In this document: in pieces, positions 1 through 58,507 of the stretch
How positions within the stretch are numbered: the stretch's first letter is position 1
Layout: each line of letters starts with the position of its first letter
DNA from: Fibrobacter sp.
GTDB taxonomy: Bacteria > Fibrobacterota > Fibrobacteria > Fibrobacterales > Fibrobacteraceae
Length of the DNA: 58,507 nucleotides
Direction: 5' to 3'
Assembly (NCBI GenBank): GCA_012511955.1
Contig: JAAZFC010000013.1
Span: 1 to 58,507, forward strand
Position numbers and translations under genes: made by a program
Notes under the pieces: generated by a model
What the model was told of the DNA's origin: nothing
The model's input: only the letters and a program-made list of their open reading frames with translations
The model's database searches: none

Positions 1-89
1 CCAAACATTTTGGGAACGGCCACGGCGGCCAAAATACCGATGATAACAATCACCACCATTAATTCAATTAGTGTAAAACCTTTTTTCAT
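1..89 (-). CDS. Type IV prepilin-like protein, N-terminal part (cut by window edge)
   Basis: Read on the minus strand from an ATG at 89, the first 29 codons give the class III prepilin leader MKKGFTLIELMVV followed by a hydrophobic helix ending near AVAVPKMFG. This is the G|FTLIE prepilin-peptidase site and N-methylated helix of type IVa pilins and type II secretion pseudopilins. A Shine-Dalgarno-like AAGGAGT lies just upstream of the start (about 95-102). The rest of the gene is outside the window, so pilin and pseudopilin cannot be told apart. Confidence 0.85.
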   Translation of the reverse strand, partial: MKKGFTLIELMVVIVIIGILAAVAVPKMF

Positions 90-176
90 AATAAACTCCT
101 TGTATTTAAGTTAAATCCAAAACCATTGGACATTAATTATAATTTACCACAAAAATAAGCCAAAGTCAAGACTTTT

Positions 177-252
177 GTCATAATTGTGTCATAATTTTGT
201 AAAAAAGCCGTCAAATTCACTAGATTTGCTTAATTATGTCATAGTTTTGTAA
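177..252. repeat. Three copies of a GTCATAATT(TTGTAA) motif in a divergent promoter region
   Basis: GTCATAATT occurs at 177-185 and again at 188-196, exactly 11 bases apart. A third copy with one change (GTCATAGTT) is at 238-246. Copies two and three are both followed by TTGTAA. They lie between the minus-strand prepilin gene and the plus-strand gene at 334. Same-face spacing by one helical turn is typical of operator half-sites; no regulator is identified. Confidence 0.45.
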
Positions 253-333
253 CAAAATTTCGGAAATTAGAGAATTTTGTATATCTCTCACAAATTATCT
301 TAATTTTAAGGTAATTAAAACTACGGATAAAGC

Positions 334-1359
334 GTGAAAAAATTCACAATATTTATAATAATTCTGACCATTATCTTAGCTGGGGTATGGGGTCTGTTGC
401 GTTTTCAACCTCAATTTTTGCCCCAAAAGTTTTTAAGTGATGCTCCCACCAGTGTGAAAATCAGCTCTCCCGACGAGGCCGCCGTATTGTATCAAGAGTG
501 GCGCGACTCCATCGATGCCTTAGACGTGCTGATTCGCAATGAAAGTCAAGCTCATCTGATTCAAATTCACAAAGAACAGCAGGCTTATTTATGGAAGAAA
601 ATCCAAGATGCCCGCCAAGTGTTAGCAGAACCCCCGGTTAGCACCGAATATACCCTAAGCGCCCAGGGATTGGCGCAATTGTTGAGTAAAGTGTTGGCTA
701 TTACTGCAGCGATATTAATCTTATTTATCTTTGTTTTATTAGGATTGCTCAAGCGCAAAAAAACCTTGCTTACCCGCCAACTAAACACCATTCAGCAAGA
801 GGATCGCTTTAAGGAGCCCAAAGGTGGTTTTTTAAATGAAGATTGGACTAATCCCGAGTCTTTTGACCCTCAAAGTACTGTGGATTTCAGCCCGCCCCAG
901 GGTTTTAAGCCTAGCAACACCACGGAAATTCGCTCTCCCAATGCTTTAGACGACGACGAGACTTCAAGTTCCACGGATGCATCACCAAAAGTGAAAGTTG
1001 CCCCCCAGGCTACCAAAACTCAGGTGCCCAAAGGCTATTCCCGACCTAGTCCCAACCATATTCGTCCCACCGCCCGGCATAAGGTAACCAAAGCTCTCAA
1101 AGGTTTGGCCGAGGCGCTTTCCACGCTTAAAGAAGAACCTAAAACTAAGGTGCGCAGTCCTAATAGCGATTTTAAAGATCCTAATCCCACCAAATCTGTG
1201 TTGCAACCTAGCCGCTTTGATAAAGAAAAAGAAATCAAAGAAGAAATCATTAAATTGGCTCGCCGAGGTTTTACTTCTTCCGAAATAGCTAGGCGTTTGC
1301 GGATTTCCCAAGATCAGGTGGAAACTATTATTCGCCTCCAAAGGGATGCTGGCCTGTAG
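334..1359 (+). CDS. Membrane protein with C-terminal helix-turn-helix (DUF6115-like)
   Basis: 341 aa, GTG start. A hydrophobic N-terminal segment (residues about 4-22) and a second membrane helix (about 118-139) flank a region of about 95 residues. A long Pro/Ser/Lys-rich, probably disordered stretch (about 150-300) follows. The last 35 residues (KLARRGFTSSEIARRL and onward) form a small helix-turn-helix-like motif resembling the C-terminus of DUF6115 proteins, which often sit in flagellar gene clusters. The next gene, 48 bases downstream, has a FliK-like domain, which fits that association. Function unknown; the HTH may be a protein-contact module rather than DNA-binding. Confidence 0.6.
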   Translation: MKKFTIFIIILTIILAGVWGLLRFQPQFLPQKFLSDAPTSVKISSPDEAAVLYQEWRDSIDALDVLIRNESQAHLIQIHKEQQAYLWKKIQDARQVLAEPPVSTEYTLSAQGLAQLLSKVLAITAAILILFIFVLLGLLKRKKTLLTRQLNTIQQEDRFKEPKGGFLNEDWTNPESFDPQSTVDFSPPQGFKPSNTTEIRSPNALDDDETSSSTDASPKVKVAPQATKTQVPKGYSRPSPNHIRPTARHKVTKALKGLAEALSTLKEEPKTKVRSPNSDFKDPNPTKSVLQPSRFDKEKEIKEEIIKLARRGFTSSEIARRLRISQDQVETIIRLQRDAGL

Positions 1360-1407
1360 TTTTATGCTGGCTGGTAGTTTGATGCCGGCTTGTAGTTTTA
1401 GAAGTTT

Positions 1408-3303
1408 ATGTTTATTTCTGCAAATCACAGTTCTGGGCATGCTTGGGGCTCCCAAGTGGAAAAATTTATAGCTGATTTACAGCTTTCCCAGGGCAAAAGT
1501 GTTAGTTCCTCTGCCACTCCTAGTACCCAAAACATAAATTCCACTTTGCATAACTTTTTAAGCCAACTGGCCCAGGTTTTTCCCCAGTTGCAAAATCTCG
1601 GTTCCCAGGCTGAAGTCCAGCAATTGTGGCAATTTTTACAAAATAATTTCAATGGTAATTTAAGCCAACAGGGGGTGCAACAAAAGTTAGCGGAATTGTT
1701 GATTTTTGCCCAGGAGCATTTAAGCGCGCCTTTGGCTAATAAGCTCGATGCTTTAGTGCAGCAAAGCTTGAATTTACCAGGGGATATCACCTCTTCGCCT
1801 TTGACGGCGGAGCTAAATACCGCCTTGCAAGCTTTGGCCCAAAACGATTTCGCTCAGTTTCAAAAGTTAATGCCCAATTTGTGGAACAATTTACCGGCTA
1901 ATGTGGCCCATGATTTCAATGCGCTGGCTAGTTTATTAGCGCCTTTACAAGAACTACAAGCTTTGGGTTGTCCCCCAGAAATTAAACCCCAAACTGTGCA
2001 AAATTGGTTGCAAAATCTGCAAAGTTTGTTGGCAATTCCCAGCCCTAGTCAGAGTAATATCCCTGCGGGTTTGCAAGAGTTTAGCTTGGTGCATCAGGCT
2101 AATCAAGCGAGTTTTTTGGTCCCCACAGGGCAGTCCGATGTGCAAATTCCTCTGCCGCCCCATTGGCAAAATGCTTTGGCGCATTTAGATTCTAATTCCC
2201 AGCTTTTGGCTTCGGTGTTACACAGGCAAAACGCTGCGCCGGAGTTCATTTTTAATTTACCTGGGCAAATTGCTGCCAATCAAGGTGCTATATCAGGACT
2301 TGTCTCGGGGGGCAATCAAGCTTCGGTTTTTGTGTTGCCTCACTTGGCTTCTCAGTGGATACCCGGGGATGAATTTGCTTTTTGGCAAAAATCTGCGCTG
2401 CCGGTGAGCCCAAATATGGTGGAAGCCGCAAACTTTATACGGGAATTTGGCGATTTACCTGCAAATCCAGCGATTTTACAAGATTTTGCTCAAAGCATAC
2501 ATCAGTTGGAGTTGCTGTTAGAGCCGGGACAAAATTTAAGCGATTCCCAGAAAGAACTGGCCTTGCGTTGGGTGCTCATGAATTCCACTTTAGCTCAATC
2601 TTCTGCCCCCGAAGCTTTGCAGTTATACAATATTTTACAACAATCTCAAAATTTGCCCTTGGGTTTGGAATCTTTTAGCACAGATAATCAAGGGGAAGCG
2701 GCGCTTTTTAAGTTGCTTTCTGCCCCCACCCAAGAAGCTTGGCAACAAGAATTTGCTAAATCTCCCCTGCCGTTAAAAGAATCGCAATTGCTGCAATGGG
2801 TGGAAAATTCTTTGCAATCTGGCGCTACTTTGCCTCAAGATAGAGAAGTTTTGCAAAATTTACAGAAGCAGTTGCAATGGTCCCAGTTCGATTTGTACAG
2901 CCGCCATCCCGATGAGAGAGAAGAGGTGTTTTATATGATGCAGGGGGGCGAATTGCAAAAATATCGCCTGCAAATCAGCCGAGAGGGGGGGGGAAAGCAG
3001 CAAAAGCAGTCCAATTTAGAGCAGATTTCCTTTTATATTGAAACTAGCACAGCTAAGTTAGGAGATGTGAGAGTTAATATCAGTGCCCAAGGCGAAGAAA
3101 TTCATTTGGAATTTCGGGATTCTGTGGGTAGTGCCAGTGCCGCGGTGCAGGCAGAGCGGGAAAGTTTGGCCCAGGAGTTGGGGGAAATTGGTTGGCGCTT
3201 GATAACTTTACAATATCAACTACCTTTTAAAAAAGAAATGTTAAAAAGCGAAGGAAAAACCAAAAATCATATTAAAACTTCATTTTTGGATTTAAAAGCA
3301 TGA
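1408..3303 (+). CDS. FliK-like (flagellar hook-length control, C-terminal domain) protein
   Basis: 631 aa, rich in Gln, Leu, Asn and Ala and without a signal peptide. Most of the length is low-complexity helical sequence. Residues about 545-615 resemble the FliK C-terminal domain (Flg_hook): a strand pattern around LGDVRVNISAQGEEIHLEF, then a helix with SLAQELGEIGWRL. FliK proteins combine a long variable ruler region with this conserved export-switch domain, which fits the layout. No other flagellar gene is in the window, and Fibrobacter is regarded as non-motile, so the role is open. A run of nine G residues at 2985-2993 lies just upstream of the conserved domain. The stop overlaps the truA start. 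Confidence 0.55.
   Translation: MFISANHSSGHAWGSQVEKFIADLQLSQGKSVSSSATPSTQNINSTLHNFLSQLAQVFPQLQNLGSQAEVQQLWQFLQNNFNGNLSQQGVQQKLAELLIFAQEHLSAPLANKLDALVQQSLNLPGDITSSPLTAELNTALQALAQNDFAQFQKLMPNLWNNLPANVAHDFNALASLLAPLQELQALGCPPEIKPQTVQNWLQNLQSLLAIPSPSQSNIPAGLQEFSLVHQANQASFLVPTGQSDVQIPLPPHWQNALAHLDSNSQLLASVLHRQNAAPEFIFNLPGQIAANQGAISGLVSGGNQASVFVLPHLASQWIPGDEFAFWQKSALPVSPNMVEAANFIREFGDLPANPAILQDFAQSIHQLELLLEPGQNLSDSQKELALRWVLMNSTLAQSSAPEALQLYNILQQSQNLPLGLESFSTDNQGEAALFKLLSAPTQEAWQQEFAKSPLPLKESQLLQWVENSLQSGATLPQDREVLQNLQKQLQWSQFDLYSRHPDEREEVFYMMQGGELQKYRLQISREGGGKQQKQSNLEQISFYIETSTAKLGDVRVNISAQGEEIHLEFRDSVGSASAAVQAERESLAQELGEIGWRLITLQYQLPFKKEMLKSEGKTKNHIKTSFLDLKA
2985..2993 (+). repeat. G9 homopolymer inside the FliK-like gene
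   Basis: Nine consecutive G residues encode Gly-Gly-Gly in the context REGGGKQ, at about residue 526 of 631. A slip of one base would shift the frame just before the conserved C-terminal domain. Confidence 0.8.
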
Positions 3304-4061
3304 AGCGTTATTATTTTGAAATTGAATATTTAGGTTCGGGTTTTGCGGGTTGGCAGGTGCAAAAAGACTCCAATTTAGCCACGGTGCAAGGAGAGTTAGA
3401 AAAAGCATTTTCTTTGGTGATGCAAGAACGCATTAAAGTTACCGGGGCGGGGCGTACCGATGCAGGAGTTCATGCTTTAGGGCAGGCGGCCCATTGTGAT
3501 TTACCTGCCAAAGTGGGCGATTTAAAAAAGTTGGAACTTTCCATCAATGCCGTGGCCGACAAAAAGCTTTGCATCCGTAACTTACAAGAAGTGGATGGGG
3601 AATTTCACGCCCGTTACAATGCCAGTTCCCGCTATTACACCTATCGCATTTACTCTGAGCCCACGGCTATTTACAAAGGGTTGGGATGGGAGGCTCGGGG
3701 TTCCTTGGATTTTGCCAAAATGGCCCAAGAGGCGCGGAGTTTTGTGGGAAGCCACGATTTTGAAGATTTTTGCGTACCCCGTAACGATGGTAAATCCACC
3801 AAGGGAACCATTTCGCGTTTTGAGTTAGAATATAGTTCGGAACCGGGTTTGGGGGCGGTTTTTCATATACAGGGTAATAGATTCTTGCACAAACAAATAC
3901 GGGCCATGGTGGGTTTGCTGTACGATGTAGGTCGCAAGCGTTATGGTTCTGGTGCGGTGAACCAGGTGTTCGAAAAGAAGTTTAAAGGTGAACGCACTTG
4001 GGCTCCTCCCCAAGGTTTATGTTTGCAAAAGGTGTATTATCCGCAATTAGAACTAAAATAG
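3300..4061 (+). CDS. truA: tRNA pseudouridine synthase A
   Basis: 253 aa. It converts uridines 38-40 of tRNA anticodon stem-loops to pseudouridine. The catalytic motif GAGRTDAGVHA, with its nucleophilic Asp, lies at about residues 49-59. Other family features are the N-terminal YFEIEYLGSGFAGWQ, the SSRYYTYRI strand and the C-terminal QGNRFLHKQIRAMVG motif. Length is normal. The ATG overlaps the stop of the upstream FliK-like gene (ATGA), so translation is probably coupled. Confidence 0.95.
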   Translation: MKRYYFEIEYLGSGFAGWQVQKDSNLATVQGELEKAFSLVMQERIKVTGAGRTDAGVHALGQAAHCDLPAKVGDLKKLELSINAVADKKLCIRNLQEVDGEFHARYNASSRYYTYRIYSEPTAIYKGLGWEARGSLDFAKMAQEARSFVGSHDFEDFCVPRNDGKSTKGTISRFELEYSSEPGLGAVFHIQGNRFLHKQIRAMVGLLYDVGRKRYGSGAVNQVFEKKFKGERTWAPPQGLCLQKVYYPQLELK

Positions 4062-4119
4062 GCCGAAACTATTGCCAGATTCTAATTATATTTTATAAAA
4101 GCTTTATTTAGAGGATATT

Positions 4120-4434
4120 ATGCGCCAATCAAAATCTAGCGTAGGAAGATTAATTGTCTTTATTATTTTGGGATTAGTTTTAGGTGGAATTTTAGGAGAA
4201 ACTTTTGGGCTAATTTTAGGAAAAGTGGGCGAACTTACCCATGCGGGTTTCGAAAACAACATTCGCTCAGTTTTTGTGGGATGGTTCTTGGATTTAGGCG
4301 TGGCCAACCACAAGCCCATAGTTATAGATTTGTATATGATTAAATTCACCCTGGGTTTAGGCGTGCGCTTTAATGTAGCTAGCATTTTTGGGGTGTTTCT
4401 TTCACTTTATATTATGAAATGGTCTGGTAATTAA
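4120..4434 (+). CDS. Small inner-membrane protein, DUF4321-like
   Basis: 104 aa with a GAGGA site 4-5 bases before the ATG. Two hydrophobic segments (about residues 8-28 and 80-101) flank a short polar loop. The N-terminal helix carries the repeated Gly pattern ILGLVLGGILGE typical of DUF4321 proteins, small uncharacterised membrane proteins found mostly as singletons next to housekeeping genes. Function unknown. Confidence 0.6.
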   Translation: MRQSKSSVGRLIVFIILGLVLGGILGETFGLILGKVGELTHAGFENNIRSVFVGWFLDLGVANHKPIVIDLYMIKFTLGLGVRFNVASIFGVFLSLYIMKWSGN

Positions 4435-4445
4435 GACGAAGGTTA

Positions 4446-5678
4446 GTGTTTAAAATGGCAAACAAAGAAAATATTTTTACTTCCACTTTTGATGACGCTA
4501 AAAATGATGCTTCTGGGGCTTTGCAGGGTTTAGAGGTCGCTTTACAAGATAATATCTGCATGGAACAGACTCGCACCACAGGGGGCTCTAAAATGCTCGC
4601 CGATTTTGTAGCCCCTTATTCGGCTACGGTGGTGGAAAAACTGCAAAATGCCGGGGCTAAGATTATGGGCAAAACGAATTTGCGTGAACTGGGGGTTGGC
4701 ACTGCGGATTCCGCTTTTGGGAATCCTGAAAATCCTAGCAATCCCGAAATGCCCATTTTAGGCGCAGCAGTTGGGGCCGCCGCAGCTTTAAGTTTAAAGC
4801 TGTGCCAAGTTGCAGTGGTCGGAGATACCGCTGGAGATGCTCGTTTAAGTGCCGCCAGTTGCAACTTGGTGGGTTTTAAGCCGAGTTATGGGCGTATTTC
4901 CCGTTGGGGTGTGCTGGCTTACGCCGGGTCCATGGATCAAGTGGCGGTGATGGCGAACTCGGTTAAAACCGCGGCCCAAGTAGCCCAAGCTTTGTCAGGG
5001 ATAGACTCCCGAGATAATACCACTTTAGACGAAGATGTTCCCGCTTATGATTCCCTAATGGGGCAAAGCGTAGAAGATTTTAGCGTGGCCGTGCCTGCAA
5101 ATTACTCAGAAATCGCGCAAAATAGCGATGATTTTGCGAAATTAGTGGTAGAATTGCAAAAATCTGGGGTGAAAATCGTTGAGCTTGAGCTACCTGAATT
5201 GGATTTGATGGAAAACACTTTTAAAGTGATTGCCAGTTGTGAAGCCACTTCGAACTTTTCGCGCTACGATGGTTTGTATTACACGCATAAGTCGGCGGAA
5301 GCCCGCACTTTGGTAGAAAAATATGCGAAATCCCGCAACGAAGGTTTTGGTGAAGAAGTTAAAAAGCAAATTCTGCTAGGAAATTACTACCTCACTGGCA
5401 CGGCTTACCAAGAATTTTACTTGCAAGCACTAAAACAAAGAACGGTGATTGCCCAAGCTTATAATAAAGCATTGGAAAATTGCGATGTGTTGTTATGCCC
5501 CACTTTGGTGGACAAAAATGCTGGCTTAGAGGATTTTGCACTCACGGCAGGGGTGAATTTAGCGGGTTTGGCAGCGCTTAATGTGACCCATCAAGGCTTT
5601 AACTCCCAGATTATAGCTCTCCCTAATGCTGAACCCAAATTGTTTCAATTTGCGGCCTTTATTGAAGGGCTAAGTTAG
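4446..5678 (+). CDS. GatA-like amidase-signature protein lacking all three catalytic residues
   Basis: 410 aa. Strongly similar along its length to the A subunit of Glu-tRNA(Gln)/Asp-tRNA(Asn) amidotransferase: RTTGGSKMLADF, YSATVVEKLQNAGA, KPSYGRISRWGVLAYAGSMDQ and NEGFGEEVKKQILLG all match GatA landmarks. The N-terminus is about 45 residues short. The Lys-cisSer-Ser triad is gone: the Lys of the KDN motif is Gln34 (ALQDNI), the Ser-Ser of GGSSGGS is Ala107-Ala108 (GAAVGAAA) and the nucleophile in DTGGSIRQ is Asp131 (DTAGDARL). It should therefore not hydrolyse amides. It may be a structural partner for another subunit or have a new binding role. Numbering uses the GTG at 4446; the ATG at 4455 is an equally good start. 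Confidence 0.8.
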   Translation: MFKMANKENIFTSTFDDAKNDASGALQGLEVALQDNICMEQTRTTGGSKMLADFVAPYSATVVEKLQNAGAKIMGKTNLRELGVGTADSAFGNPENPSNPEMPILGAAVGAAAALSLKLCQVAVVGDTAGDARLSAASCNLVGFKPSYGRISRWGVLAYAGSMDQVAVMANSVKTAAQVAQALSGIDSRDNTTLDEDVPAYDSLMGQSVEDFSVAVPANYSEIAQNSDDFAKLVVELQKSGVKIVELELPELDLMENTFKVIASCEATSNFSRYDGLYYTHKSAEARTLVEKYAKSRNEGFGEEVKKQILLGNYYLTGTAYQEFYLQALKQRTVIAQAYNKALENCDVLLCPTLVDKNAGLEDFALTAGVNLAGLAALNVTHQGFNSQIIALPNAEPKLFQFAAFIEGLS

Positions 5679-5685
5679 GGCTAAA

Positions 5686-6288
5686 ATGCGGGTCCAGTGG
5701 ATTTTGGCACTGGTAGTTGGCTGCTTGGTGGCTTGCTCTTATCCGGTGCGCACTGGCTACGATCGCAACATTGGCGGTTATTCCCCTCTTTCCACAGAAT
5801 ATTCCCCGCCTAGTGGGGTCAATGATAGTTCTCTTTCCCATAATAAAGATACTACTGCTAAAAAAACTATGCCGAGGGGAAAAAAATCTGCACGAACTGC
5901 AAAATCATCGCAAAATCGCTCTTTAAAGGGTAATGAGTGGGAGCGAGCGGTGCAATCGTGGTTAGGAACGCCGTATTTGTTGGGCGGGCAGACTAAAAAA
6001 GGGGTGGATTGTTCGGGGTTTTGCTTAAATATTATGCAAGAAGTGAAGGGAAAGAGCATTCCGCGCACCACCAAAGCGGCTTGGAAGGCGGGGAAGTCGG
6101 TGAGCAAAAGGAATTTGCAGCCGGGGGATGTGGTTTTTTTTGGAAATATGTGGGGGGTGAATCACAATGGTATTTGGTTGGGGCAGGGTAAGTTTGTCCA
6201 TGCTTCTTCCAGTAGGGGGGTGATTATCACCGAGTTGGAAAAAGATGTTTATTGGCGCAAGCGTTATAAAGGCGCTCGCCGTTATTAA
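5686..6288 (+). CDS. NlpC/P60-family cell-wall hydrolase lipoprotein
   Basis: 200 aa. A lipoprotein signal peptide ends in the lipobox LVAC with Cys17. A disordered Ser/Lys-rich linker (about residues 25-80) follows, then an NlpC/P60 domain (about 85-195). The catalytic Cys is in KGVDCSGFC, and two conserved His are in GVNHNGIWLG and KFVHASS. Such enzymes cleave gamma-D-Glu to diamino-acid peptide bonds in peptidoglycan stems. The lipobox predicts attachment to the outer or inner membrane facing the wall. It starts 7 bases after the GatA-like gene, so co-transcription is likely. Confidence 0.88.
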   Translation: MRVQWILALVVGCLVACSYPVRTGYDRNIGGYSPLSTEYSPPSGVNDSSLSHNKDTTAKKTMPRGKKSARTAKSSQNRSLKGNEWERAVQSWLGTPYLLGGQTKKGVDCSGFCLNIMQEVKGKSIPRTTKAAWKAGKSVSKRNLQPGDVVFFGNMWGVNHNGIWLGQGKFVHASSSRGVIITELEKDVYWRKRYKGARRY

Positions 6289-6295
6289 AAAAAGT

Positions 6296-6301
6296 TAGAT
6301 T
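6296..6301 (+). promoter_or_regulatory. -10-like TAGATT, 6 bases before the pheA ATG
   Basis: TAGATT is followed by TATTTT and then ATG at 6308. No Shine-Dalgarno sequence is present. Transcription from here would start at or next to the start codon. Confidence 0.5.
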
Positions 6302-6307
6302 TATTTT

Positions 6308-7153
6308 ATGAAAATTGCATATCAAGGTCGCCCTGGGGCTTATAGCGAAAACGCTGCTTTACAGATTTTTGGAGAGGACAGCAAAAGTATTGGTTTAGAT
6401 GATTTTACTGCGGTTTATCAGGCAGTAGATAGCGGTGAGGCAGATGCTGGGGTTTTGCCCATCGAAAATTCCACGGCGGGTTCTATTTTAGAGAATTTCG
6501 ATTTATTGTTGCAGTGGGGTTTGCCCATTGTGGCGGAAATTAAGATCCAAGTGGAGCATGTGCTGATGGCTTTGCCCCAAAGTTCTGTGGCCGATTTGGA
6601 GCAGGTGATTTCTCACCCCCAGGCTTTGGCGCAGTGTTCGGATTTTTTCGCGCAAAATCCCCATATTAAGCCCATGGCTTTTTTTGACACCGCTGGCTCC
6701 GCCGAAGAGGTTTTGCAAAGGCAAGATCCGAAATTAGGTGCCATTGCTAGCGTTTTAGCGGCTAAAAGCAACCAGTTGCAGGTTTTGCGTTCCAATTTGG
6801 AGAATCATCCGGGCACAAATTTCACTCGCTTTTTTGCCATTCAAAAAAATGCCGCTGGGGATACCAGCGCCCACAATAAGATTTCCATTGCTTTTGGTGC
6901 TTTAGATAAGCATGGTGCGCTTTACCACGCTTTGGGGTGTTTTGCCCGGCGCCTGGTAAATTTATTGCGCATTGAATCCCGCCCCAAGCCGGGTTCCCCC
7001 TGGGAATATATTTTTTACTTGGATTTAGAGGGTAATTTGGCGCAAAATGCGGTGCAAGCTGCCTTAGAAGAGTTAAAGCAGGAGTCTGCTTTTGTGAAGA
7101 TTTTGGGTTCTTATGTGAACGGGGAGCATCGCCCCATGATTCAGAGAGGTTAG
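6308..7153 (+). CDS. pheA: Prephenate dehydratase with ACT domain
   Basis: 281 aa. It converts prephenate to phenylpyruvate in phenylalanine synthesis. The N-terminal periplasmic-binding-like catalytic domain starts MKIAYQGRPGAYSE and holds GVLPIENSTAGS and the NFTRFF motif (about residues 170-175) with the conserved Thr. The C-terminal ACT domain (about 190-275) carries the phenylalanine-sensing motif ESRP at about 221-224. There is no chorismate mutase domain, so this is the monofunctional type. Feedback inhibition by phenylalanine is expected from the family. Confidence 0.95.
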   Translation: MKIAYQGRPGAYSENAALQIFGEDSKSIGLDDFTAVYQAVDSGEADAGVLPIENSTAGSILENFDLLLQWGLPIVAEIKIQVEHVLMALPQSSVADLEQVISHPQALAQCSDFFAQNPHIKPMAFFDTAGSAEEVLQRQDPKLGAIASVLAAKSNQLQVLRSNLENHPGTNFTRFFAIQKNAAGDTSAHNKISIAFGALDKHGALYHALGCFARRLVNLLRIESRPKPGSPWEYIFYLDLEGNLAQNAVQAALEELKQESAFVKILGSYVNGEHRPMIQRG

Positions 7154-7156
7154 GTT

Positions 7157-7882
7157 ATGAGTTTTAAGAGAGAAGATGGTCGCAGGGCTGATGAAAATCG
7201 TCCCATTAATATTATCACGGATTTTGTTTCTTCGGCGGATGGCTCGGTGCTTATTGAATGCGGACGCACCAGGGTTTTGTGCAATGCTACTTTGTTGCCT
7301 GAAGTGCCAAAATGGTTGCAGGGGCAAGGAAAAGGTTGGGTAACTGCGGAATACAGTTTGCTTCCCCAAAGTACGGATTCTCGGGTGAAAAGAGAGCGTA
7401 AATCGGTGTCGGGACGCACTCAAGAAATTCAGCGCTTAATTGGGCGTTCTTTGCGTGCCGGGGTAAACTTAGAAGTTCTGGGAGAGCGCGCCTTAATTGT
7501 GGATTGCGATGTGATTGAAGCCGATGGTGGCACGCGAACCACGAGTATTGTGGGAGGATTTATAGCTTTGGCTTTAGCTTTGAAGAAGATAAAAGCGGAG
7601 CAAGGGATTGAGGGGCAGATTTTGCAGCACTGGATTTCTGCGGTGTCCGTGGGTTTATTAGATGATACGGTGCTTTTGGATTTGTGCTATGTAGAAGATG
7701 TCAGTGCCGGCGTAGATATGAATATCGTCATGGCCGATGGCAAAGATTTCGTAGAGGTGCAAGGCACGGGGGAGGGCTGCAACTATAGCCGCGATCAGCT
7801 AAATAGACTGCTGGATCTGGGCGAAAAGGGTTGTGGCGACTTTTTGCAACTACAAAAAGATATTGTGGGCGAATTGCCTTGA
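7157..7882 (+). CDS. rph: Ribonuclease PH
   Basis: 241 aa, the normal length. It is a phosphate-dependent 3'-5' exonuclease that trims tRNA 3' ends. Landmarks are the start FKREDGRRADENRP, the CGRTRVLCNAT strand, GWVTAEYSLLP, the RVKRE/SGRTQEIQRLIGRSLRA phosphate-binding region and DCDVIEADGGTRT. An AGAGG site lies 8 bases before the ATG, and the gene begins 3 bases after pheA, so the two are probably co-transcribed. Confidence 0.96.
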   Translation: MSFKREDGRRADENRPINIITDFVSSADGSVLIECGRTRVLCNATLLPEVPKWLQGQGKGWVTAEYSLLPQSTDSRVKRERKSVSGRTQEIQRLIGRSLRAGVNLEVLGERALIVDCDVIEADGGTRTTSIVGGFIALALALKKIKAEQGIEGQILQHWISAVSVGLLDDTVLLDLCYVEDVSAGVDMNIVMADGKDFVEVQGTGEGCNYSRDQLNRLLDLGEKGCGDFLQLQKDIVGELP

Positions 7883-8301
7883 TTTAGGAGATGCGACTTA
7901 CTGTCCCCGAGTGGTTTCGTTAATGTGAAAAATGGTGTTTTTAGCTTTCGGGCTCTTCGCCGACCGGCTTATACAGGTCGGCCAAAATCATCTACGCATA
8001 GCCCGGAGATGTACCGAGATGGACACGGTTGCTTCCGACTTTTCGGGCTGTAGTAAGTTGCAACAATATTTTTAGAAATGAAGTAGTAAGCGATGCTTTC
8101 TGCAAACTAACTACTCTCTTCTATGACCGTAGCAACAAAAGTATAGCGCTTGTGCATCTAAAATCTCTAAGAACACATTTTTCGGTGCGAGCAGGATGCT
8201 AGACGAGGCATGCGAGGGAGAATTCAGGAGTAATGCTGTAGCATTTCGAGTGAATTTGACCCGAAGCATAACAAAGTATAGCGCCTGCGTAGCCCGAAAA
8301 A
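7883..8301. other. Non-coding stretch rich in inverted and direct repeats
   Basis: No convincing ORF in 419 bases. A perfect 7-bp stem, GCCGACC at 7959-7965 with GGTCGGC at 7976-7982, sits inside a longer stem made by TTCGGGCT (7947-7954) and AGCCCGGA (8000-8007). CGGGCT recurs at 8044-8049 and its complement AGCCCG at 8291-8296. The hairpin AATGCT-GT-AGCATT is at about 8232-8245. A 20-base direct repeat (AACAAAAGTATAGCGC at about 8134, AACAAAGTATAGCGC at about 8270) flanks the second half. This could be a structured RNA or a decayed repeat element; no known RNA family is recognised. Confidence 0.5.
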
Positions 8302-9999
8302 TTAGAAGCGGAGCATAATCTCAACCACCTCACACAACCGCGGCATGGTTTCATAAGCATTGCGGTTTAGGCGCAGCATTTGGATTTCCCCTTTTTTACC
8401 TTGAAATTCCACCATGATTTCAAAGTTGTCGGAAGTTTCCCACACAGCTCCTTGAAAGCGAATATTGCCACATTCGGTTTCGCCAGTGGCAATTCCTTGT
8501 CCAGAAATGCGGCTGTTTTGCTCTAAATAAAGGCCGAAAAAGTCGTAAAGCACATTGGGCCGTTTGAGCATGTCAGAGGTGTCTTTTACCAGTACATGCA
8601 CTTGTGTTAAACCGTGCTGCTTGGTAAAAACTGAAGTGTATTGATGCTTTGCTGTGCCTTCCCAATAGCTTTCGCGCCATTTTAAGCTGTCAATGCGGGT
8701 GAATTTTGAGAGGGGATAGCGTTGGAAAAAAGTTTTGGGACTGGCTCCCCAGCGCACCAAATAATGCCCTAACTTCTCTGAAAAAGCTCTTTGATCTAGG
8801 GCTTTATTTTTAGCTCGCAGCTGATCCACATCGCGTTTGAGGTTAGCTCCGAGTTGTAAACTGCGTCTGCTGGTGCGATGCGTGGCTGAGGCTTCCTGAA
8901 TGCGTTGGGAAATTTCAGGATAATCAGGATCTTCTAGCATGATTTTTTCAAACTGCAAACGCGCTAAATCAAACTCTCTTGCTCTTAAATAAACTTGTCC
9001 TAAAGCATAGCGCAAAGGCATATTATCGGGGTAGTTTTCTACCATGGGCGCTAAAATATCAATGGCGGGTTGAATTCTGTTGCGAGGAGTGAGTTTTACT
9101 GTGGAAACCCCAGTTCCTGGGGGAGATTTTTCTCCAAGGCTTCGCAAAGCTTCAGTAGCTAAATTGTCGTCGGGGTTTAGGGCGAGTAAACGCTTATAAA
9201 TGCGTTCAGCTTGGTCAAAAGCACCGTTATATTCATGCAAATACCCTTGTAAAATCGCTAAGGGGGCTTCGCCGGGGAATTTAGAAAGAGCGTATTCCAC
9301 CAGCAATCCGCAACTGTCTAAAATGCCTTCGTTGTGCCAAGCTTGGGCCAAAGCAGTATAAAAACGAGGGTCATTGCCTTGGGTAAGAGAAATGCCAGTG
9401 CGGGCTGTATTGATAGCCGATAAATTTTGCCCTCTTTTTAGTAAAGCTGTAATAAGGTTTATGCGAGCATCGTGTATAGTAGCGGTGAGTTCTAATGCTT
9501 GTTCTAAGATTTCAATGGCTATGATTTCTTGGGAGTTTTTAAGAGCGCTTATGCCTTGCACAGTAAGCATTTCCGCTGTGTTGTCTCCCTGTTGTTTTAA
9601 TTGGCTTATTAGATCCTCTAATCTGCTTGCCTCAATATCTGTTAAAGAATCCCCGTCTAGCAAGGATACTATTTGTCCAGTAATAAAAATGGAATGTTGG
9701 GGATGCTGCAATTGTAGCATTTGGTATGCTTTAGCTGCTTGTCGCCATTTGCCGTAGCGCAACAAATCTTTGGCTCTACCTAAATCTTGGATGGTAGTTG
9801 GAGAAAAATCATAGTTTTCTTCTTTTTGTGAACCTAAAGAAATAACTGTGCCAGGTGGAACGCCAAAAGGTGTGGCTGAGGCTGTTATGGTGCGTGGGCC
9901 AAAAATCTTAAAAAGATTCATAATACCCACGATGAGTAAACCAGAGAGAATGATTATTAATACAAAAAAAGAGTATTTTTTTGCAAGTTTACCTTGCAT
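8302..9999 (-). CDS. Membrane-anchored TPR-repeat protein
   Basis: 565 aa. One N-terminal transmembrane helix (about residues 10-30) is followed by a long helical region with tetratricopeptide-like repeats, for example LLRYGKWRQAAKAYQMLQLQ, DQAERIYKRLLALNPDDNL and EFDLARLQFEKIMLEDPDYP (repeats between about 75 and 375). The last 150 residues look like a separate alpha/beta domain of unknown type (GLYLEQNSRISGQGIATGET). An AGGA site precedes the ATG. It follows the sigma-factor gene by 8 bases on the same strand, so the two form an operon. The role is unknown; an envelope scaffold is possible. Confidence 0.75.
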   Translation of the reverse strand: MQGKLAKKYSFFVLIIILSGLLIVGIMNLFKIFGPRTITASATPFGVPPGTVISLGSQKEENYDFSPTTIQDLGRAKDLLRYGKWRQAAKAYQMLQLQHPQHSIFITGQIVSLLDGDSLTDIEASRLEDLISQLKQQGDNTAEMLTVQGISALKNSQEIIAIEILEQALELTATIHDARINLITALLKRGQNLSAINTARTGISLTQGNDPRFYTALAQAWHNEGILDSCGLLVEYALSKFPGEAPLAILQGYLHEYNGAFDQAERIYKRLLALNPDDNLATEALRSLGEKSPPGTGVSTVKLTPRNRIQPAIDILAPMVENYPDNMPLRYALGQVYLRAREFDLARLQFEKIMLEDPDYPEISQRIQEASATHRTSRRSLQLGANLKRDVDQLRAKNKALDQRAFSEKLGHYLVRWGASPKTFFQRYPLSKFTRIDSLKWRESYWEGTAKHQYTSVFTKQHGLTQVHVLVKDTSDMLKRPNVLYDFFGLYLEQNSRISGQGIATGETECGNIRFQGAVWETSDNFEIMVEFQGKKGEIQMLRLNRNAYETMPRLCEVVEIMLRF

Positions 10000-10007
10000 G
10001 GCTTTTC

Positions 10008-10850
10008 CTAAGTGGTTAAGAAATCAGAAAGCTTTTCTTTATGTTCTTTTGATCTTTGTAATTTGCGTAAAGTCTTATTTTTAATTTGGCGTACCCTTTC
10101 GCGAGACAATTTAAGCTCCTCGCCAATATCTTTGAGTGTGGTGGTCTCAGAATTGTCTAAACCATAAAACATGCGGATGATTTCTTCTTCGCGTTCGGGA
10201 AGTATGGATAGGGCATCGGTGATAGTTTCTTTAAGCTCATTAGCTTCTCTTTCTTTTTCTTGATCGTCATCATCACCCAAAACATCCATCAGCGTACTTA
10301 CAGAGTCTAAGCTAGAAGATTCATCGCCAATGGGTGCATCTAGGGAAACATCTACGATTTTTTCCATCACTTCTACAATGTCGTGTTCAAATTTTGCAAA
10401 TTCTTCCATGGCGATGGTTTTATCGTAATCCCCTTGGTTTTCAACTAAAGCTCGTTTAAACTTGTTTACCAAAGCTAATTTGTTGGGGGGAATGCGCACT
10501 GCACCGATTTGTTCAAATAGGGCTTTTTGAATGGATTGGCGAATCCACCATACCGCATAAGAAATAAACTTGACATCTTTATTAGGGTCAAAACGACGAG
10601 CAGCTTTAAATAAACCTAAATTTCCCTCGTTTATCAAATCTAAAAGAGTTAGGCCACGGCCTTGATATTTTCGTGCCACCGAAACCACGAAACGCAAGTT
10701 ACCGTGAATCAGTCGCCGCAAAGCCACTCCATGAATGTCGGCCTTGCTTTTATCTTTTATAATAGCAAGCAAAGCCCTTTCTTCGGATAATTCCAGGGTG
10801 GGGTAGCGATTTAAATCACTAAAATAAAGAGGTTCATTGCGCATGCTCAT
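10008..10850 (-). CDS. RNA polymerase sigma-70 factor (short, primary-type)
   Basis: 280 aa. It lacks region 1.1 but has the rest of a sigma-70 factor: region 1.2 near residues 10-30, region 2 (LRFVVSVARKYQGRGLTLLDLINEGNLGL, VKFISYAVWWIRQSIQKAL), region 3 (GAVRIPPNK and onward) and region 4 with the helix-turn-helix TTTLKDIGEELKLSRERVRQIK. The length and the intact -10-binding region 2.4 resemble the compact primary sigma factors of Bacteroidota/Chlorobi and relatives, but an RpoS-like alternative sigma cannot be excluded. Start at MSMRNE; the second Met (10844) is also possible. Confidence 0.88.
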   Translation of the reverse strand: MSMRNEPLYFSDLNRYPTLELSEERALLAIIKDKSKADIHGVALRRLIHGNLRFVVSVARKYQGRGLTLLDLINEGNLGLFKAARRFDPNKDVKFISYAVWWIRQSIQKALFEQIGAVRIPPNKLALVNKFKRALVENQGDYDKTIAMEEFAKFEHDIVEVMEKIVDVSLDAPIGDESSSLDSVSTLMDVLGDDDDQEKEREANELKETITDALSILPEREEEIIRMFYGLDNSETTTLKDIGEELKLSRERVRQIKNKTLRKLQRSKEHKEKLSDFLTT

Positions 10851-11005
10851 GAGTTACCAAAATCAAATTTAAAGAATTAAAAACAACTTATAAGACAATT
10901 AATTTTCCATCGTCTTTAATTATTGTATCAAAATAAAAAAAATATTTCAATATTGTGAGAAAATTCAAATTAAATACCAAGAACTCAGTACAAAGATAAC
11001 TTTAT

Positions 11006-12433
11006 TTAGTCTTTGGCAATTTTGCGTAGGTGATCCCAAGTGTATAGTCCGCCCCTATGTCCATCGCTAAAAGCTAAGCCAAGTGCATAGCGCCCTACGG
11101 TATATAGATTGGATAGTTTAACATCTTCAGATACTGTGTTGGGATCTAATAAGGCTTCGCCAGTCCATTCATCTATACACTCTGCGCAGGGGCATTTGAT
11201 ACGCAAATCCCTTTGGGAATATGTGTGGCTAAGTCCATCACTCCAAGTTATGGCTAATTTTTGATTTGCAGTGGCAAAAACTTCCGTGGGAGCTGCCATA
11301 GGGACAGCATTTTTTTCGGCTTCTCCAGGCAATTCTTTGACTTCTAACTCTTCAAAAGCCAAGTTCATGGTGTCTAATTGGCTAGAATTGGCCGCTAAAA
11401 CTGAAAGACTGGATGCCGTTTTTCCGGCTAGTTCAATGAAACATTGGGCGCTTAAAGAATTGGGCTGGGTATAAACTATGGGTTTGCCTTCATCTCCAGA
11501 GTCTGCTACGCCGAGTTCTATGGGAATTTCTCCTAAAAAGGAAAGATTAAGTTCTTCTGCGGTGCGTGAGCCACCACCCTGACGGAATATGTAGTGTTTT
11601 TTATCACAATTATCACATTGAAACCAACTCATGTTTTCTATAACACCAACTACTGGCACTGCCACGGATTTAAACATGGACAAGCCTTTGCGCACATCGG
11701 CCAAGGCCACATTTTGTGGAGTAGTAACTACTATGGCTCCTGAAAGGGGGCAGCTTTGAGTTAAAGTGAGTTGAATATCGCCGGTGCCCGGGGGAAAATC
11801 TATTAGCAAATAGTCTAAATGACCCCAATGCACGCGGTGTAAAAAGTTGTTGATCATCTGGGTTGCCATGGGGCCACGCCAAATGGTGGCGCGATTAGGG
11901 TCAGAAAGCATGGACATGGAAACTATTTGAATGCCTGCGGCCACAGTTACTGGCACTAAAGTCTGGTCGGGGCGAATTTCAGGGTCTTTGTCGATGCCAA
12001 ACATCATTCCCATGGAAGGGCCGTAAATATCGGCGTCTAAAATACCCACTCTGGCACCGGAAAGCGCTAAGGCCATAGCTAAGTTTGCAGTTACTGTGGA
12101 TTTACCCACGCCGCCTTTACCCGAAGATACCGCAACAATATGGCGCACACTATGGAGCAAAGAATTTTCTAAATAAACTTGCTTTTTAATGGGTTGGGCG
12201 GTCATGTTCACATTTACTTTAGTGACGCCGGGCAAAGCTTGAAGTAGCTCCACAGCTTGGCGGTGAAATTCATCTTTAACTGGGCAGGCCGGGGTGGTTA
12301 ACTCTATATCTAGGCTAATTTCGCTATCGTTTTTTATGACTATATTTTTTACGAAACCTAAATCGACGATGTTTTTATTAAAATCTGGATCGATAATGCT
12401 TTTTAATGTTTGCAATATTGTAGTTTTATTCAT
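11006..12433 (-). CDS. Mrp/ApbC-type Fe-S carrier ATPase fused to a DUF971 domain
   Basis: About 475 aa. Domain order: an N-terminal MIP18/DUF59 domain (about residues 5-80, with TTPACPVKDEF), a P-loop ATPase (deviant Walker A GKGGVGKST at about 106-114, GDIQLTL, NMSWFQCDNCDKKH), then a C-terminal DUF971/GBBH-like domain (SQRDLRIKCPCAECIDEWTG, ending DGHRGGLYTWDHLRKIAKD). Mrp proteins bind and transfer [4Fe-4S] clusters. DUF971 is also found in Fe-S contexts. Translation could extend upstream in frame to 12514, but the ATG at 12433 begins the conserved domain and is preferred. Confidence 0.9.
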   Translation of the reverse strand: MNKTTILQTLKSIIDPDFNKNIVDLGFVKNIVIKNDSEISLDIELTTPACPVKDEFHRQAVELLQALPGVTKVNVNMTAQPIKKQVYLENSLLHSVRHIVAVSSGKGGVGKSTVTANLAMALALSGARVGILDADIYGPSMGMMFGIDKDPEIRPDQTLVPVTVAAGIQIVSMSMLSDPNRATIWRGPMATQMINNFLHRVHWGHLDYLLIDFPPGTGDIQLTLTQSCPLSGAIVVTTPQNVALADVRKGLSMFKSVAVPVVGVIENMSWFQCDNCDKKHYIFRQGGGSRTAEELNLSFLGEIPIELGVADSGDEGKPIVYTQPNSLSAQCFIELAGKTASSLSVLAANSSQLDTMNLAFEELEVKELPGEAEKNAVPMAAPTEVFATANQKLAITWSDGLSHTYSQRDLRIKCPCAECIDEWTGEALLDPNTVSEDVKLSNLYTVGRYALGLAFSDGHRGGLYTWDHLRKIAKD

Positions 12434-12469
12434 AATGGTAAAAGATACACAAAGGAGATTGTTTCGGTA

Positions 12470-13879
12470 GTGGTAAGTTCGTTGAATAACAGAATAAATA
12501 GGATGTACGGGCAAAAAGACGCACTTATTGCTTTGCGAGCTAGGGTTTTTTCGTTAGTAAGTGTTGCTGTAATAGTCCTTTTAAGTATCTCTGCGGTGGT
12601 GGACCTTTGGGATGGAAGCACTGAAAGTTTAGAATCAATAGTATTTAGTTTATCGGTGCTGCCTATTATTGCAATTGGTTTAGCTTTTGTTTACCATGGC
12701 CACTATGAACAAGTAGTTCCTATAATATTTTATACCATAACCTTAGTATTGTGTTTAACCAGTATTCATGTGGGTTTAGGGGATAATCCTCAAATCTTGT
12801 ATTCTTTAACATCGATGTTTTTTCCTAGTTTAATTGTAGGAGCAGCATTGTTTATAGGGTTAAAAGTGCTTTTAATAACATCGGGAGTGCTAATTGTTTG
12901 GCTAATAACTTATTGGTTTGTTTTCTGCGCAGATTTCCAAACTGGAATGCACTTGGTGTCTGTATCTACCATGGTTTATAATAGCATTGCTTTGATAATG
13001 TTGAGCATAATTGTAGTGGGCTTACTGAAAATTTCCCAAGCGGCTATTTTTAAGGTGAATAAAGAATTAATTCGCAACAAAGAACTAACCCACAGTTTAG
13101 AAAAACGAGTTTTAGACCGCACTTACGCGCTGGTTGAGGCTAAAGCTGTCGCCGAAGAAGCTAGTAAAGCTAAAACACAATTTTTGGAAACCATAAGTCA
13201 TGAAATGCGCACTCCGCTCAATGGCATAATTGGTATGAACTCATTGTTGACGAATACAGAGTTAAATGAAGAACAAAAAGATTTTGTAGATACATCTTTG
13301 GATAGTGCTCGTGGCTTGCTTGCTCTTATTAACGATATTCTTGATATGTCGCGCATAGATTCTCAAAAAGTTACTCTGGAACTAGCGCCCATAAATATTT
13401 CCAAGTTGTTGCTTTCCATGCGCCGTTTTTATAATTCCGATGCCCGCCGCAATGAAATTGGCTTGACTTTTGAAATAGACGAAGCTTGTGATCAGCTTTT
13501 TATGGCTGATGAAAAACGAATTCGCCAAGTATTGCAAAGTTTAATATCTAATGCTATCAAATTTACAGAAAAGGGTAGTGTAACCGTCATAGGAAAGGTT
13601 TTGGGTAATAATTCAGAAAGTCCTTTATTGCATTGTACGATTAAAGATACGGGTATAGGTGTTGATGCGGAAAATGCAGACATGATTTTTGAAAAATTTA
13701 GACAGTTAGACCAAAGTCGTACACGTAAATTCGAGGGCTCTGGTTTAGGATTAGCCATTGCCAAGAGTTTGGTGGAATTAATGGGGGGAGAAATAGGTGT
13801 AAACGAGGTTAATGTAGGGTCGGAGTTTTGGTTTACAGTGGAATTATCTAAAGTATTGCCAAAATTAACTGAATCTTAA
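12470..13879 (+). CDS. Membrane-bound hybrid-less sensor histidine kinase
   Basis: About 469 aa from the GTG at 12470, which follows an AAAGGAG site (12451-12457) by 12 bases; the ATG at 12503 is an alternative. Six hydrophobic segments lie between about residues 25 and 195. A coiled linker follows, then a HisKA domain with phospho-acceptor His in FLETISHEMRTPLNG, and an HATPase_c domain with N box LQSLISNAIKFTEKG, G1 DTGIGVD, F box FEKFRQLDQ and G2 GSGLGLAIAKSLVELMGG. There is no extracytoplasmic sensor domain and no receiver domain. No response regulator is adjacent. Its start region overlaps the divergent Mrp promoter. Confidence 0.9.
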   Translation: MVSSLNNRINRMYGQKDALIALRARVFSLVSVAVIVLLSISAVVDLWDGSTESLESIVFSLSVLPIIAIGLAFVYHGHYEQVVPIIFYTITLVLCLTSIHVGLGDNPQILYSLTSMFFPSLIVGAALFIGLKVLLITSGVLIVWLITYWFVFCADFQTGMHLVSVSTMVYNSIALIMLSIIVVGLLKISQAAIFKVNKELIRNKELTHSLEKRVLDRTYALVEAKAVAEEASKAKTQFLETISHEMRTPLNGIIGMNSLLTNTELNEEQKDFVDTSLDSARGLLALINDILDMSRIDSQKVTLELAPINISKLLLSMRRFYNSDARRNEIGLTFEIDEACDQLFMADEKRIRQVLQSLISNAIKFTEKGSVTVIGKVLGNNSESPLLHCTIKDTGIGVDAENADMIFEKFRQLDQSRTRKFEGSGLGLAIAKSLVELMGGEIGVNEVNVGSEFWFTVELSKVLPKLTES

Positions 13880-13891
13880 TTTTTAAGAATG

Positions 13892-13897
13892 TAAATT
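13892..13897 (+). promoter_or_regulatory. -10-like TAAATT, 6 bases before the rfbD ATG
   Basis: TG-TAAATT (with an extended -10 TG nearby), then ACTGCT, then ATG at 13904. No Shine-Dalgarno sequence. Confidence 0.5.
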
Positions 13898-13903
13898 ACT
13901 GCT

Positions 13904-14776
13904 ATGAATATATGGATAACTGGAGCCTCGGGAATGCTCGGGCAAGATCTAATAAAGGTGGCTCTACGCGCTGGACATAAGGTTTTAGCCACAGATAGGG
14001 AAGTAGATATTACCGCTGAAAGCCAGGTAAGGGAGTTTTTGGCTACAAATAGCGTAGATGCTTTGGTAAATTGCGCAGCTTATACCGCAGTGGATTTGGC
14101 CGAAAGCGAACAAGATCAAGCTTTTGCTCTAAATGCAGCAGGGCCAGAGATTTTGGCTTTGGCTACAGCGAATTTAGAAATTCCCATGCTACATATTTCC
14201 ACAGATTATGTGTTTAATGCCCAAAAAAAAGAGGCTTTAGGTGAGGGAGAAGCTTTGGATCCGGTGAGCGTTTATGGTAAAACCAAGTTGCAGGGAGAAA
14301 TTCGTGTGCAAGCTCATAATCCTAAACATTGGATTGTGCGTACAGCATGGCTTTATGGCTTATATGGAAACAATTTTGTGAAAACCATGTTGGAATTAAT
14401 AGCTACCAAAGAAAGTATTGAGGTGGTAAATGACCAAATTGGTACTCCCACTTGGTCCGTGGATTTAGCTTTGGCTATAATTGCGATTCTTGAGAAAAAC
14501 TCCGATTTTGGTGTGTATCACTACAGTAATTTAGGACAAACTTCGTGGTATGAATTTGCCCATGCTATTCAGCGTATGGCGGTGGAAAGAGAATTGTTAG
14601 AAAAAAGCATAGAAATACGACCTGTGCCCAGCACTGAGTTTCCCACTGAGGCCCAACGCCCCACTTGGTCTGTATTAGATAAGTCCCTTATTCAACAAAA
14701 ATTTGCTTTGGAAATCCCCCATTGGGAAGAATCTTTAAACAACTATTTGTATTTGGAAAAACTGTTTCGTGAATAA
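13904..14776 (+). CDS. rfbD: dTDP-4-dehydrorhamnose reductase
   Basis: 290 aa. It reduces dTDP-4-keto-L-rhamnose to dTDP-L-rhamnose for surface polysaccharide. The Rossmann motif GASGMLGQ is at residues 7-14. Other landmarks are VNCAAYTAVDLAE, the catalytic ISTDYVF with YGKTK (Tyr and Lys of the SDR YxxxK), VRTAWLYG and the C-terminal RPTWSVLDKS. The other rhamnose genes (rfbA, rfbB, rfbC) are not in the window. Overlaps the next gene by 8 bases. Confidence 0.93.
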   Translation: MNIWITGASGMLGQDLIKVALRAGHKVLATDREVDITAESQVREFLATNSVDALVNCAAYTAVDLAESEQDQAFALNAAGPEILALATANLEIPMLHISTDYVFNAQKKEALGEGEALDPVSVYGKTKLQGEIRVQAHNPKHWIVRTAWLYGLYGNNFVKTMLELIATKESIEVVNDQIGTPTWSVDLALAIIAILEKNSDFGVYHYSNLGQTSWYEFAHAIQRMAVERELLEKSIEIRPVPSTEFPTEAQRPTWSVLDKSLIQQKFALEIPHWEESLNNYLYLEKLFRE

Positions 14777-15542
14777 AAAAGAACTTTCTACCCCCATAGA
14801 TTGGCAAAATGTAGATGCGGTGGTTTTTGATTTAGATGGCACGCTTTATTTAGGCAATGAATTGTTGCCCCAGGCCTTAGAATTGGTGAATTTAGCGCAG
14901 AAACAAGGAGCTTGTTACTTTTTATCCAATAATACTTCCAAAACTCCTGAAAGTACTTGGGCTAAAATGCAAAAGCTGGGTTTAACCGTGGAGCTTTCCC
15001 AAGTTTTGTCCCCTTTGCACACTTTAGTGGCTCATATTAAAAAATCAGATATTAATAAATGCTGGGTATTGGCGAATGGCGAGGTTTTGGCGTGGTTGCA
15101 GTTTGCTCTGCCCCAAGTGGATTTTAAAGCCGAACGCGTCGAAACCGAGCTGGTGGTTCTTGCCTACGACGATTCTTTGACTTACCAAGATTTGTGCGAG
15201 GTGGCTTGGCGCTTGCAAGATGGCGCAAAATATTGGATTACCCATCCAGATTTTTTGTGCCCCCACCCCCAGGGTTATGTGCCAGATGTGGGAGGCTTGG
15301 TGGAGCTTTTTGCCACTTGTACCCAGCGTCGTCCCGAGGTGATTTTGGGCAAGCCTAGCCCCATTGCCTTAGAAGCGGTTTTGCAAAACTATAGTGCAGA
15401 AAGAGTGCTTTTTATAGGGGATAGGCTATACACTGATTGGCAATTAGCACAAAATGTGGGTTGCCAATTTCGTTTAAGCTTGGCGGGGGAAACTAACTTA
15501 GAAATGTGGGAAAAAAGCGATCCTCAGCCTTTGTTGCTTTGA
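14769..15542 (+). CDS. HAD-superfamily phosphatase, NagD/phosphoglycolate type
   Basis: 257 aa, GTG start inside the end of rfbD. Motif I is FDLDGTLYLG (about residues 18-27), motif II is FLSNNTSKTP, the Lys is in ILGKPSP and motif III is FIGDRLYTDWQLA. This pattern belongs to the class IIA HAD phosphatases (NagD, PNP phosphatase, 2-phosphoglycolate phosphatase), which dephosphorylate small sugar phosphates or nucleotides. The substrate cannot be predicted. The 3' end overlaps the convergent cysE by 19 bases. Confidence 0.88.
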   Translation: MNKKELSTPIDWQNVDAVVFDLDGTLYLGNELLPQALELVNLAQKQGACYFLSNNTSKTPESTWAKMQKLGLTVELSQVLSPLHTLVAHIKKSDINKCWVLANGEVLAWLQFALPQVDFKAERVETELVVLAYDDSLTYQDLCEVAWRLQDGAKYWITHPDFLCPHPQGYVPDVGGLVELFATCTQRRPEVILGKPSPIALEAVLQNYSAERVLFIGDRLYTDWQLAQNVGCQFRLSLAGETNLEMWEKSDPQPLLL

Positions 15543-16333
15543 TTTCTGCTATCCACAGTAAAATCTTGTTGCATTTCTAGGGCGGGCATATCAGCCAAAG
15601 GAGCGCCAATGATGGTGGCAGGTACGCCTGCTACTGTGGTGCGGGGCGGAACATCGCTGAGTACCACGGCTCCGGCACCTATTTTTGCGCCTTTGCCTAT
15701 GCGGATATTGCCTAAAAGTTGGGCATGGGCGCCTATCATAACACCATCGCAGACTTTAGGATGCCTATCGCCTTTTTCTTTGCCCGTACCACCCAGAGTA
15801 ACGCCGTGCAAAATGGAGACGAAATCGCCAATTTCCGCAGTTTCTCCCACCACCAAATTGGTGGCATGATCCATAAGGATAGCTTTGCCTATTTTCGCCG
15901 CGGGGTGAATATCTACATCAAATTGCTGGGAAACCAATGATTGTAGCATCAACGCAGCAAAATTACGCTTGTGCTTCCACAATTCGTGGGCTATGCGGTG
16001 GGTTTGTAGGGCTAAAAATCCTTTAAAGAACAAAAAGGCTTCTAAATACAGATTTACCGCTGGGTCTCTTTGATAAACAGCTTCTAAATCACAAGCCGCT
16101 TGCTCCACCACTTCGGGATGGCAGCTTAATTCATCTTTGAATACTTTAAAAAGTTGTTTGTGGTCCATTAGACCATGACCTAAACGCGCAGCTAAAACCG
16201 CTGCCAAAGCTTCGCAAAAGTCTTTGCGATCGAGTATTAATTCTTTTAAAAATAGTGCAAAAGGTTCTTCTGCTAATTTAGCCGTGGCTTCTTCGATAAT
16301 GCGTTGCCATAATTGAGAACTTGTAGTTTCCAT
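15524..16333 (-). CDS. cysE: Serine O-acetyltransferase
   Basis: 269 aa. It transfers acetyl from acetyl-CoA to L-serine, the first step of cysteine synthesis. The N-terminal helical domain (about residues 1-140) is followed by a left-handed beta-helix of hexapeptide repeats: DIHPAAKIG, the active-site region MDHATNLVVGETAEIGD, LHGVTLGGTGKEKGDRHPK, MIGAHAQLLGNIRIG and GAGAVVLSDVPPRTTVAGVPA. The length is typical of CysE. Divergent from ogt with only 45 bases between the starts. Confidence 0.94.
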   Translation of the reverse strand: METTSSQLWQRIIEEATAKLAEEPFALFLKELILDRKDFCEALAAVLAARLGHGLMDHKQLFKVFKDELSCHPEVVEQAACDLEAVYQRDPAVNLYLEAFLFFKGFLALQTHRIAHELWKHKRNFAALMLQSLVSQQFDVDIHPAAKIGKAILMDHATNLVVGETAEIGDFVSILHGVTLGGTGKEKGDRHPKVCDGVMIGAHAQLLGNIRIGKGAKIGAGAVVLSDVPPRTTVAGVPATIIGAPLADMPALEMQQDFTVDSRNQSNKG

Positions 16334-16339
16334 AAAATA

Positions 16340-16345
16340 AATTTA
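16340..16345 (-). promoter_or_regulatory. -10-like TAAATT, 6 bases before the cysE ATG
   Basis: On the minus strand TAAATT, then TATTTT, then ATG at 16333. It shares a 45-base divergent region with the ogt promoter. Confidence 0.5.
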
Positions 16346-16366
16346 GAAATATACCCCAAAGTTTGC

Positions 16367-16372
16367 TACAAT
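16367..16372 (+). promoter_or_regulatory. -10 hexamer TACAAT, 6 bases before the ogt GTG
   Basis: TACAAT, then ATTGCA, then GTG at 16379. No Shine-Dalgarno sequence is visible. Confidence 0.55.
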
Positions 16373-16378
16373 ATTGCA

Positions 16379-16909
16379 GTGTTTAAAGTTAAAGTAAAGA
16401 CCAAACTTGGCGTTTTTGGGCTGATTGGTACGGAAAAAGGGCTTGGTGAAGTGCTTTTGCCTGGTGCTTGCCATGATATGGGTGCAAAATTCAGTACAGA
16501 TTTAACCCAAGCTTATTGGTTCGAAAGCACCGCTCAAGCTTTGCAGAGTTATGGAGAAAAAGATTTTAATCTTTGGCAACAAAAAGTCTTAGAAATACCC
16601 TTGGATTTACCAGGTATTCCTCAACTTAGAAGCACAGATTTTACTCGAGCCGTGTGGGAGGGGATTGCGCAAATTCCCTTGGGAAAAGTGTGGACTTACA
16701 AGGAATTGGCTGAATATATAGGCAATCCCAAAGCGGTGCGCGCTGTGGGTAGTGCTTGTGGTAAAAATCCCATACCTTTGATAGTGCCTTGTCATAGAGT
16801 GGTTGCTGCCAATGGGTGGGGAGGTTTTAGTGGCGGTACTTTGGAGGTGAAAAAAATGTTGCTTAGGCACGAACTTGGGGCAGAAAACCCCCAGCTCTTA
16901 GAGCTTTAA
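16379..16909 (+). CDS. ogt: Methylated-DNA--protein-cysteine methyltransferase
   Basis: About 176 aa from the GTG at 16379; translation could extend upstream in frame to 16313, but that part lies inside cysE. It is a suicide repair protein that removes alkyl groups from O6 of guanine. The active-site motif is IPLIVPCHRVVAANG with the acceptor Cys. The DNA-binding helix-turn-helix is KVWTYKELAEYIGNPKAVRAVGSA, and GGFSGG follows the active site. The 3' end overlaps the convergent small gene by 47 bases. Confidence 0.93.
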   Translation: MFKVKVKTKLGVFGLIGTEKGLGEVLLPGACHDMGAKFSTDLTQAYWFESTAQALQSYGEKDFNLWQQKVLEIPLDLPGIPQLRSTDFTRAVWEGIAQIPLGKVWTYKELAEYIGNPKAVRAVGSACGKNPIPLIVPCHRVVAANGWGGFSGGTLEVKKMLLRHELGAENPQLLEL

Positions 16910-17195
16910 GTATTTGCATTTGTTCGGGTAAGCTACTTTTTTGTAGTTTCTCTATAACAGGTTCGGGAATGCGTTTTAGTGGCTTAAAATGCAGGGGTAC
17001 TGGACGGCTTAAAAACCATGCGCGATAAATTTTGGGCAAAAAATATTGCCAAGGAAATTCAGGTCCAGGTACATATATAAGTGCTGGTTTTAGACCATCT
17101 ATAGCTTCTACCACCACTTTTCCATCGGATCTAAGAGTGCGCAAAACTACTCTGCGTTTTATGTCTAAATGCTGTATAAAAGTAGTGATTTGCAT
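16863..17195 (-). CDS. Hypothetical protein, 110 aa
   Basis: A small basic protein, not recognised. It has no signal peptide or membrane helix. A strand-rich N-terminal half (QHLDIKRRVVLRTLRSDGKVVVEAIDG) is followed by a Pro-rich middle (YVPGPEFPWQYFLPK) and a helical end. It starts 15 bases after the rpe stop on the same strand, which supports a real gene co-transcribed with rpe. Its last 47 bases overlap ogt tail to tail. Confidence 0.6.
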   Translation of the reverse strand: MQITTFIQHLDIKRRVVLRTLRSDGKVVVEAIDGLKPALIYVPGPEFPWQYFLPKIYRAWFLSRPVPLHFKPLKRIPEPVIEKLQKSSLPEQMQILKALRAGGFLPQVRA

Positions 17196-17210
17196 GGTTT
17201 TGCATTTATT

Positions 17211-17861
17211 TTAAGATATGGCTTTTACAAATTCAACGGTGGTTTTTTCCGGGTCTGGAGTGGCAAATATTGCAGAACCTACCACGAAGTTGTTGGCACC
17301 AGCAGCTTTAACTTGAGCGATGTTTTCTAGTTTAATGCCCCCATCAACTTGTATGTCTAAGTCGGGTTTAAGTTTTCGCAATTGGGTGACTTTTTTTAGA
17401 GTGTAGGGAATTAAAGATTGTCCACCAAAGCCAGGGTTTACGGACATAATTAACACCATGTCTAAAAGGTCTAAAATATATTCAATATCGCTGAGAGCTG
17501 TGGCGGGATTTAGTGAAACTCCTGCGCGACAGCCAGTTTCTTTGATTTGATTAATTAGCCGATCTAGGTGGCGAGTAGATTCGGAATGCACTGTGATTGT
17601 TTGAGCGCCTGCTTTAGCAAATTCGGGCACAAATAATTCAGGTTTTTCTATCATCAGGTGGCAATCTAAGGGTAAAGATGTGCCTTGGGCGATATTGGCA
17701 GCAATTCCAGGTCCAAAACTAATGTTGGGTACAAAATTCCCATCCATTATATCTAAATGCAAAGCTTGGGCTCCGCCCGCTTCAACGGAAGAAATTTGTT
17801 CTTGCAGTTTTAAAAAATCGGCATTTAAAATGCTTGGCGATACAATGTTTTTGTTATTCAT
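17211..17861 (-). CDS. rpe: Ribulose-phosphate 3-epimerase
   Basis: 216 aa TIM-barrel enzyme interconverting ribulose 5-phosphate and xylulose 5-phosphate in the pentose phosphate pathway. Family landmarks: SPSILNADF at the start, the metal-binding HLDIMDGNFVPN, DCHLMIEKPE, the VHSEST strand, VLIMSVNPGFGGQ and the phosphate-binding QVDGGI and VVGSAIF. Length is normal. Confidence 0.96.
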   Translation of the reverse strand: MNNKNIVSPSILNADFLKLQEQISSVEAGGAQALHLDIMDGNFVPNISFGPGIAANIAQGTSLPLDCHLMIEKPELFVPEFAKAGAQTITVHSESTRHLDRLINQIKETGCRAGVSLNPATALSDIEYILDLLDMVLIMSVNPGFGGQSLIPYTLKKVTQLRKLKPDLDIQVDGGIKLENIAQVKAAGANNFVVGSAIFATPDPEKTTVEFVKAIS

Positions 17862-17867
17862 GCTTCA

Positions 17868-17873
17868 AATTTA
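17868..17873 (-). promoter_or_regulatory. -10-like TAAATT, 6 bases before the rpe ATG
   Basis: On the minus strand TAAATT, then TGAAGC, then ATG at 17861. No purine-rich ribosome site at the usual distance. Confidence 0.5.
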
Positions 17874-17912
17874 CTACTATTTTATAAACCTAACAAACAA
17901 GGAGTAAATATT

Positions 17913-18431
17913 ATGGCAAAGAAAAGCGCCAAAAAAGCAACTACTAAAAAAGTTGCTACCAAAAAAGCAGCTACTAAAAAGAAAGTTACCACAAAAAAAG
18001 CTTCAGCTAAAGCTGCCGCTAAAAAAGTTGTGGCTAAAAAAGTTGCTGCTAAAAAAACCGTAAAAGCCGCAGTAAAGAAAGTAAAAACTGCCGCTAAAAA
18101 AGCTACCACTAAAAAAACAGCTACTAAAAAGAAAGTGGCAACTAAAAGAAAAACTGCGACTAAAGTAAAAGCTCAGTTAAAAGAAGTGGTGTTTAATGTT
18201 TATTCACCTGATTCAAAAACTGTACAAGTGGCAGGGGAATTTAACAGTTGGGATCCAGCCAAAGGCAAATTGAAAAAAGATAAAGAAGGGAATTGGACTT
18301 TAAAAGTAAAACTAGCTCCAGGAACCTACCAGTATAAGATAGTCTATGATGGTCAATACTGGGAATTAGACCAAAGTGCTGAATCCGTTATGGCCGAACA
18401 CGGTCCTAACAGTGTAGTATATGTGGACTAA
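17913..18431 (+). CDS. Histone-H1-like Lys/Ala-rich tail fused to a CBM48/AMPK-type glycogen-binding domain
   Basis: 172 aa with an AAGGAG site before the ATG. Residues 1-88 consist almost only of Lys, Ala, Thr and Val in repeats such as KKATTKKVATKKA, like the C-terminal tails of eukaryotic H1 and bacterial histone-like proteins. Residues about 90-172 are a beta-sandwich of the early-set CBM48 type: VVFNVYSPDSKTVQVAGEFN, SWDPAKGKLKK, WTLKVKLAPGTYQYKIVYDG. Such domains bind alpha-glucan (glycogen). The tail should bind nucleic acid or another polyanion. No catalytic domain is present. The stop overlaps the lysA start by 11 bases. Confidence 0.85.
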   Translation: MAKKSAKKATTKKVATKKAATKKKVTTKKASAKAAAKKVVAKKVAAKKTVKAAVKKVKTAAKKATTKKTATKKKVATKRKTATKVKAQLKEVVFNVYSPDSKTVQVAGEFNSWDPAKGKLKKDKEGNWTLKVKLAPGTYQYKIVYDGQYWELDQSAESVMAEHGPNSVVYVD

Positions 18432-19680
18432 ATTTCCCTTATCAGTGGAAATATGTCATGGGGTAGCCAAAGAGTTTGCTACCCCTGTTTGGCTTTATGA
18501 TGCAAATACCATAGTTGATCGTCTAAAACTGTGTCAAGTTTTTGACACGGTGCGTTATGCCATAAAGGCTAATTCAAATTTAGCGGTTTTATCTTTGCTC
18601 AAAGAGCATGGTGCTGTGGTGGATGCGGTTTCGGCGGGGGAAATTCAACGAGCTTTAATGGCTGGTTTTGTAGGTACTAGCGAAGTGCCTGGGGTGGTTT
18701 ATACCGCCGATGTTTTTGATGATGAAGCTTTGGCTTTAATCAAAAAGTATTCCATACCTGTAAATGTGGGGTCTCCCGATATGATTTCTCAATTAGGAGA
18801 AGCAGGGATAAAAGTTCCGCTCACTATTCGCATAAATCCTGGTTTTGGCCATGGACATTCCCGCAAAACTAATACCGGTGGAGATTTATCTAAACATGGC
18901 GTATGGCACGAGCAATTGTCTCAGTGCGTACAAAAAGCTAAAGAATTAGATATTCCCATAACTGGATTGCATATTCATATTGGATCCGGCGCAGATTTAG
19001 AGCATTTGGCTTTGGTTTGCGATGCGATGTTGGAATGTTCCAAAGTTTTGGGTAGCGATTTGCGCTACATTTCGGCGGGGGGTGGTTTGTCTATTCCTTA
19101 TCGCAAAAATGAAGAAGATGCTGTGGATGTGGGCGAGTATTTTAAATTATGGGATGAAACTCGCCAAAAAATTGAAAAACAAGTGGGGCATAAAATCAGA
19201 TTAGAGCTAGAACCTGGACGTTTTATCGTGGCGGAAAGCGGTTTTTTAATTGCACAGATTCGCGCGGTTAAAAAGATGGGTGAAAACTTGTTTTATTTGA
19301 TAGATGCTGGTTTTACCGACTTGGTACGCCCCGCTTTTTACGGAGCTTGGCACGAGATTTCCGTGATTGCCCGAGATGGTCGTCCTTTAGATGAAGTTGC
19401 GCCGGTGATTGTGGCAGGCCCCCTCTGTGAATCCGGCGATGTATTTACCCAAGAAGAGGGGGGCTTTGTAGTTACGCGAAACTTGCCTTTAGCTCAAGTG
19501 GGAGATTATGTTGTGATACACGATGCGGGGGCTTATGGTGCCACCATGTCAAGTAACTACAATTCTCGTTTTTACGCCGCCGAGGTGATGTGGAAGGAGA
19601 ATGCGGCGAAGTTGATTCGCAAAAGGCAAAGTTTTGAGCACTTGATCGCCAATGAGCTTTTACAAATGCGGCGATATTAA
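18421..19680 (+). CDS. lysA: Diaminopimelate decarboxylase
   Basis: 419 aa PLP-dependent fold III decarboxylase making L-lysine from meso-diaminopimelate. The PLP lysine is in VRYAIKANSN (about residue 46). GHGHSRKTNTGGDLSKHG, the HIHIGSG motif, the SAGGGLSIPY glycine loop, LELEPGRFIVAESG, the GPLCESGDVF active-site Cys loop and GAYGATMSSNYN are all present. The ATG lies within the last codons of the CBM48 gene, so the two are translationally coupled. The 3' end overlaps convergent suhB by 21 bases. Confidence 0.95.
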   Translation: MWTKFPLSVEICHGVAKEFATPVWLYDANTIVDRLKLCQVFDTVRYAIKANSNLAVLSLLKEHGAVVDAVSAGEIQRALMAGFVGTSEVPGVVYTADVFDDEALALIKKYSIPVNVGSPDMISQLGEAGIKVPLTIRINPGFGHGHSRKTNTGGDLSKHGVWHEQLSQCVQKAKELDIPITGLHIHIGSGADLEHLALVCDAMLECSKVLGSDLRYISAGGGLSIPYRKNEEDAVDVGEYFKLWDETRQKIEKQVGHKIRLELEPGRFIVAESGFLIAQIRAVKKMGENLFYLIDAGFTDLVRPAFYGAWHEISVIARDGRPLDEVAPVIVAGPLCESGDVFTQEEGGFVVTRNLPLAQVGDYVVIHDAGAYGATMSSNYNSRFYAAEVMWKENAAKLIRKRQSFEHLIANELLQMRRY

Positions 19681-20472
19681 TTGTATATATTCATCATGTA
19701 ATATTCCATTGCTCACCACCACGGCTTCTTCATCGCAATAAGCCATGGCTTCGCCGTTTAAATTGCTGGCTTTACCACCCGCTTCTAGCACTAGCAAACT
19801 GATTCCCGCCGTATCCCAAGGGTAGGAGTTGGTCATACTGTAAACTTCCAAGCGACCCGCTGCCACATAGCAACCTTCTAGCACCGCCGAACCAATGCTT
19901 TTTACTCGTTGGCAGGCTGAGCCTTGGGCGGCAAATAACCGCACATTGCGAGCGTTGATTTCGGCAATACGATTTTCGGGACCTACATTGAAATCCCCAT
20001 TGGAAATAATAGCTTGGGACATATCGGAAATATTACTGACGCTAATCTTTTTACCATTCATATATGCACCTTGGCCGCGGATGGCGGTGAACATCTCATC
20101 GAATTTGGGCAAAAAACAGACAGCGAGTAATGGTCCTTGGGCATCGAAAAGTGCCAAGGATATTCCCCAGTTGGGCATGCCCCGGGAGTAGTTGATGGTG
20201 CCGTCGATGGGGTCTATGATCCAGGTGTAATCTTCAGCGGAGTTGTTATTGACGAACCCGGATTCTTCGGTGCGAATTAGATGGGTGGGAAAAGCCTCTT
20301 GTAAGGCGGATAAAATCAGCTTATCGGCGGCAATATCCGCTTGGGTAACTGTGTCTTTGGGGGATTTAAACTCGATGGCACCGAGTTGATGTTGCATTTC
20401 TAAGGCTAAGCTTCCTGCCTTTTCAGCAATTTCTGTGGCGATTTTCATTACTTCTTTTAAATTTAAGGGCAT
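19660..20472 (-). CDS. suhB: Inositol monophosphatase family protein
   Basis: 270 aa. Metal-binding motifs of the family are present: the Glu in IRTEESG, IIDPIDGTINYSRG, and the C-terminal YPWDTAGISLLVLEAGG. These Mg2+-dependent, Li+-sensitive phosphatases hydrolyse inositol 1-phosphate or related sugar phosphates; SuhB also acts in rRNA transcription complexes in E. coli. Substrate is not predictable. The gene symbol is the nearest family name, not proven orthology. Confidence 0.88.
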   Translation of the reverse strand: MPLNLKEVMKIATEIAEKAGSLALEMQHQLGAIEFKSPKDTVTQADIAADKLILSALQEAFPTHLIRTEESGFVNNNSAEDYTWIIDPIDGTINYSRGMPNWGISLALFDAQGPLLAVCFLPKFDEMFTAIRGQGAYMNGKKISVSNISDMSQAIISNGDFNVGPENRIAEINARNVRLFAAQGSACQRVKSIGSAVLEGCYVAAGRLEVYSMTNSYPWDTAGISLLVLEAGGKASNLNGEAMAYCDEEAVVVSNGILHDEYIQLISPHL

Positions 20473-20504
20473 ATTGGTCTCTTTTTGAGTTTTTTAATGT
20501 AAAG

Positions 20505-20522
20505 GTGTGACATATATCACAC
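20505..20522. promoter_or_regulatory. CRP-type palindromic operator GTGTGA-N6-TCACAC
   Basis: GTGTGAcatataTCACAC matches the CRP/FNR-family consensus TGTGA-N6-TCACA with no mismatch. It lies between suhB (minus, start 20472) and the envelope gene at 20626. A TATAAT at 20574-20579 would start transcription near 20586, which places the site at about -72, a common class I activator position. The regulator itself is not in the window. Confidence 0.65.
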
Positions 20523-20573
20523 TTTTGTCTTGGTGGTGAGTTTATGTCCACACTTTTTCTAAGTTTGCACTAC

Positions 20574-20579
20574 TATAAT
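20574..20579 (+). promoter_or_regulatory. Probable -10 box TATAAT of the 20626 gene
   Basis: Perfect TATAAT about 47 bases upstream of the ATG, downstream of the CRP-type palindrome. The preceding -35 is weak, as expected for an activator-dependent promoter. Confidence 0.45.
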
Positions 20580-20625
20580 AATTTTGTTTGTATAAATTTA
20601 TAATAATCCCTGTTGGAGTATGTTT

Positions 20626-21693
20626 ATGTTTAAGGTAAGAACAACCTTATATGCAGTTTTGTTAATTACTGTTTCACTTTGGGCCCAAAGCGATTTGGCT
20701 AATACTTTACGCGCTTTTGAAGATAAGCCAGGTTATGTTCAGCCCATAGCTACATCCATGGGAACTTTGTTAAATACTGGTTTAGTAAATAGCGCCCGTG
20801 TGGGCAAGGGCATTGGTTGGTCTTTTGTACTGCCTGTAAATATTGCTTACATTGGCAAAAAAGATCATTCTTATAAATACACTTATAATACAGGCTGTAA
20901 AGAACTTAGGCAAGAGATTTATGACGACATGCCTGATGGTTATAGCTGCCCCAAAGATGATTTTACCCGTTCTTTAACTGCGCCTACCTTATGGGGTAAC
21001 GATGACTTGGTTTATGTAGAAAAGTATCGCATTAATGGTCCCAATGAAGATGACTGGCATTTACGCCAAGTGGCGACATTAGACAAAGGTCATCCTACCA
21101 TACGAAAATTTGTCACTTTGCCTTTTGTTTTTCCATCTTTTGCTTTTTCTATGGAGCATTTTAGAGGTTCTTTTCGCATTATTGGCGTACCTAGTATAAA
21201 ATCCATTGACTTTGGTGGCTTATTGATTTGGGGTTTAGGTGGGCAATACGACTTTTCTCATTTTATCGATCCTCTAAATGAATTAGGAATTAATATTTCT
21301 GCCACTACGAACTTTAATTTTTGGAGTATAGGATACTCGCCCACGGGGGAGGTAGAAGGAGAACTTAATTTAGATGGTATGACATCTTTCACTGGTTTAG
21401 TGGCTGGTTACAAGTTTAGCATCTTAGAAGCTTTTATGGAATTGGGTTACGAAACTAGTAGCTTTAAAACAAGCGGACACTTAATAGATCACGGTACTCT
21501 TGATGATCCTAGTACCCCAGAAAATGAAAGTGAAATTAAGCCTAATATAAAAGTTAAAGGTCGTAATGGGATTAGGGCTAGCATAAACTTAGCAGTTCAA
21601 TTAGGGGTTTGGCGTCCTGTGGTAGGGCAAAGTCTGGGAGCCCAAAGTGGCACTCAAATAAATATTTTACAATTCGGAAAGGAAGGTAAATAA
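20626..21693 (+). CDS. Probable outer-membrane beta-barrel protein (DUF6588-like)
   Basis: About 355 aa. The ATG at 20626 has a GGAG site 7 bases before it; the ATG at 20620 is too close to that site. A cleavable signal peptide (about residues 1-20, ending near LWAQS) is followed by sequence alternating polar and aromatic residues, as in beta-barrel strands (FGGLLIWGLGGQYDFSHF, TNFNFWSIGYSP). There is one probable Cys pair near residues 95-112. No enzymatic motif. It overlaps the next lipoprotein gene by one base, so the two products probably work together in the envelope. Confidence 0.65.
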   Translation: MFKVRTTLYAVLLITVSLWAQSDLANTLRAFEDKPGYVQPIATSMGTLLNTGLVNSARVGKGIGWSFVLPVNIAYIGKKDHSYKYTYNTGCKELRQEIYDDMPDGYSCPKDDFTRSLTAPTLWGNDDLVYVEKYRINGPNEDDWHLRQVATLDKGHPTIRKFVTLPFVFPSFAFSMEHFRGSFRIIGVPSIKSIDFGGLLIWGLGGQYDFSHFIDPLNELGINISATTNFNFWSIGYSPTGEVEGELNLDGMTSFTGLVAGYKFSILEAFMELGYETSSFKTSGHLIDHGTLDDPSTPENESEIKPNIKVKGRNGIRASINLAVQLGVWRPVVGQSLGAQSGTQINILQFGKEGK

Positions 21694-22481
21694 TGAATAA
21701 AAATACAATGATTGCAGCATTGGCTATAATAGCCATGATATTCGCTTTCTCTAGCTGTGGGCAACCAGCAATTACAGATTCAGGAGGCGGTTCTTCAAAT
21801 AACAGCTCCACAACTGGAGGAGATTCCAATTCCGGTGGTGGTTCCACTTCTGGGGGCACTGATGGAGTAAATAATGGTGCTGGTGGAAGTACTGATGGTA
21901 CTAACAACGGTAATAATACTGGTGGAGGTACAGGCGGTGCCAACGACGGCGATAATGCTACCGTGGAAGGTGGTAATGTAGCTTGGTTCGAAGATGAGGG
22001 TTCTATATCTGTTAAGTTAGTTGAAGGGGCAGTTAGTGGTTCTGGTAATGAAGTTTTTGAAATTCAAAGCTTGCGTGACGAAGCTTTGGAAAAAAATGCC
22101 AACCTCGCTACCTTGCTAGTCAGTGATTTACAGGTTTCTGTAGATGCAAGCTCTATAGGAACTTTAAGTGCTATGGGAGGAACTTCTTTCTTAATGGATA
22201 TTTCTTATCAACTGCCAGGTAAGGAAAAAATCAGAATAGGTTATACTAACACTAGAACTCACGCTACCATTACTCAATTAATCAGTGGCATTAGTATGGA
22301 TGATAATACCATCTGGTACGATTTAGATGGTTACGATTCATTTGTGGATGCTTTGGTTGACGAAAGTAACTCTACTTTAACTATGATCGTAGATGTTAAA
22401 GAAATTTCACCTGCTTTAAGTGGCACAGGTAGTTTCACTTTAAAGTATGTAGTTAAAGGTAATGCCCAAGTTCGTCTATAA
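21693..22481 (+). CDS. Lipoprotein with Gly/Ser/Asn-rich linker
   Basis: 262 aa. The signal peptide ends in the lipobox FSSC with Cys21. Residues about 28-95 are a low-complexity linker of Gly, Ser, Thr, Asn and Asp. The C-terminal domain (about 98-262) looks like a beta-rich fold (VAWFEDEGSISVKLVEGAV, YQLPGKEKIRIGYTNTR) and ends without a sorting signal. Probably a surface or periplasmic lipoprotein; function unknown. It is followed by the terminator at 22502. Confidence 0.75.
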   Translation: MNKNTMIAALAIIAMIFAFSSCGQPAITDSGGGSSNNSSTTGGDSNSGGGSTSGGTDGVNNGAGGSTDGTNNGNNTGGGTGGANDGDNATVEGGNVAWFEDEGSISVKLVEGAVSGSGNEVFEIQSLRDEALEKNANLATLLVSDLQVSVDASSIGTLSAMGGTSFLMDISYQLPGKEKIRIGYTNTRTHATITQLISGISMDDNTIWYDLDGYDSFVDALVDESNSTLTMIVDVKEISPALSGTGSFTLKYVVKGNAQVRL

Positions 22482-22501
22482 TTTTTAATAGTTGGTTTTT
22501 T

Positions 22502-22534
22502 AAAGCAGTTCTTTAAGTAGAGCTGCTTTTTTTT
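22502..22534 (+). terminator. Rho-independent terminator
   Basis: The stem AAAGCAG (22502-22508) pairs with CTGCTTT (22523-22529), with a 14-base loop, followed by a run of T residues to 22534. It ends the 20626-22481 operon. Confidence 0.8.
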
Positions 22535-22546
22535 ATGGGAAAATGT

Positions 22547-22552
22547 TATTTT
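22547..22552 (+). promoter_or_regulatory. -10-like TATTTT, 6 bases before the ATG at 22559
   Basis: TG-TATTTT-type sequence (TGTTATTTT), then AAACTT, then ATG. It begins 12 bases after the upstream terminator ends. Confidence 0.45.
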
Positions 22553-22558
22553 AAACTT

Positions 22559-23299
22559 ATGATACGCACTTTATTTTTATCAATAGTTTTATTTTTTGCT
22601 TTAATTATCTCTAGCTTTGGCATTGGTAATTCCATTCAGCGTTTTAAAAAAGAAGATCGGTATATTGCAGTCAAAGGCTTTGCCGAACGCGAAGTTAAAG
22701 CGGATTTGGCCTTATGGTTGATTAAAACTCGCATTGCCACCAACGATTTAGCGTCGGGTTTGCAGCAAATTGATAGTAATAAAGCAAAAATATTAGACTT
22801 TTTGGGTAGTCATGGTCTAAATGGTGATGAAGTGGTGGTGCATAACACCAATGTTACCGACAAAATGGCAAGAGATTATTTGACCGAAAACACGCCTTTG
22901 CGCTATATCTTAGAAAATGCGGTGCAAGTGCGCACGGACAAAGTTGATACCTTGCTTTTTGTCAGTCGGCAAACTGATAAGCTTTTACAAGCGGGAGTGT
23001 TGATTTCTGCTAGCCACGATTATAACCCTGCGGTGAAGTTTATGTATTCAGGGCTCAATGATATTAAACCGGCAATGCTTTCTGAAGCAACGCAAAATGC
23101 CCGGACTGCTGCGCTAGAATTTGCCAAAGAAAGCGGGGTTTCTCTGGGAAAACTGCGCAAAGCTAATCAGGGCTTGTTTAGCATTGTAGATCGCGATTAT
23201 TCCATTATGGCTCCCAATGCAGGAGCTTATTCACCTTCCACCAACGATATTTTTAAAAATGTTCGCGTGGTGGTCAATGTGGAATATTCGGTGGAATAA
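22559..23299 (+). CDS. SIMPL-domain (DUF541) protein with N-terminal membrane anchor
   Basis: About 246 aa from the ATG at 22559; an upstream in-frame ATG at 22535 lies in the terminator tail and is disfavoured. A signal anchor (residues about 3-22) precedes a SIMPL domain: YIAVKGFAEREVKADLALW, DFLGSHGLNGDEV, and the helix-strand segment LSEATQNARTAALEFAKESG. The family is periplasmic or membrane-attached and poorly understood (E. coli YggE is linked to oxidative stress). Ends 2 bases before the convergent FMN reductase gene. Confidence 0.85.
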   Translation: MIRTLFLSIVLFFALIISSFGIGNSIQRFKKEDRYIAVKGFAEREVKADLALWLIKTRIATNDLASGLQQIDSNKAKILDFLGSHGLNGDEVVVHNTNVTDKMARDYLTENTPLRYILENAVQVRTDKVDTLLFVSRQTDKLLQAGVLISASHDYNPAVKFMYSGLNDIKPAMLSEATQNARTAALEFAKESGVSLGKLRKANQGLFSIVDRDYSIMAPNAGAYSPSTNDIFKNVRVVVNVEYSVE

Positions 23300-23301
23300 C
23301 T

Positions 23302-23856
23302 TTAGCTATTATGTATTTGCACCCATTGGGCAAAAGCAGTTAAGAAGTTTTGCATAAATTCGGCGGTTTTTTCCACGAATTTACCATTTTCGTCAAAAGC
23401 AGACATAATGTTCCCTAAATATGCTTCGGGTTGTTGCATCATGGGAGTATTGAGAAACACCATCACTTGTCTAAGGGCGTGGTTGGCTCCAAATGCACCC
23501 ATGGCTCCAGGGGTTGAGCTAATTACCGCTGCAGGTTTGGTGTCCCAAACACTTTCCCCATAAGGGCGGGATCCCACATCTAGGGCGTTTTTTAAGGCCC
23601 CCGAAATAGATCTATTGTATTCGGGGGTGATAAATAAAAATCCATTGGCATCTTTAAGTTGACTGCGAAATTCTTGCCATGCTGCGGGGGGATTCGCTGT
23701 GTCTAAGTCTTCGTTGTAGAGTGCTAAATTACCAATTTCCACGATTTCCATTTCCAAAGATTCGGGTTGCATTCTGATAAGCTCTTGGGCAATTTTACGG
23801 TTATAAGAATCTTTGCGCAAACTGCCTACTATGATAGCTATTTTATGGTTTTTCAT
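23302..23856 (-). CDS. NADPH-dependent FMN reductase-family flavoprotein
   Basis: 184 aa flavodoxin-like enzyme. The FMN phosphate loop is GSLRKDSYNRKIA (residues about 11-23). The isoalloxazine-binding motif is ITPEYNRSISGALKNALD, and the second loop is STPGAMGAFGANHALRQVM. Family members are quinone, chromate or azo reductases. An AAAGGG site precedes the ATG. The specific substrate is unknown. Confidence 0.9.
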   Translation of the reverse strand: MKNHKIAIIVGSLRKDSYNRKIAQELIRMQPESLEMEIVEIGNLALYNEDLDTANPPAAWQEFRSQLKDANGFLFITPEYNRSISGALKNALDVGSRPYGESVWDTKPAAVISSTPGAMGAFGANHALRQVMVFLNTPMMQQPEAYLGNIMSAFDENGKFVEKTAEFMQNFLTAFAQWVQIHNS

Positions 23857-23990
23857 AATATTAACCCTTTGTTGTGTATTTGTTTTGATTAAATTACTTA
23901 TTTGTAGTGATTTAACAATATACTTTGAGACAAGGTCTTAGCTTTGGCAGATTAGGGTGATTTTTAGTTGATTAATGGGAGTATTTTGCT

Positions 23991-24914
23991 TTAAAAAAAC
24001 AAAATGATGGCTAATGTAGAGGCGGAAATGCTCAGCCACAGCACTGTACCTTGCAAAATTGGGGAAATTCCTACGGACTTTAGCGTTTTCCAAGAAAGGC
24101 TGGTGCCAATTAAAAATAAAGTCAAGGCCAAGGCTTTTTTAGCACCATAGACAATGATAGGGTTAAGGTTTGCAAAGCCAGGGACAAAGCTGTTAATCAT
24201 TATGGCAATTACAAATAATGCAATAAAATAAGGAAGTTGAATTTTTATATTTTTTTGTTTAAAAATCAAAGCGCTTAGCAAAGCTAGGGGAATAATCCAC
24301 AGAGCTCGGGTTAATTTCACAGTGGTGGCCATGGCCAATGATTCAGAATTAAATTTTGTGGCAGCTCCCACCACAGAACTGGTGTCGTGGATGGCAATGG
24401 CGCTCCAAACCCCAAAGTCTTGGGGACTCATATTGAGTAGGTGTCCAATATAGGGGAAAACAAAAAGAGCCAAGGAATTTAAAACGAAAATCACCCCTAA
24501 GGCCACGCTGATTTGCTTGTTTTTGGCCTTGATGATAGGGGCTAGGGCCGCAATGGCGCTTCCACCACAAATTGCTGTGCCACCGGCGATTAAATAGGCT
24601 GTATTAGATTCAACTTTAAAGAGTTTTCCCAGTAAAATTCCTAGTAAAAGAGTAAAAATAATGGTGAAAATAGTGAAAAAAAGACCATCTTTTCCGGCTT
24701 GGATGGCATCGGTGGCACTGATACCAAAACCCAAGCCCACCACTGCAGCTTTTAACAACCAACTGCTTAATTTGCTGCTTTTTTCAGCAAATGGATGGGT
24801 AAAAACTTGTGCGAAAACTATGCCCATAAAGAGTGCCCAAGGCGGGGAAATAAAGTTGCTTAAACTTATGGTCGCTAAAAGCAAAAAGAAGGTTTTACTG
24901 AAGTGTCTATTCAT
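23991..24914 (-). CDS. YeiH/UPF0324-family membrane transporter (putative sulfate exporter family)
   Basis: 307 aa with about nine to ten hydrophobic helices. The motifs of the family are present: AVVGLGFGI, the conserved IAGGTAICGGSAIAALAPIIKAK, the SAIAIHDTSSVVGAA segment and KLTRALWIIPLAL. The substrate is not established for the family; the sulfate name comes from annotation. It lies upstream of the flavoprotein gene on the same strand, 134 bases apart. A TATAAT about 25 bases upstream of its ATG is a candidate -10. Confidence 0.88.
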   Translation of the reverse strand: MNRHFSKTFFLLLATISLSNFISPPWALFMGIVFAQVFTHPFAEKSSKLSSWLLKAAVVGLGFGISATDAIQAGKDGLFFTIFTIIFTLLLGILLGKLFKVESNTAYLIAGGTAICGGSAIAALAPIIKAKNKQISVALGVIFVLNSLALFVFPYIGHLLNMSPQDFGVWSAIAIHDTSSVVGAATKFNSESLAMATTVKLTRALWIIPLALLSALIFKQKNIKIQLPYFIALFVIAIMINSFVPGFANLNPIIVYGAKKALALTLFLIGTSLSWKTLKSVGISPILQGTVLWLSISASTLAIILFF

Positions 24915-25003
24915 AAAAAATGGATTTTAGACAGAATTATAGCATATTTATAGAGGTGCTAAGTTAGCATGGATAAAAAATAAGGGTTGGCCTAATAAAA
25001 TGC

Positions 25004-25009
25004 TAATTT
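25004..25009 (+). promoter_or_regulatory. -10-like TAATTT, 6 bases before the GTG at 25016
   Basis: TGC-TAATTT, then AGAGCG, then GTG. No separate ribosome-binding site. Confidence 0.45.
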
Positions 25010-25015
25010 AGAGCG

Positions 25016-26578
25016 GTGCGACTACAAATCACCATAAAACGACGGGTACGCCGGGCTTTGCTCGGGCTAGTTCCCTTGGCTTTGGGGGCTTCGCTGGTGG
25101 ATGCTGCCATGTTATGGGGTTTGCGCTTTTATGTGGATCAGGTGCAAAGCGGGGTGGAATTTTTGCGTTGGTGGTTTGTGGCTATGCTTTTGGTATTGGC
25201 CTTGCGCTGGTGGGCCGGGGTGAGTCGTCAGCGTTTTAGCGATGCTTTAGTGTTAAATTTAGAGGTGTATTTGCGCTTGTGGCTGCAGCGTTTGGGGAGG
25301 CGTTTGCCTAGCACTTGGTTTCATCAACGGCATTATAGACGACATTTGCGGGCGGCCGAAGAATCTGTGCGTGCTTTATTGCCCACTTTTAATGGATTAT
25401 TTGCCTTGGTTTTTGCCGTGGCCCAGTTGGTGGTGTTTTTGCCTGTGCTATTTTGGCTTTCTTTGCCTTTAACCTTGATTTTACTGGTTTTAGTGTTGCC
25501 ACTATTGAGCTTTTTGCAAAAACAACTACGACTTTTGGGGGGCGATTTACAGGGAAAATTATCCCAACAGGCGGAACAGGGTTTGGATTTGCGCCAATAT
25601 TTTGAATTGGGGCGGGAGTGGACGCTCAGTGAAGATTTACAAGCTATGGCACGGCGATCTTTTGCCCAAGTGCGACAGTTATATGAGCGCGGACGGGCCA
25701 TAAGTTTGCGCCAAAGTTGGGTGGTGCATAGCATTGATGGCTTAGCGGCTTTGGCGGTGGTTTTAGTGTTTTTATTGTGCGGTTGGTGGATAGGTCAGGG
25801 GACTATGCAACCCCAAGATTTGTTGATGTACGGTGCGGCGTTGTTGCTGTGCTATAAGCCGGTGAAAGATTCCATTCGCATGGTGCCTTTGGTGCGTGAA
25901 GGGCAGGTGGCTCTGGGGATTTTGCAAGATTTGGAGCAAAAATGCGCGGGCAAAGCTAAAAATACGGAAATAAGTGCGGTGGTGAGTGATAAACTCGTGT
26001 GCAAAAATGTGTCATTTGCTTGGCAAAGCCAAAAGCCATCCATTGTGTTTGATGATTTGAATTTACAGTTGGATCCTAAGCAGGCTTTGTGGATAAAAGG
26101 GGCTAATGGCAGCGGAAAAACCACTTTGTTGCGCCTTTTAGCGGGTTTAGAAGAGCCCCAAAAAGGAGTGATTAGCTGGCCTGCAGATACTGGTGAAATA
26201 GCTTTTTTTAGTCAAAAAGATTTTTTATTGCCCATAGAATATTTGCGTGAGAGTTGGGATGAAAAATATGCTGTTTTAAGCGCAGATTTGAAAAAATTAG
26301 TGGATTTACTGGTGCCAGGGGGAATAAAAAAGCGCAAGGGATTTTCGGCAGGACAGCTGCAAAGAGTGGCTTTGGCTTGGGTGTTTATGTCTGGGGCAAA
26401 AGTGTGGTTACTAGATGAACCCTTGGCTTTTGTGGCAGCTAAAGATCGCAGGTTAATTTTGCAGCAAATGCAATTGGTGGCCCAAGAGCAAAATAGCTGG
26501 TTAGTGCTAAGTAGCCATGAATTGCATTTGACGGACGATCATGGTTTTGAACAGGTTTTGGATTTGGATGCTTTATGA
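25016..26578 (+). CDS. ABC exporter, fused membrane and ATPase domains
   Basis: 520 aa, GTG start. Residues about 1-310 form a type I exporter membrane domain with five to six helices. The ATPase domain has Walker A GANGSGKTT (about 363-371), a Q loop (FFSQKDF), signature FSAGQLQRVALAW (close to LSGGQ), Walker B VWLLDEP and the switch His in LSSHE. The D-loop after Walker B reads LAFVAAKD instead of the usual SALD, which is unusual. As a half transporter it should dimerise. It overlaps the downstream methyltransferase gene by 4 bases (ATGA). Substrate unknown; the Kdo transferase nearby suggests an envelope role. Confidence 0.87.
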   Translation: MRLQITIKRRVRRALLGLVPLALGASLVDAAMLWGLRFYVDQVQSGVEFLRWWFVAMLLVLALRWWAGVSRQRFSDALVLNLEVYLRLWLQRLGRRLPSTWFHQRHYRRHLRAAEESVRALLPTFNGLFALVFAVAQLVVFLPVLFWLSLPLTLILLVLVLPLLSFLQKQLRLLGGDLQGKLSQQAEQGLDLRQYFELGREWTLSEDLQAMARRSFAQVRQLYERGRAISLRQSWVVHSIDGLAALAVVLVFLLCGWWIGQGTMQPQDLLMYGAALLLCYKPVKDSIRMVPLVREGQVALGILQDLEQKCAGKAKNTEISAVVSDKLVCKNVSFAWQSQKPSIVFDDLNLQLDPKQALWIKGANGSGKTTLLRLLAGLEEPQKGVISWPADTGEIAFFSQKDFLLPIEYLRESWDEKYAVLSADLKKLVDLLVPGGIKKRKGFSAGQLQRVALAWVFMSGAKVWLLDEPLAFVAAKDRRLILQQMQLVAQEQNSWLVLSSHELHLTDDHGFEQVLDLDAL

Positions 26579-27114
26579 AGTTTATTTATGCCCAACGGGG
26601 TAAAATTGTGGCGCTGTGGGCTTTGTTTCTGCTATGGCCGGTGGGAAGCATGCAAAGCTGGGCGTGGATAGCGGTTTTAGCTCTGGGACTATTTTTGCGG
26701 GTCTGGGCGCGCTCGGTCATGGGCGAACATAGTCGGGGAAATGTCCATGCCGCACCTCGGCTGGTGCAAACCGGCCCATATTCGCTGATGCCCCACCCCC
26801 TGTATGTATCCAATGCCTTGGTGGCTGGGGCGGGGGTGTTGATTTCCGGTTGGCCCGCCGGGGTAAAGGCTGTGTGGTGGTTGGCGTTGGTGGCTTTTTA
26901 CAGCCTTTTAGCGCGCGCCGAAAACCGCTTTTTGCAGCAGAGCTTTGGCGCCGAATGGCACCAATGGCGGCGCAGTTTTAGTGTGCGCAAATTGGGAGGA
27001 GAACTGCGCCGTACCGCCTGGGGGCGAGCTCTGCGCCAAGATGCGTGGACTTGGTTTTGGCTGGGGCTATTTTTGATGCTATGGTATGGGAGGACGCAAT
27101 GCTTTGGGGCTTAA
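26575..27114 (+). CDS. Isoprenylcysteine carboxyl methyltransferase/PEMT-like membrane protein
   Basis: 179 aa with four to five membrane helices. The conserved C-terminal core of the family is visible: VQTGPYSLMPHPLYVSN with the His-Pro-Leu-Tyr motif, and ARAENRFLQQSFGAEWHQWRR with the Glu that helps bind S-adenosylmethionine. Bacterial members methylate lipid or carboxyl groups at the membrane; the substrate is unknown. The start overlaps the ABC exporter stop and the end overlaps the Kdo transferase start, so this is a tight three-gene operon. Confidence 0.8.
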   Translation: MKFIYAQRGKIVALWALFLLWPVGSMQSWAWIAVLALGLFLRVWARSVMGEHSRGNVHAAPRLVQTGPYSLMPHPLYVSNALVAGAGVLISGWPAGVKAVWWLALVAFYSLLARAENRFLQQSFGAEWHQWRRSFSVRKLGGELRRTAWGRALRQDAWTWFWLGLFLMLWYGRTQCFGA

Positions 27115-28229
27115 AACAGCGTTTGGGAGGATTTCCCCGCAGTTCGGGATGCTTGTGGTTGCACGGCGCTTCACTGGGAGAGTGCAATGCTTTGTTGCAA
27201 TTATATCCCGCTTTAGCAACCTTGGGAAGACCCATAGTTCTCACCACTCAAAAAGCGGAGATCGTAGCAGAATTGCGCCGCCGCGCGCCTTCAAAAATAC
27301 GAGTGGCTTTGGCTCCAGCGCCGTTTAAGATGATTGCTCGCCACTGGCTGCGCCAAGTGCAGCCGCAAATGTTAATCTTATACGAAGGGGAAATTTGGCC
27401 CGCTTGGCTACAAGTTTTGCAAGCCCAAGGCGTGCCCGTAGCTTTGGTGTCAGCCCGCATGAGCGACCAGGCGTGGACTCGCTACGGCTTGCAGCACAAA
27501 TATTGGCGCGCACAGCTGCAAGGGATTAGCGCAATTTGGGCGCAAAGTGCTAACCACGCCCACCGTTGGGCGCATTTTTACTCCGGCCCTATAGCGATAG
27601 GTGGCGATTGGAAGTTGTGGCACAAAACCATGGCCCTGCCCCAAAGTGCAGGTAATGTGGACTTGGTGGCCATTTCGGTGCATCGCGCCGATTGGAAACT
27701 CATGGGAGAAGGTTTGCTCAAGCATGCGGAAATGGGGGGTAAAACCGTGGTGATTCCTCGGCATCCTAGCGATGCGCCTTGGTTTGCGCAAAAAATTCGC
27801 CGCGCGCAGCAAAAATCGGTGCCTTGGCCGCAAGTGGAGGCGGGTGCCATCAGCTTGGTGCACCAATTTGGGCAAGTGGGGGCGGTGCTCAAAGAAGCAA
27901 ATATCGCGGTGATGGGCGGCAGTTTTGGCGGGGGTGGCATCCACGATTTTTGGGAACCGCTATTTGCGGGAGTACCGGTGATTTCGGGGTTGCAACAGGG
28001 CCATCATAGCGAAGTGCTGCGCGCTTTACAAGCGGCGGGCGCGGTGGGCGTGGTGGATGATTTGGCCAATATGCGCATTGGCAACCACGGTCGCGATGTG
28101 TGGCTCGAAAACTGGTTTCCCTGGGAAAAACGCTACGAAATACCCCGGATTTTGCAAGAATATTTGCAGCCGGTGCAACAATCGGTGCCGGAATTTGTGC
28201 GGTGGGTGGGAGAGCGGATTAGGGCTTAG
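27099..28229 (+). CDS. waaA: 3-deoxy-D-manno-octulosonic acid (Kdo) transferase-like protein
   Basis: About 376 aa from the ATG at 27099, which has GGAGG 6 bases upstream and overlaps the previous gene by 16 bases. It is a GT-B glycosyltransferase that adds Kdo to lipid IVA. Landmarks: LWLHGASLGECNAL (family HAVSVGE-type start), IVLTTQKAEIV, LILYEGEIWPAWL, VIPRHPSDA and the GGSFGGGGIHDFWEPLFAGVPVI nucleotide-sugar site, where the family usually has HNPLEP. The N-terminal membrane anchor common in WaaA is missing. Symbol tentative. Confidence 0.82.
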   Translation: MLWGLKQRLGGFPRSSGCLWLHGASLGECNALLQLYPALATLGRPIVLTTQKAEIVAELRRRAPSKIRVALAPAPFKMIARHWLRQVQPQMLILYEGEIWPAWLQVLQAQGVPVALVSARMSDQAWTRYGLQHKYWRAQLQGISAIWAQSANHAHRWAHFYSGPIAIGGDWKLWHKTMALPQSAGNVDLVAISVHRADWKLMGEGLLKHAEMGGKTVVIPRHPSDAPWFAQKIRRAQQKSVPWPQVEAGAISLVHQFGQVGAVLKEANIAVMGGSFGGGGIHDFWEPLFAGVPVISGLQQGHHSEVLRALQAAGAVGVVDDLANMRIGNHGRDVWLENWFPWEKRYEIPRILQEYLQPVQQSVPEFVRWVGERIRA

Positions 28230-28290
28230 TTGTTGATTTTTTCAATAATTATTGCTGTTAATATTTAATTAATCAAACGAGAGGGTATAT

Positions 28291-29004
28291 ATGCATAAAA
28301 ATAGATTTATTACCGTTAGTGTTTTAGCATCGCTAGTGTGGCTAGTGAGCTGTTTATCAATCAACAATGGTGAGTTGGCAGACTCGGAAATATCTAGCTC
28401 TTCTGCCCAGTCTAATAGTTCTTCGGCGGTGGTAAAAGTAACTTTTACTGACGATCGTGACAGCAATACTTATAGAATCGTAAAAATCGGCACCCAAGTA
28501 TGGATGGCGGAGAATTTGCGCTATTTACCGAATGTGCATGGAGTTGAATATAGCTATGACGAACCTAAATACTATGTGTATGAATATACTGGAGCCCGCT
28601 TAGCTGAGGCAAAAACTAGCAGCTATTATCAAAAATATGGTGCTTTGTATAACTGGCCGGCTGCTTTAGAGGCTTGCCCTGCGGGTTGGCATTTGCCTAC
28701 TAATGCTGAATGGTCGGCATTGGAGGATTATGTAGGATCCAATGCTGGCAAAAAATTAAAGGCAACCAGTGGTTGGTTTAATGATAGTAATGGCACAGAC
28801 GCTTATGGCATTGGTCTGTTGCCCGGGGGTTACTTCAACGGTGACTACTTCTACAGTGAGCCGTTCGACGGCAAATGGTGGAGTGCCGCAGAGGGCATTA
28901 CATATAGAGCAAGCATTCGAGTTTTGGGCTACGACTCCTACACCTTGGGCAGGGGCAGCCCCAACAGTCCAAGCGGGCTCTCAGTGCGTTGTGTTGAGGA
29001 TTAG
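28291..29004 (+). CDS. FISUMP-domain lipoprotein
   Basis: 237 aa with an AGAGGG site before the ATG. A lipoprotein signal peptide ends at LVSC (Cys21). A short Ser-rich linker (SSSSAQSNSSSA) leads to one FISUMP domain (about residues 48-237): DSNTYRIVKIGTQVWMAENL, LYNWPAALEACPAGWHLPTN, AEWSALEDYVG, LLPGGYF, KWWSAAEG and the terminal SVRCVED. The family is expanded in Fibrobacter and has no known function. The fold resembles a C-type-lectin/formylglycine-like surface module. Confidence 0.9.
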   Translation: MHKNRFITVSVLASLVWLVSCLSINNGELADSEISSSSAQSNSSSAVVKVTFTDDRDSNTYRIVKIGTQVWMAENLRYLPNVHGVEYSYDEPKYYVYEYTGARLAEAKTSSYYQKYGALYNWPAALEACPAGWHLPTNAEWSALEDYVGSNAGKKLKATSGWFNDSNGTDAYGIGLLPGGYFNGDYFYSEPFDGKWWSAAEGITYRASIRVLGYDSYTLGRGSPNSPSGLSVRCVED

Positions 29005-29041
29005 TGGCTACTTGTACGAGTATCGAGGGGCGGAAAGTTGG

Positions 29042-29060
29042 GTGATGCTACAAGCATCAC
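29042..29060. other. Perfect 8-bp hairpin downstream of the FISUMP gene
   Basis: GTGATGCT-ACA-AGCATCAC. It has no T run after it, so it is not a standard terminator. It sits between the FISUMP stop and the Fic remnant, in 92 bases without another gene. Confidence 0.5.
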
Positions 29061-29096
29061 GGGGAGTAGTCAGTAGGGGCGTGCCACCAGCTTTTA

Positions 29097-29492
29097 TTGC
29101 CCGTTTACAAGCCATTTATGGGTAAAGATTACCAATACCTTGATATTGCGTTACCATGGTTTTCTCGCGCTTTTAGCTACATAGATAACCTAGTAACAGA
29201 ATTTTATGCAATTGCAAAAAATGACAAGCCAGCGTTGGCTCAAAAGTTGGCTGAAATCCTTGACAATGTAAATTATTTGCACCCTTTTAGAGGTGGGAAT
29301 GGCAGAGTTCAACGAGAATTTCTCAGATCGCTGGCTTTGGAGAAAGGTTTAATTTTAGTTCTAAATCCTCCCGATGATGAAACTGTATTTCAAAGATACA
29401 TGGAAGGCACCATTCAAGGTTCGGTGGCTACACTGTCGTCTTTAATTTTAGAATTGATTTTATCAGAGCCGGGAATTTCCCATAAAAAGTAA
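29097..29492 (+). pseudogene. 5'-truncated Fic-family gene
   Basis: From about residue 20 the 131-aa translation aligns with the last 110 residues of the intact Fic protein at 38171 (AFSYIDNLVTEF, ALAQKLAEILDNVNYLHPF, REFLRSLALEKGL, NPPDDETVFQRYMEG). The first 100 residues, including the alpha-helices and flap of the Fic core, are missing. The signature reads HPFRGGNGRVQR where the intact copy has HPFREGNGRTQR, so the Mg2+-binding acidic residue is lost. The 3' end overlaps the DUF3616 gene antisense by 79 bases. Judged a non-functional remnant. Confidence 0.85.
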
Positions 29493-30403
29493 CGGGCTTT
29501 TTGCGCATAAGTGGGAAGTTTTTTACACTCCACTCCGACAATTGGCAGTGAGCCATCATCACTAATTATTACTAAGGTGTTTTCATTAACAAATAACGCT
29601 TCGGGGTTTAAATCCGCTAAGTCTAAGTTCAAACGCTGGGGCGCGACTTCCGAAGCGCCATTCCATTGCCACAACGAAAATTTTGGTCCAGTTAAAGGTG
29701 TAGTATTGGCTTTGCTCGATGGTCCGCCAATAATCCAAAAAACTTGGCGTTGCGCATCGTATTCTAAACTGCGAATGGCTTGCCCACCCAAATCCAGCAA
29801 AATGGGCGTTTGTAACTGTGCTTTTTCCCCTTGCAAACACTGTTGGGGGTTGCTTAATTTAACCACCAAAGCTTGGTCTTGAACCATGGGTTCGCGGAAT
29901 CCTAACAATAATTCTCCCTCAGCATCATGTGCTAAACCTTCTATGTTAAGCAGCAAATTATTCCCGAAAATCGCTGAGTCTAAGACTGCCAAATCTTTGG
30001 CCAAATCTCTATACACTTGACCCACAGGGATTAACTGATGACTATCCCACCAAGTGGCAGCCAAGGCATGCCGAGCACTTCTATACCTTCCTCTTTTGTT
30101 GGTGCTGTGGGAACCTATCCAAAATATCGTGTCGTTTATTCTAGCTGTGGCTTCTAAATCCACTTCGCCTCGTTTGCGACCTTGGGCAAAGTGATCACTT
30201 AGATTCACAGAATCCATTGGAGAGGAGTTGTTTGGCTTATATATGTAAAGTAATTGATTTTCGTCGTTAGCCACCACCCAGCGTTCGCTGTCAAGTAAAA
30301 CTCCTGCAGAAATATCACAAGCATTGCGTAGTTCTCTGATTTCTATTTTAGAGTTTGCCGAGGCTAACACAGCCAAAGTTAGTGTTAAAAATAAAGTAAG
30401 CAT
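29414..30403 (-). CDS. Secreted beta-propeller-like protein (DUF3616-like)
   Basis: 329 aa with a signal peptide (residues about 1-16, ending ASA). The body shows repeated strand patterns and the motif EVDLEATARINDTIFWIGSHS, similar to DUF3616 proteins with an extended propeller fold; NIEGLAHDAEGELLLGFREP and AIRSLEYDAQRQVFWIIGG are further repeats. No catalytic motif is recognised. The promoter region holds a TATCTT 6 bases before the ATG and a CRP-type palindrome. The last 26 codons run into the Fic remnant. Confidence 0.72.
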   Translation of the reverse strand: MLTLFLTLTLAVLASANSKIEIRELRNACDISAGVLLDSERWVVANDENQLLYIYKPNNSSPMDSVNLSDHFAQGRKRGEVDLEATARINDTIFWIGSHSTNKRGRYRSARHALAATWWDSHQLIPVGQVYRDLAKDLAVLDSAIFGNNLLLNIEGLAHDAEGELLLGFREPMVQDQALVVKLSNPQQCLQGEKAQLQTPILLDLGGQAIRSLEYDAQRQVFWIIGGPSSKANTTPLTGPKFSLWQWNGASEVAPQRLNLDLADLNPEALFVNENTLVIISDDGSLPIVGVECKKLPTYAQKARYFLWEIPGSDKINSKIKDDSVATEP

Positions 30404-30409
30404 GCTTCT

Positions 30410-30415
30410 AAGATA
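30410..30415 (-). promoter_or_regulatory. -10-like TATCTT, 6 bases before the ATG at 30403
   Basis: On the minus strand TATCTT, then AGAAGC, then ATG. The CRP-type site starts 5 bases further upstream. Confidence 0.5.
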
Positions 30416-30419
30416 GTAT

Positions 30420-30441
30420 AAATGTGAGTTAAATCACATTT
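30420..30441. promoter_or_regulatory. CRP-type palindromic operator AAATGTGA-N6-TCACATTT
   Basis: Perfect 8-base arms around GTTAAA, matching the CRP consensus including the flanking AAA/TTT. Its centre is about 28 bases upstream of the predicted start of the minus-strand DUF3616 gene, overlapping its -35 region, which would suit repression; it is about 97 bases upstream of the divergent FISUMP gene start codon. Confidence 0.7.
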
Positions 30442-30527
30442 GTTAGATATTTTAAATTATCCAATTATTTTTAAACGGTTTATAGTTATTATTGGGTGTT
30501 AAATTTCAAGTTTTATGGAGAAATATC

Positions 30528-32990
30528 ATGGGTTTAAAAAAGATATTGTCCCTTTTATTTATAACTATAAGCACTATTTGTGCTGCTAACAGCGATACTC
30601 TTTTTGTGATAAAAAACAACGAGATTAGTGAGCAATTTACCTTAATTGAAGAGGTTGATAGTCTCACTTTTAGTAAATCCAAAGAAAAGTATCAATTAAA
30701 TCTGTTTAAAAAGGCTACTAAGCTTAAAACCATAGCATTGAGCGAAGTGGATAGCATAGTTTTTTATAATCCTTTTATAGGCACTTTTGTTGATGAAAGA
30801 GATGAGCAAAAGTACCGTTGGGTACGCATTGGCGATCAAGTATGGATGGCGCAAAATTTGGCTTGGTTGCCTAGCGTAAATCCCTTAGATGATGCAAGTG
30901 AAGTTAAAGCAAAGTATTATGTTGATGATTACAATGGTAAAGATGTTGCCGCAGCTAAAGCCACTGAAAAATACGATGCTTTTGGGGTTTATTACAATTG
31001 GCTTGGGGCAATGGATGCTTGTCCTGCGGGGTGGCGTTTACCTAGTTACGATGATTGGGGGGAATTATTTGGTTTTGTGGGTGCTTACCTTTATTATAGT
31101 GATTATTATAATTATTCTTTTAGTGGAATGTTAAAGGATTCGATGAGTTGGGCTGTGTCTGGTGAAATCACTAATGCTGATGTTTTTGGCTTTTCTGCAT
31201 TGGCTGCAGGTCTTTTATCTGGTGAGAAAGTTGAAAAACAAGATAGTTTAGGCTTTTGGTGGACTTCGAATAATGATGGTTATTACGCTAGTTATGTGTA
31301 TTCATTTTATAATTATTATTCTTTTTTATCGGATACGGAACGGAAAGTTTTGGGTGCCAGTGTTCGGTGCGTAAAAGGTGAGGTCGAGAAAGTTCCGGTA
31401 AGTGGTATTTCTAAGCTAGAGTTAAATGTTGAAGAGACCATTAAGGGAGCTACGGCAGAAGTTTTGGTAGAACTATATCCAGAAAATGCCACCAACAAAG
31501 GTTATACTATAATAACTTCCAATAATTCTGTGCTTAGCTTAAGTAGGGATAAAGTTACTTTTAAAGATTATGGAGAAGCGAAATTAACAGTTAGCACTAA
31601 TGATGGTGAGTTTACAAACAGTATAGATATTGCTGTGGTTAAGCCTACTACGGGGAGTGTAACAGATAGTCGAGATGCTAATGTATATAATTGGGTGCGC
31701 TTAAATAACCAAGTGTGGTTGACAGAAAACATGAAGTGGTTGCCCAGTGTGAACTCCCTAAAGGAAAAAGATAGAAAAGAACCCACTTACCATGTTTACG
31801 GTTATGATGGCAATGATGTTGCCGAAGCTAAGAGCAGTAGTAATTACAATGATTATGGGGTTTTATACAACCTTAGTTCAGCATTAGGAGCATGTCCTGA
31901 GGGGTGGCATTTACCAACTGGGGATGAGTGGGATGCTCTAATTGAATATGCTGGTGGAGAGGAACTAGCGTCCATAAAATTAAAATCAGTATCAGGTTGG
32001 GGGGATAAAGGTGATGGTGCCGATGATTTTGGTTTTGCAGGACTTCCTGGTGGCTACCATTATTCAACTTATTTTAGCGGCAAAGGATATCTTGGATTCT
32101 GGTGGTCTAGTTCTTGGCGTAAATATGATATGAGGGTTGAAGAAGAGTTTTTATGGCACCCTATTGAGGAGTTTGTTGGTTATGCTGTGCGTTGCGTTCA
32201 AGGTGAAGTGCCGGTAGAGGGTATTTCATTAGACAAGGAGCAATTGACTTTAGATATAGGAGAATCACAAAAGCTTTATGCAAAGTTTAGTCCTCTTAAT
32301 GCCACTAAGCGAGAGTTAACTTGGCATTCATCAAATACTTCTATAATTGGCGTAGATTCCCAAGGTACATTGTATGCGAAGAAGCTTGGTTCAGTTACTG
32401 TTAGTGTAAAAACCACAGATGGTGATTTTGTGGCCGAATGTACTATTACCGTAAAATCGGAGCCAGAGGGAGTTTTAATAGATGAAAGGGATGGTGAAAG
32501 TTATATTTGGGTATTGTTAGGTGATTTGCGTTGGACCACGCAAAATATGCGTTGGTTGCCCGCAGCGTTTGAAGTTGATAACACAGACGATGAGAGCTCT
32601 TCTGAACCCAGATATTATTACTACGACAATGATTATGACAATTATGAAGAATATGGTGTCTTGTATAACAAGCCCGCAGCTCTTCTAGCTTGCGCCCCAG
32701 GTTGGCGCTTGCCTACCCAAGCCGAATGGGAAGCATTAAAAACCAATTATGATCCTGAAGAACTGAAATCCCAATATGGCTGGAATGAAGGTCTTGGTGG
32801 TGACAATAGTTCGGGTTTCAATGCTTTGCCCGGGGGGTACAAAAATGATGAGGCTACTTCTGTGGGTTTAGGTGTAGAAACGCGCTGGTGGACGGATAGA
32901 GGTACTTCTGCCTATGCCCTTGCTGCTGAATTAGTGTATGAAGATGATGGTGGCATTTACGGTTATTCAGTGCGCTGCGTGAGCAATTAG
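30528..32990 (+). CDS. Secreted protein with three FISUMP domains separated by two Ig-like (Big_2) domains
   Basis: About 820 aa from the ATG at 30528, which follows a GGAG site. Signal peptide residues about 1-20. A short N-terminal region (20-85) with LIEEVDSLTF and LSEVDSIVFYNPF repeats precedes the domains: FISUMP 1 (about 86-282), Big_2 (285-368), FISUMP 2 (370-560), Big_2 (562-645), FISUMP 3 (647-820). Each FISUMP copy keeps the W-A/T-QNM/L, CPAGW or CAPGW, LPxxxEW and SVRCV landmarks. Big_2 domains mediate adhesion in other bacteria, so a surface-adhesive role is a reasonable guess. Confidence 0.9.
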   Translation: MGLKKILSLLFITISTICAANSDTLFVIKNNEISEQFTLIEEVDSLTFSKSKEKYQLNLFKKATKLKTIALSEVDSIVFYNPFIGTFVDERDEQKYRWVRIGDQVWMAQNLAWLPSVNPLDDASEVKAKYYVDDYNGKDVAAAKATEKYDAFGVYYNWLGAMDACPAGWRLPSYDDWGELFGFVGAYLYYSDYYNYSFSGMLKDSMSWAVSGEITNADVFGFSALAAGLLSGEKVEKQDSLGFWWTSNNDGYYASYVYSFYNYYSFLSDTERKVLGASVRCVKGEVEKVPVSGISKLELNVEETIKGATAEVLVELYPENATNKGYTIITSNNSVLSLSRDKVTFKDYGEAKLTVSTNDGEFTNSIDIAVVKPTTGSVTDSRDANVYNWVRLNNQVWLTENMKWLPSVNSLKEKDRKEPTYHVYGYDGNDVAEAKSSSNYNDYGVLYNLSSALGACPEGWHLPTGDEWDALIEYAGGEELASIKLKSVSGWGDKGDGADDFGFAGLPGGYHYSTYFSGKGYLGFWWSSSWRKYDMRVEEEFLWHPIEEFVGYAVRCVQGEVPVEGISLDKEQLTLDIGESQKLYAKFSPLNATKRELTWHSSNTSIIGVDSQGTLYAKKLGSVTVSVKTTDGDFVAECTITVKSEPEGVLIDERDGESYIWVLLGDLRWTTQNMRWLPAAFEVDNTDDESSSEPRYYYYDNDYDNYEEYGVLYNKPAALLACAPGWRLPTQAEWEALKTNYDPEELKSQYGWNEGLGGDNSSGFNALPGGYKNDEATSVGLGVETRWWTDRGTSAYALAAELVYEDDGGIYGYSVRCVSN

Positions 32991-33005
32991 AGCGCCACTA
33001 TTTAC

Positions 33006-33011
33006 TATAAT
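33006..33011 (+). promoter_or_regulatory. -10 box TATAAT, 6 bases before the ATG at 33018
   Basis: Perfect TATAAT, then ATTCCC, then ATG. No Shine-Dalgarno sequence. Confidence 0.6.
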
Positions 33012-33017
33012 ATTCCC

Positions 33018-33854
33018 ATGTTTAAACAAAAGCTAAAACTTTGGTTGCTGGTTTTGGGGTTGGGCATGGGAAATGTTTGTGCGCAATCTCAAGATACGGT
33101 GGTGCCTTTTAGCACTTTGTTTCATCAAATTGGCACTCACACTTTGCAGTCGCTAAGTTACAATTATGGCTTAAATGCGGCGGTGGGAGTGGCAGGAACT
33201 TATGCTTTGGTGCACTCGGGCTTGGATTGGAAGTGGCATCAACTGGCCCAAGAACACAAAGCCTTGGTCATTGTGGGAATGCCTTCAGTGCTTTTGGGAG
33301 GAATTATCCCCCTTACTGTGCCGGCAGGGATGTACATTTATGGGCGCAATAAACGCAATTATGAAACGCAAATTACAGGCTTGGCTTTGGGGCAAGCGGC
33401 CTTGTTGGGTTTTGGGATTTCGAGCAGCATCTAAGCGTTTACCGGACGGCGACCGCCGGAGATTTTGCGGCGCAGGGGTGAAAGCGATGCCATGGTGGAA
33501 AATGAAGATTTTAGCAAGGATTTTAAGTTTGGTTTTTGGAGGCGGGGGGCTTTTGATGGCTGGCCCAGCGGGCATACCATGACCGCTTTTGCCATGGGTA
33601 GCACCTTATTGCATTTATACCCCGAAAGCAATGCGATCAAATACAGCGCGCTGGCTTATGCGGGGATTATCGGCCTGGGAATATCGGTGAATATCCACTG
33701 GTTTTCGGACTTTTTTGCCGGAGCACTTACGGGCTACGCCATTGGTGCGGTGGTGGGTAAAAGCTTTAAACAATTATTGGACTCCCCCTCGCAAAGCTCT
33801 CGCTGGCATTGGGTGGTGAGCCCGCAATTTGCGCAAATCAGCTATGATTTTTGA
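33018..33854 (+). pseudogene. PAP2-family phosphatase interrupted by one in-frame TAA
   Basis: A single reading frame encodes a signal peptide (about residues 1-22), several membrane helices, then TAA at 33432-33434 (codon 139), and continues in the same frame without any shift to 33854. After the stop it reads AFTGRRPP, then GWPSGHTMTAFAMG (PSGH motif) and SVNIHWFSDFFAGAL (His and Asp of the third motif). The stop falls where the conserved motif has its first Lys (KAFTGRRPP-type), one base away from AAA. The full protein would be 278 aa, close to the family norm. Such enzymes dephosphorylate lipid pyrophosphates. Recent inactivation or a sequencing error are both possible. Confidence 0.85.
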
Positions 33855-33896
33855 TTTTTAGCAAGATTTTTAAGGCTACAAGCTTGAATTTAGTTT

Positions 33897-34550
33897 TTAG
33901 CGCTTTAATTCCCCGGCTACGGCCCAGTGATAAAGGCTAGCCACTGAAGCATAAGGGGAATAGCGTTCCCAGTGACCTTGAAAAGATTTTTTATCGAGAA
34001 TTTCGGGAGCGTAAAGATGCTGGAGCGCGGTGCGTATGGCTAAATCGCCGTAGCTGAGCACATTGGGCCTTTGGAGGGAAAAGATTAATAGCATCTGGGC
34101 CGTCCACTCCCCCACGCCGGGCAAAGTGGTGAGCGCAGCGATTATTTCGGCATCGCTGAGAGATGGCAAAGCGGCGATGTATAGTTCGCCAGAGCTAACT
34201 CGCTGGGCAGCGGTGATGATATAATCCACCTTGCGCCCGCTGAGGCCACAGCTTCGCAGTTGCGCCGGATTCACCGCCAAAATTTGCTCCGGGGAAACGC
34301 TAGACACCGATTTTTGCACCCGGTGCCACACCGTGCGCGCCGCCACCGTGGAAATCTGCTGGCTCACAATGCTGTGTACCAAAGCGGTGAATAAATCGGG
34401 AATCACCTCGCGCTTAATGACCCCCATCCGCACAATAATCGGCGCCAAAATAGGATCCGCTTGTTGCAGGTGCGCCATTTCGGCAGCACCGTAGGTGAAG
34501 AAAGATTTGTGGGTCATTTGATACTTGTTTGTAGTTCCTAATAAAAACAT
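33897..34550 (-). CDS. DNA-3-methyladenine glycosylase, AlkA-like (HhH-GPD)
   Basis: 217 aa. It excises alkylated bases to start base-excision repair. The helix-hairpin-helix with Gly/Pro loop is LTTLPGVGEWTAQMLLIF, and the catalytic Asp lies in LSYGDLAIRTALQ. The upstream helix has VHSIVSQQISTVAARTVW. It lacks the N-terminal beta domain of E. coli AlkA, like the short bacterial type. The ATG at 34550 is used; the Met at codon 12 is also possible. Confidence 0.9.
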   Translation of the reverse strand: MFLLGTTNKYQMTHKSFFTYGAAEMAHLQQADPILAPIIVRMGVIKREVIPDLFTALVHSIVSQQISTVAARTVWHRVQKSVSSVSPEQILAVNPAQLRSCGLSGRKVDYIITAAQRVSSGELYIAALPSLSDAEIIAALTTLPGVGEWTAQMLLIFSLQRPNVLSYGDLAIRTALQHLYAPEILDKKSFQGHWERYSPYASVASLYHWAVAGELKR

Positions 34551-34619
34551 AGCTTAGTGGGAGTGTTCAGATATTTTAATTACCAAATTAACTGTTAGTT
34601 ATAATCTAGAATTTTAGTT

Positions 34620-34628
34620 GGGGGGGGG
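34620..34628. repeat. G9 homopolymer upstream of the restriction-modification genes
   Basis: Nine G residues in an otherwise AT-rich 270-base intergenic region, about 195 bases before the methyltransferase start. The rest of this region shows no other clear gene or hairpin. Confidence 0.7.
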
Positions 34629-34823
34629 ATAGTTTGTTTTTAGTAAATCTAAGCTATACTAAGGCTTTCAAATTTTTATTTTAGAAGATAATGTGTCAAT
34701 TTAATTTCTTATTTTGTAGTTTTAAATAGATAAGTTTTAGATTATTTTAATGATGGAGTGTAGTTAAAGACTTTGTATTAATAGAATTAATTGATATTTA
34801 TTTTAAGGAAGGGAGCTTTTATT

Positions 34824-36155
34824 GTGGATGTTAATGAACTAATAGTTAACTGGTGTCCAAGAAGAATAACAGAAGATACCAAGAAATGCTTTGAATTGGA
34901 AAAAATGGAAAATAAGACTTTAGAGGTAGTTGAAATTTTTGCTGGAGTTGGTGGATTTAGATTAGGTTTGGAAAAACATAACTATAAAGTTATTTGGAGT
35001 AATCAATGGGAGCCTACAACTAAAACTCAACACGCTTCCATGGTATATGAAGCAAGGTTTGGATCTGAAAATCATTCTAACCAAGATATTGCAACAGTCC
35101 CAACAAATGAAATTCCTGATTGCGATGTTCTTTGTGGAGGGTTTCCTTGCCAAGACTATTCCGTGGCAACAACACTAACTAATTCTAAAGGATTAAAAGG
35201 AAAAAAAGGTGTGCTTTGGTGGTCCATTCACCGTATACTCGAAGAAAAAGTGAATAAGCCAAAATACTTATTCTTAGAAAATGTGGATAGATTGCTGAAA
35301 TCTCCGGCTAGCCAAAGAGGGAGAGATTTTGCAGTTATGTTGCAAAGTTTAAATGAATTAGGATATGCTGTAGAGTGGCGTGTAATTAATGCCGCTGAAT
35401 ATGGAATGCCACAAAGAAGAAGAAGAATATTTATTTTAGGCTACCATAAATCAACTGAAATTTACAAGCGATTGGTTAAAAGTGATAAACTAGATTGGAT
35501 AACCAAAGATGGAACTATTGCAACATCATTTCCTGTGACTAAAAAAAACGCATTATTCACTCCTAGTATTGAGCTAAAAGGAGATTTGGTAGATATCACT
35601 AATAACTTTAACAAAAAGGGAACAGACTCTCCTTTTGAAAACACAGGAATTATGGTTAATGGTGTAGTTACAACAATAAAAACAGAGCCTAAATATAATG
35701 GAGATTTTGTTGTATTGGGTGAAATATTACAGAATGGTAAACTAACACCAGAGTTTTATATTCCAGAAGAAGATAAAGAAAGATGGGAATATTTAAAAGG
35801 AGCTAAATCTTTAGATAGAGTGTCTAAAAACGGACACAAATATAAGTACTCAGAGGGAGGAATGGTCTATCCAGATTCTTTAGATAGACCCTCTCGAACA
35901 ATAATCACTGGTGAAGGAGGGAAATCACCCTCTCGTTTCAAACATGTAGTGAAAACAAAAAAGGGTCTGCGTAGATTAACTCCTATAGAGCTAGAACGAT
36001 TAAATATGTTTCCTGATAATCACACGAAATTAGAGGGTATAACAGATGCAAAAAGAGCTTTTTTTATGGGAAACGCATTGGTTGTAGGTGTTGTGGAAAA
36101 AATAGGAAAACAACTTCATAATCAAGTGTATAAATATGAGTATGCAGAAATATGA
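34824..36155 (+). CDS. DNA (cytosine-5)-methyltransferase of a Sau3AI-type system
   Basis: 443 aa from the GTG at 34824, with AAGGAAGGGAG upstream; an in-frame extension to 34791 is disfavoured. Motif I is EIFAGVGGFRLGLE, motif IV is GGFPCQDYSV with the catalytic Cys, motif VI is FLENVDRLL, motif VIII is MPQRRRRIFI and motif X is AFFMGNALVVGVVEKI. The target-recognition region lies between about 215 and 375. It should protect host DNA against the nuclease encoded directly downstream, with which it overlaps by 20 bases. The codon and base use are clearly more AT-rich than in the neighbours, a sign of transfer. Confidence 0.93.
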   Translation: MDVNELIVNWCPRRITEDTKKCFELEKMENKTLEVVEIFAGVGGFRLGLEKHNYKVIWSNQWEPTTKTQHASMVYEARFGSENHSNQDIATVPTNEIPDCDVLCGGFPCQDYSVATTLTNSKGLKGKKGVLWWSIHRILEEKVNKPKYLFLENVDRLLKSPASQRGRDFAVMLQSLNELGYAVEWRVINAAEYGMPQRRRRIFILGYHKSTEIYKRLVKSDKLDWITKDGTIATSFPVTKKNALFTPSIELKGDLVDITNNFNKKGTDSPFENTGIMVNGVVTTIKTEPKYNGDFVVLGEILQNGKLTPEFYIPEEDKERWEYLKGAKSLDRVSKNGHKYKYSEGGMVYPDSLDRPSRTIITGEGGKSPSRFKHVVKTKKGLRRLTPIELERLNMFPDNHTKLEGITDAKRAFFMGNALVVGVVEKIGKQLHNQVYKYEYAEI

Positions 36156-37530
36156 TTTCACTTCAGTAGATTCAGTTGTTGAGTTTGCAAAATTATTGAA
36201 GAATAGAACCTTACGCGAAGTATGTAGTAAGGAAATTGAAGAACACGGGTATAAGGGCAAAGGAAATTTCGGCCAAATTTTAGAAAAGTTTTATTTTGGC
36301 TATGAACCAAACTCTGATGCTGAATCTGATTTTCCAGAAGCAAGTTTGGAACTTAAATCTAGCCCACTTAAAGTTTTAAAAAACGGAGAATACCGATCAA
36401 AAGAGCGATTGGTTTTAAACATCATAAATTATTTAGAAGTCCATAAAGAGACTTTTGAAGAAAGCTCTTTTTGGAAGAAAAACGCACATTTACTTCTAGT
36501 GTTCTATTTGTGGGAAGCAGAAACAGATATTTTGGATTACATAATCAAATTAGTAGATGATTGGAGTTATCCAAATGAAGATTTAAAAATCATTAAGCAC
36601 GATTGGGAAACGATTAATCAAAAAATAAAAGACGGTAAAGCCCATGAAATTTCTGAAGGTGATACCTTTTATTTAGGAGCTTGTACAAAAGGCTCTACAG
36701 CTTTAAAATCTCTAAGACAACAGCCTTTTAATTCTGAAAAAGCTAAACAAAGAGCATATTCCTTAAAGCAAGGATATGTGAATCATATTATTGCTAAAAT
36801 TTCTAAAGGTGAAAAAGGGACATTTGGCAAAATTATTCAAAAACCAGAAATCCTTGATAAGGAATGTATTGAAAAGTTTATTATTTCAAAATTTGAACCT
36901 TTTTATAATAAAACCGCCCAACAAATAGAAAAGCACTTTAATTTAAAATTAAACCAAAAGGCAAAGAGTTATTTTGCCAATCTAACTAACTCAATCCTTG
37001 GAATCGGATTAAATAAACGTATAGAAGAGTTTGAAAAGGCAGATGTTATTGTAAAAACAATTCGACTAAAGGAAAACGACTTACCAAAAGAAGATGTCTC
37101 ATTCCCAACTTTTAAGTACGAAGATATAATTGAAATTAATTGGGAAGATTCAGATTTCAAAAATATGTTAGAAAGTAAGTTTTTCTTCGTGTTTTATCAA
37201 TTTACAAGAGATAAACTCGTTTTAAGAAAAGTAAAGTTTTGGAATATGCCACAAGTTCATATAGAAGAAGCAAAAAAAGTTTGGGACAAAACAAAGAGAA
37301 ACATAAAAGCAGGGCTTATTGTTAAAGAAATTACCGAAACAGGCAGGCGTTTAACTTACTTTCCCAAAAAATCTGAGAGCAAAGTAAGTCATGTGAGGCC
37401 TCATGCTAGGAACGCTGATGACACTTATCCATTACCCCAAAAAGATATATTGACAGGAGTAAAAGAATATACCAAGCATTGTTTTTGGATAAATGCACAG
37501 TATGTAAAAGACGAAATTTATGAGAAATAA
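36136..37530 (+). CDS. Type II restriction endonuclease, Sau3AI/MutH family
   Basis: 464 aa. The N-terminal nuclease domain resembles MutH/Sau3AI: KGNFGQILEKFYFGYEPNSD, then the metal site DFPEASLELKSSPL (D...ExK), then ERLVLNIINY. A second region has DTFYLGACTKGS and LRQQPFNSEKAKQRAYSLKQ, also typical of Sau3AI, whose C-terminal half is a catalytically inactive copy used for allosteric DNA looping. Sau3AI cuts GATC, so that target is likely but inferred. AT-rich like the methyltransferase. Start at MSMQKYDF inside the methyltransferase gene. Confidence 0.88.
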   Translation: MSMQKYDFTSVDSVVEFAKLLKNRTLREVCSKEIEEHGYKGKGNFGQILEKFYFGYEPNSDAESDFPEASLELKSSPLKVLKNGEYRSKERLVLNIINYLEVHKETFEESSFWKKNAHLLLVFYLWEAETDILDYIIKLVDDWSYPNEDLKIIKHDWETINQKIKDGKAHEISEGDTFYLGACTKGSTALKSLRQQPFNSEKAKQRAYSLKQGYVNHIIAKISKGEKGTFGKIIQKPEILDKECIEKFIISKFEPFYNKTAQQIEKHFNLKLNQKAKSYFANLTNSILGIGLNKRIEEFEKADVIVKTIRLKENDLPKEDVSFPTFKYEDIIEINWEDSDFKNMLESKFFFVFYQFTRDKLVLRKVKFWNMPQVHIEEAKKVWDKTKRNIKAGLIVKEITETGRRLTYFPKKSESKVSHVRPHARNADDTYPLPQKDILTGVKEYTKHCFWINAQYVKDEIYEK

Positions 37531-37616
37531 TAAATCTACTCACGATTTGATTCAAGCATACCAGTTTCAGGTCAATTTCTGGGAATGCATCGTGGAGTTG
37601 ATTTAAATAGAGATGA

Positions 37617-37745
37617 ATATTCCCCCGGGGCGTTGCGGGGTGTCCCCGCAGAGGGGGTGGCGGAGAACGCTGCGGCGGTGGGGTGCGGGGCGCAAGGCGC
37701 AGGCCGAAGCGGTCGCAGACAGGGGGAGGCTTCCCCCTCCACAAA
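37617..37745. other. GC-rich hairpin element within an AT-rich intergenic region (37531-37956)
   Basis: About 130 bases of very high GC content interrupt the AT-rich sequence between the restriction gene and the Fic operon. It contains a perfect stem TGCGGGG-TGT-CCCCGCA (37634-37650) and another GGGGGA-GGCT-TCCCCC (37722-37737). Short ORFs cross it on both strands but have no protein features. The flanking sequence on each side holds no recognised gene. It may be a small mobile or structured element. Confidence 0.6.
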
Positions 37746-37956
37746 ATACACTTCCATCGGCTGTTTTGTAGAGAGCCCGAAAGCCTCTGCATACTTAACA
37801 CATCTGCAGCGATGGCTGATTTATTTGATTATATCAATGTAAAAAAGCATCTTGGTCTATCCTCTTTAAAAATCTATATTTAGAGCACTAAGAAGGTGAA
37901 AAAAAGCTCACCTATGCACTTGTTTTGTAAGCTAAAGTAGCACTAAGGATTATAAA

Positions 37957-38178
37957 ATGTTTAAAGCTATAGAAATAGATCGAGAAAATCTAACCATAAT
38001 GGGTGTGAAATTCGAAGATTTGAAAACTTTAGAAGGCACAGCTAATGCTTTGGGTAGCAATATGTTTGAAGGCTTTGAACCAACGGCCAAAGGTGTAGCA
38101 ATTATTCGCGATTATGTGACTGGCAAAATCTCATTGAGCGCATTAGTGGCTTTTGCAAGACAAAAAGCTTATGTCTGA
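37957..38178 (+). CDS. Antitoxin of a Fic toxin-antitoxin pair (VbhA/FicA-like)
   Basis: 73 aa with an AAGGA site before the ATG. The second half matches the VbhA-type antitoxin: the inhibitory motif (S/T)xxxE(G/N) is present as SNMFEG (about residues 34-39), and the helix after it reads TAKGVAIIRDYVTGKISLSAL. In characterised pairs the Glu of this motif points into the Fic active site and blocks productive ATP binding. It overlaps the fic gene by 8 bases. Confidence 0.85.
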   Translation: MFKAIEIDRENLTIMGVKFEDLKTLEGTANALGSNMFEGFEPTAKGVAIIRDYVTGKISLSALVAFARQKAYV

Positions 38179-38779
38179 TTCGTATCAATACATTGATTCA
38201 GATTTTATTTACACTGACCTTGAATCAGGTGTTTTAAAAAACTTACAGGGGATTACGAATAAGGAAGAGTTAATATTTGTAGAAAGTAGCGCTGTTACCA
38301 AGCGGTTAAAAGAACTTTATGAAAATCCAATAAAAATAAAAGGTTTTGAAAGTATTTTCGTAATTCATAAGCATCTTTTCCAAGATGTTTATGAATGGGC
38401 TGGGAAAAAAAGGACTGTGGAAATAAGCAAGGATGGAAAACAGTTTTTTCCTACTACACATTTTGACAATGCCTATAGATACATTGACTCTTTGATAACT
38501 GAGTATAGGGAAATATTGAAAAGCAACAGAAAACAATTAGCCAATAAGTTAGCAGAAATATTAGACCATGTTAATTATTTTCACCCATTTAGAGAAGGAA
38601 ATGGGCGAACGCAACGGGAGTTTTTAAGGCTTTTAGCTTTGGAGAAAGGTATTGTCCTTAGGCTGAATCCTCCTGACAACAAGAGTGTTTATGAAAGGTA
38701 CATGAAAGGAGCCGTTGAAAGTGATATTATGGTTTTGTCTAAGCTGATTTTTGAACTTATAGAAAGTGCCGCTATCTAA
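38171..38779 (+). CDS. fic: Fic-domain adenylyltransferase toxin
   Basis: 202 aa from the ATG at 38171, which overlaps the antitoxin stop. Class I Fic enzymes transfer AMP to target proteins. The complete signature HPFREGNGRTQR is present, with catalytic His, Mg2+-binding Glu and phosphate-binding Arg. The flap region is KRTVEISKDGKQFFPTTHFD, and EWAGKKRTV is the usual N-terminal fold marker. A paralogous remnant lies at 29097. Activity is expected to be held in check by the upstream antitoxin. Confidence 0.93.
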   Translation: MSDSYQYIDSDFIYTDLESGVLKNLQGITNKEELIFVESSAVTKRLKELYENPIKIKGFESIFVIHKHLFQDVYEWAGKKRTVEISKDGKQFFPTTHFDNAYRYIDSLITEYREILKSNRKQLANKLAEILDHVNYFHPFREGNGRTQREFLRLLALEKGIVLRLNPPDNKSVYERYMKGAVESDIMVLSKLIFELIESAAI

Positions 38780-38803
38780 CTATCTTTGCTTATGGAGGAT
38801 TTT

Positions 38804-39910
38804 ATGCGTGGACCTAAACCTGGGACGGAATTTGCCGATCACAGTGAAATTGCTTTGGGGATTTCTAAAGGCGCGGCGGATGTGCCGACGGTGAATCCCA
38901 ATTTTAAGAGGGTGGTGAAAAAACGCCCGGAATACAGCGTCGATGAGTATTATCGCGGGATTGTGGCGGGGGATCGGGTCAAGTTGGCCCAGGCGATTAC
39001 TTTGGTGGAAAGCTCTTTGCCCAAGCACAAGGCTTTGGCGCAGGATTTGATTCAGAAGTGTTTGCCGCATACAGGCAACTCGGTGCGTTTGGGCATTACG
39101 GGGGTGCCGGGGGCGGGTAAATCGACTTTTATTGAGACTTTTGGCACTTGGTTGCACGACGAAAAGCAGCGCAAGATCGCGGTTTTGGCCATTGATCCGA
39201 GTTCTCAGGTTACGGGGGGCTCCATTTTGGGGGATAAAACCCGCATGAACGAACTTTCGGTGCGGCCTAATGTATTTATTCGGCCTTCGCCTTCGGGGAC
39301 TTCCTTGGGTGGTGTGGCGCAAAAAACCCGGGAGAGCGCTTTGTTGTGCGAGGCGGCGGGTTTTGATTTGATCATCATCGAAACGGTGGGGGTGGGGCAG
39401 AGCGAAACGGCGGTGCACAGCATGGTGGATTTCTTTTTGCTGTTGATGTTGGCCGGCGCGGGCGATGAACTGCAGGGCATCAAGCGCGGGATTATGGAGA
39501 TGGCCGATGGCATTGCCATTACCAAGGCGGATGGCCATAATGTGCATAAGGCTAAGGGCGCGCGGGTGCAGTATCAAAATGCCTTGCGGTTGTTTCCGCC
39601 CAATCCGTGGAAGTGGACTCCCCAGGTGGTTACTACTTCGTCGGTGGAGCGCACGGGCATTGCCGATGTGTGGGAAATGGTAGAAAATTTTGAGAATTTG
39701 CTGAAAGAGGGCGATTGGTGGGACAGCCGTCGTCGCTCCCAGCTCCAGGGTTGGATGGAAGAGAGCATTGAGCTGAAATTGCGAGAGGATTTCTTTGGCC
39801 ACGGGCAGGTGGCGGCGCAGTACGAAAGTATTAAACAACAAGTATTGTCGGCGGAATTGAGTCCGTTTCAGGCGGCCGAAAATCTGTTAAAATTGTACAA
39901 GGATTCTTAA
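38804..39910 (+). CDS. meaB: Methylmalonyl-CoA mutase-associated GTPase
   Basis: 368 aa from the ATG at 38804, with GGAGG 5 bases before it. This G3E-family GTPase (MeaB/ArgK) protects and reloads the adenosylcobalamin cofactor of methylmalonyl-CoA mutase. Walker A is GVPGAGKSTFIE, switch regions include LAIDPSSQVTGGSILGDKTRM and FIRPSPSGTSLGGVAQKT, Walker B is LIIIETVGVGQSE, and the guanine-recognition site is ITKADG. The mutase genes are not in the window; succinate-propionate metabolism would fit Fibrobacterota. Confidence 0.95.
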   Translation: MRGPKPGTEFADHSEIALGISKGAADVPTVNPNFKRVVKKRPEYSVDEYYRGIVAGDRVKLAQAITLVESSLPKHKALAQDLIQKCLPHTGNSVRLGITGVPGAGKSTFIETFGTWLHDEKQRKIAVLAIDPSSQVTGGSILGDKTRMNELSVRPNVFIRPSPSGTSLGGVAQKTRESALLCEAAGFDLIIIETVGVGQSETAVHSMVDFFLLLMLAGAGDELQGIKRGIMEMADGIAITKADGHNVHKAKGARVQYQNALRLFPPNPWKWTPQVVTTSSVERTGIADVWEMVENFENLLKEGDWWDSRRRSQLQGWMEESIELKLREDFFGHGQVAAQYESIKQQVLSAELSPFQAAENLLKLYKDS

Positions 39911-41088
39911 TGTCCCAGCAAAATCCTCGCAAAATAGCCATTTTGACCCAGGTGTTTCGCTTGGGTTACGGGGTGGGCGTGGTGATTGCTACCCAGGCCC
40001 AGCATTTGCGGGCTTTGGGTTACGAGGTGCATATTTTTGCATTGCATACCGATGGCGCGCGGGATTGGGAAGGGATTCCCGTGTGGCAGTTGTGGCGCAC
40101 TCCCACAGCTTTGCGGGCTATTTTGCGGGCGGGTGGTTTTAATGTGGTCATCGCCCATACCCCTCCGTTTTTTCGTCTTTTGCCTCAATTTCATGATTTT
40201 GCCCATACCATCGCTTACGAACACGGTTCGCCCCCTCCGGAATTTTTCGTTGATGCCCAGCTGCGCGCGCAGGAACTGGCCAATATGGATTCAGATGTTT
40301 ACGCTCGGGTTGATAGGGTAGTGGCCATTAGTGAATTTATGCGGCGCTATATCAACTGGCCGGATAGTGTGGTGATTTACAATGGCGCGGATCATTTGCG
40401 GGCGCGCACGGCACAGGTGCAAGCTACCCCTAATTTGCCGGAACAGCCCTTGCGGATTTTGTGTGTAGCCCGTTTTGGTGAGCACGAGTTTTTGTACAAA
40501 GGCATGGATTTGTTGCAGCAGTTGCGCGGCGATTTGCCGGCGGAGAGTTTTGAGATTCGCGTGGTGGGGCGGGGCGGTCCGGAGCAGGTCAAAACTTTGC
40601 AACAGAGCGGTATGGTGGTTTTGCCCAATGTACCTGACGATGTTTTGGCTCAGGAATATAGAGATTGTCATGCTTTGGTGAGTTTTTCCCGCTGGGAGGG
40701 CTTTAATTTGCCCTTGGTGGAGGCGGGAATTTGGGCGAAAGCGGCGCTGGCTTTGGATATTGGTGCCCATGCAGAAGTTACGCCTTTGTGCTTTGCTAAG
40801 TACGAGGATTTGCGGGACTTTTTGTTGCAATCCACGGCGCAGTCTTTGGCGGAAGCGGGGCAAAAAACAGCGGATTTTGTGGCGCGTTTCACTTGGGCGC
40901 AAAATGTGGAAGCCTTGGTAGATGTGTTGAATAGTGTGGAGCGTTCAGTGGCTAAAACGGGATTTTTGGGCGGAAATTTACTGGCGCGGGGGGCTTTGCA
41001 GCTTCATTTTGGCGCTTTTGAACTTTTAGAATTAGCGCGAAGAATACGACTTTGGTGGCGCGGTCGGCGCTGGTGGCGGAGGAATTAA
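39910..41088 (+). CDS. Glycosyltransferase, GT4-like
   Basis: 392 aa. The start ATG overlaps the meaB stop (TAATG), with AAGGA upstream. N-terminal GT-B domain: ILTQVFRLGYGVGVVIATQAQHL. The C-terminal domain has ILCVARFGEHEFLYKGMDLL and the nucleotide-sugar site SFSRWEGFNLPLVEAG with the ExxxxxxxE pattern. It probably adds a sugar to envelope glycans. Acceptor and donor are unknown. Confidence 0.87.
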   Translation: MSQQNPRKIAILTQVFRLGYGVGVVIATQAQHLRALGYEVHIFALHTDGARDWEGIPVWQLWRTPTALRAILRAGGFNVVIAHTPPFFRLLPQFHDFAHTIAYEHGSPPPEFFVDAQLRAQELANMDSDVYARVDRVVAISEFMRRYINWPDSVVIYNGADHLRARTAQVQATPNLPEQPLRILCVARFGEHEFLYKGMDLLQQLRGDLPAESFEIRVVGRGGPEQVKTLQQSGMVVLPNVPDDVLAQEYRDCHALVSFSRWEGFNLPLVEAGIWAKAALALDIGAHAEVTPLCFAKYEDLRDFLLQSTAQSLAEAGQKTADFVARFTWAQNVEALVDVLNSVERSVAKTGFLGGNLLARGALQLHFGAFELLELARRIRLWWRGRRWWRRN

Positions 41089-41090
41089 TT

Positions 41091-41360
41091 ATGAAAACAG
41101 TGTGCCCTCATTGCGGTGCGGCTTTACCCCCTCGAGCAGTGGCTTGTCCGGAATGTGGTTCCGACGAGCACACGGGTTGGTCCGATTCGGGAATTGCGGG
41201 AACCGCTCCCTACGAAGCTTTTGATGACGATGATTATGCGGATATGTTAGAACGGGAATTTGGAGTGAAAAAGAAAGCTCCCCGCAAACAGATTAAGGCA
41301 ATAGTAATGGGAATTATTGCAGCTTTATTGGCTTTAATGTTGGTCTTGGGACGCTTATGA
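41091..41360 (+). CDS. Small zinc-ribbon membrane protein
   Basis: 89 aa from the ATG at 41091, with GGAGG upstream. Residues 4-22 hold two CxxC pairs (CPHCG, CPECGSDE), a rubredoxin-type zinc ribbon. An acidic stretch (FDDDDYADMLERE) is followed by a basic patch and one C-terminal membrane helix (about 69-87). The zinc ribbon would face the cytoplasm. Function unknown. It is placed between a glycosyltransferase and a phosphatase in a tight operon (4-base overlap downstream). Confidence 0.82.
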   Translation: MKTVCPHCGAALPPRAVACPECGSDEHTGWSDSGIAGTAPYEAFDDDDYADMLEREFGVKKKAPRKQIKAIVMGIIAALLALMLVLGRL

Positions 41361-41995
41361 TTAAATGGGAACAGACCCCCAAAGTGTGGCTTTTTGACTA
41401 TGATTTGACTTTGTATTCATACAAAGAAAGCTATGTGTTGCAGGGTTTGGACAACAATATCACCAAATTTGTGCAGCAAAAGTTGCAAATTTCGCAGTCC
41501 GAAGCCGATCTATTGCGTCAGGATTTTTGTGCTCGTTATGGCACTACTTTGGCGGGATTAATCGCCCATCACCAGGTGCGTCCCGAAGATTATTTTGACT
41601 TTATTCATAATGAACCGGGGATAAAAATGCCTCCTAAAGCGCCTCACAAAGCGGAGTGGTTGTCTCAAGTGCCGGGTCAGTTGGCGGTGTTTACCAATGC
41701 GCGTTGGGATTGGGCGCAAAAGGGCTTGCAGGCCATGGGTTTGGCGCAGTTTTTCCCCACTATTATAGATATTCAGATGATGGCGTGGAAGTGCAAGCCC
41801 GATCCGGAAGTTTATGAGTTGGTAGAAGAAAAGGTTCAAGCCCAGGGCGCAGAGATTGTGTTTTTTGAGGATAAAGTTGAAAATTTAGCGACGGCTCAAG
41901 AGCGTGGTTGGCAGACGATTTTGGTGCATCCTGAGATTCCCACTGAGCATCCGTGGACGGGGGCGGTGGCTGAATTTACGGATGTGGCGTTGTGA
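41357..41995 (+). CDS. HAD-superfamily hydrolase, pyrimidine 5'-nucleotidase-like
   Basis: 212 aa. Motif I FDYDLTLYS has the two Asp of the HAD nucleophile loop. The cap region (HHQVRPEDYFDFIHNE) resembles the Sdt1-type pyrimidine 5'-nucleotidases. Motif II is VFTNARW, the Lys is in MAWKCKPDPEVY and motif III is VFFEDKVENL. It probably dephosphorylates nucleoside monophosphates. Overlaps both neighbours by 4 bases. Confidence 0.85.
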   Translation: MIKWEQTPKVWLFDYDLTLYSYKESYVLQGLDNNITKFVQQKLQISQSEADLLRQDFCARYGTTLAGLIAHHQVRPEDYFDFIHNEPGIKMPPKAPHKAEWLSQVPGQLAVFTNARWDWAQKGLQAMGLAQFFPTIIDIQMMAWKCKPDPEVYELVEEKVQAQGAEIVFFEDKVENLATAQERGWQTILVHPEIPTEHPWTGAVAEFTDVAL

Positions 41996-43050
41996 GCAAA
42001 AAATGCTTGGTGGTGGCGGGGGAGCCTTCGGGGGATTTAATTGGGCAATTTGTGGTGCAAAGCTTGGTGGATTTGGGCTGGAAAGTGGAGGGTAGCGGGG
42101 GGCCTTTAATGCAAAATGCGGGTTTGCACCCTCTGGTGGATTTTGAGCCTTTGGCGGTGTCGGGTGTGGGCGATGTGCTGGGCGGGGCGGTAGGGTTGGG
42201 GCGCAGTTTGCGGAGGTTGCAGCGGGCCCTGACTTCGGGGCAATACCAAGCGCTGTTTTGCATTGACTACCCGGGTTTCAACCTGCGCTTGATGGCTAGG
42301 GCCCAGGCGCAAAACTTGCCCGTATATTGGCTGGCACCTCCGCAAGCTTGGGCGTGGAAAGCGAATCGCGCCCGGCTTTTTCACCAAGTTCCGGTGGGAG
42401 TGTTTTTTGAATTTGAAAAAGCCATTTACGCCCAAGCGGGTGCGCTGGTGAGCCTAGTGGCGCACCCCCTGCGCCCCTCTCGTTTGCCCTCCGGGCAAAG
42501 CTCCACGCCTAGACCCAGGCGCTGGGGAATTTTTCTCGGCAGTCGCGCGCCCCAAGTGCGGCGCAACTTGGCGTGGGGCCTCCGCACCGCCCAGCTCTGG
42601 GAATCCCAGGGGAAAGAGGTGGTGATCGTGGCGCCTAATCCCCACTTGCATCGCTATTTGCAGCGACATTTTGCGCCATCATTAGTGCAGTTGCGCAGCG
42701 CGGTAAAGCTTTCGCAACTAGCCGCCGCATTTTGCCCGCCCGGCACTATTACCTTAGACTTGGCGTGCCATGGCGTGCCTTTTGCAGTGCTCAACCGTGT
42801 GGATTGGCTCACATATTTCGCCGGCAAAAAGCATCTCCGCTTGCCGTATTTTGCTTTGCCCAGCTTAATTTTAAAACGCTCCGTAGCCCCCGAACATTAT
42901 TTCTGCTGGCCCCAGCAACCCCGCCTGGCCCTTTTGCAACAACTCACTTCCCGCTTAGCGCAACCCTCCCCGAACCTCATCTCCGCCCTGCATCACGCAT
43001 TGTCGGGATCAAGCATCTCCGCCTGGGTGCGGGGGATGTTTGCCGTGTAG
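41992..43050 (+). CDS. lpxB: Lipid-A-disaccharide synthase
   Basis: 352 aa, GTG start overlapping the previous stop (GTGA). It condenses UDP-diacylglucosamine with lipid X to form the lipid A disaccharide. Landmarks: LVVAGEPSGDLIG, GSGGPLMQNAG, VSGVGDVLGG, CIDYPGFNLRLM, APPQAWAWKANRA and FEFEKAIYAQAG. The C-terminal GT-B half is more divergent (ITLDLACHGVPFAVL). It confirms an LPS-making cell envelope. The stop lies directly next to the DinD-like remnant. Confidence 0.93.
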   Translation: MSKKCLVVAGEPSGDLIGQFVVQSLVDLGWKVEGSGGPLMQNAGLHPLVDFEPLAVSGVGDVLGGAVGLGRSLRRLQRALTSGQYQALFCIDYPGFNLRLMARAQAQNLPVYWLAPPQAWAWKANRARLFHQVPVGVFFEFEKAIYAQAGALVSLVAHPLRPSRLPSGQSSTPRPRRWGIFLGSRAPQVRRNLAWGLRTAQLWESQGKEVVIVAPNPHLHRYLQRHFAPSLVQLRSAVKLSQLAAAFCPPGTITLDLACHGVPFAVLNRVDWLTYFAGKKHLRLPYFALPSLILKRSVAPEHYFCWPQQPRLALLQQLTSRLAQPSPNLISALHHALSGSSISAWVRGMFAV

Positions 43051-43381
43051 TTATTACTCAAGTCCGCACCTATTGGGATAACCAGCAAGAGACTATTGGT
43101 ACAGAATGACAGTTCGGGTTTATGAAGAAGATGGATTTGAACTATCGACAATTTGTCGACAGTTGAAGATGAAAGCTTCAGATGGTAAAATGAGAGTAAC
43201 AGATGCTGCTGACACAAAAGCATTATTGCGCATCATCCAGTCAATTTCATCTCCTAAAGCTGAACCGTTTAAACAATGGTTAGCAAAAGTTGGTTACGAG
43301 CGCATGCAAGAAATTGCCGACCCTGAACAAAGTCTGGACAGGTTTAACGGTTATCTATATTTACTACTTGGCTATGGTTGA
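43050..43381 (+). pseudogene. DinD/Bro-N-like protein remnant
   Basis: Immediately after lpxB one frame encodes QVRTYWDNQQE (43061-43094), the typical N-terminus of DinD-like proteins, and stops at 43109. In another frame, 43106-43381, the middle of the same family follows: LSTICRQLKMKASDGKMR, DTKALLRIIQS, SPKAEPFKQWLAKVGYERM and EIADPEQSLDR. About 60 residues between the two parts are missing, and the C-terminal half after SLDR is lost. An internal deletion with frameshift and a 3' truncation are evident. DinD-type proteins are prophage or SOS-linked. Confidence 0.8.
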
Positions 43382-43839
43382 TAATTGATCATTTGCGAAA
43401 GGAAGCTAATCATCGCCTTTAAATCAATGGGGCTAATTTCATTAAACTTTTGAGAGTGCGGGGCGATAAAATTTCCGCTGTTCGGCGGGGACTCAAATGG
43501 ATATTCGGTATTCTTTGCTGAAGTGTCATTGCTTTTGGGTACCCATTTCTCAAACTGTTCCGCAACTTTCAATAATTGCTTTTTTTTATTGATAAAGGCA
43601 TTTTTATTTAGATGAAAACCAAGGTGTTTGCGGATGTCTGGAGAATTATCACAACTCTGAATAAAGGACTTAATAACATAATGGGTGGCTCCAAAGCTTG
43701 CAAATGATTTAGAAAGTTTTTCACAAGCCATCATGAGGTAATGCATTTGATGACAATCATTTACCTGCAATTTATTGAGTTTTGTGTAAATAGCGAAATC
43801 ACTTTTAGCTTGCACTTTAAAAGCTTCTTGAATGTTCAT
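43372..43839 (-). CDS. Hypothetical helical protein, HEPN-like
   Basis: 155 aa, not firmly recognised. The N-terminal part reads EAFKVQAKSDFAIYTKLNKL, then HQMHYLMMACEKLSKSF, the pattern of HEPN domains (small helical RNases). An R-x5-H motif, RKHLGFH, occurs at about residues 77-83, resembling the HEPN active site. The C-terminal third is probably disordered. It starts 3 bases after the upstream gene on the same strand, so they form a two-gene unit. The HEPN assignment is an inference. Confidence 0.5.
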   Translation of the reverse strand: MNIQEAFKVQAKSDFAIYTKLNKLQVNDCHQMHYLMMACEKLSKSFASFGATHYVIKSFIQSCDNSPDIRKHLGFHLNKNAFINKKKQLLKVAEQFEKWVPKSNDTSAKNTEYPFESPPNSGNFIAPHSQKFNEISPIDLKAMISFLSQMINYQP

Positions 43840-43842
43840 ACT

Positions 43843-44166
43843 TCACCCATAAACCTTGACTGCCTTGTTCCAATCCCCCCATTCATTGGGAATCACAGGC
43901 TTATTTTCCAGGCTGGGTGGCACCGTTCCAATCAATAGCTTTATGGGCTGGTCTTTTATGGCGTGATTAAAGATAAAAACATCAATTTTATCTATTGTGT
44001 CAGCTGCAAAGTAGCCTTCTACCACATCAATAATTCTGATTTCAGAATTACTTTGATCAGGAAACCAATAGACAGCCTTTAAACTTGGCTCAGACTGCAC
44101 ATAATCCTGAGCTAAACTCTTGGCTTCGACTTCGATTTCTTCACGAGTTAACATTTGAATTTCCAT
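43843..44166 (-). CDS. Hypothetical protein, first gene of a two-gene unit
   Basis: 107 aa with a GGAGC site 8 bases before the ATG. A helical N-terminus (LTREEIEVEAKSLAQDYV) is followed by strands (LKAVYWFPDQSNSEIRIIDV, KIDVFIFNHAIKDQPIKLLIGTVPP). No membrane segment and no known catalytic motif; the nucleotidyltransferase GS-x-D motif that would make a classic HEPN-MNT pair is absent. Sits in an island of defence and toxin-antitoxin genes, so a partner or antitoxin role is conceivable but unproven. Confidence 0.6.
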   Translation of the reverse strand: MEIQMLTREEIEVEAKSLAQDYVQSEPSLKAVYWFPDQSNSEIRIIDVVEGYFAADTIDKIDVFIFNHAIKDQPIKLLIGTVPPSLENKPVIPNEWGDWNKAVKVYG

Positions 44167-44378
44167 ATTTTAATGCTCCGTTGTTTTTTTTATTACACTC
44201 GTTTGTCCAATTAATTTTAAGATAACTAATTTAAAAGCGAATTGCAACGCCTTGGTTGCTTATGTTGCACCAGCCACCAGCAACAAATCACCGCTAGTTA
44301 AAATTACCCACTAAATGGAGTTTTATTCCATTTGCTAAGCAAAATTAGCTATATTTAAGCTGTGGTTTGGTGAAAATC

Positions 44379-44984
44379 ATGAATGTTTTGCAGCAATTTG
44401 GCAATATTCCCGTTAGTGCGGCGACGCTGAGGTCGGCGTTTAGCCATTTGCATTTTCCGCAAAACAAGTTGGCTGCCCTAGAAAAAAGTGGCGCAATTAT
44501 TCGCGTCAAAAAGAATCTGTATGTGGTGGCCCAAGGGCTGATTTCGCGGGAATTGGTGGCCAATCATTTATATGGGCCATCTTACCTTTCTCTGCAAAGT
44601 GCCTTGGCTTATTATGGCATGATTCCCGAAAGGGTTTATAGCGTGCTTTCCATGACCTTGAAACGCTCCAAAACTTATCGCACGCCCCTGGGAGAATTTA
44701 GCTACCAAACAGTAAACGCCTCTTATTTTCACTTGGGCATTAATCAAGAAACCGTGGCTCAGAGCTACACCTTTTTGTTGGCCAGCCCCACCAAAGCGAT
44801 ATGCGATATGATTGTGGGCACCCCAAATTTGCGCATTCAATCTGTGAGTGCGCTGCGGGATTATTTATTTGCCGATATGCGCTTAGATTTTGACTTAGAA
44901 CAGCTTTTGGACCGCGAATTGGTACAGCAATGTTGCGCCACCGGGACCAAAGCAGCAATTTTACGCCTTTTGCTGGAGCTTTAA
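44379..44984 (+). CDS. abiEi: AbiEi-like antitoxin of a type IV toxin-antitoxin system
   Basis: About 201 aa from the ATG at 44379; in-frame TTG and GTG codons upstream (44367, 44370) are alternatives. N-terminal winged-helix (VSAATLRSAFSHLHFPQNKLAALEKSGAIIRVKKNLYVV) binds DNA in the family and represses the operon. The C-terminal domain has SYLSLQSALAYYGMIPE and SPTKAICDMIV. The AbiEii toxin follows after 3 bases. The 212 bases upstream (44167-44378) hold no other gene. Confidence 0.87.
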   Translation: MNVLQQFGNIPVSAATLRSAFSHLHFPQNKLAALEKSGAIIRVKKNLYVVAQGLISRELVANHLYGPSYLSLQSALAYYGMIPERVYSVLSMTLKRSKTYRTPLGEFSYQTVNASYFHLGINQETVAQSYTFLLASPTKAICDMIVGTPNLRIQSVSALRDYLFADMRLDFDLEQLLDRELVQQCCATGTKAAILRLLLEL

Positions 44985-44987
44985 AAT

Positions 44988-45824
44988 ATGAGCACTTCTA
45001 TTTACGACAATATGCTCGCCAAATACCCAATTGCTAGTCAAGAAGACTTGAAAAACGCGACTTTTGAAGTCATGCAACAGATAGTTTTGGCAGGTCTCTA
45101 CCGCAGTGGTTTTTTTGATATAGCCGCCTTTTACGGGGGTACTTGTTTGCGAATTTTTCATGGCTTGCAAAGGTTTTCCGAAGATTTAGACTTCTCGCTT
45201 TTGGCACCTGATCCCGAGTTTAATTTAGAGAACTATTTTGCCACCATTGTGGAGGAATTTCGAGGTTTAGGCAAAGATGTGGTCATCAGCAAAAAGCAAA
45301 AATCTCAGCGGAGTCCAGTGGAATCAGCTTTTTTGAAAGCCGACACCAAAATTTACGATTTGAGCTTCACCACGGGCAAAACCATTAAAATTAAAATTGA
45401 AGTGGATACCCAGCCTCCTTTAGGCTTTGCCACAGAGCAGAAATTGCTACTTTCGCCCTTTTCTTTTTTGACTCGTTGTTATAGTTTGCCCGATCTTTAT
45501 GCGGGAAAAATGCATGCTTTTTTGTTTAGAAATTGGAAAAACCGGGTCAAAGGGCGCGACTGGTACGATTTTGAATACTATGTGCGCCACCAAGTTCCGC
45601 TAAACTTTGCGCATTTCAAAAATAGAATGCTGCAGTTCAATTCCATTGCCATTGCAAACTATCATGTTGCTGATTTTAAGATTGATTTGCGCGAGCGCAT
45701 TAAAAGCACCAACTTAGCAGCGGTGATTGACGATGTGAAACCCTTTGTGAAAAACCCTAGCGATTTAGATTTATGGTCAGTGGAATACTTTTTGCGACTA
45801 GTGGATTTAATCTGCTTCATCTAG
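44988..45824 (+). CDS. abiEii: AbiEii-like nucleotidyltransferase toxin
   Basis: 278 aa with GGAGC upstream. The DNA polymerase-beta-type nucleotidyltransferase motif is complete: FYGGTCLRIFHGLQRFSEDLDFSL, with the GG(T/S) loop and the DLD metal ligands, then IKIKIEVDT with the third acidic residue. The YAGKMHAFL and GRDWYDFEYYV segments are typical of DUF1814/AbiEii. Such toxins modify tRNA or bind GTP and block growth during phage infection. Confidence 0.9.
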   Translation: MSTSIYDNMLAKYPIASQEDLKNATFEVMQQIVLAGLYRSGFFDIAAFYGGTCLRIFHGLQRFSEDLDFSLLAPDPEFNLENYFATIVEEFRGLGKDVVISKKQKSQRSPVESAFLKADTKIYDLSFTTGKTIKIKIEVDTQPPLGFATEQKLLLSPFSFLTRCYSLPDLYAGKMHAFLFRNWKNRVKGRDWYDFEYYVRHQVPLNFAHFKNRMLQFNSIAIANYHVADFKIDLRERIKSTNLAAVIDDVKPFVKNPSDLDLWSVEYFLRLVDLICFI

Positions 45825-46451
45825 CCTTGCACCACTAATTTTACCGCCTCGGCGTGGCATCCAATCTTCTCCGGTGGTTTTTTCAGCGGAAGTGGGCAAA
45901 TTCCATATTTGGTTAAAGGCGCTATTAGTATTGCCCAATAAGGCCAGACCATGGGCCAGTTCGGGCACAAAACCGTAGCTGTGAATTTTATTGGCATTGC
46001 ACAGCCACTGGGCTTTTTGCCCCTGTCGTAGTCTTGCTAAAACCAAGGACATCATAATGCTGTTTGCCCCAGAATTGCCACCAAAAAAGTCGGGAGCTCG
46101 CGCAATGATTCCTTGTAGCTGACCTGATTCAATGCTCGATAATAGCAATTGATCCACCTGGGCGCGTACCTGCCCCTTTTTGCTGGTGGGTTGCGGCGGT
46201 GTGCTTTCAGTGATATGATTGACTGCGCTGCCGCCCAAGGCATAAATATTGCCTAAAAAGACTAATTTAGCGTTATGTCGAATGCAACTCTGAATCACAC
46301 TTTCCATAAATGGAAGCCACAGTTTTTGCCAGACTGAACTTCGATAAGCAAAACCAATGGTAACATAAACAATATCCATATTTTGAATGGCGCGCTCCAC
46401 ATTTGCCGGTATGGTTAAATCTAAAGCTAAAATTACTTGTTTTATACTCAT
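45807..46451 (-). pseudogene. NAD-dependent epimerase/dehydratase truncated at both ends
   Basis: 214 aa. The translation matches the middle of extended SDR epimerases: DLTIPANVERAIQNMDIVYVTIG, the LVFLGNIYALGG region, TSKKGQVRAQVDQLLL and ARAPDFFGG. The N-terminal Rossmann GxxGxxG (about 50 residues) is absent and the C-terminal substrate lobe is cut short after TTGEDW; the last codons run into the 3' end of abiEii, overlapping it by 18 bases. Without the NAD-binding loop it should be inactive. Insertion of the AbiE genes may have removed the 3' part. Confidence 0.7.
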
Positions 46452-46481
46452 ATCTTTATCTCGTAAAAATAATTTATTAGC

Positions 46482-47096
46482 TCAAACAGTACCATAAGAT
46501 CGTCGCGCTTGCTTGGTGTTTAGTTTAATGGTTACAAATACTGACGATATTACCAATAGTATCATTATAATTACAAATTGAATGGTCCATGCCAAGGGTG
46601 CATAAGACTTAAAGAATAGGGGAATAAACCATTCAGCTAAAAACATATTATTGATCACTGCGTATGCGTGCGCAAAAACTAATGAAACCACTATCATTTT
46701 TACGAGTATCCAATTATATAGTGATTTGTTTTTGATTCCAACACCAGCAAATAATTTTAAATAATCGGACCATGAATTTACTGGTCTAAAAGCCTGAAAC
46801 ATAAATTCTAGTACCGTCTGAAATTGATAAGCACTAATTTGTTGTGATAGATCTTTGTGTAAAATAAGATATGCAATAATTGCGACAATCGGTGTTATTA
46901 TATAATTACCAATTATAAAAGCCTCTCCATTCATTTTAAAAACAGAAATAAAAATATTTATCTCTGTTGCTTCAAAATCATTTACAAAGTAATGTGTCGA
47001 AAATAGATCCAAACACCGAAACAAAACCAGAAATGCCACTATGATAATATTTTCAGTTTTCACATTATTCTTTAAGCTTAAATTAAAACACCACAT
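46482..47096 (-). CDS. Polytopic membrane protein of unknown function
   Basis: 204 aa with four to five hydrophobic helices. Near the first helix is RCLDLFSTHYFV followed by EINIF, a pattern seen in small DUF5658-like membrane proteins. The C-terminus ends KLNTKQARRSYG. The ATG lies inside the last codons of the remnant at 47078-47266, whose C-terminus is clearly paralogous (see that entry). AT-rich. Function unknown. Confidence 0.6.
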   Translation of the reverse strand: MWCFNLSLKNNVKTENIIIVAFLVLFRCLDLFSTHYFVNDFEATEINIFISVFKMNGEAFIIGNYIITPIVAIIAYLILHKDLSQQISAYQFQTVLEFMFQAFRPVNSWSDYLKLFAGVGIKNKSLYNWILVKMIVVSLVFAHAYAVINNMFLAEWFIPLFFKSYAPLAWTIQFVIIMILLVISSVFVTIKLNTKQARRSYGTV

Positions 47097-47266
47097 TTAG
47101 ATCGCCGTGCTTGCCTAATGTTAATTGTAACGGTAATAAAAAAAGACGCTATAAACAATAGCGTAACCACGAAAATCGCATGAATAGCCCAAATTATTGG
47201 CGTATTTTGACCTGAAGTAGCCCCCTCGTTGATTTGCTGCTCAACACTTTGCCTTAATAACTAATG
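47078..47266 (-). pseudogene. C-terminal remnant of a paralogue of the 46482 membrane protein
   Basis: In the minus-strand frame ending with TAA at 47078-47080, about 62 open codons read IIWAIHAIFVVTLLFIASFF then ITVTINIRQARRSK. This aligns with the C-terminal helix and tail of the adjacent gene (LAWTIQFVIIMILLVISSVF, then VTIKLNTKQARRS). No start codon or upstream domain is left. It indicates a tandem duplication followed by loss of most of one copy. Confidence 0.7.
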
Positions 47267-47286
47267 ACCCACCAGTAAAAGAGGCT

Positions 47287-47292
47287 TAAATT
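47287..47292 (+). promoter_or_regulatory. -10-like TAAATT, 6 bases before the ATG at 47299
   Basis: TAAATT, then GGTGAT, then ATG. GGTGA is too close to the ATG to act as a good ribosome site. Confidence 0.45.
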
Positions 47293-47298
47293 GGTGAT

Positions 47299-48960
47299 AT
47301 GGGAAAAATAATCAGCACTTTAATTTTGTGTTGGGTGGGTTTAGTTAGCGCAAATGTGGCGGTAACAGATATTTTTGGAAGCAATATGGTTTTGCAACGA
47401 GATCGAGCCATCTCCGTGTGGGGTACGGCGGCCAATGGGGAAAGCGTGAGCGTTACGCTCAACGGTCAGACGCGCACTACTACAGCTAGCAACGGACAAT
47501 GGCGAGTAGAGCTGCCTTCTATGCCTGCAGGGGGTCCTTTTACCATGACCATTCAGGGCAATAATGTCTTGACTTTCACCGATGTAATGGTGGGTGAAGT
47601 GTGGCATTGCGCTGGGCAATCTAATATGGATACCCGCATGAATTATTGGGAATATCCTAACTTGGCGGATTCAATTACTGCGGCCAATTACCCCTTATTG
47701 CGCTACAAAACCATGCGTCAGCCAAGGGATCCCACCACTTGGCAAAAAGTGAGCCCCTCCACTGTGGGACCCATGAGTGCTACAGCGTACTTTATGGGAC
47801 GGGAATTATTGGATAATTTAAATGGCGTGGCGGTGGGCATGGTGATTACTGCCGTGGGCGGAACTACTATTGATACTTGGATGGATTCGGGCACTAAAGC
47901 CAGCATTCCCGCACTGGCGCAAAGTGAGGCAGCCAGCAGTATGTACAGTGCTTGGGTGGAGCCCGTGGTGGGTTATGGCATTCGCGGTACGGTGTGGCTA
48001 CAAGGGGAAAACAATACTTTGACAAGCAATTACGGAACTTATGGAGAATATTTACCCAAATTAATCACAGGCTGGCGACAAGTGTGGAGTTTCCCCGAAA
48101 TGCCGTTTTTGGTGGCGGGTTTGAGTAATAAAGGCGCTTTACAAGTGAATCCGGGGGAAAACAGCAATGTGGCCAGCATCCGTGAGTTTCAGCGCACCGT
48201 AACAGATACCATGCCTTTTACATGGCTTTCAGTATTGGCAGACTTAGGCGAAATCGATACTTGGCATTATTCCCAAAAACCCCAAGCGGGTGTTAGATTG
48301 GGGCGTTTAGCGCGGGGGGCGGTGTATGGACATACGGGTTTTGTGTATGAACATCCGCGTCCTGCAATTGCATTTATGCGGGGAAATCAAATCTTTATTC
48401 CTTTTGACACCCGTGGCAGTAATTTGCAACTCAATGGCGGCACTGCGCCCACAGGTTTTGCCGTGGCCGGCGCCAATAACGCCTGGTCTTGGGCCAGCTC
48501 TGCCGAACTCAAAGGCGACACGGTGATTTTAACCGCATCTATGGCTGAAGCCACCCAAATTAAGTACGCCTGGGCCAACACGCCTATTATGAATTTGACC
48601 AATAGCGCAGGCATTCCCGCCACGCCTTTTCATCTACAAATCGTAGCCGAACCCATTGTGATTCCACCTTTTACTTGTGATGAATGTGAGTCCCAGTTGC
48701 AAAGCGAAGAACCAGTGAAGCTCAAATCTTTAATTCACCATGCACCGCAGTTGCAAAGTCGCAGGAGCAATATAACTTGGTCGCATTTGACCAGCTCTGC
48801 CCAAATTCAAGTCTTTAATTTGCAAGGAAAGTTAGTGTTTTCGCAGAAAACCAGTGCAAATAGCGGGCAAATCAGTACAAATACATGGCAACGAGGTTTA
48901 TATGTGGTGCATATTAACAGCGTTGGGCAAAAATTATCACAAGTGGTGAAGGTGCATTAA
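47299..48960 (+). CDS. Secreted sialate O-acetylesterase-like carbohydrate esterase with T9SS-type tail
   Basis: 553 aa. Signal peptide about residues 1-19. An N-terminal beta domain (DIFGSNMVLQRDRAISVWG) leads to an SGNH-type esterase domain with block I HCAGQSNMDTRM (nucleophile Ser), the GGTTIDTWM segment and VWLQGENNT. The catalytic His is probably near DTWHYSQKPQ. The last 70 residues (IQVFNLQGKLVFSQ, ISTNTWQRGLYVVHI, QVVKVH) match the type A sorting domain of type IX secretion. It should remove acetyl groups from plant polysaccharide or sialic acids at the surface. Paired with the next esterase gene. Confidence 0.88.
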   Translation: MGKIISTLILCWVGLVSANVAVTDIFGSNMVLQRDRAISVWGTAANGESVSVTLNGQTRTTTASNGQWRVELPSMPAGGPFTMTIQGNNVLTFTDVMVGEVWHCAGQSNMDTRMNYWEYPNLADSITAANYPLLRYKTMRQPRDPTTWQKVSPSTVGPMSATAYFMGRELLDNLNGVAVGMVITAVGGTTIDTWMDSGTKASIPALAQSEAASSMYSAWVEPVVGYGIRGTVWLQGENNTLTSNYGTYGEYLPKLITGWRQVWSFPEMPFLVAGLSNKGALQVNPGENSNVASIREFQRTVTDTMPFTWLSVLADLGEIDTWHYSQKPQAGVRLGRLARGAVYGHTGFVYEHPRPAIAFMRGNQIFIPFDTRGSNLQLNGGTAPTGFAVAGANNAWSWASSAELKGDTVILTASMAEATQIKYAWANTPIMNLTNSAGIPATPFHLQIVAEPIVIPPFTCDECESQLQSEEPVKLKSLIHHAPQLQSRRSNITWSHLTSSAQIQVFNLQGKLVFSQKTSANSGQISTNTWQRGLYVVHINSVGQKLSQVVKVH

Positions 48961-48962
48961 TC

Positions 48963-50564
48963 GTGAATTTTGATTTTAAAAAACTCTGGATAAGTATGGC
49001 GGTTTTAGCGGCTTTGGTATGGGCAGCTACTGAACTGAGCACTCAACGCATATTCATTATTGGTGATTCTACTGTATGTAATTATGGAGGCAATAAATAT
49101 CCCATGACCGGTTGGGGACAGGTGCTGGGATTATTTTTCAACAGCGGTAGCGTAGAAGTTCACAATCACGCCATTGGAGGGCGCAGTTCACGCTCTTTTT
49201 ACCAAGAAGGACGCTGGAACTCGGTGCTTGAAAATTTGCATAGCGGCGATATTGTCCTTATTCAATTTGGCCACAACGACAGAGATTACAGCAAAGAAGA
49301 ACGCTATACCGACACCACCCACTACAAGGAATACTTGGGGAAATATGTAGATGAAGCGCGGGCGAAGGGAGCTGTTCCCATTTTTGTAACCCCTATGAAT
49401 ATGAACACCTGGATCAATGCCACCACCGTACGCGAAGTGTTTTGCGAGGCTAATCGGGGAGCGGATTATCGCGGGGCTATGCTCAATGTGGGCCATGCCA
49501 AAAGTGTACCGGTTTTAGACTTAGAAAAGAAATCCAAAACCTACATGGAATCCCTAGGCCAAGCTTATATGAGCAAATTTCACTTTTTGGGTCTAGATGC
49601 AGGAGAATATGTCAACTATCCCGATGGTATCAACGATGGAACTCATTTTCAAGAAATGGGTGCTTTGGCCAATGCCCGCATGATTTTAGAAGAAATTGAA
49701 CGACAAAAATCTTTGCCGGGAGTTAGCGTTTTAGCATCCTTAGCCAAGGCTTTGTATAGTATAGATATAAAGAGTAACTTCGCCGCGGGGGGCGATACAC
49801 TCACCACCAATGGGGCTTACCCAGCTGGAGCCACTGTAACCATTAAAGTGCGTCCCCAAAATGGCACATTTCAACACTGGGTCGATGCCCAAGGGCAAGT
49901 GGTCAGCACCGAGCGCATTTACAGCTTTGTACAAGGCGCAGAAAATACAAGTTTTACTGCGGTATTTGCCCAAGGTACCCCCGTGGAACCACCCCAAAGT
50001 AGTGCGGCTGTTTCGAGTAGTGAGCCTGCTTCCAGTTCTTCTTATGCGGAGCCGCAATCTGTGGTGCAAGCAGAAAATATGTGCGATGGTCAAGGTCTGC
50101 TCGAAAATAACCACGCTGGGCATCACGGTGCGGGGTTTTGGAATTTCACTAATGAGGTGGGCAGCTCTATGCTTATGATCGTCGAAGCTACTGCCTCGCA
50201 AAGCACCACTTTGCAAATCTATTACGCCAATGGTACCGCGCAAAATCGCCCCATGGAATTACGCATCAATGGTGGCGATGCTGTGCGGGTGGAATTTCCC
50301 TCCACTGGCGCGTGGGATGCGTGGCATGTAGTTGAAGTTCCTTTAAATTTAAGCGGTGGACGCGATTCTTTGTGGTTGCTTTCCCTCGAAGCCGATGGTG
50401 GCCCCAATGTGGATCAGTTAGGGTTTTTGGCTCCAGACATTAATGCGGCATCTTGTGAAGATGAAGCTCCAGTAACTTTAAAGCCTAGAGTGCAAAAACA
50501 ACCCAATTATGCCCCTTCTCATTACGATTTATTAGGACGACCTCGTTCCGCAGAAAATAATTAA
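48963..50564 (+). CDS. Rhamnogalacturonan acetylesterase-like SGNH hydrolase with CBM35-like domain
   Basis: 533 aa, GTG start 2 bases after the previous stop. Signal anchor about residues 9-24. SGNH domain (about 28-250): block I IIGDSTVCN with nucleophile Ser, block II NHAIGGRSSRSF, block III IQFGHNDRD, block V DGTHFQEMGA with Asp and His. A Listeria-type beta repeat (VTIKVRPQNGTFQHWVDAQG, 280-335), a Ser-rich linker (SSAAVSSSEPASSSS) and a CBM35/CBM6-like module (about 365-500, VVQAENMCDGQG) follow. The C-terminus ends with a basic tail (HYDLLGRPR). It deacetylates pectin side chains, so the pair probably prepares plant cell wall for digestion. Confidence 0.9.
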   Translation: MNFDFKKLWISMAVLAALVWAATELSTQRIFIIGDSTVCNYGGNKYPMTGWGQVLGLFFNSGSVEVHNHAIGGRSSRSFYQEGRWNSVLENLHSGDIVLIQFGHNDRDYSKEERYTDTTHYKEYLGKYVDEARAKGAVPIFVTPMNMNTWINATTVREVFCEANRGADYRGAMLNVGHAKSVPVLDLEKKSKTYMESLGQAYMSKFHFLGLDAGEYVNYPDGINDGTHFQEMGALANARMILEEIERQKSLPGVSVLASLAKALYSIDIKSNFAAGGDTLTTNGAYPAGATVTIKVRPQNGTFQHWVDAQGQVVSTERIYSFVQGAENTSFTAVFAQGTPVEPPQSSAAVSSSEPASSSSYAEPQSVVQAENMCDGQGLLENNHAGHHGAGFWNFTNEVGSSMLMIVEATASQSTTLQIYYANGTAQNRPMELRINGGDAVRVEFPSTGAWDAWHVVEVPLNLSGGRDSLWLLSLEADGGPNVDQLGFLAPDINAASCEDEAPVTLKPRVQKQPNYAPSHYDLLGRPRSAENN

Positions 50565-50567
50565 CTT
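50562..50567 (+). promoter_or_regulatory. -10-like TAACTT, 6 bases before the GTG at 50574
   Basis: TAACTT, then TATAGT, then GTG. No ribosome-binding site visible. Confidence 0.45.
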
Positions 50568-50573
50568 TATAGT

Positions 50574-50951
50574 GTGTCAACAAGAAATCTAAATTCCGTT
50601 TTAATGGTGGCTGACCGTATTTTGCTCAAGCCCCATAATCCTGCCAATCAAACTTCGGGGGGCTTGTATTTGCCGCCCAGCGTCAAAGAAAAAGAAGCCA
50701 TTCAAACCGGCGTGGTCATGCGTGTGGGGCCAGGTTATCCCTTGCCCCCAGAGCAAAGCGACATCGATAGCTTTTTGGGAGAAGGTGAAAGCAATCCTCG
50801 CTATATGCCCCTGCAAGTGCAAGAGGGCGACCAAGCGGTGTATTTACAAAAGCACAGCTTTGAAATCGAAATTCATGAAGAAAATTACATGATCGTCCCC
50901 CAAAGCGCCATATTGATGGTATTCCGCGATTCTTTAGGCTTGGATATTTGA
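50574..50951 (+). CDS. GroES-family co-chaperonin-like protein
   Basis: 125 aa, GTG start. The fold of the Hsp10 family is recognisable: ADRILLKPHNPANQTSGGLYLPPSVKEKEAIQTGVVMRVG (the mobile loop is the TSGGLYLP region) and the C-terminal YLQKHSFEIEIHEENYMIVPQSAILMVF. It has an insertion of about 25 residues (PPEQSDIDSFLGEGESNPRY) relative to normal GroES of about 95 residues, and no groEL is next to it. It may be an additional, divergent co-chaperonin. Confidence 0.82.
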   Translation: MSTRNLNSVLMVADRILLKPHNPANQTSGGLYLPPSVKEKEAIQTGVVMRVGPGYPLPPEQSDIDSFLGEGESNPRYMPLQVQEGDQAVYLQKHSFEIEIHEENYMIVPQSAILMVFRDSLGLDI

Positions 50952-50982
50952 TAATTACTAGTACAATCCCCCAATAATTAAC

Positions 50983-50988
50983 TAATTT
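50983..50988 (+). promoter_or_regulatory. -10-like TAATTT, 7 bases before the GTG at 50996
   Basis: TAATTT, then CCCCTTT, then GTG. The pyrimidine run leaves no ribosome site. Confidence 0.45.
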
Positions 50989-50995
50989 CCCCTTT

Positions 50996-52012
50996 GTGAA
51001 GTCCTACTTACTGCGTCGCCTCTTGCTGATGATCCCCACCTTGCTGGGAATCACCGTGCTATGCTTTGCCATCACCCAGCTCATTCCGGGAGGGCCGGTA
51101 GAAGAGTTGATCAGTCGCACCAAAGCTGCAGCGGCGCAAAGTGGTGGTTTAGATGCCAGTCGCAGCCTTTCTCCCGAGCAAATCGAGGCGATAAAAGTAC
51201 ATTACGGTTTCGACAAACCCGTGTGGAAGCGCTATGTGCTGTGGTTGGGGCAGGTGGTGCGCTTGGATCTCGGCGAATCTTTCACCTATGGCGAACCCGT
51301 GTGGGATGTGATAAAATCCCGCTTTCCCATCTCGTTATTTTTTGGCTTGACCTCATTTTTTCTCAGCTATTTGATCTGCATTCCCTTGGGAATGATTAAA
51401 GCGGTGCGCCACGGCTCGCGTTTTGACACTTGGTCTTCGGTGGCCATATTTTCGGGCTATATTATGCCCGGATACGCCTTGGGAATCCTGCTGCTGGTGT
51501 TTTTAGGCGGCGGCTCCTATCTGGATTGGTTTCCCCTGGGAGGCTTGGTTTCCGAAAACTTCGCCTACTTAAACTGGTGGCAAAAAATCGGGGATTTGGC
51601 GCATCACTTGGCGCTGCCTTTGCTGTGCTATATGATCGGAGAATTTGCTTTTTTGACCCAGTTGATGAAAAATTCCGTGCTCGAAGAACTAGGCCGCGAT
51701 TATATGCGCACTGCTTTGGCCAAAGGCATGAGTTTTAGACAAGCTTTGTGGCAACACGCCCTGCGTAATGCTCTAGTGCCCATCGCCACCCGGGCTAGCG
51801 AGATTTTTACCCTGATGTTTGCTGGGGCTTTGCTCATCGAAAAAGTTTTTGACATCGACGGCATGGGATTGCTCTATTACAACGCCATGATCGGACGGGA
51901 TTACAATGTGGTCTTGGGGATAATTTTGCTCTCTAGTTTACTTGCGCTTTTAGGTCGTTTATTTGCCGATATTCTCTACACTTGGGTGGATCCCCGCATT
52001 CAGTTTAAGTAG
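50996..52012 (+). CDS. yejB: Peptide ABC importer permease, YejB/OppB type
   Basis: 338 aa, GTG start, about six membrane helices. The N-terminus YLLRRLLLMIPTLLGITVL and the insertion SRTKAAAAQSGGLD resemble YejB. The EAA motif that contacts the ATPase is near RDYMRTALAKGMSFRQALWQHALRNAL. The end DILYTWVDPRIQFK is characteristic. It is the first gene of a three-gene importer unit; the substrate-binding protein YejA is not in the window. Confidence 0.9.
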   Translation: MKSYLLRRLLLMIPTLLGITVLCFAITQLIPGGPVEELISRTKAAAAQSGGLDASRSLSPEQIEAIKVHYGFDKPVWKRYVLWLGQVVRLDLGESFTYGEPVWDVIKSRFPISLFFGLTSFFLSYLICIPLGMIKAVRHGSRFDTWSSVAIFSGYIMPGYALGILLLVFLGGGSYLDWFPLGGLVSENFAYLNWWQKIGDLAHHLALPLLCYMIGEFAFLTQLMKNSVLEELGRDYMRTALAKGMSFRQALWQHALRNALVPIATRASEIFTLMFAGALLIEKVFDIDGMGLLYYNAMIGRDYNVVLGIILLSSLLALLGRLFADILYTWVDPRIQFK

Positions 52013-52017
52013 GTAAA

Positions 52018-53052
52018 ATGGCTGTTTCCGAACTAAGTCGCATGCGTTTTAACCGTTTCCGCTCCCATAGGCGGGGCTGGTGGTCCCTGTGGATTTTGCT
52101 GGTGGCCTACGGATTTTCTCTGCTCAGCCCCTGGTTGGTGAGTGAACGCCCCCTGTTGCTCAACTGGGATGGCGCACTAAAAGTTCCGGTATTGTTTCAC
52201 TATTCCGATGCGGATTTAGGCGGACAATACGCCACCGAAGTGGATTATCACCGCTTAGCTGAACGGGCACAACAGCAAGATGTAAAATATTGGTCCCTGC
52301 GCGCTCCCATTCCCCACGATCCCCTGAGGGCGCATTTAACTGCAGAAGGAGCTCCGCCCTATCCGCCTTCCAAAACCCACTGGCTAGGTACCGATGCCCA
52401 TGGTCGCGATATGTTGGCGCGCCTAATTCACGGCTTTAGGCTTTGTATGAGTTTTGCCCTATTGCTCACTCTAAGTTCCACGGTTTTGGGAGTGATTTTA
52501 GGCGGTTTACAGGGATATATTGGGGGCAAATTTGACTTGAGCGTGCAGCGCTTTATCGAAATCTGGTCGGCCTTGCCCTTTTTGTATGTGGTAATCTTGG
52601 TGGGCTCCATTTATGGCACCAGTTTTTGGCTCTTATTGCTGATTATGACCGCTTTTAGTTGGATAGGAATGTCTTATTATATGCGGGGCGAATTTCTGCG
52701 TTTGCGCCGCATCACTTATGTAAATGCTGCCCGGGTCTTGGGGCTTTCAGGGCCGCATATCTTTTTCCGGGAAATTTTGCCCAATGCATTGGTGCCTGTG
52801 ATCACCCTCTTTCCCTTTAGCTTAATTGGGGGCATAACCGCGCTCACATCTTTGGATTTTTTGGGCTTCGGTTTGCAACCGCCCGCACCTTCATGGGGAG
52901 AACTTTTGGCCCAAGGTTTGCAGAATTTATACGCACCGTGGATCACGATTTTCACCGTTTTGGCGCTGTTTTTTACCCTTTTACTGGCGACTTTTGTGGG
53001 CGAAGCCCTGCGGGATGCCTTTGACCCCAAATCCGGAGATCGCTATGAGTAA
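52018..53052 (+). CDS. yejE: Peptide ABC importer permease, YejE/OppC type
   Basis: 344 aa, about six membrane helices. It has the YejE hallmark of a long periplasmic segment after helix 1 (YSDADLGGQYATEVDYHRL) and the GTDAHGRDMLARLIHGFR motif. The EAA loop is YVNAARVLGLSGPHIFFREILPNALVP. FIGEALRDAFDP-type ending is present as VGEALRDAFDPKSGD. It begins 5 bases after yejB and overlaps the ATPase gene by 8 bases. Confidence 0.92.
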   Translation: MAVSELSRMRFNRFRSHRRGWWSLWILLVAYGFSLLSPWLVSERPLLLNWDGALKVPVLFHYSDADLGGQYATEVDYHRLAERAQQQDVKYWSLRAPIPHDPLRAHLTAEGAPPYPPSKTHWLGTDAHGRDMLARLIHGFRLCMSFALLLTLSSTVLGVILGGLQGYIGGKFDLSVQRFIEIWSALPFLYVVILVGSIYGTSFWLLLLIMTAFSWIGMSYYMRGEFLRLRRITYVNAARVLGLSGPHIFFREILPNALVPVITLFPFSLIGGITALTSLDFLGFGLQPPAPSWGELLAQGLQNLYAPWITIFTVLALFFTLLLATFVGEALRDAFDPKSGDRYE

Positions 53053-54640
53053 ACTCGTGCTAAAAGTGGTGGACTTATCCGTGGGATTTGGTGATTCTGA
53101 AAATCACACCGCCGCAACCCATGGTATTAATTTTCACATAGAAGCCGGGGAAATCTACGCTTTAGTGGGGGAGTCCGGCAGTGGTAAAACCGTAACCGCC
53201 ATGGCTCTTACCAATTTGTTGCCTCGCCCTGGGGGCAAAGTGCTAAGTGGACAAGTATGGCATCAAGAGCAGGATTTATTAGCCGAATCTGCACATTGGG
53301 AACAAGCTCGGGGTTCTCAAATCGCCTATATTTTCCAAGAACCGTCTTTGGCCATGAATCCCGTGCGCACCGTCGGATCGCAAATGGTGGAATGCGCCCC
53401 GCAACACAGCGATTCTCAACGCGAAGAGCTGTTGCAACAAGTGGGCTTCACCGATACGGGTCGCATTTTGCGCAGCTATCCCCACGAGCTTTCCGGCGGC
53501 CAACTGCAGCGCGTGATGATCGCCATGGCATTGCTCACCGATCCGCCGATTTTAGTGGCCGACGAACCCACCACCGCCTTAGATGTTACCGTACAAGCCC
53601 AAGTCATGGAACTTTTGTGCCAATTGTGTCAAGAACGCAACATCGCCCTGTTGCTTATTACCCATAATCTCGCCCTGGTATCTACTTATGCCCAGCGAGT
53701 GGGGGTCATGGAAAAAGGATATTTGGTGGAAGAAGGCTCCGTGGCGCAAATTATCGCCCAACCCCAGCATACTTACACCCAAGCTTTGCTCCAAGCCGTG
53801 CCCCACGGTTCCAAAAGCTATGGTCAACGCTCTGAAATCAGCGAGCAAAGCATTTTACAAGTGGAAAATCTCAGCGTTTCGTACCCGGTGCGGGGCGGAT
53901 TTTGGGGACGAGTGCAAAATCATGTCCACGCCGTGCAAAATGTGGATTTAACCCTGCATGCCGGAGAAATTTTAGCCCTAGTGGGGGAGTCTGGATGCGG
54001 AAAAAGCACCTTAGCCCGCTCTTTGCTGGGCATGCACCCTTGGAAAAATGGCACCATGACCTTATTGGATACCAAAATAGCGTGGACGGAAAAAGAACAT
54101 CGCGAATTAGTGCGCCAAAACATGCAAATGGTATTCCAAGATCCCTACGGATCGCTTAATCCCCGCCAAACCGTGGCGGAACTTCTCACCTGGCCTTTGC
54201 GCGCTCGGGGAATCACCGGAAATGCAGCGCAAAAAATGGCCCTCCAAGCTTTGGATCAAGTGCAGCTGGAACGCAATAGTATGGAACGCTTTCCCCACGC
54301 ATTTTCGGGGGGCCAACGCCAGCGCATCGGCATCGCCCGGGCCTTGGCCTTGCAAAGCAAAATCATCATCTGCGACGAACCCACCTCCGCCCTAGATGTA
54401 TCGGTGCAAGACCAGATTTTGCGCCTATTGCAACAATTACGCCAAGAATTAGGCATATCTTTGCTATTCATTTCCCACGATTTGGCGGTGGTGCAATCCC
54501 TGTGTGATCGGGTGATGGTTATGTACGAGGGACAAGTGGTGGAACACGCCCCCGCCGCCCAACTTTTCGCCACTCCCCAGCACGCTTATACCCAAAAACT
54601 CCTGGCCAGCGCGCCTACCATAAAAAAACACAATTCATAG
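53045..54640 (+). CDS. yejF: Peptide ABC importer ATPase with two nucleotide-binding domains, YejF type
   Basis: 531 aa from the ATG at 53045; an in-frame extension to 52994 lies inside yejE. Two complete ABC domains: first Walker A GESGSGKTV with signature LSGGQLQRVMIAMAL and Walker B LVADEPTTALDV; second GESGCGKST with FSGGQRQRIGIARAL and IICDEPTSALDV. Each domain ends with the oligopeptide-transporter C-terminal segment (HTYTQALLQAVP, HAYTQKLLAS). It powers uptake of oligopeptides or peptide antibiotics. Confidence 0.93.
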   Translation: MSKLVLKVVDLSVGFGDSENHTAATHGINFHIEAGEIYALVGESGSGKTVTAMALTNLLPRPGGKVLSGQVWHQEQDLLAESAHWEQARGSQIAYIFQEPSLAMNPVRTVGSQMVECAPQHSDSQREELLQQVGFTDTGRILRSYPHELSGGQLQRVMIAMALLTDPPILVADEPTTALDVTVQAQVMELLCQLCQERNIALLLITHNLALVSTYAQRVGVMEKGYLVEEGSVAQIIAQPQHTYTQALLQAVPHGSKSYGQRSEISEQSILQVENLSVSYPVRGGFWGRVQNHVHAVQNVDLTLHAGEILALVGESGCGKSTLARSLLGMHPWKNGTMTLLDTKIAWTEKEHRELVRQNMQMVFQDPYGSLNPRQTVAELLTWPLRARGITGNAAQKMALQALDQVQLERNSMERFPHAFSGGQRQRIGIARALALQSKIIICDEPTSALDVSVQDQILRLLQQLRQELGISLLFISHDLAVVQSLCDRVMVMYEGQVVEHAPAAQLFATPQHAYTQKLLASAPTIKKHNS

Positions 54641-54712
54641 TTATTCCAAGCTACACCAGTTTAGCGCAAAAAAAGTGTTGCATGTAAGTCTAAATAATGG
54701 GAAAATAAAGGT

Positions 54713-56281
54713 ATGGGTAACAAGTGGAATGCATTCGAAGAGTTAGGCATAGCAGGCTATAGCACTAATCAAGAAAAAGCGCAAGCCTTTATGCGTTTGG
54801 CATTGCAATTCCATCCAGATATAAATACCCGTTCTAATCCCCAGCGATTTATAGATATTTGTTATGCCTATGAAAAAATTGGCACCCCTAAAGTTTTTCA
54901 ATGGAATGGAGAAAGAGAGTTAGAATTACAAAAGTATTATGGAAGCAGAGATGAGTACGATATATTCGATGCTTTAAAAACTTTTGCCCACTTTATTGGA
55001 GGAGGTGGTTGCTCAGAAAAAGCTGGTGATATTATTATTCGTTTAGATATCGGTCTAAATGATGTATTGTTGGGAAACTATAAATCCATGCAACTTATTC
55101 GTGATGTGAAATGTTTGGAATGTGCTGAAAATTTAAAAAGCAAATGTCATTCTTGTAAAGGTTTTCGTAGGGTAAGGGTAGATGAAAAGATTAATATTGA
55201 AATAGCACCTGGAGTGTCCACAGGAAATATTTTGTGCTTTCCCCAACAAGGAGATTTCGATGTAGAAAGTGACGAGTTGGGAGATTTATATGTGGTGTTT
55301 TTCGAAAAATTGCCTAAAAACTTAACTCGTAAAAATGAAAATGTGCAAATAGATATAGAAGTGGATTTAACCACTATGGCTTTAGGGGGTACGGCAGCAG
55401 TACAAGGTTTGAGAGGAGATATGCATTATTTTAAAGTGCCACCTCAAACACAATCAGGGACAAAAATTCGCATTGCGGGCCAAGGTTTACCTATTTTAGG
55501 TACGCCGCGATGGGGGAGTTTGATATGTAAAACCATAGCTAAAATGCCAGAGCTTGGACCTAAGGAGAGCGAATTATTTGCAAAACTCAAAGAATTTATT
55601 GTTTCCAAAGGAGAATTGCGCTATTGCACTTACGGCCAAGTGGGATTAATTAAATTGGAACCCCAGCACGATACGCCCATGTTGCTGGAAAGATTAATTG
55701 ATCTATCCTTGGTTTTGCGCAATTCAGGACTGAGTATTGCTTTTGATTTACAAGATTTTGGGGATAATATTTCGGGAGAAGTTTTTAATGCCTTATTAGA
55801 AGTTTATCGGCGGTTTGACGGTCAAGGTCCCATTAGGTTAATAGGGCATCCTTCAATTAATATACAACTACAGCAACTGCAAATAGAGTCGCTTTTTAGT
55901 ATTATATCTAATGTAGATGGTCTGAAAGAAATAGAGACTACGCCTTTAGAAAATGCTTTAGGAATCTACAGTCACGCCAAATGGGAGGTTTATCCCATGG
56001 GGGACACAAGTTTAAATAGTGATTATATTTTATCGTCTGTGGAGTTGAGTTCTTATTTAGAACCTCAAGGAACACTTTTTAAAGCTTTTGATATGTCTAA
56101 AGTACCGCAAATTGATTCTTTCTTTATGGGACGACTGGTGAGTTGTTATCGCTATGTCAGCAAAAACGGCGGAAAAATAGCTTTGATCTCGTTGCAACCC
56201 TTGGTTCGCAAAGTTTTAGAAGAAACTAGCATTTTGAATTTATTTGTGGAAGTGGGTAGCGTTAGTGATTTGCCAGACTGA
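54713..56281 (+). CDS. DnaJ-like co-chaperone fused to two C-terminal STAS domains
   Basis: 522 aa. J-like domain at residues about 5-60 with the HPD motif (FHPDIN, 34-36). A reduced zinc-binding region has only two CxxC motifs (CLEC, CHSC, about 133-149) instead of four. DnaJ C-terminal substrate-binding domains follow (about 150-290: IEIAPGVSTGNILCFPQQGD, MALGGTAAVQGLRGDMHYFKVPP, GTKIRIAGQGLP). Then two STAS-like domains: about 308-405 (GQVGLIKLEPQHD, IAFDLQDFGDNISGEVFNALLEVYRRF) and about 420-520 (FKAFDMSKVPQIDSFFMGRL, KIALISLQPLVRKVLEET). STAS domains act in anti-anti-sigma and stressosome-type switching. The fusion suggests a link between protein folding state and a signalling partner. 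I do not know of this architecture. Confidence 0.8.
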   Translation: MGNKWNAFEELGIAGYSTNQEKAQAFMRLALQFHPDINTRSNPQRFIDICYAYEKIGTPKVFQWNGERELELQKYYGSRDEYDIFDALKTFAHFIGGGGCSEKAGDIIIRLDIGLNDVLLGNYKSMQLIRDVKCLECAENLKSKCHSCKGFRRVRVDEKINIEIAPGVSTGNILCFPQQGDFDVESDELGDLYVVFFEKLPKNLTRKNENVQIDIEVDLTTMALGGTAAVQGLRGDMHYFKVPPQTQSGTKIRIAGQGLPILGTPRWGSLICKTIAKMPELGPKESELFAKLKEFIVSKGELRYCTYGQVGLIKLEPQHDTPMLLERLIDLSLVLRNSGLSIAFDLQDFGDNISGEVFNALLEVYRRFDGQGPIRLIGHPSINIQLQQLQIESLFSIISNVDGLKEIETTPLENALGIYSHAKWEVYPMGDTSLNSDYILSSVELSSYLEPQGTLFKAFDMSKVPQIDSFFMGRLVSCYRYVSKNGGKIALISLQPLVRKVLEETSILNLFVEVGSVSDLPD

Positions 56282-56285
56282 TATT

Positions 56286-57389
56286 ATGGCCCAAGGTGGC
56301 AGTGCTTTAGGGCGTTATCAAGGGAAAATTATTTTTATTGAGGGAGCTTTGCCTGGGGAAAAAGTACAGATAGAAATTATCAAAGCTAAAAAGGACTTTG
56401 CTCAAGCACGGGTGGTCAAGGTGTTAGAACCATCGCCGTATCGCATAGATGCAACTTGTCCCCTTTACGGTGTCTGTGGTGGATGCAATATGCAGCATGC
56501 AAATATTGCGGGGCAGCGGAAGTTTAAAAAAGAGGTGGCCGCCGACGCTTTTAAGCGCATGGGAAAAATCGATTTACCTGCATCTTTAACCATTAGCGGC
56601 GGCGAGCCATGGGAATATCGCAGTCGCGCGAGATTTCACCAATCCCCGCAACAAAAGTGGGGCTTTTTGCGAGCCCAATCTCGCCAGGTGGTGCCAGTGG
56701 CGCATTGTCCTTTGCTCACGCCGGGTTTACAAAAAAACTGGCCCCAACAGGTGGCAAAGCAAAAAGCCCGGCAAATGCAGATCTGGGAGGGCACTGCGGG
56801 GATTTCTGCATGGGATACGCACCCCCGCACTAAGGCCCCAGCGGCGCAAACGCAAATTTTGCACAAAACATTTAGCGCCGATGCCTCGGTGTTTTTCCAA
56901 TCGAATTTGCCCATGACCGAGGTGCTGCTAGAGCGCGTTTTGCACCACATACCCAGCAGCGGGGGCCGCGCCATCGATCTTTTCAGCGGGGTGGGAGTCT
57001 TCGCGGCATTTTTAGAAGAGCATTTTGAACAGGTGCAAGCCGTGGAGCGCCACCTGGGGTGCATGGAGCATGCTCGGCGCAATTTGCGACCTAGCACGGA
57101 GTTTGTAAATGCTCCTGCCGAAACTTGGCTCACCAGCAAATCCGGTCGCCATGCGGATTTACTGGTGGTGGATCCCCCTCGTACCGGATTGCCCGCAAAT
57201 TTGCGCCAAAGCCTCGTGGCAGCCCGCCCTCGCAATATGATTTATGTGTCTTGCGATCCCGTAACCCTAGCTCGGGATGCAGGGGAATTGGTGCGGGCTG
57301 GTTGGGAACTCCAAGCCGTGGAAGCCTTTGATTTTTATCCTCAAAGCCATCACCTGGAAATGCTGGCGGTGTTCAAAAACGCGGACTAA
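56286..57389 (+). CDS. RNA (uracil-5-)methyltransferase, RlmD/TrmA family
   Basis: 367 aa from the ATG at 56286, 4 bases after the previous stop. An N-terminal TRAM domain (GGSALGRYQGKIIFIEGALPGEKVQ) is followed by Fe-S cysteines (CPLYGVCGGCNMQH and CPLL) and the SAM-binding domain (DLFSGVGVFAAFL). The catalytic site is IYVSCDPVTLARD with the nucleophilic Cys and VVDPPRTGLP. The end DFYPQSHHLEMLAVF is the family signature. It makes 5-methyluridine in rRNA or tRNA; which RNA cannot be told. Confidence 0.92.
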   Translation: MAQGGSALGRYQGKIIFIEGALPGEKVQIEIIKAKKDFAQARVVKVLEPSPYRIDATCPLYGVCGGCNMQHANIAGQRKFKKEVAADAFKRMGKIDLPASLTISGGEPWEYRSRARFHQSPQQKWGFLRAQSRQVVPVAHCPLLTPGLQKNWPQQVAKQKARQMQIWEGTAGISAWDTHPRTKAPAAQTQILHKTFSADASVFFQSNLPMTEVLLERVLHHIPSSGGRAIDLFSGVGVFAAFLEEHFEQVQAVERHLGCMEHARRNLRPSTEFVNAPAETWLTSKSGRHADLLVVDPPRTGLPANLRQSLVAARPRNMIYVSCDPVTLARDAGELVRAGWELQAVEAFDFYPQSHHLEMLAVFKNAD

Positions 57390-57477
57390 GTTCCGCCTCA
57401 GCAGATGTTATTTCAGCGAAAAAAAACTATATATTTAGGCGTGGAAAATCTTATTTTTTGCTTTAAAAGGAGTAAAA

Positions 57478-58125
57478 ATGAAGTTAATCGTACTTATATC
57501 AATGTTTTTGGCTTTGCTGGGTTGCGGTGATGGTGGGGCAAATAAAATTAAATATGGGACATATACCGATAAACGCGATGGCTATACATATAAAACTGTG
57601 AAAATTGGCGAGCAGATCTGGCTTGCTGAAAACTTACGCTATCTTCCTAGTTTGAATGGTGTTAAAAACAGTCATGAAGAGCCACAGTATTATGTTTATG
57701 ATTACACAGGTAGTGATATACTTGAAGCTAAAAAATCGAAGTATTACCGTACTTTTGGTGCTCTGTATAACTGGCCCGCTGCTACAACTGCATGCCCCTC
57801 TGGCTGGCATTTTCCTGATTCTGCGGAATGGGCAGAATTAGAGGAATATGTTGGGAATGAAACGGCAGGCAAACAATTAAAATCTATTGTCGGTTGGAAA
57901 CACAACAATTTTTACGATGTGACTTCTGGTTTTGCGGCCCTGCCAAGTGGATATTTTTATAGTGGCAGCTTCGATGAAGCGCTTAAATCTGGTTATTGGT
58001 GGAGTGCTACGGAATCTGAGGCTGCTTATGCTTACAGTCGGCAAATGTTTTACCATGCACATCTATATTTGAACCTTGATCGCAAAAATAGCGGTTTTTC
58101 CGTGCGTTGTGTACAAGATGAATAG
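57478..58125 (+). CDS. FISUMP-domain lipoprotein
   Basis: 215 aa with AAAGGAG before the ATG. Lipobox LLGC (Cys16). A single FISUMP domain follows almost directly: TYKTVKIGEQIWLAENLRYLP, YNWPAATTACPSGWHFPDS, LPSGYF, YWWSATESE, and SVRCVQDE at the end. Closely similar to the lipoprotein at 28291, more so than to the three-domain protein. Likely a surface lipoprotein of unknown function. Confidence 0.92.
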   Translation: MKLIVLISMFLALLGCGDGGANKIKYGTYTDKRDGYTYKTVKIGEQIWLAENLRYLPSLNGVKNSHEEPQYYVYDYTGSDILEAKKSKYYRTFGALYNWPAATTACPSGWHFPDSAEWAELEEYVGNETAGKQLKSIVGWKHNNFYDVTSGFAALPSGYFYSGSFDEALKSGYWWSATESEAAYAYSRQMFYHAHLYLNLDRKNSGFSVRCVQDE

Positions 58126-58153
58126 CTATTATTACACTTTTAGCTAAGGCTCA

Positions 58154-58507
<354 letters not shown>

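Follow-up and report, generated by a model that had tools for sequence, protein, structure and literature searches.

Bacterial STAS domains are modules used as phosphorylation switches. A link between chaperones and gene regulation is known from E. coli, where DnaK and DnaJ bind the sigma factor sigma-32 directly and the chaperone pair is thereby connected to gene regulation by client load. Within DnaJ, zinc centre I is formed by CxxC motifs I and IV. PMC9237128 and PMC8256260 name the serines, located in a conserved loop, at which RsbS and SpoIIAA are phosphorylated, and the control of sigma-32 by DnaK/DnaJ is touched on in PMC12826045. Zinc centre II was reported to be needed for the interaction with DnaK and centre I for substrate binding (Linke 2003, as quoted in PMC4428491), and a DnaJ from which most of the zinc domain was missing remained a competent co-chaperone with DnaK (PMC4428491).

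The window analyzed here, a stretch of 58,507 nucleotides from a Fibrobacter sp. (genome G000), encodes a protein, P0001, in which a DnaJ body is fused to a STAS region. The 522-aa frame called in the first-pass annotation was recovered exactly (Table 1). The canonical grpE-dnaK-dnaJ operon lies elsewhere in the genome, on contig C80, and the genome holds one DnaK; P0001 is therefore an extra DnaJ paralogue. The family is a real, conserved and rare combination of two well-known modules (DnaJ/Hsp40 and STAS) and is apparently undescribed: searches of the open-access literature returned incidental matches and no paper on a J-domain/STAS combination, in line with the first-pass annotation, to which no described family with this domain order was known. 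The reading favored here, tentatively and at somewhat less than an even chance, is that P0001 arose from a DnaJ paralogue and now acts as a client-sensing STAS adaptor, with an N-terminal sensor and C-terminal STAS in the manner of RsbR and YtvA.

Table 1. Features of P0001, its locus and its relatives (window coordinates unless a genome or locus is named; residues are those of P0001)
Feature	Position	Strand	Evidence or remark
DnaJ-STAS fusion protein P0001, 522 aa	54713..56281	+	ORF and Pfam; orthologue P0002 with 40% identity and same synteny
J domain, degenerate, residues 5-60	54725..54892	+	Pfam DnaJ and match to solved J domain
HPD motif, residues 34-36	54812-54820	+	Within J domain of P0001
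Half zinc finger, CLEC (134-137) and CHSC (145-148)	55112..55156	+	Aligned with five canonical DnaJs of Fibrobacterota
DnaJ_C client-binding beta domains, residues 109-279	55037..55549	+	Pfam PF01556, E 6.6e-25; Foldseek to Hsp40 structures
Probable STAS1-like domain, residues 302-412, no DS motif	55616..55948	+	AlphaFold topology; positional counterpart of P0003 STAS1
STAS2 domain (residues 419-522), the most conserved domain	55967..56278	+	Pfam PF01740, profile matches, 52% identity to P0002
Ser469 (IDSF motif), aligned with RsbS/SpoIIAA phosphoserine	56117..56119	+	Alignment to RsbS and SpoIIAA
ABC transporter of oligopeptide type: two permeases plus one frame carrying two ABC ATPase domains (OppD and OppF type)	50996..54640	+	Pfam; order conserved in G044 and G041; directly upstream of fusion
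rlmCD-like uracil-5 methyltransferase	56286..57389	+	Pfam; ATG 4 bases past fusion stop
P0002	G044:C8		40% identical to P0001, orthologue
P0003	G034:C33		588 aa; all four CxxC motifs; both STAS clear
P0004	G044:C122		One weak STAS
Shared operon of two distant genomes	L033:3965-8885, L037:5992-11492		OM barrel + TPR 760/782 aa, TPR-TM-HEAT 441-443 aa, DnaJ-STAS

The J-like domain with an HPD motif that had been claimed is present in P0001. Pfam places it at residues 7-57 (E 2.1e-5; 25.0 bits, just under the cut-off of 27.8), and the J region alone matched solved Hsp40 J domains at a best E of 1.7e-5. The HPD is invariant in all four fusion proteins found (P0001-P0004) while the rest of the J domain is divergent; the J domain of P0002 goes undetected by Pfam though its HPD survives, and those of P0003 and P0004 are strong (E 8e-26 and 1e-20, respectively). 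Also as claimed, there is a half zinc finger of two CxxC motifs, which correspond to canonical motifs I and IV, with motifs II and III absent; zinc centre I is thus kept and zinc centre II is absent. All four CxxC motifs occur only in P0003, with motifs I and IV alone in P0001, P0002 and P0004. The claimed C-terminal beta domains were found by Pfam, and residues 61-105 hold a GGGG patch only and no G/F-rich linker. Of the class A DnaJ features, P0001 therefore has the HPD J domain and the C-terminal beta domains and lacks the four CxxC motifs and the G/F linker. Between P0001 and P0002, identity is highest in STAS2 (52%) and CTD2 (48%), followed by CTD1 with the zinc region (40%), STAS1 (34%) and the J domain (24%).

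The label of co-chaperone given to the protein in the first-pass annotation is possibly too strong in view of the J-domain identity, the Pfam result for P0002 and the missing zinc centre II. Because a DnaJ lacking the greater part of this domain still worked with DnaK, the loss of centre II is only suggestive of lost co-chaperone action. It is possible, if doubtful, that P0001 is a specialized co-chaperone whose STAS domains serve only as an address label, directing DnaK to a single partner that binds STAS (a kinase, a transporter or a membrane protein) so that this partner can be folded or assembled. Such a role would agree with an HPD that is invariant despite J-domain divergence, with the strong J domains of P0003 and P0004, and with two features of gene context taken up below, namely a second GrpE beside one fusion gene and an envelope operon common to P0003 and P0004. 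In the P0001/P0002 subgroup, however, the J domain is the fastest-changing and least conserved part, Pfam does not detect it in P0002, and of the two zinc centres only centre I is kept; the client-sensor reading is therefore favored over the co-chaperone with a STAS address.

Two tandem STAS domains had been proposed for the C-terminal half; one is certain and the tandem arrangement is probable. STAS2 was recognized by Pfam (residues 459-511; 27.4 bits vs. a cut-off of 22.6) and scored 34.4 bits against a STAS profile built from Fibrobacterota, where shuffled sequences reached a maximum of 6.4. STAS1 scored 0.5 bits against the same profile, a value reached by 96 of 859 shuffles, so that this part of the claim is supported by model topology and position and not by sequence. 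An AlphaFold model built from a three-row alignment (mean pLDDT 76) displays two successive strand/helix modules in STAS order, with a pLDDT of about 80 across the STAS1 stretch. Foldseek searches of the C-terminal half against the PDB returned almost only STAS structures (TM1081, TM1442, RsbV, RsbS, SpoIIAA and SLC26 STAS), without distinguishing which module was matched; this half was thus modelled as STAS-like, with no non-STAS fold. In P0003, two STAS stretches are recognized (E 6e-13), each at 27-30 bits against the Fibrobacterota profile, and STAS1 of P0001 aligns by position with the first of them, although a direct profile comparison of the P0001/P0002 STAS1 with that of P0003 gave no match (probability 0.66%). 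STAS1 is therefore a probable diverged STAS-like domain on the strength of model and position.

The STAS2 profile matches TM1081 (4e-9), TM1442, SpoIIAA and RsbS; in these alignments D468-S469 falls on the DS pair of those proteins, and Ser469 is invariant in P0001, P0002 and P0003. Two observations count against the client-sensor reading: Ser469 is followed by Phe, as opposed to the Ser/Thr-Gly of SpoIIAA and RsbV, and P0004, the single-STAS relative, is without STAS2. In the mechanism proposed for the client-sensing adaptor, the DnaJ C-terminal domains would take up non-native clients and perhaps pass them on to the single DnaK, and client occupancy would alter access to STAS2. STAS2 would in turn bind a serine kinase of the RsbW/RsbT/SpoIIAB type, from which phosphorylation of Ser469 would release it. 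The output might be a sigma factor or some different target, and the coupling to transcription that the first-pass annotation suggested is conceivable.

The genome does hold the parts of such a circuit in the form of stand-alone STAS proteins, HATPase_c_2 (RsbW-type) kinases and SpoIIE phosphatases. Kinases and phosphatases were present in all five genomes tested, equally in relatives without the fusion; the suggested co-occurrence of the fusion with RsbW-type kinases is thus not specific, and the fusion gene has no kinase, phosphatase or sigma gene as a neighbor. A separate locus of the genome (G000:C7:2957-4500; L065) encodes a 145-aa HATPase kinase, a 265-aa STAS-HATPase fusion and a STAS protein, with similar clusters in G034, G044 and G145. 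The HATPase_c_2 proteins of this locus are candidate kinases for STAS2. Combined, the STAS2 profile matches, the domain identities, the zinc pattern, the switch parts of the genome and the second GrpE and STAS-membrane protein found in G034 (see below) support the client-sensor reading, and the small number of known P0001-type orthologues (two) counts against it.

The profile search across the phylum that had been recommended for J and STAS in one protein yielded four such proteins in 168 genomes. Two restrictive peptide patterns, scanned against the genomes of about 85,000 species, returned two fusion loci, one in the G044 record (uncultured Fibrobacteres, CAIRAY010000008.1) and one in the G034 record (Chitinivibrionales, JANQEN010000263.1); a third match, in a Gemmatimonadaceae genome (L061), was rejected as an ordinary DnaJ. 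Other phyla were covered by this restrictive scan only, and distant examples are possible there. A scan of viral contigs detected no relative, no plasmid record covered 80% of the query, and neither set showed this domain architecture; a mobile or viral origin was rejected on these grounds. A tree of the DnaJ parts groups the four fusions weakly (81/44) on long branches, and a single origin of the four was therefore not accepted.

Both genomes with a window-type gene look like metagenome assemblies, which would fit an artefact of assembly or annotation that fused a dnaJ with a STAS gene. We give this explanation almost no credence: P0002, from an independent lake metagenome assembly, has the same fusion and gene order at 40% identity, a third fusion occurs in a distant lineage, and there is no stop between the DnaJ and STAS parts. 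The orthologue thus refutes an artefact origin and excludes the mis-assembly about which the first-pass annotation had cautioned.

The gene order oppB-oppC-oppD/F-fusion-rlmCD is common to G000 and G044, with tight packing on the rlmCD side, and a tree of RlmCD pairs these two genomes (91/90). OppF lies directly before rlmCD, without the fusion, in genera g5, g7, g8, g9 and g11, and a genome of an outgroup family (G041) has the whole opp operon before rlmCD, also without it; the fusion gene was therefore probably inserted, once, between oppF and rlmCD in the common stem of G000 and G044. Other genes separate OppF from rlmCD in G102, and no OppF directly before rlmCD was found in the stretch read of G034, G043, G053 and G163. 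The fusion gene has a GC3 of 0.30 in G000 vs. 0.53-0.61 in its neighbors. This composition, along with the long branch, the degenerate J domain and a STAS1 unrecognizable by sequence, would fit a paralogue in decay: a DnaJ-STAS gene that relocated to the opp-rlmCD operon and has been losing its function. We consider decay unlikely because the 522-aa frame is intact in two genera at the level of identity given above (highest in STAS2), Ser469, the HPD and all four cysteines are kept, the operon is tightly packed, and the copy in G044 is of normal composition.

The position of the fusion directly after an Opp-type ATPase gene in both orthologues also raises the prospect of an MlaB-like STAS2 that binds an ABC ATPase, by which P0001 would tune the oligopeptide transporter of its operon. 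MlaB is indeed a profile match of STAS2, at an E of 0.17 that is much weaker than those of the anti-anti-sigma STAS domains; moreover, P0003 and P0004 are not located near this transporter and there are relatives with the transporter but without the fusion, making this role very unlikely. Several other features of the window were observed. The OppD- and OppF-type ATPases are fused in a 548-aa frame (52994-54640, +), apparently also in G041, and are separate genes in G044. Upstream of the opp genes is a Cpn10 (GroES) family protein of 125 aa (50574-50951, +), longer than the usual GroES. At 34791-37530 (+), where GC is low (0.31-0.34), a MutH-family nuclease gene comes after that of a C5 cytosine methylase, likely an acquired restriction-modification pair, and two adjacent genes (44367-45824, +) have by eye the look of an AbiEi/AbiEii-type toxin-antitoxin.

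P0003 and P0004 share a different gene order, in which an OM barrel + TPR gene and a TPR-TM-HEAT gene precede the fusion (Table 1); full-length matches to the 441-aa TPR-TM-HEAT protein were obtained only in G034 and G044. Beside the fusion in G034, on the other strand (L037:4896-5986), are genes for a shortened second GrpE of 157 aa and for a 204-aa protein that combines STAS with a membrane helix, with the normal grpE-dnaK-dnaJ of that genome elsewhere. This arrangement suggests that a chaperone module may work for some process of the envelope, and the shared operon possibly encodes a chain that spans the envelope and ends in a chaperone-STAS protein in the cytosol. One could imagine, with considerable reserve, that the Hsp40 body senses non-native proteins and signals directly through the fused STAS to a partner-switching kinase, with P0003 and P0004 placed downstream of the OM barrel + TPR-TM-HEAT operon. 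In G145, a Fibrobacteraceae genome on a single contig, a second GrpE-like gene was also observed adjoining extra HSP70-like frames (G145:C1:2523050-2526687; L124, L130, L135, L136).

Compared with class A DnaJ proteins such as that of the canonical operon (G000:C80), P0001 likewise has an HPD J domain, zinc motifs I and IV, CTD1 and CTD2; it differs in its degenerate J domain, the loss of motifs II/III, the lack of a recognizable G/F region, the addition of two C-terminal STAS domains (STAS1 probable) and its location outside the grpE-dnaK-dnaJ operon. With MlaB of the Mla ABC transporter it shares the STAS fold and a gene beside an ABC transporter, whereas the sequence match is weak and the relatives show no tie to the transporter. 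STAS2 resembles SpoIIAA and RsbV in its fold and in the serine after Asp at the phosphosite, and departs from them in being part of a 522-aa fusion, in having DSFF vs. DSSG/DSTG, and in having no adjacent anti-sigma kinase or sigma gene. The RsbR family and YtvA of the stressosome likewise combine a variable N-terminal module with a C-terminal STAS, the STAS2 profile matches RsbS, and we infer that the DnaJ part of P0001 is the sensor module; here an Hsp40 replaces the RsbR sensor or LOV domain, there are two STAS domains (the first probable), and the neighbors are Opp transporter and rlmCD genes, with no rsbS, rsbT or rsbX adjacent. The signals of STAS-switch sensors such as RsbR are mostly unknown, and a recognizable client-binding chaperone as input names a probable signal, non-native protein. 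P0001 may let misfolded or client proteins act directly on a signaling circuit. The E. coli DnaK/DnaJ-sigma-32 system shares this link between chaperone and regulation, but there it operates by direct binding with no fused switch domain; if the favored reading is true, P0001 would represent an uncommon coupling of Hsp70-system load to regulation, through covalent fusion as opposed to titration of a regulator.
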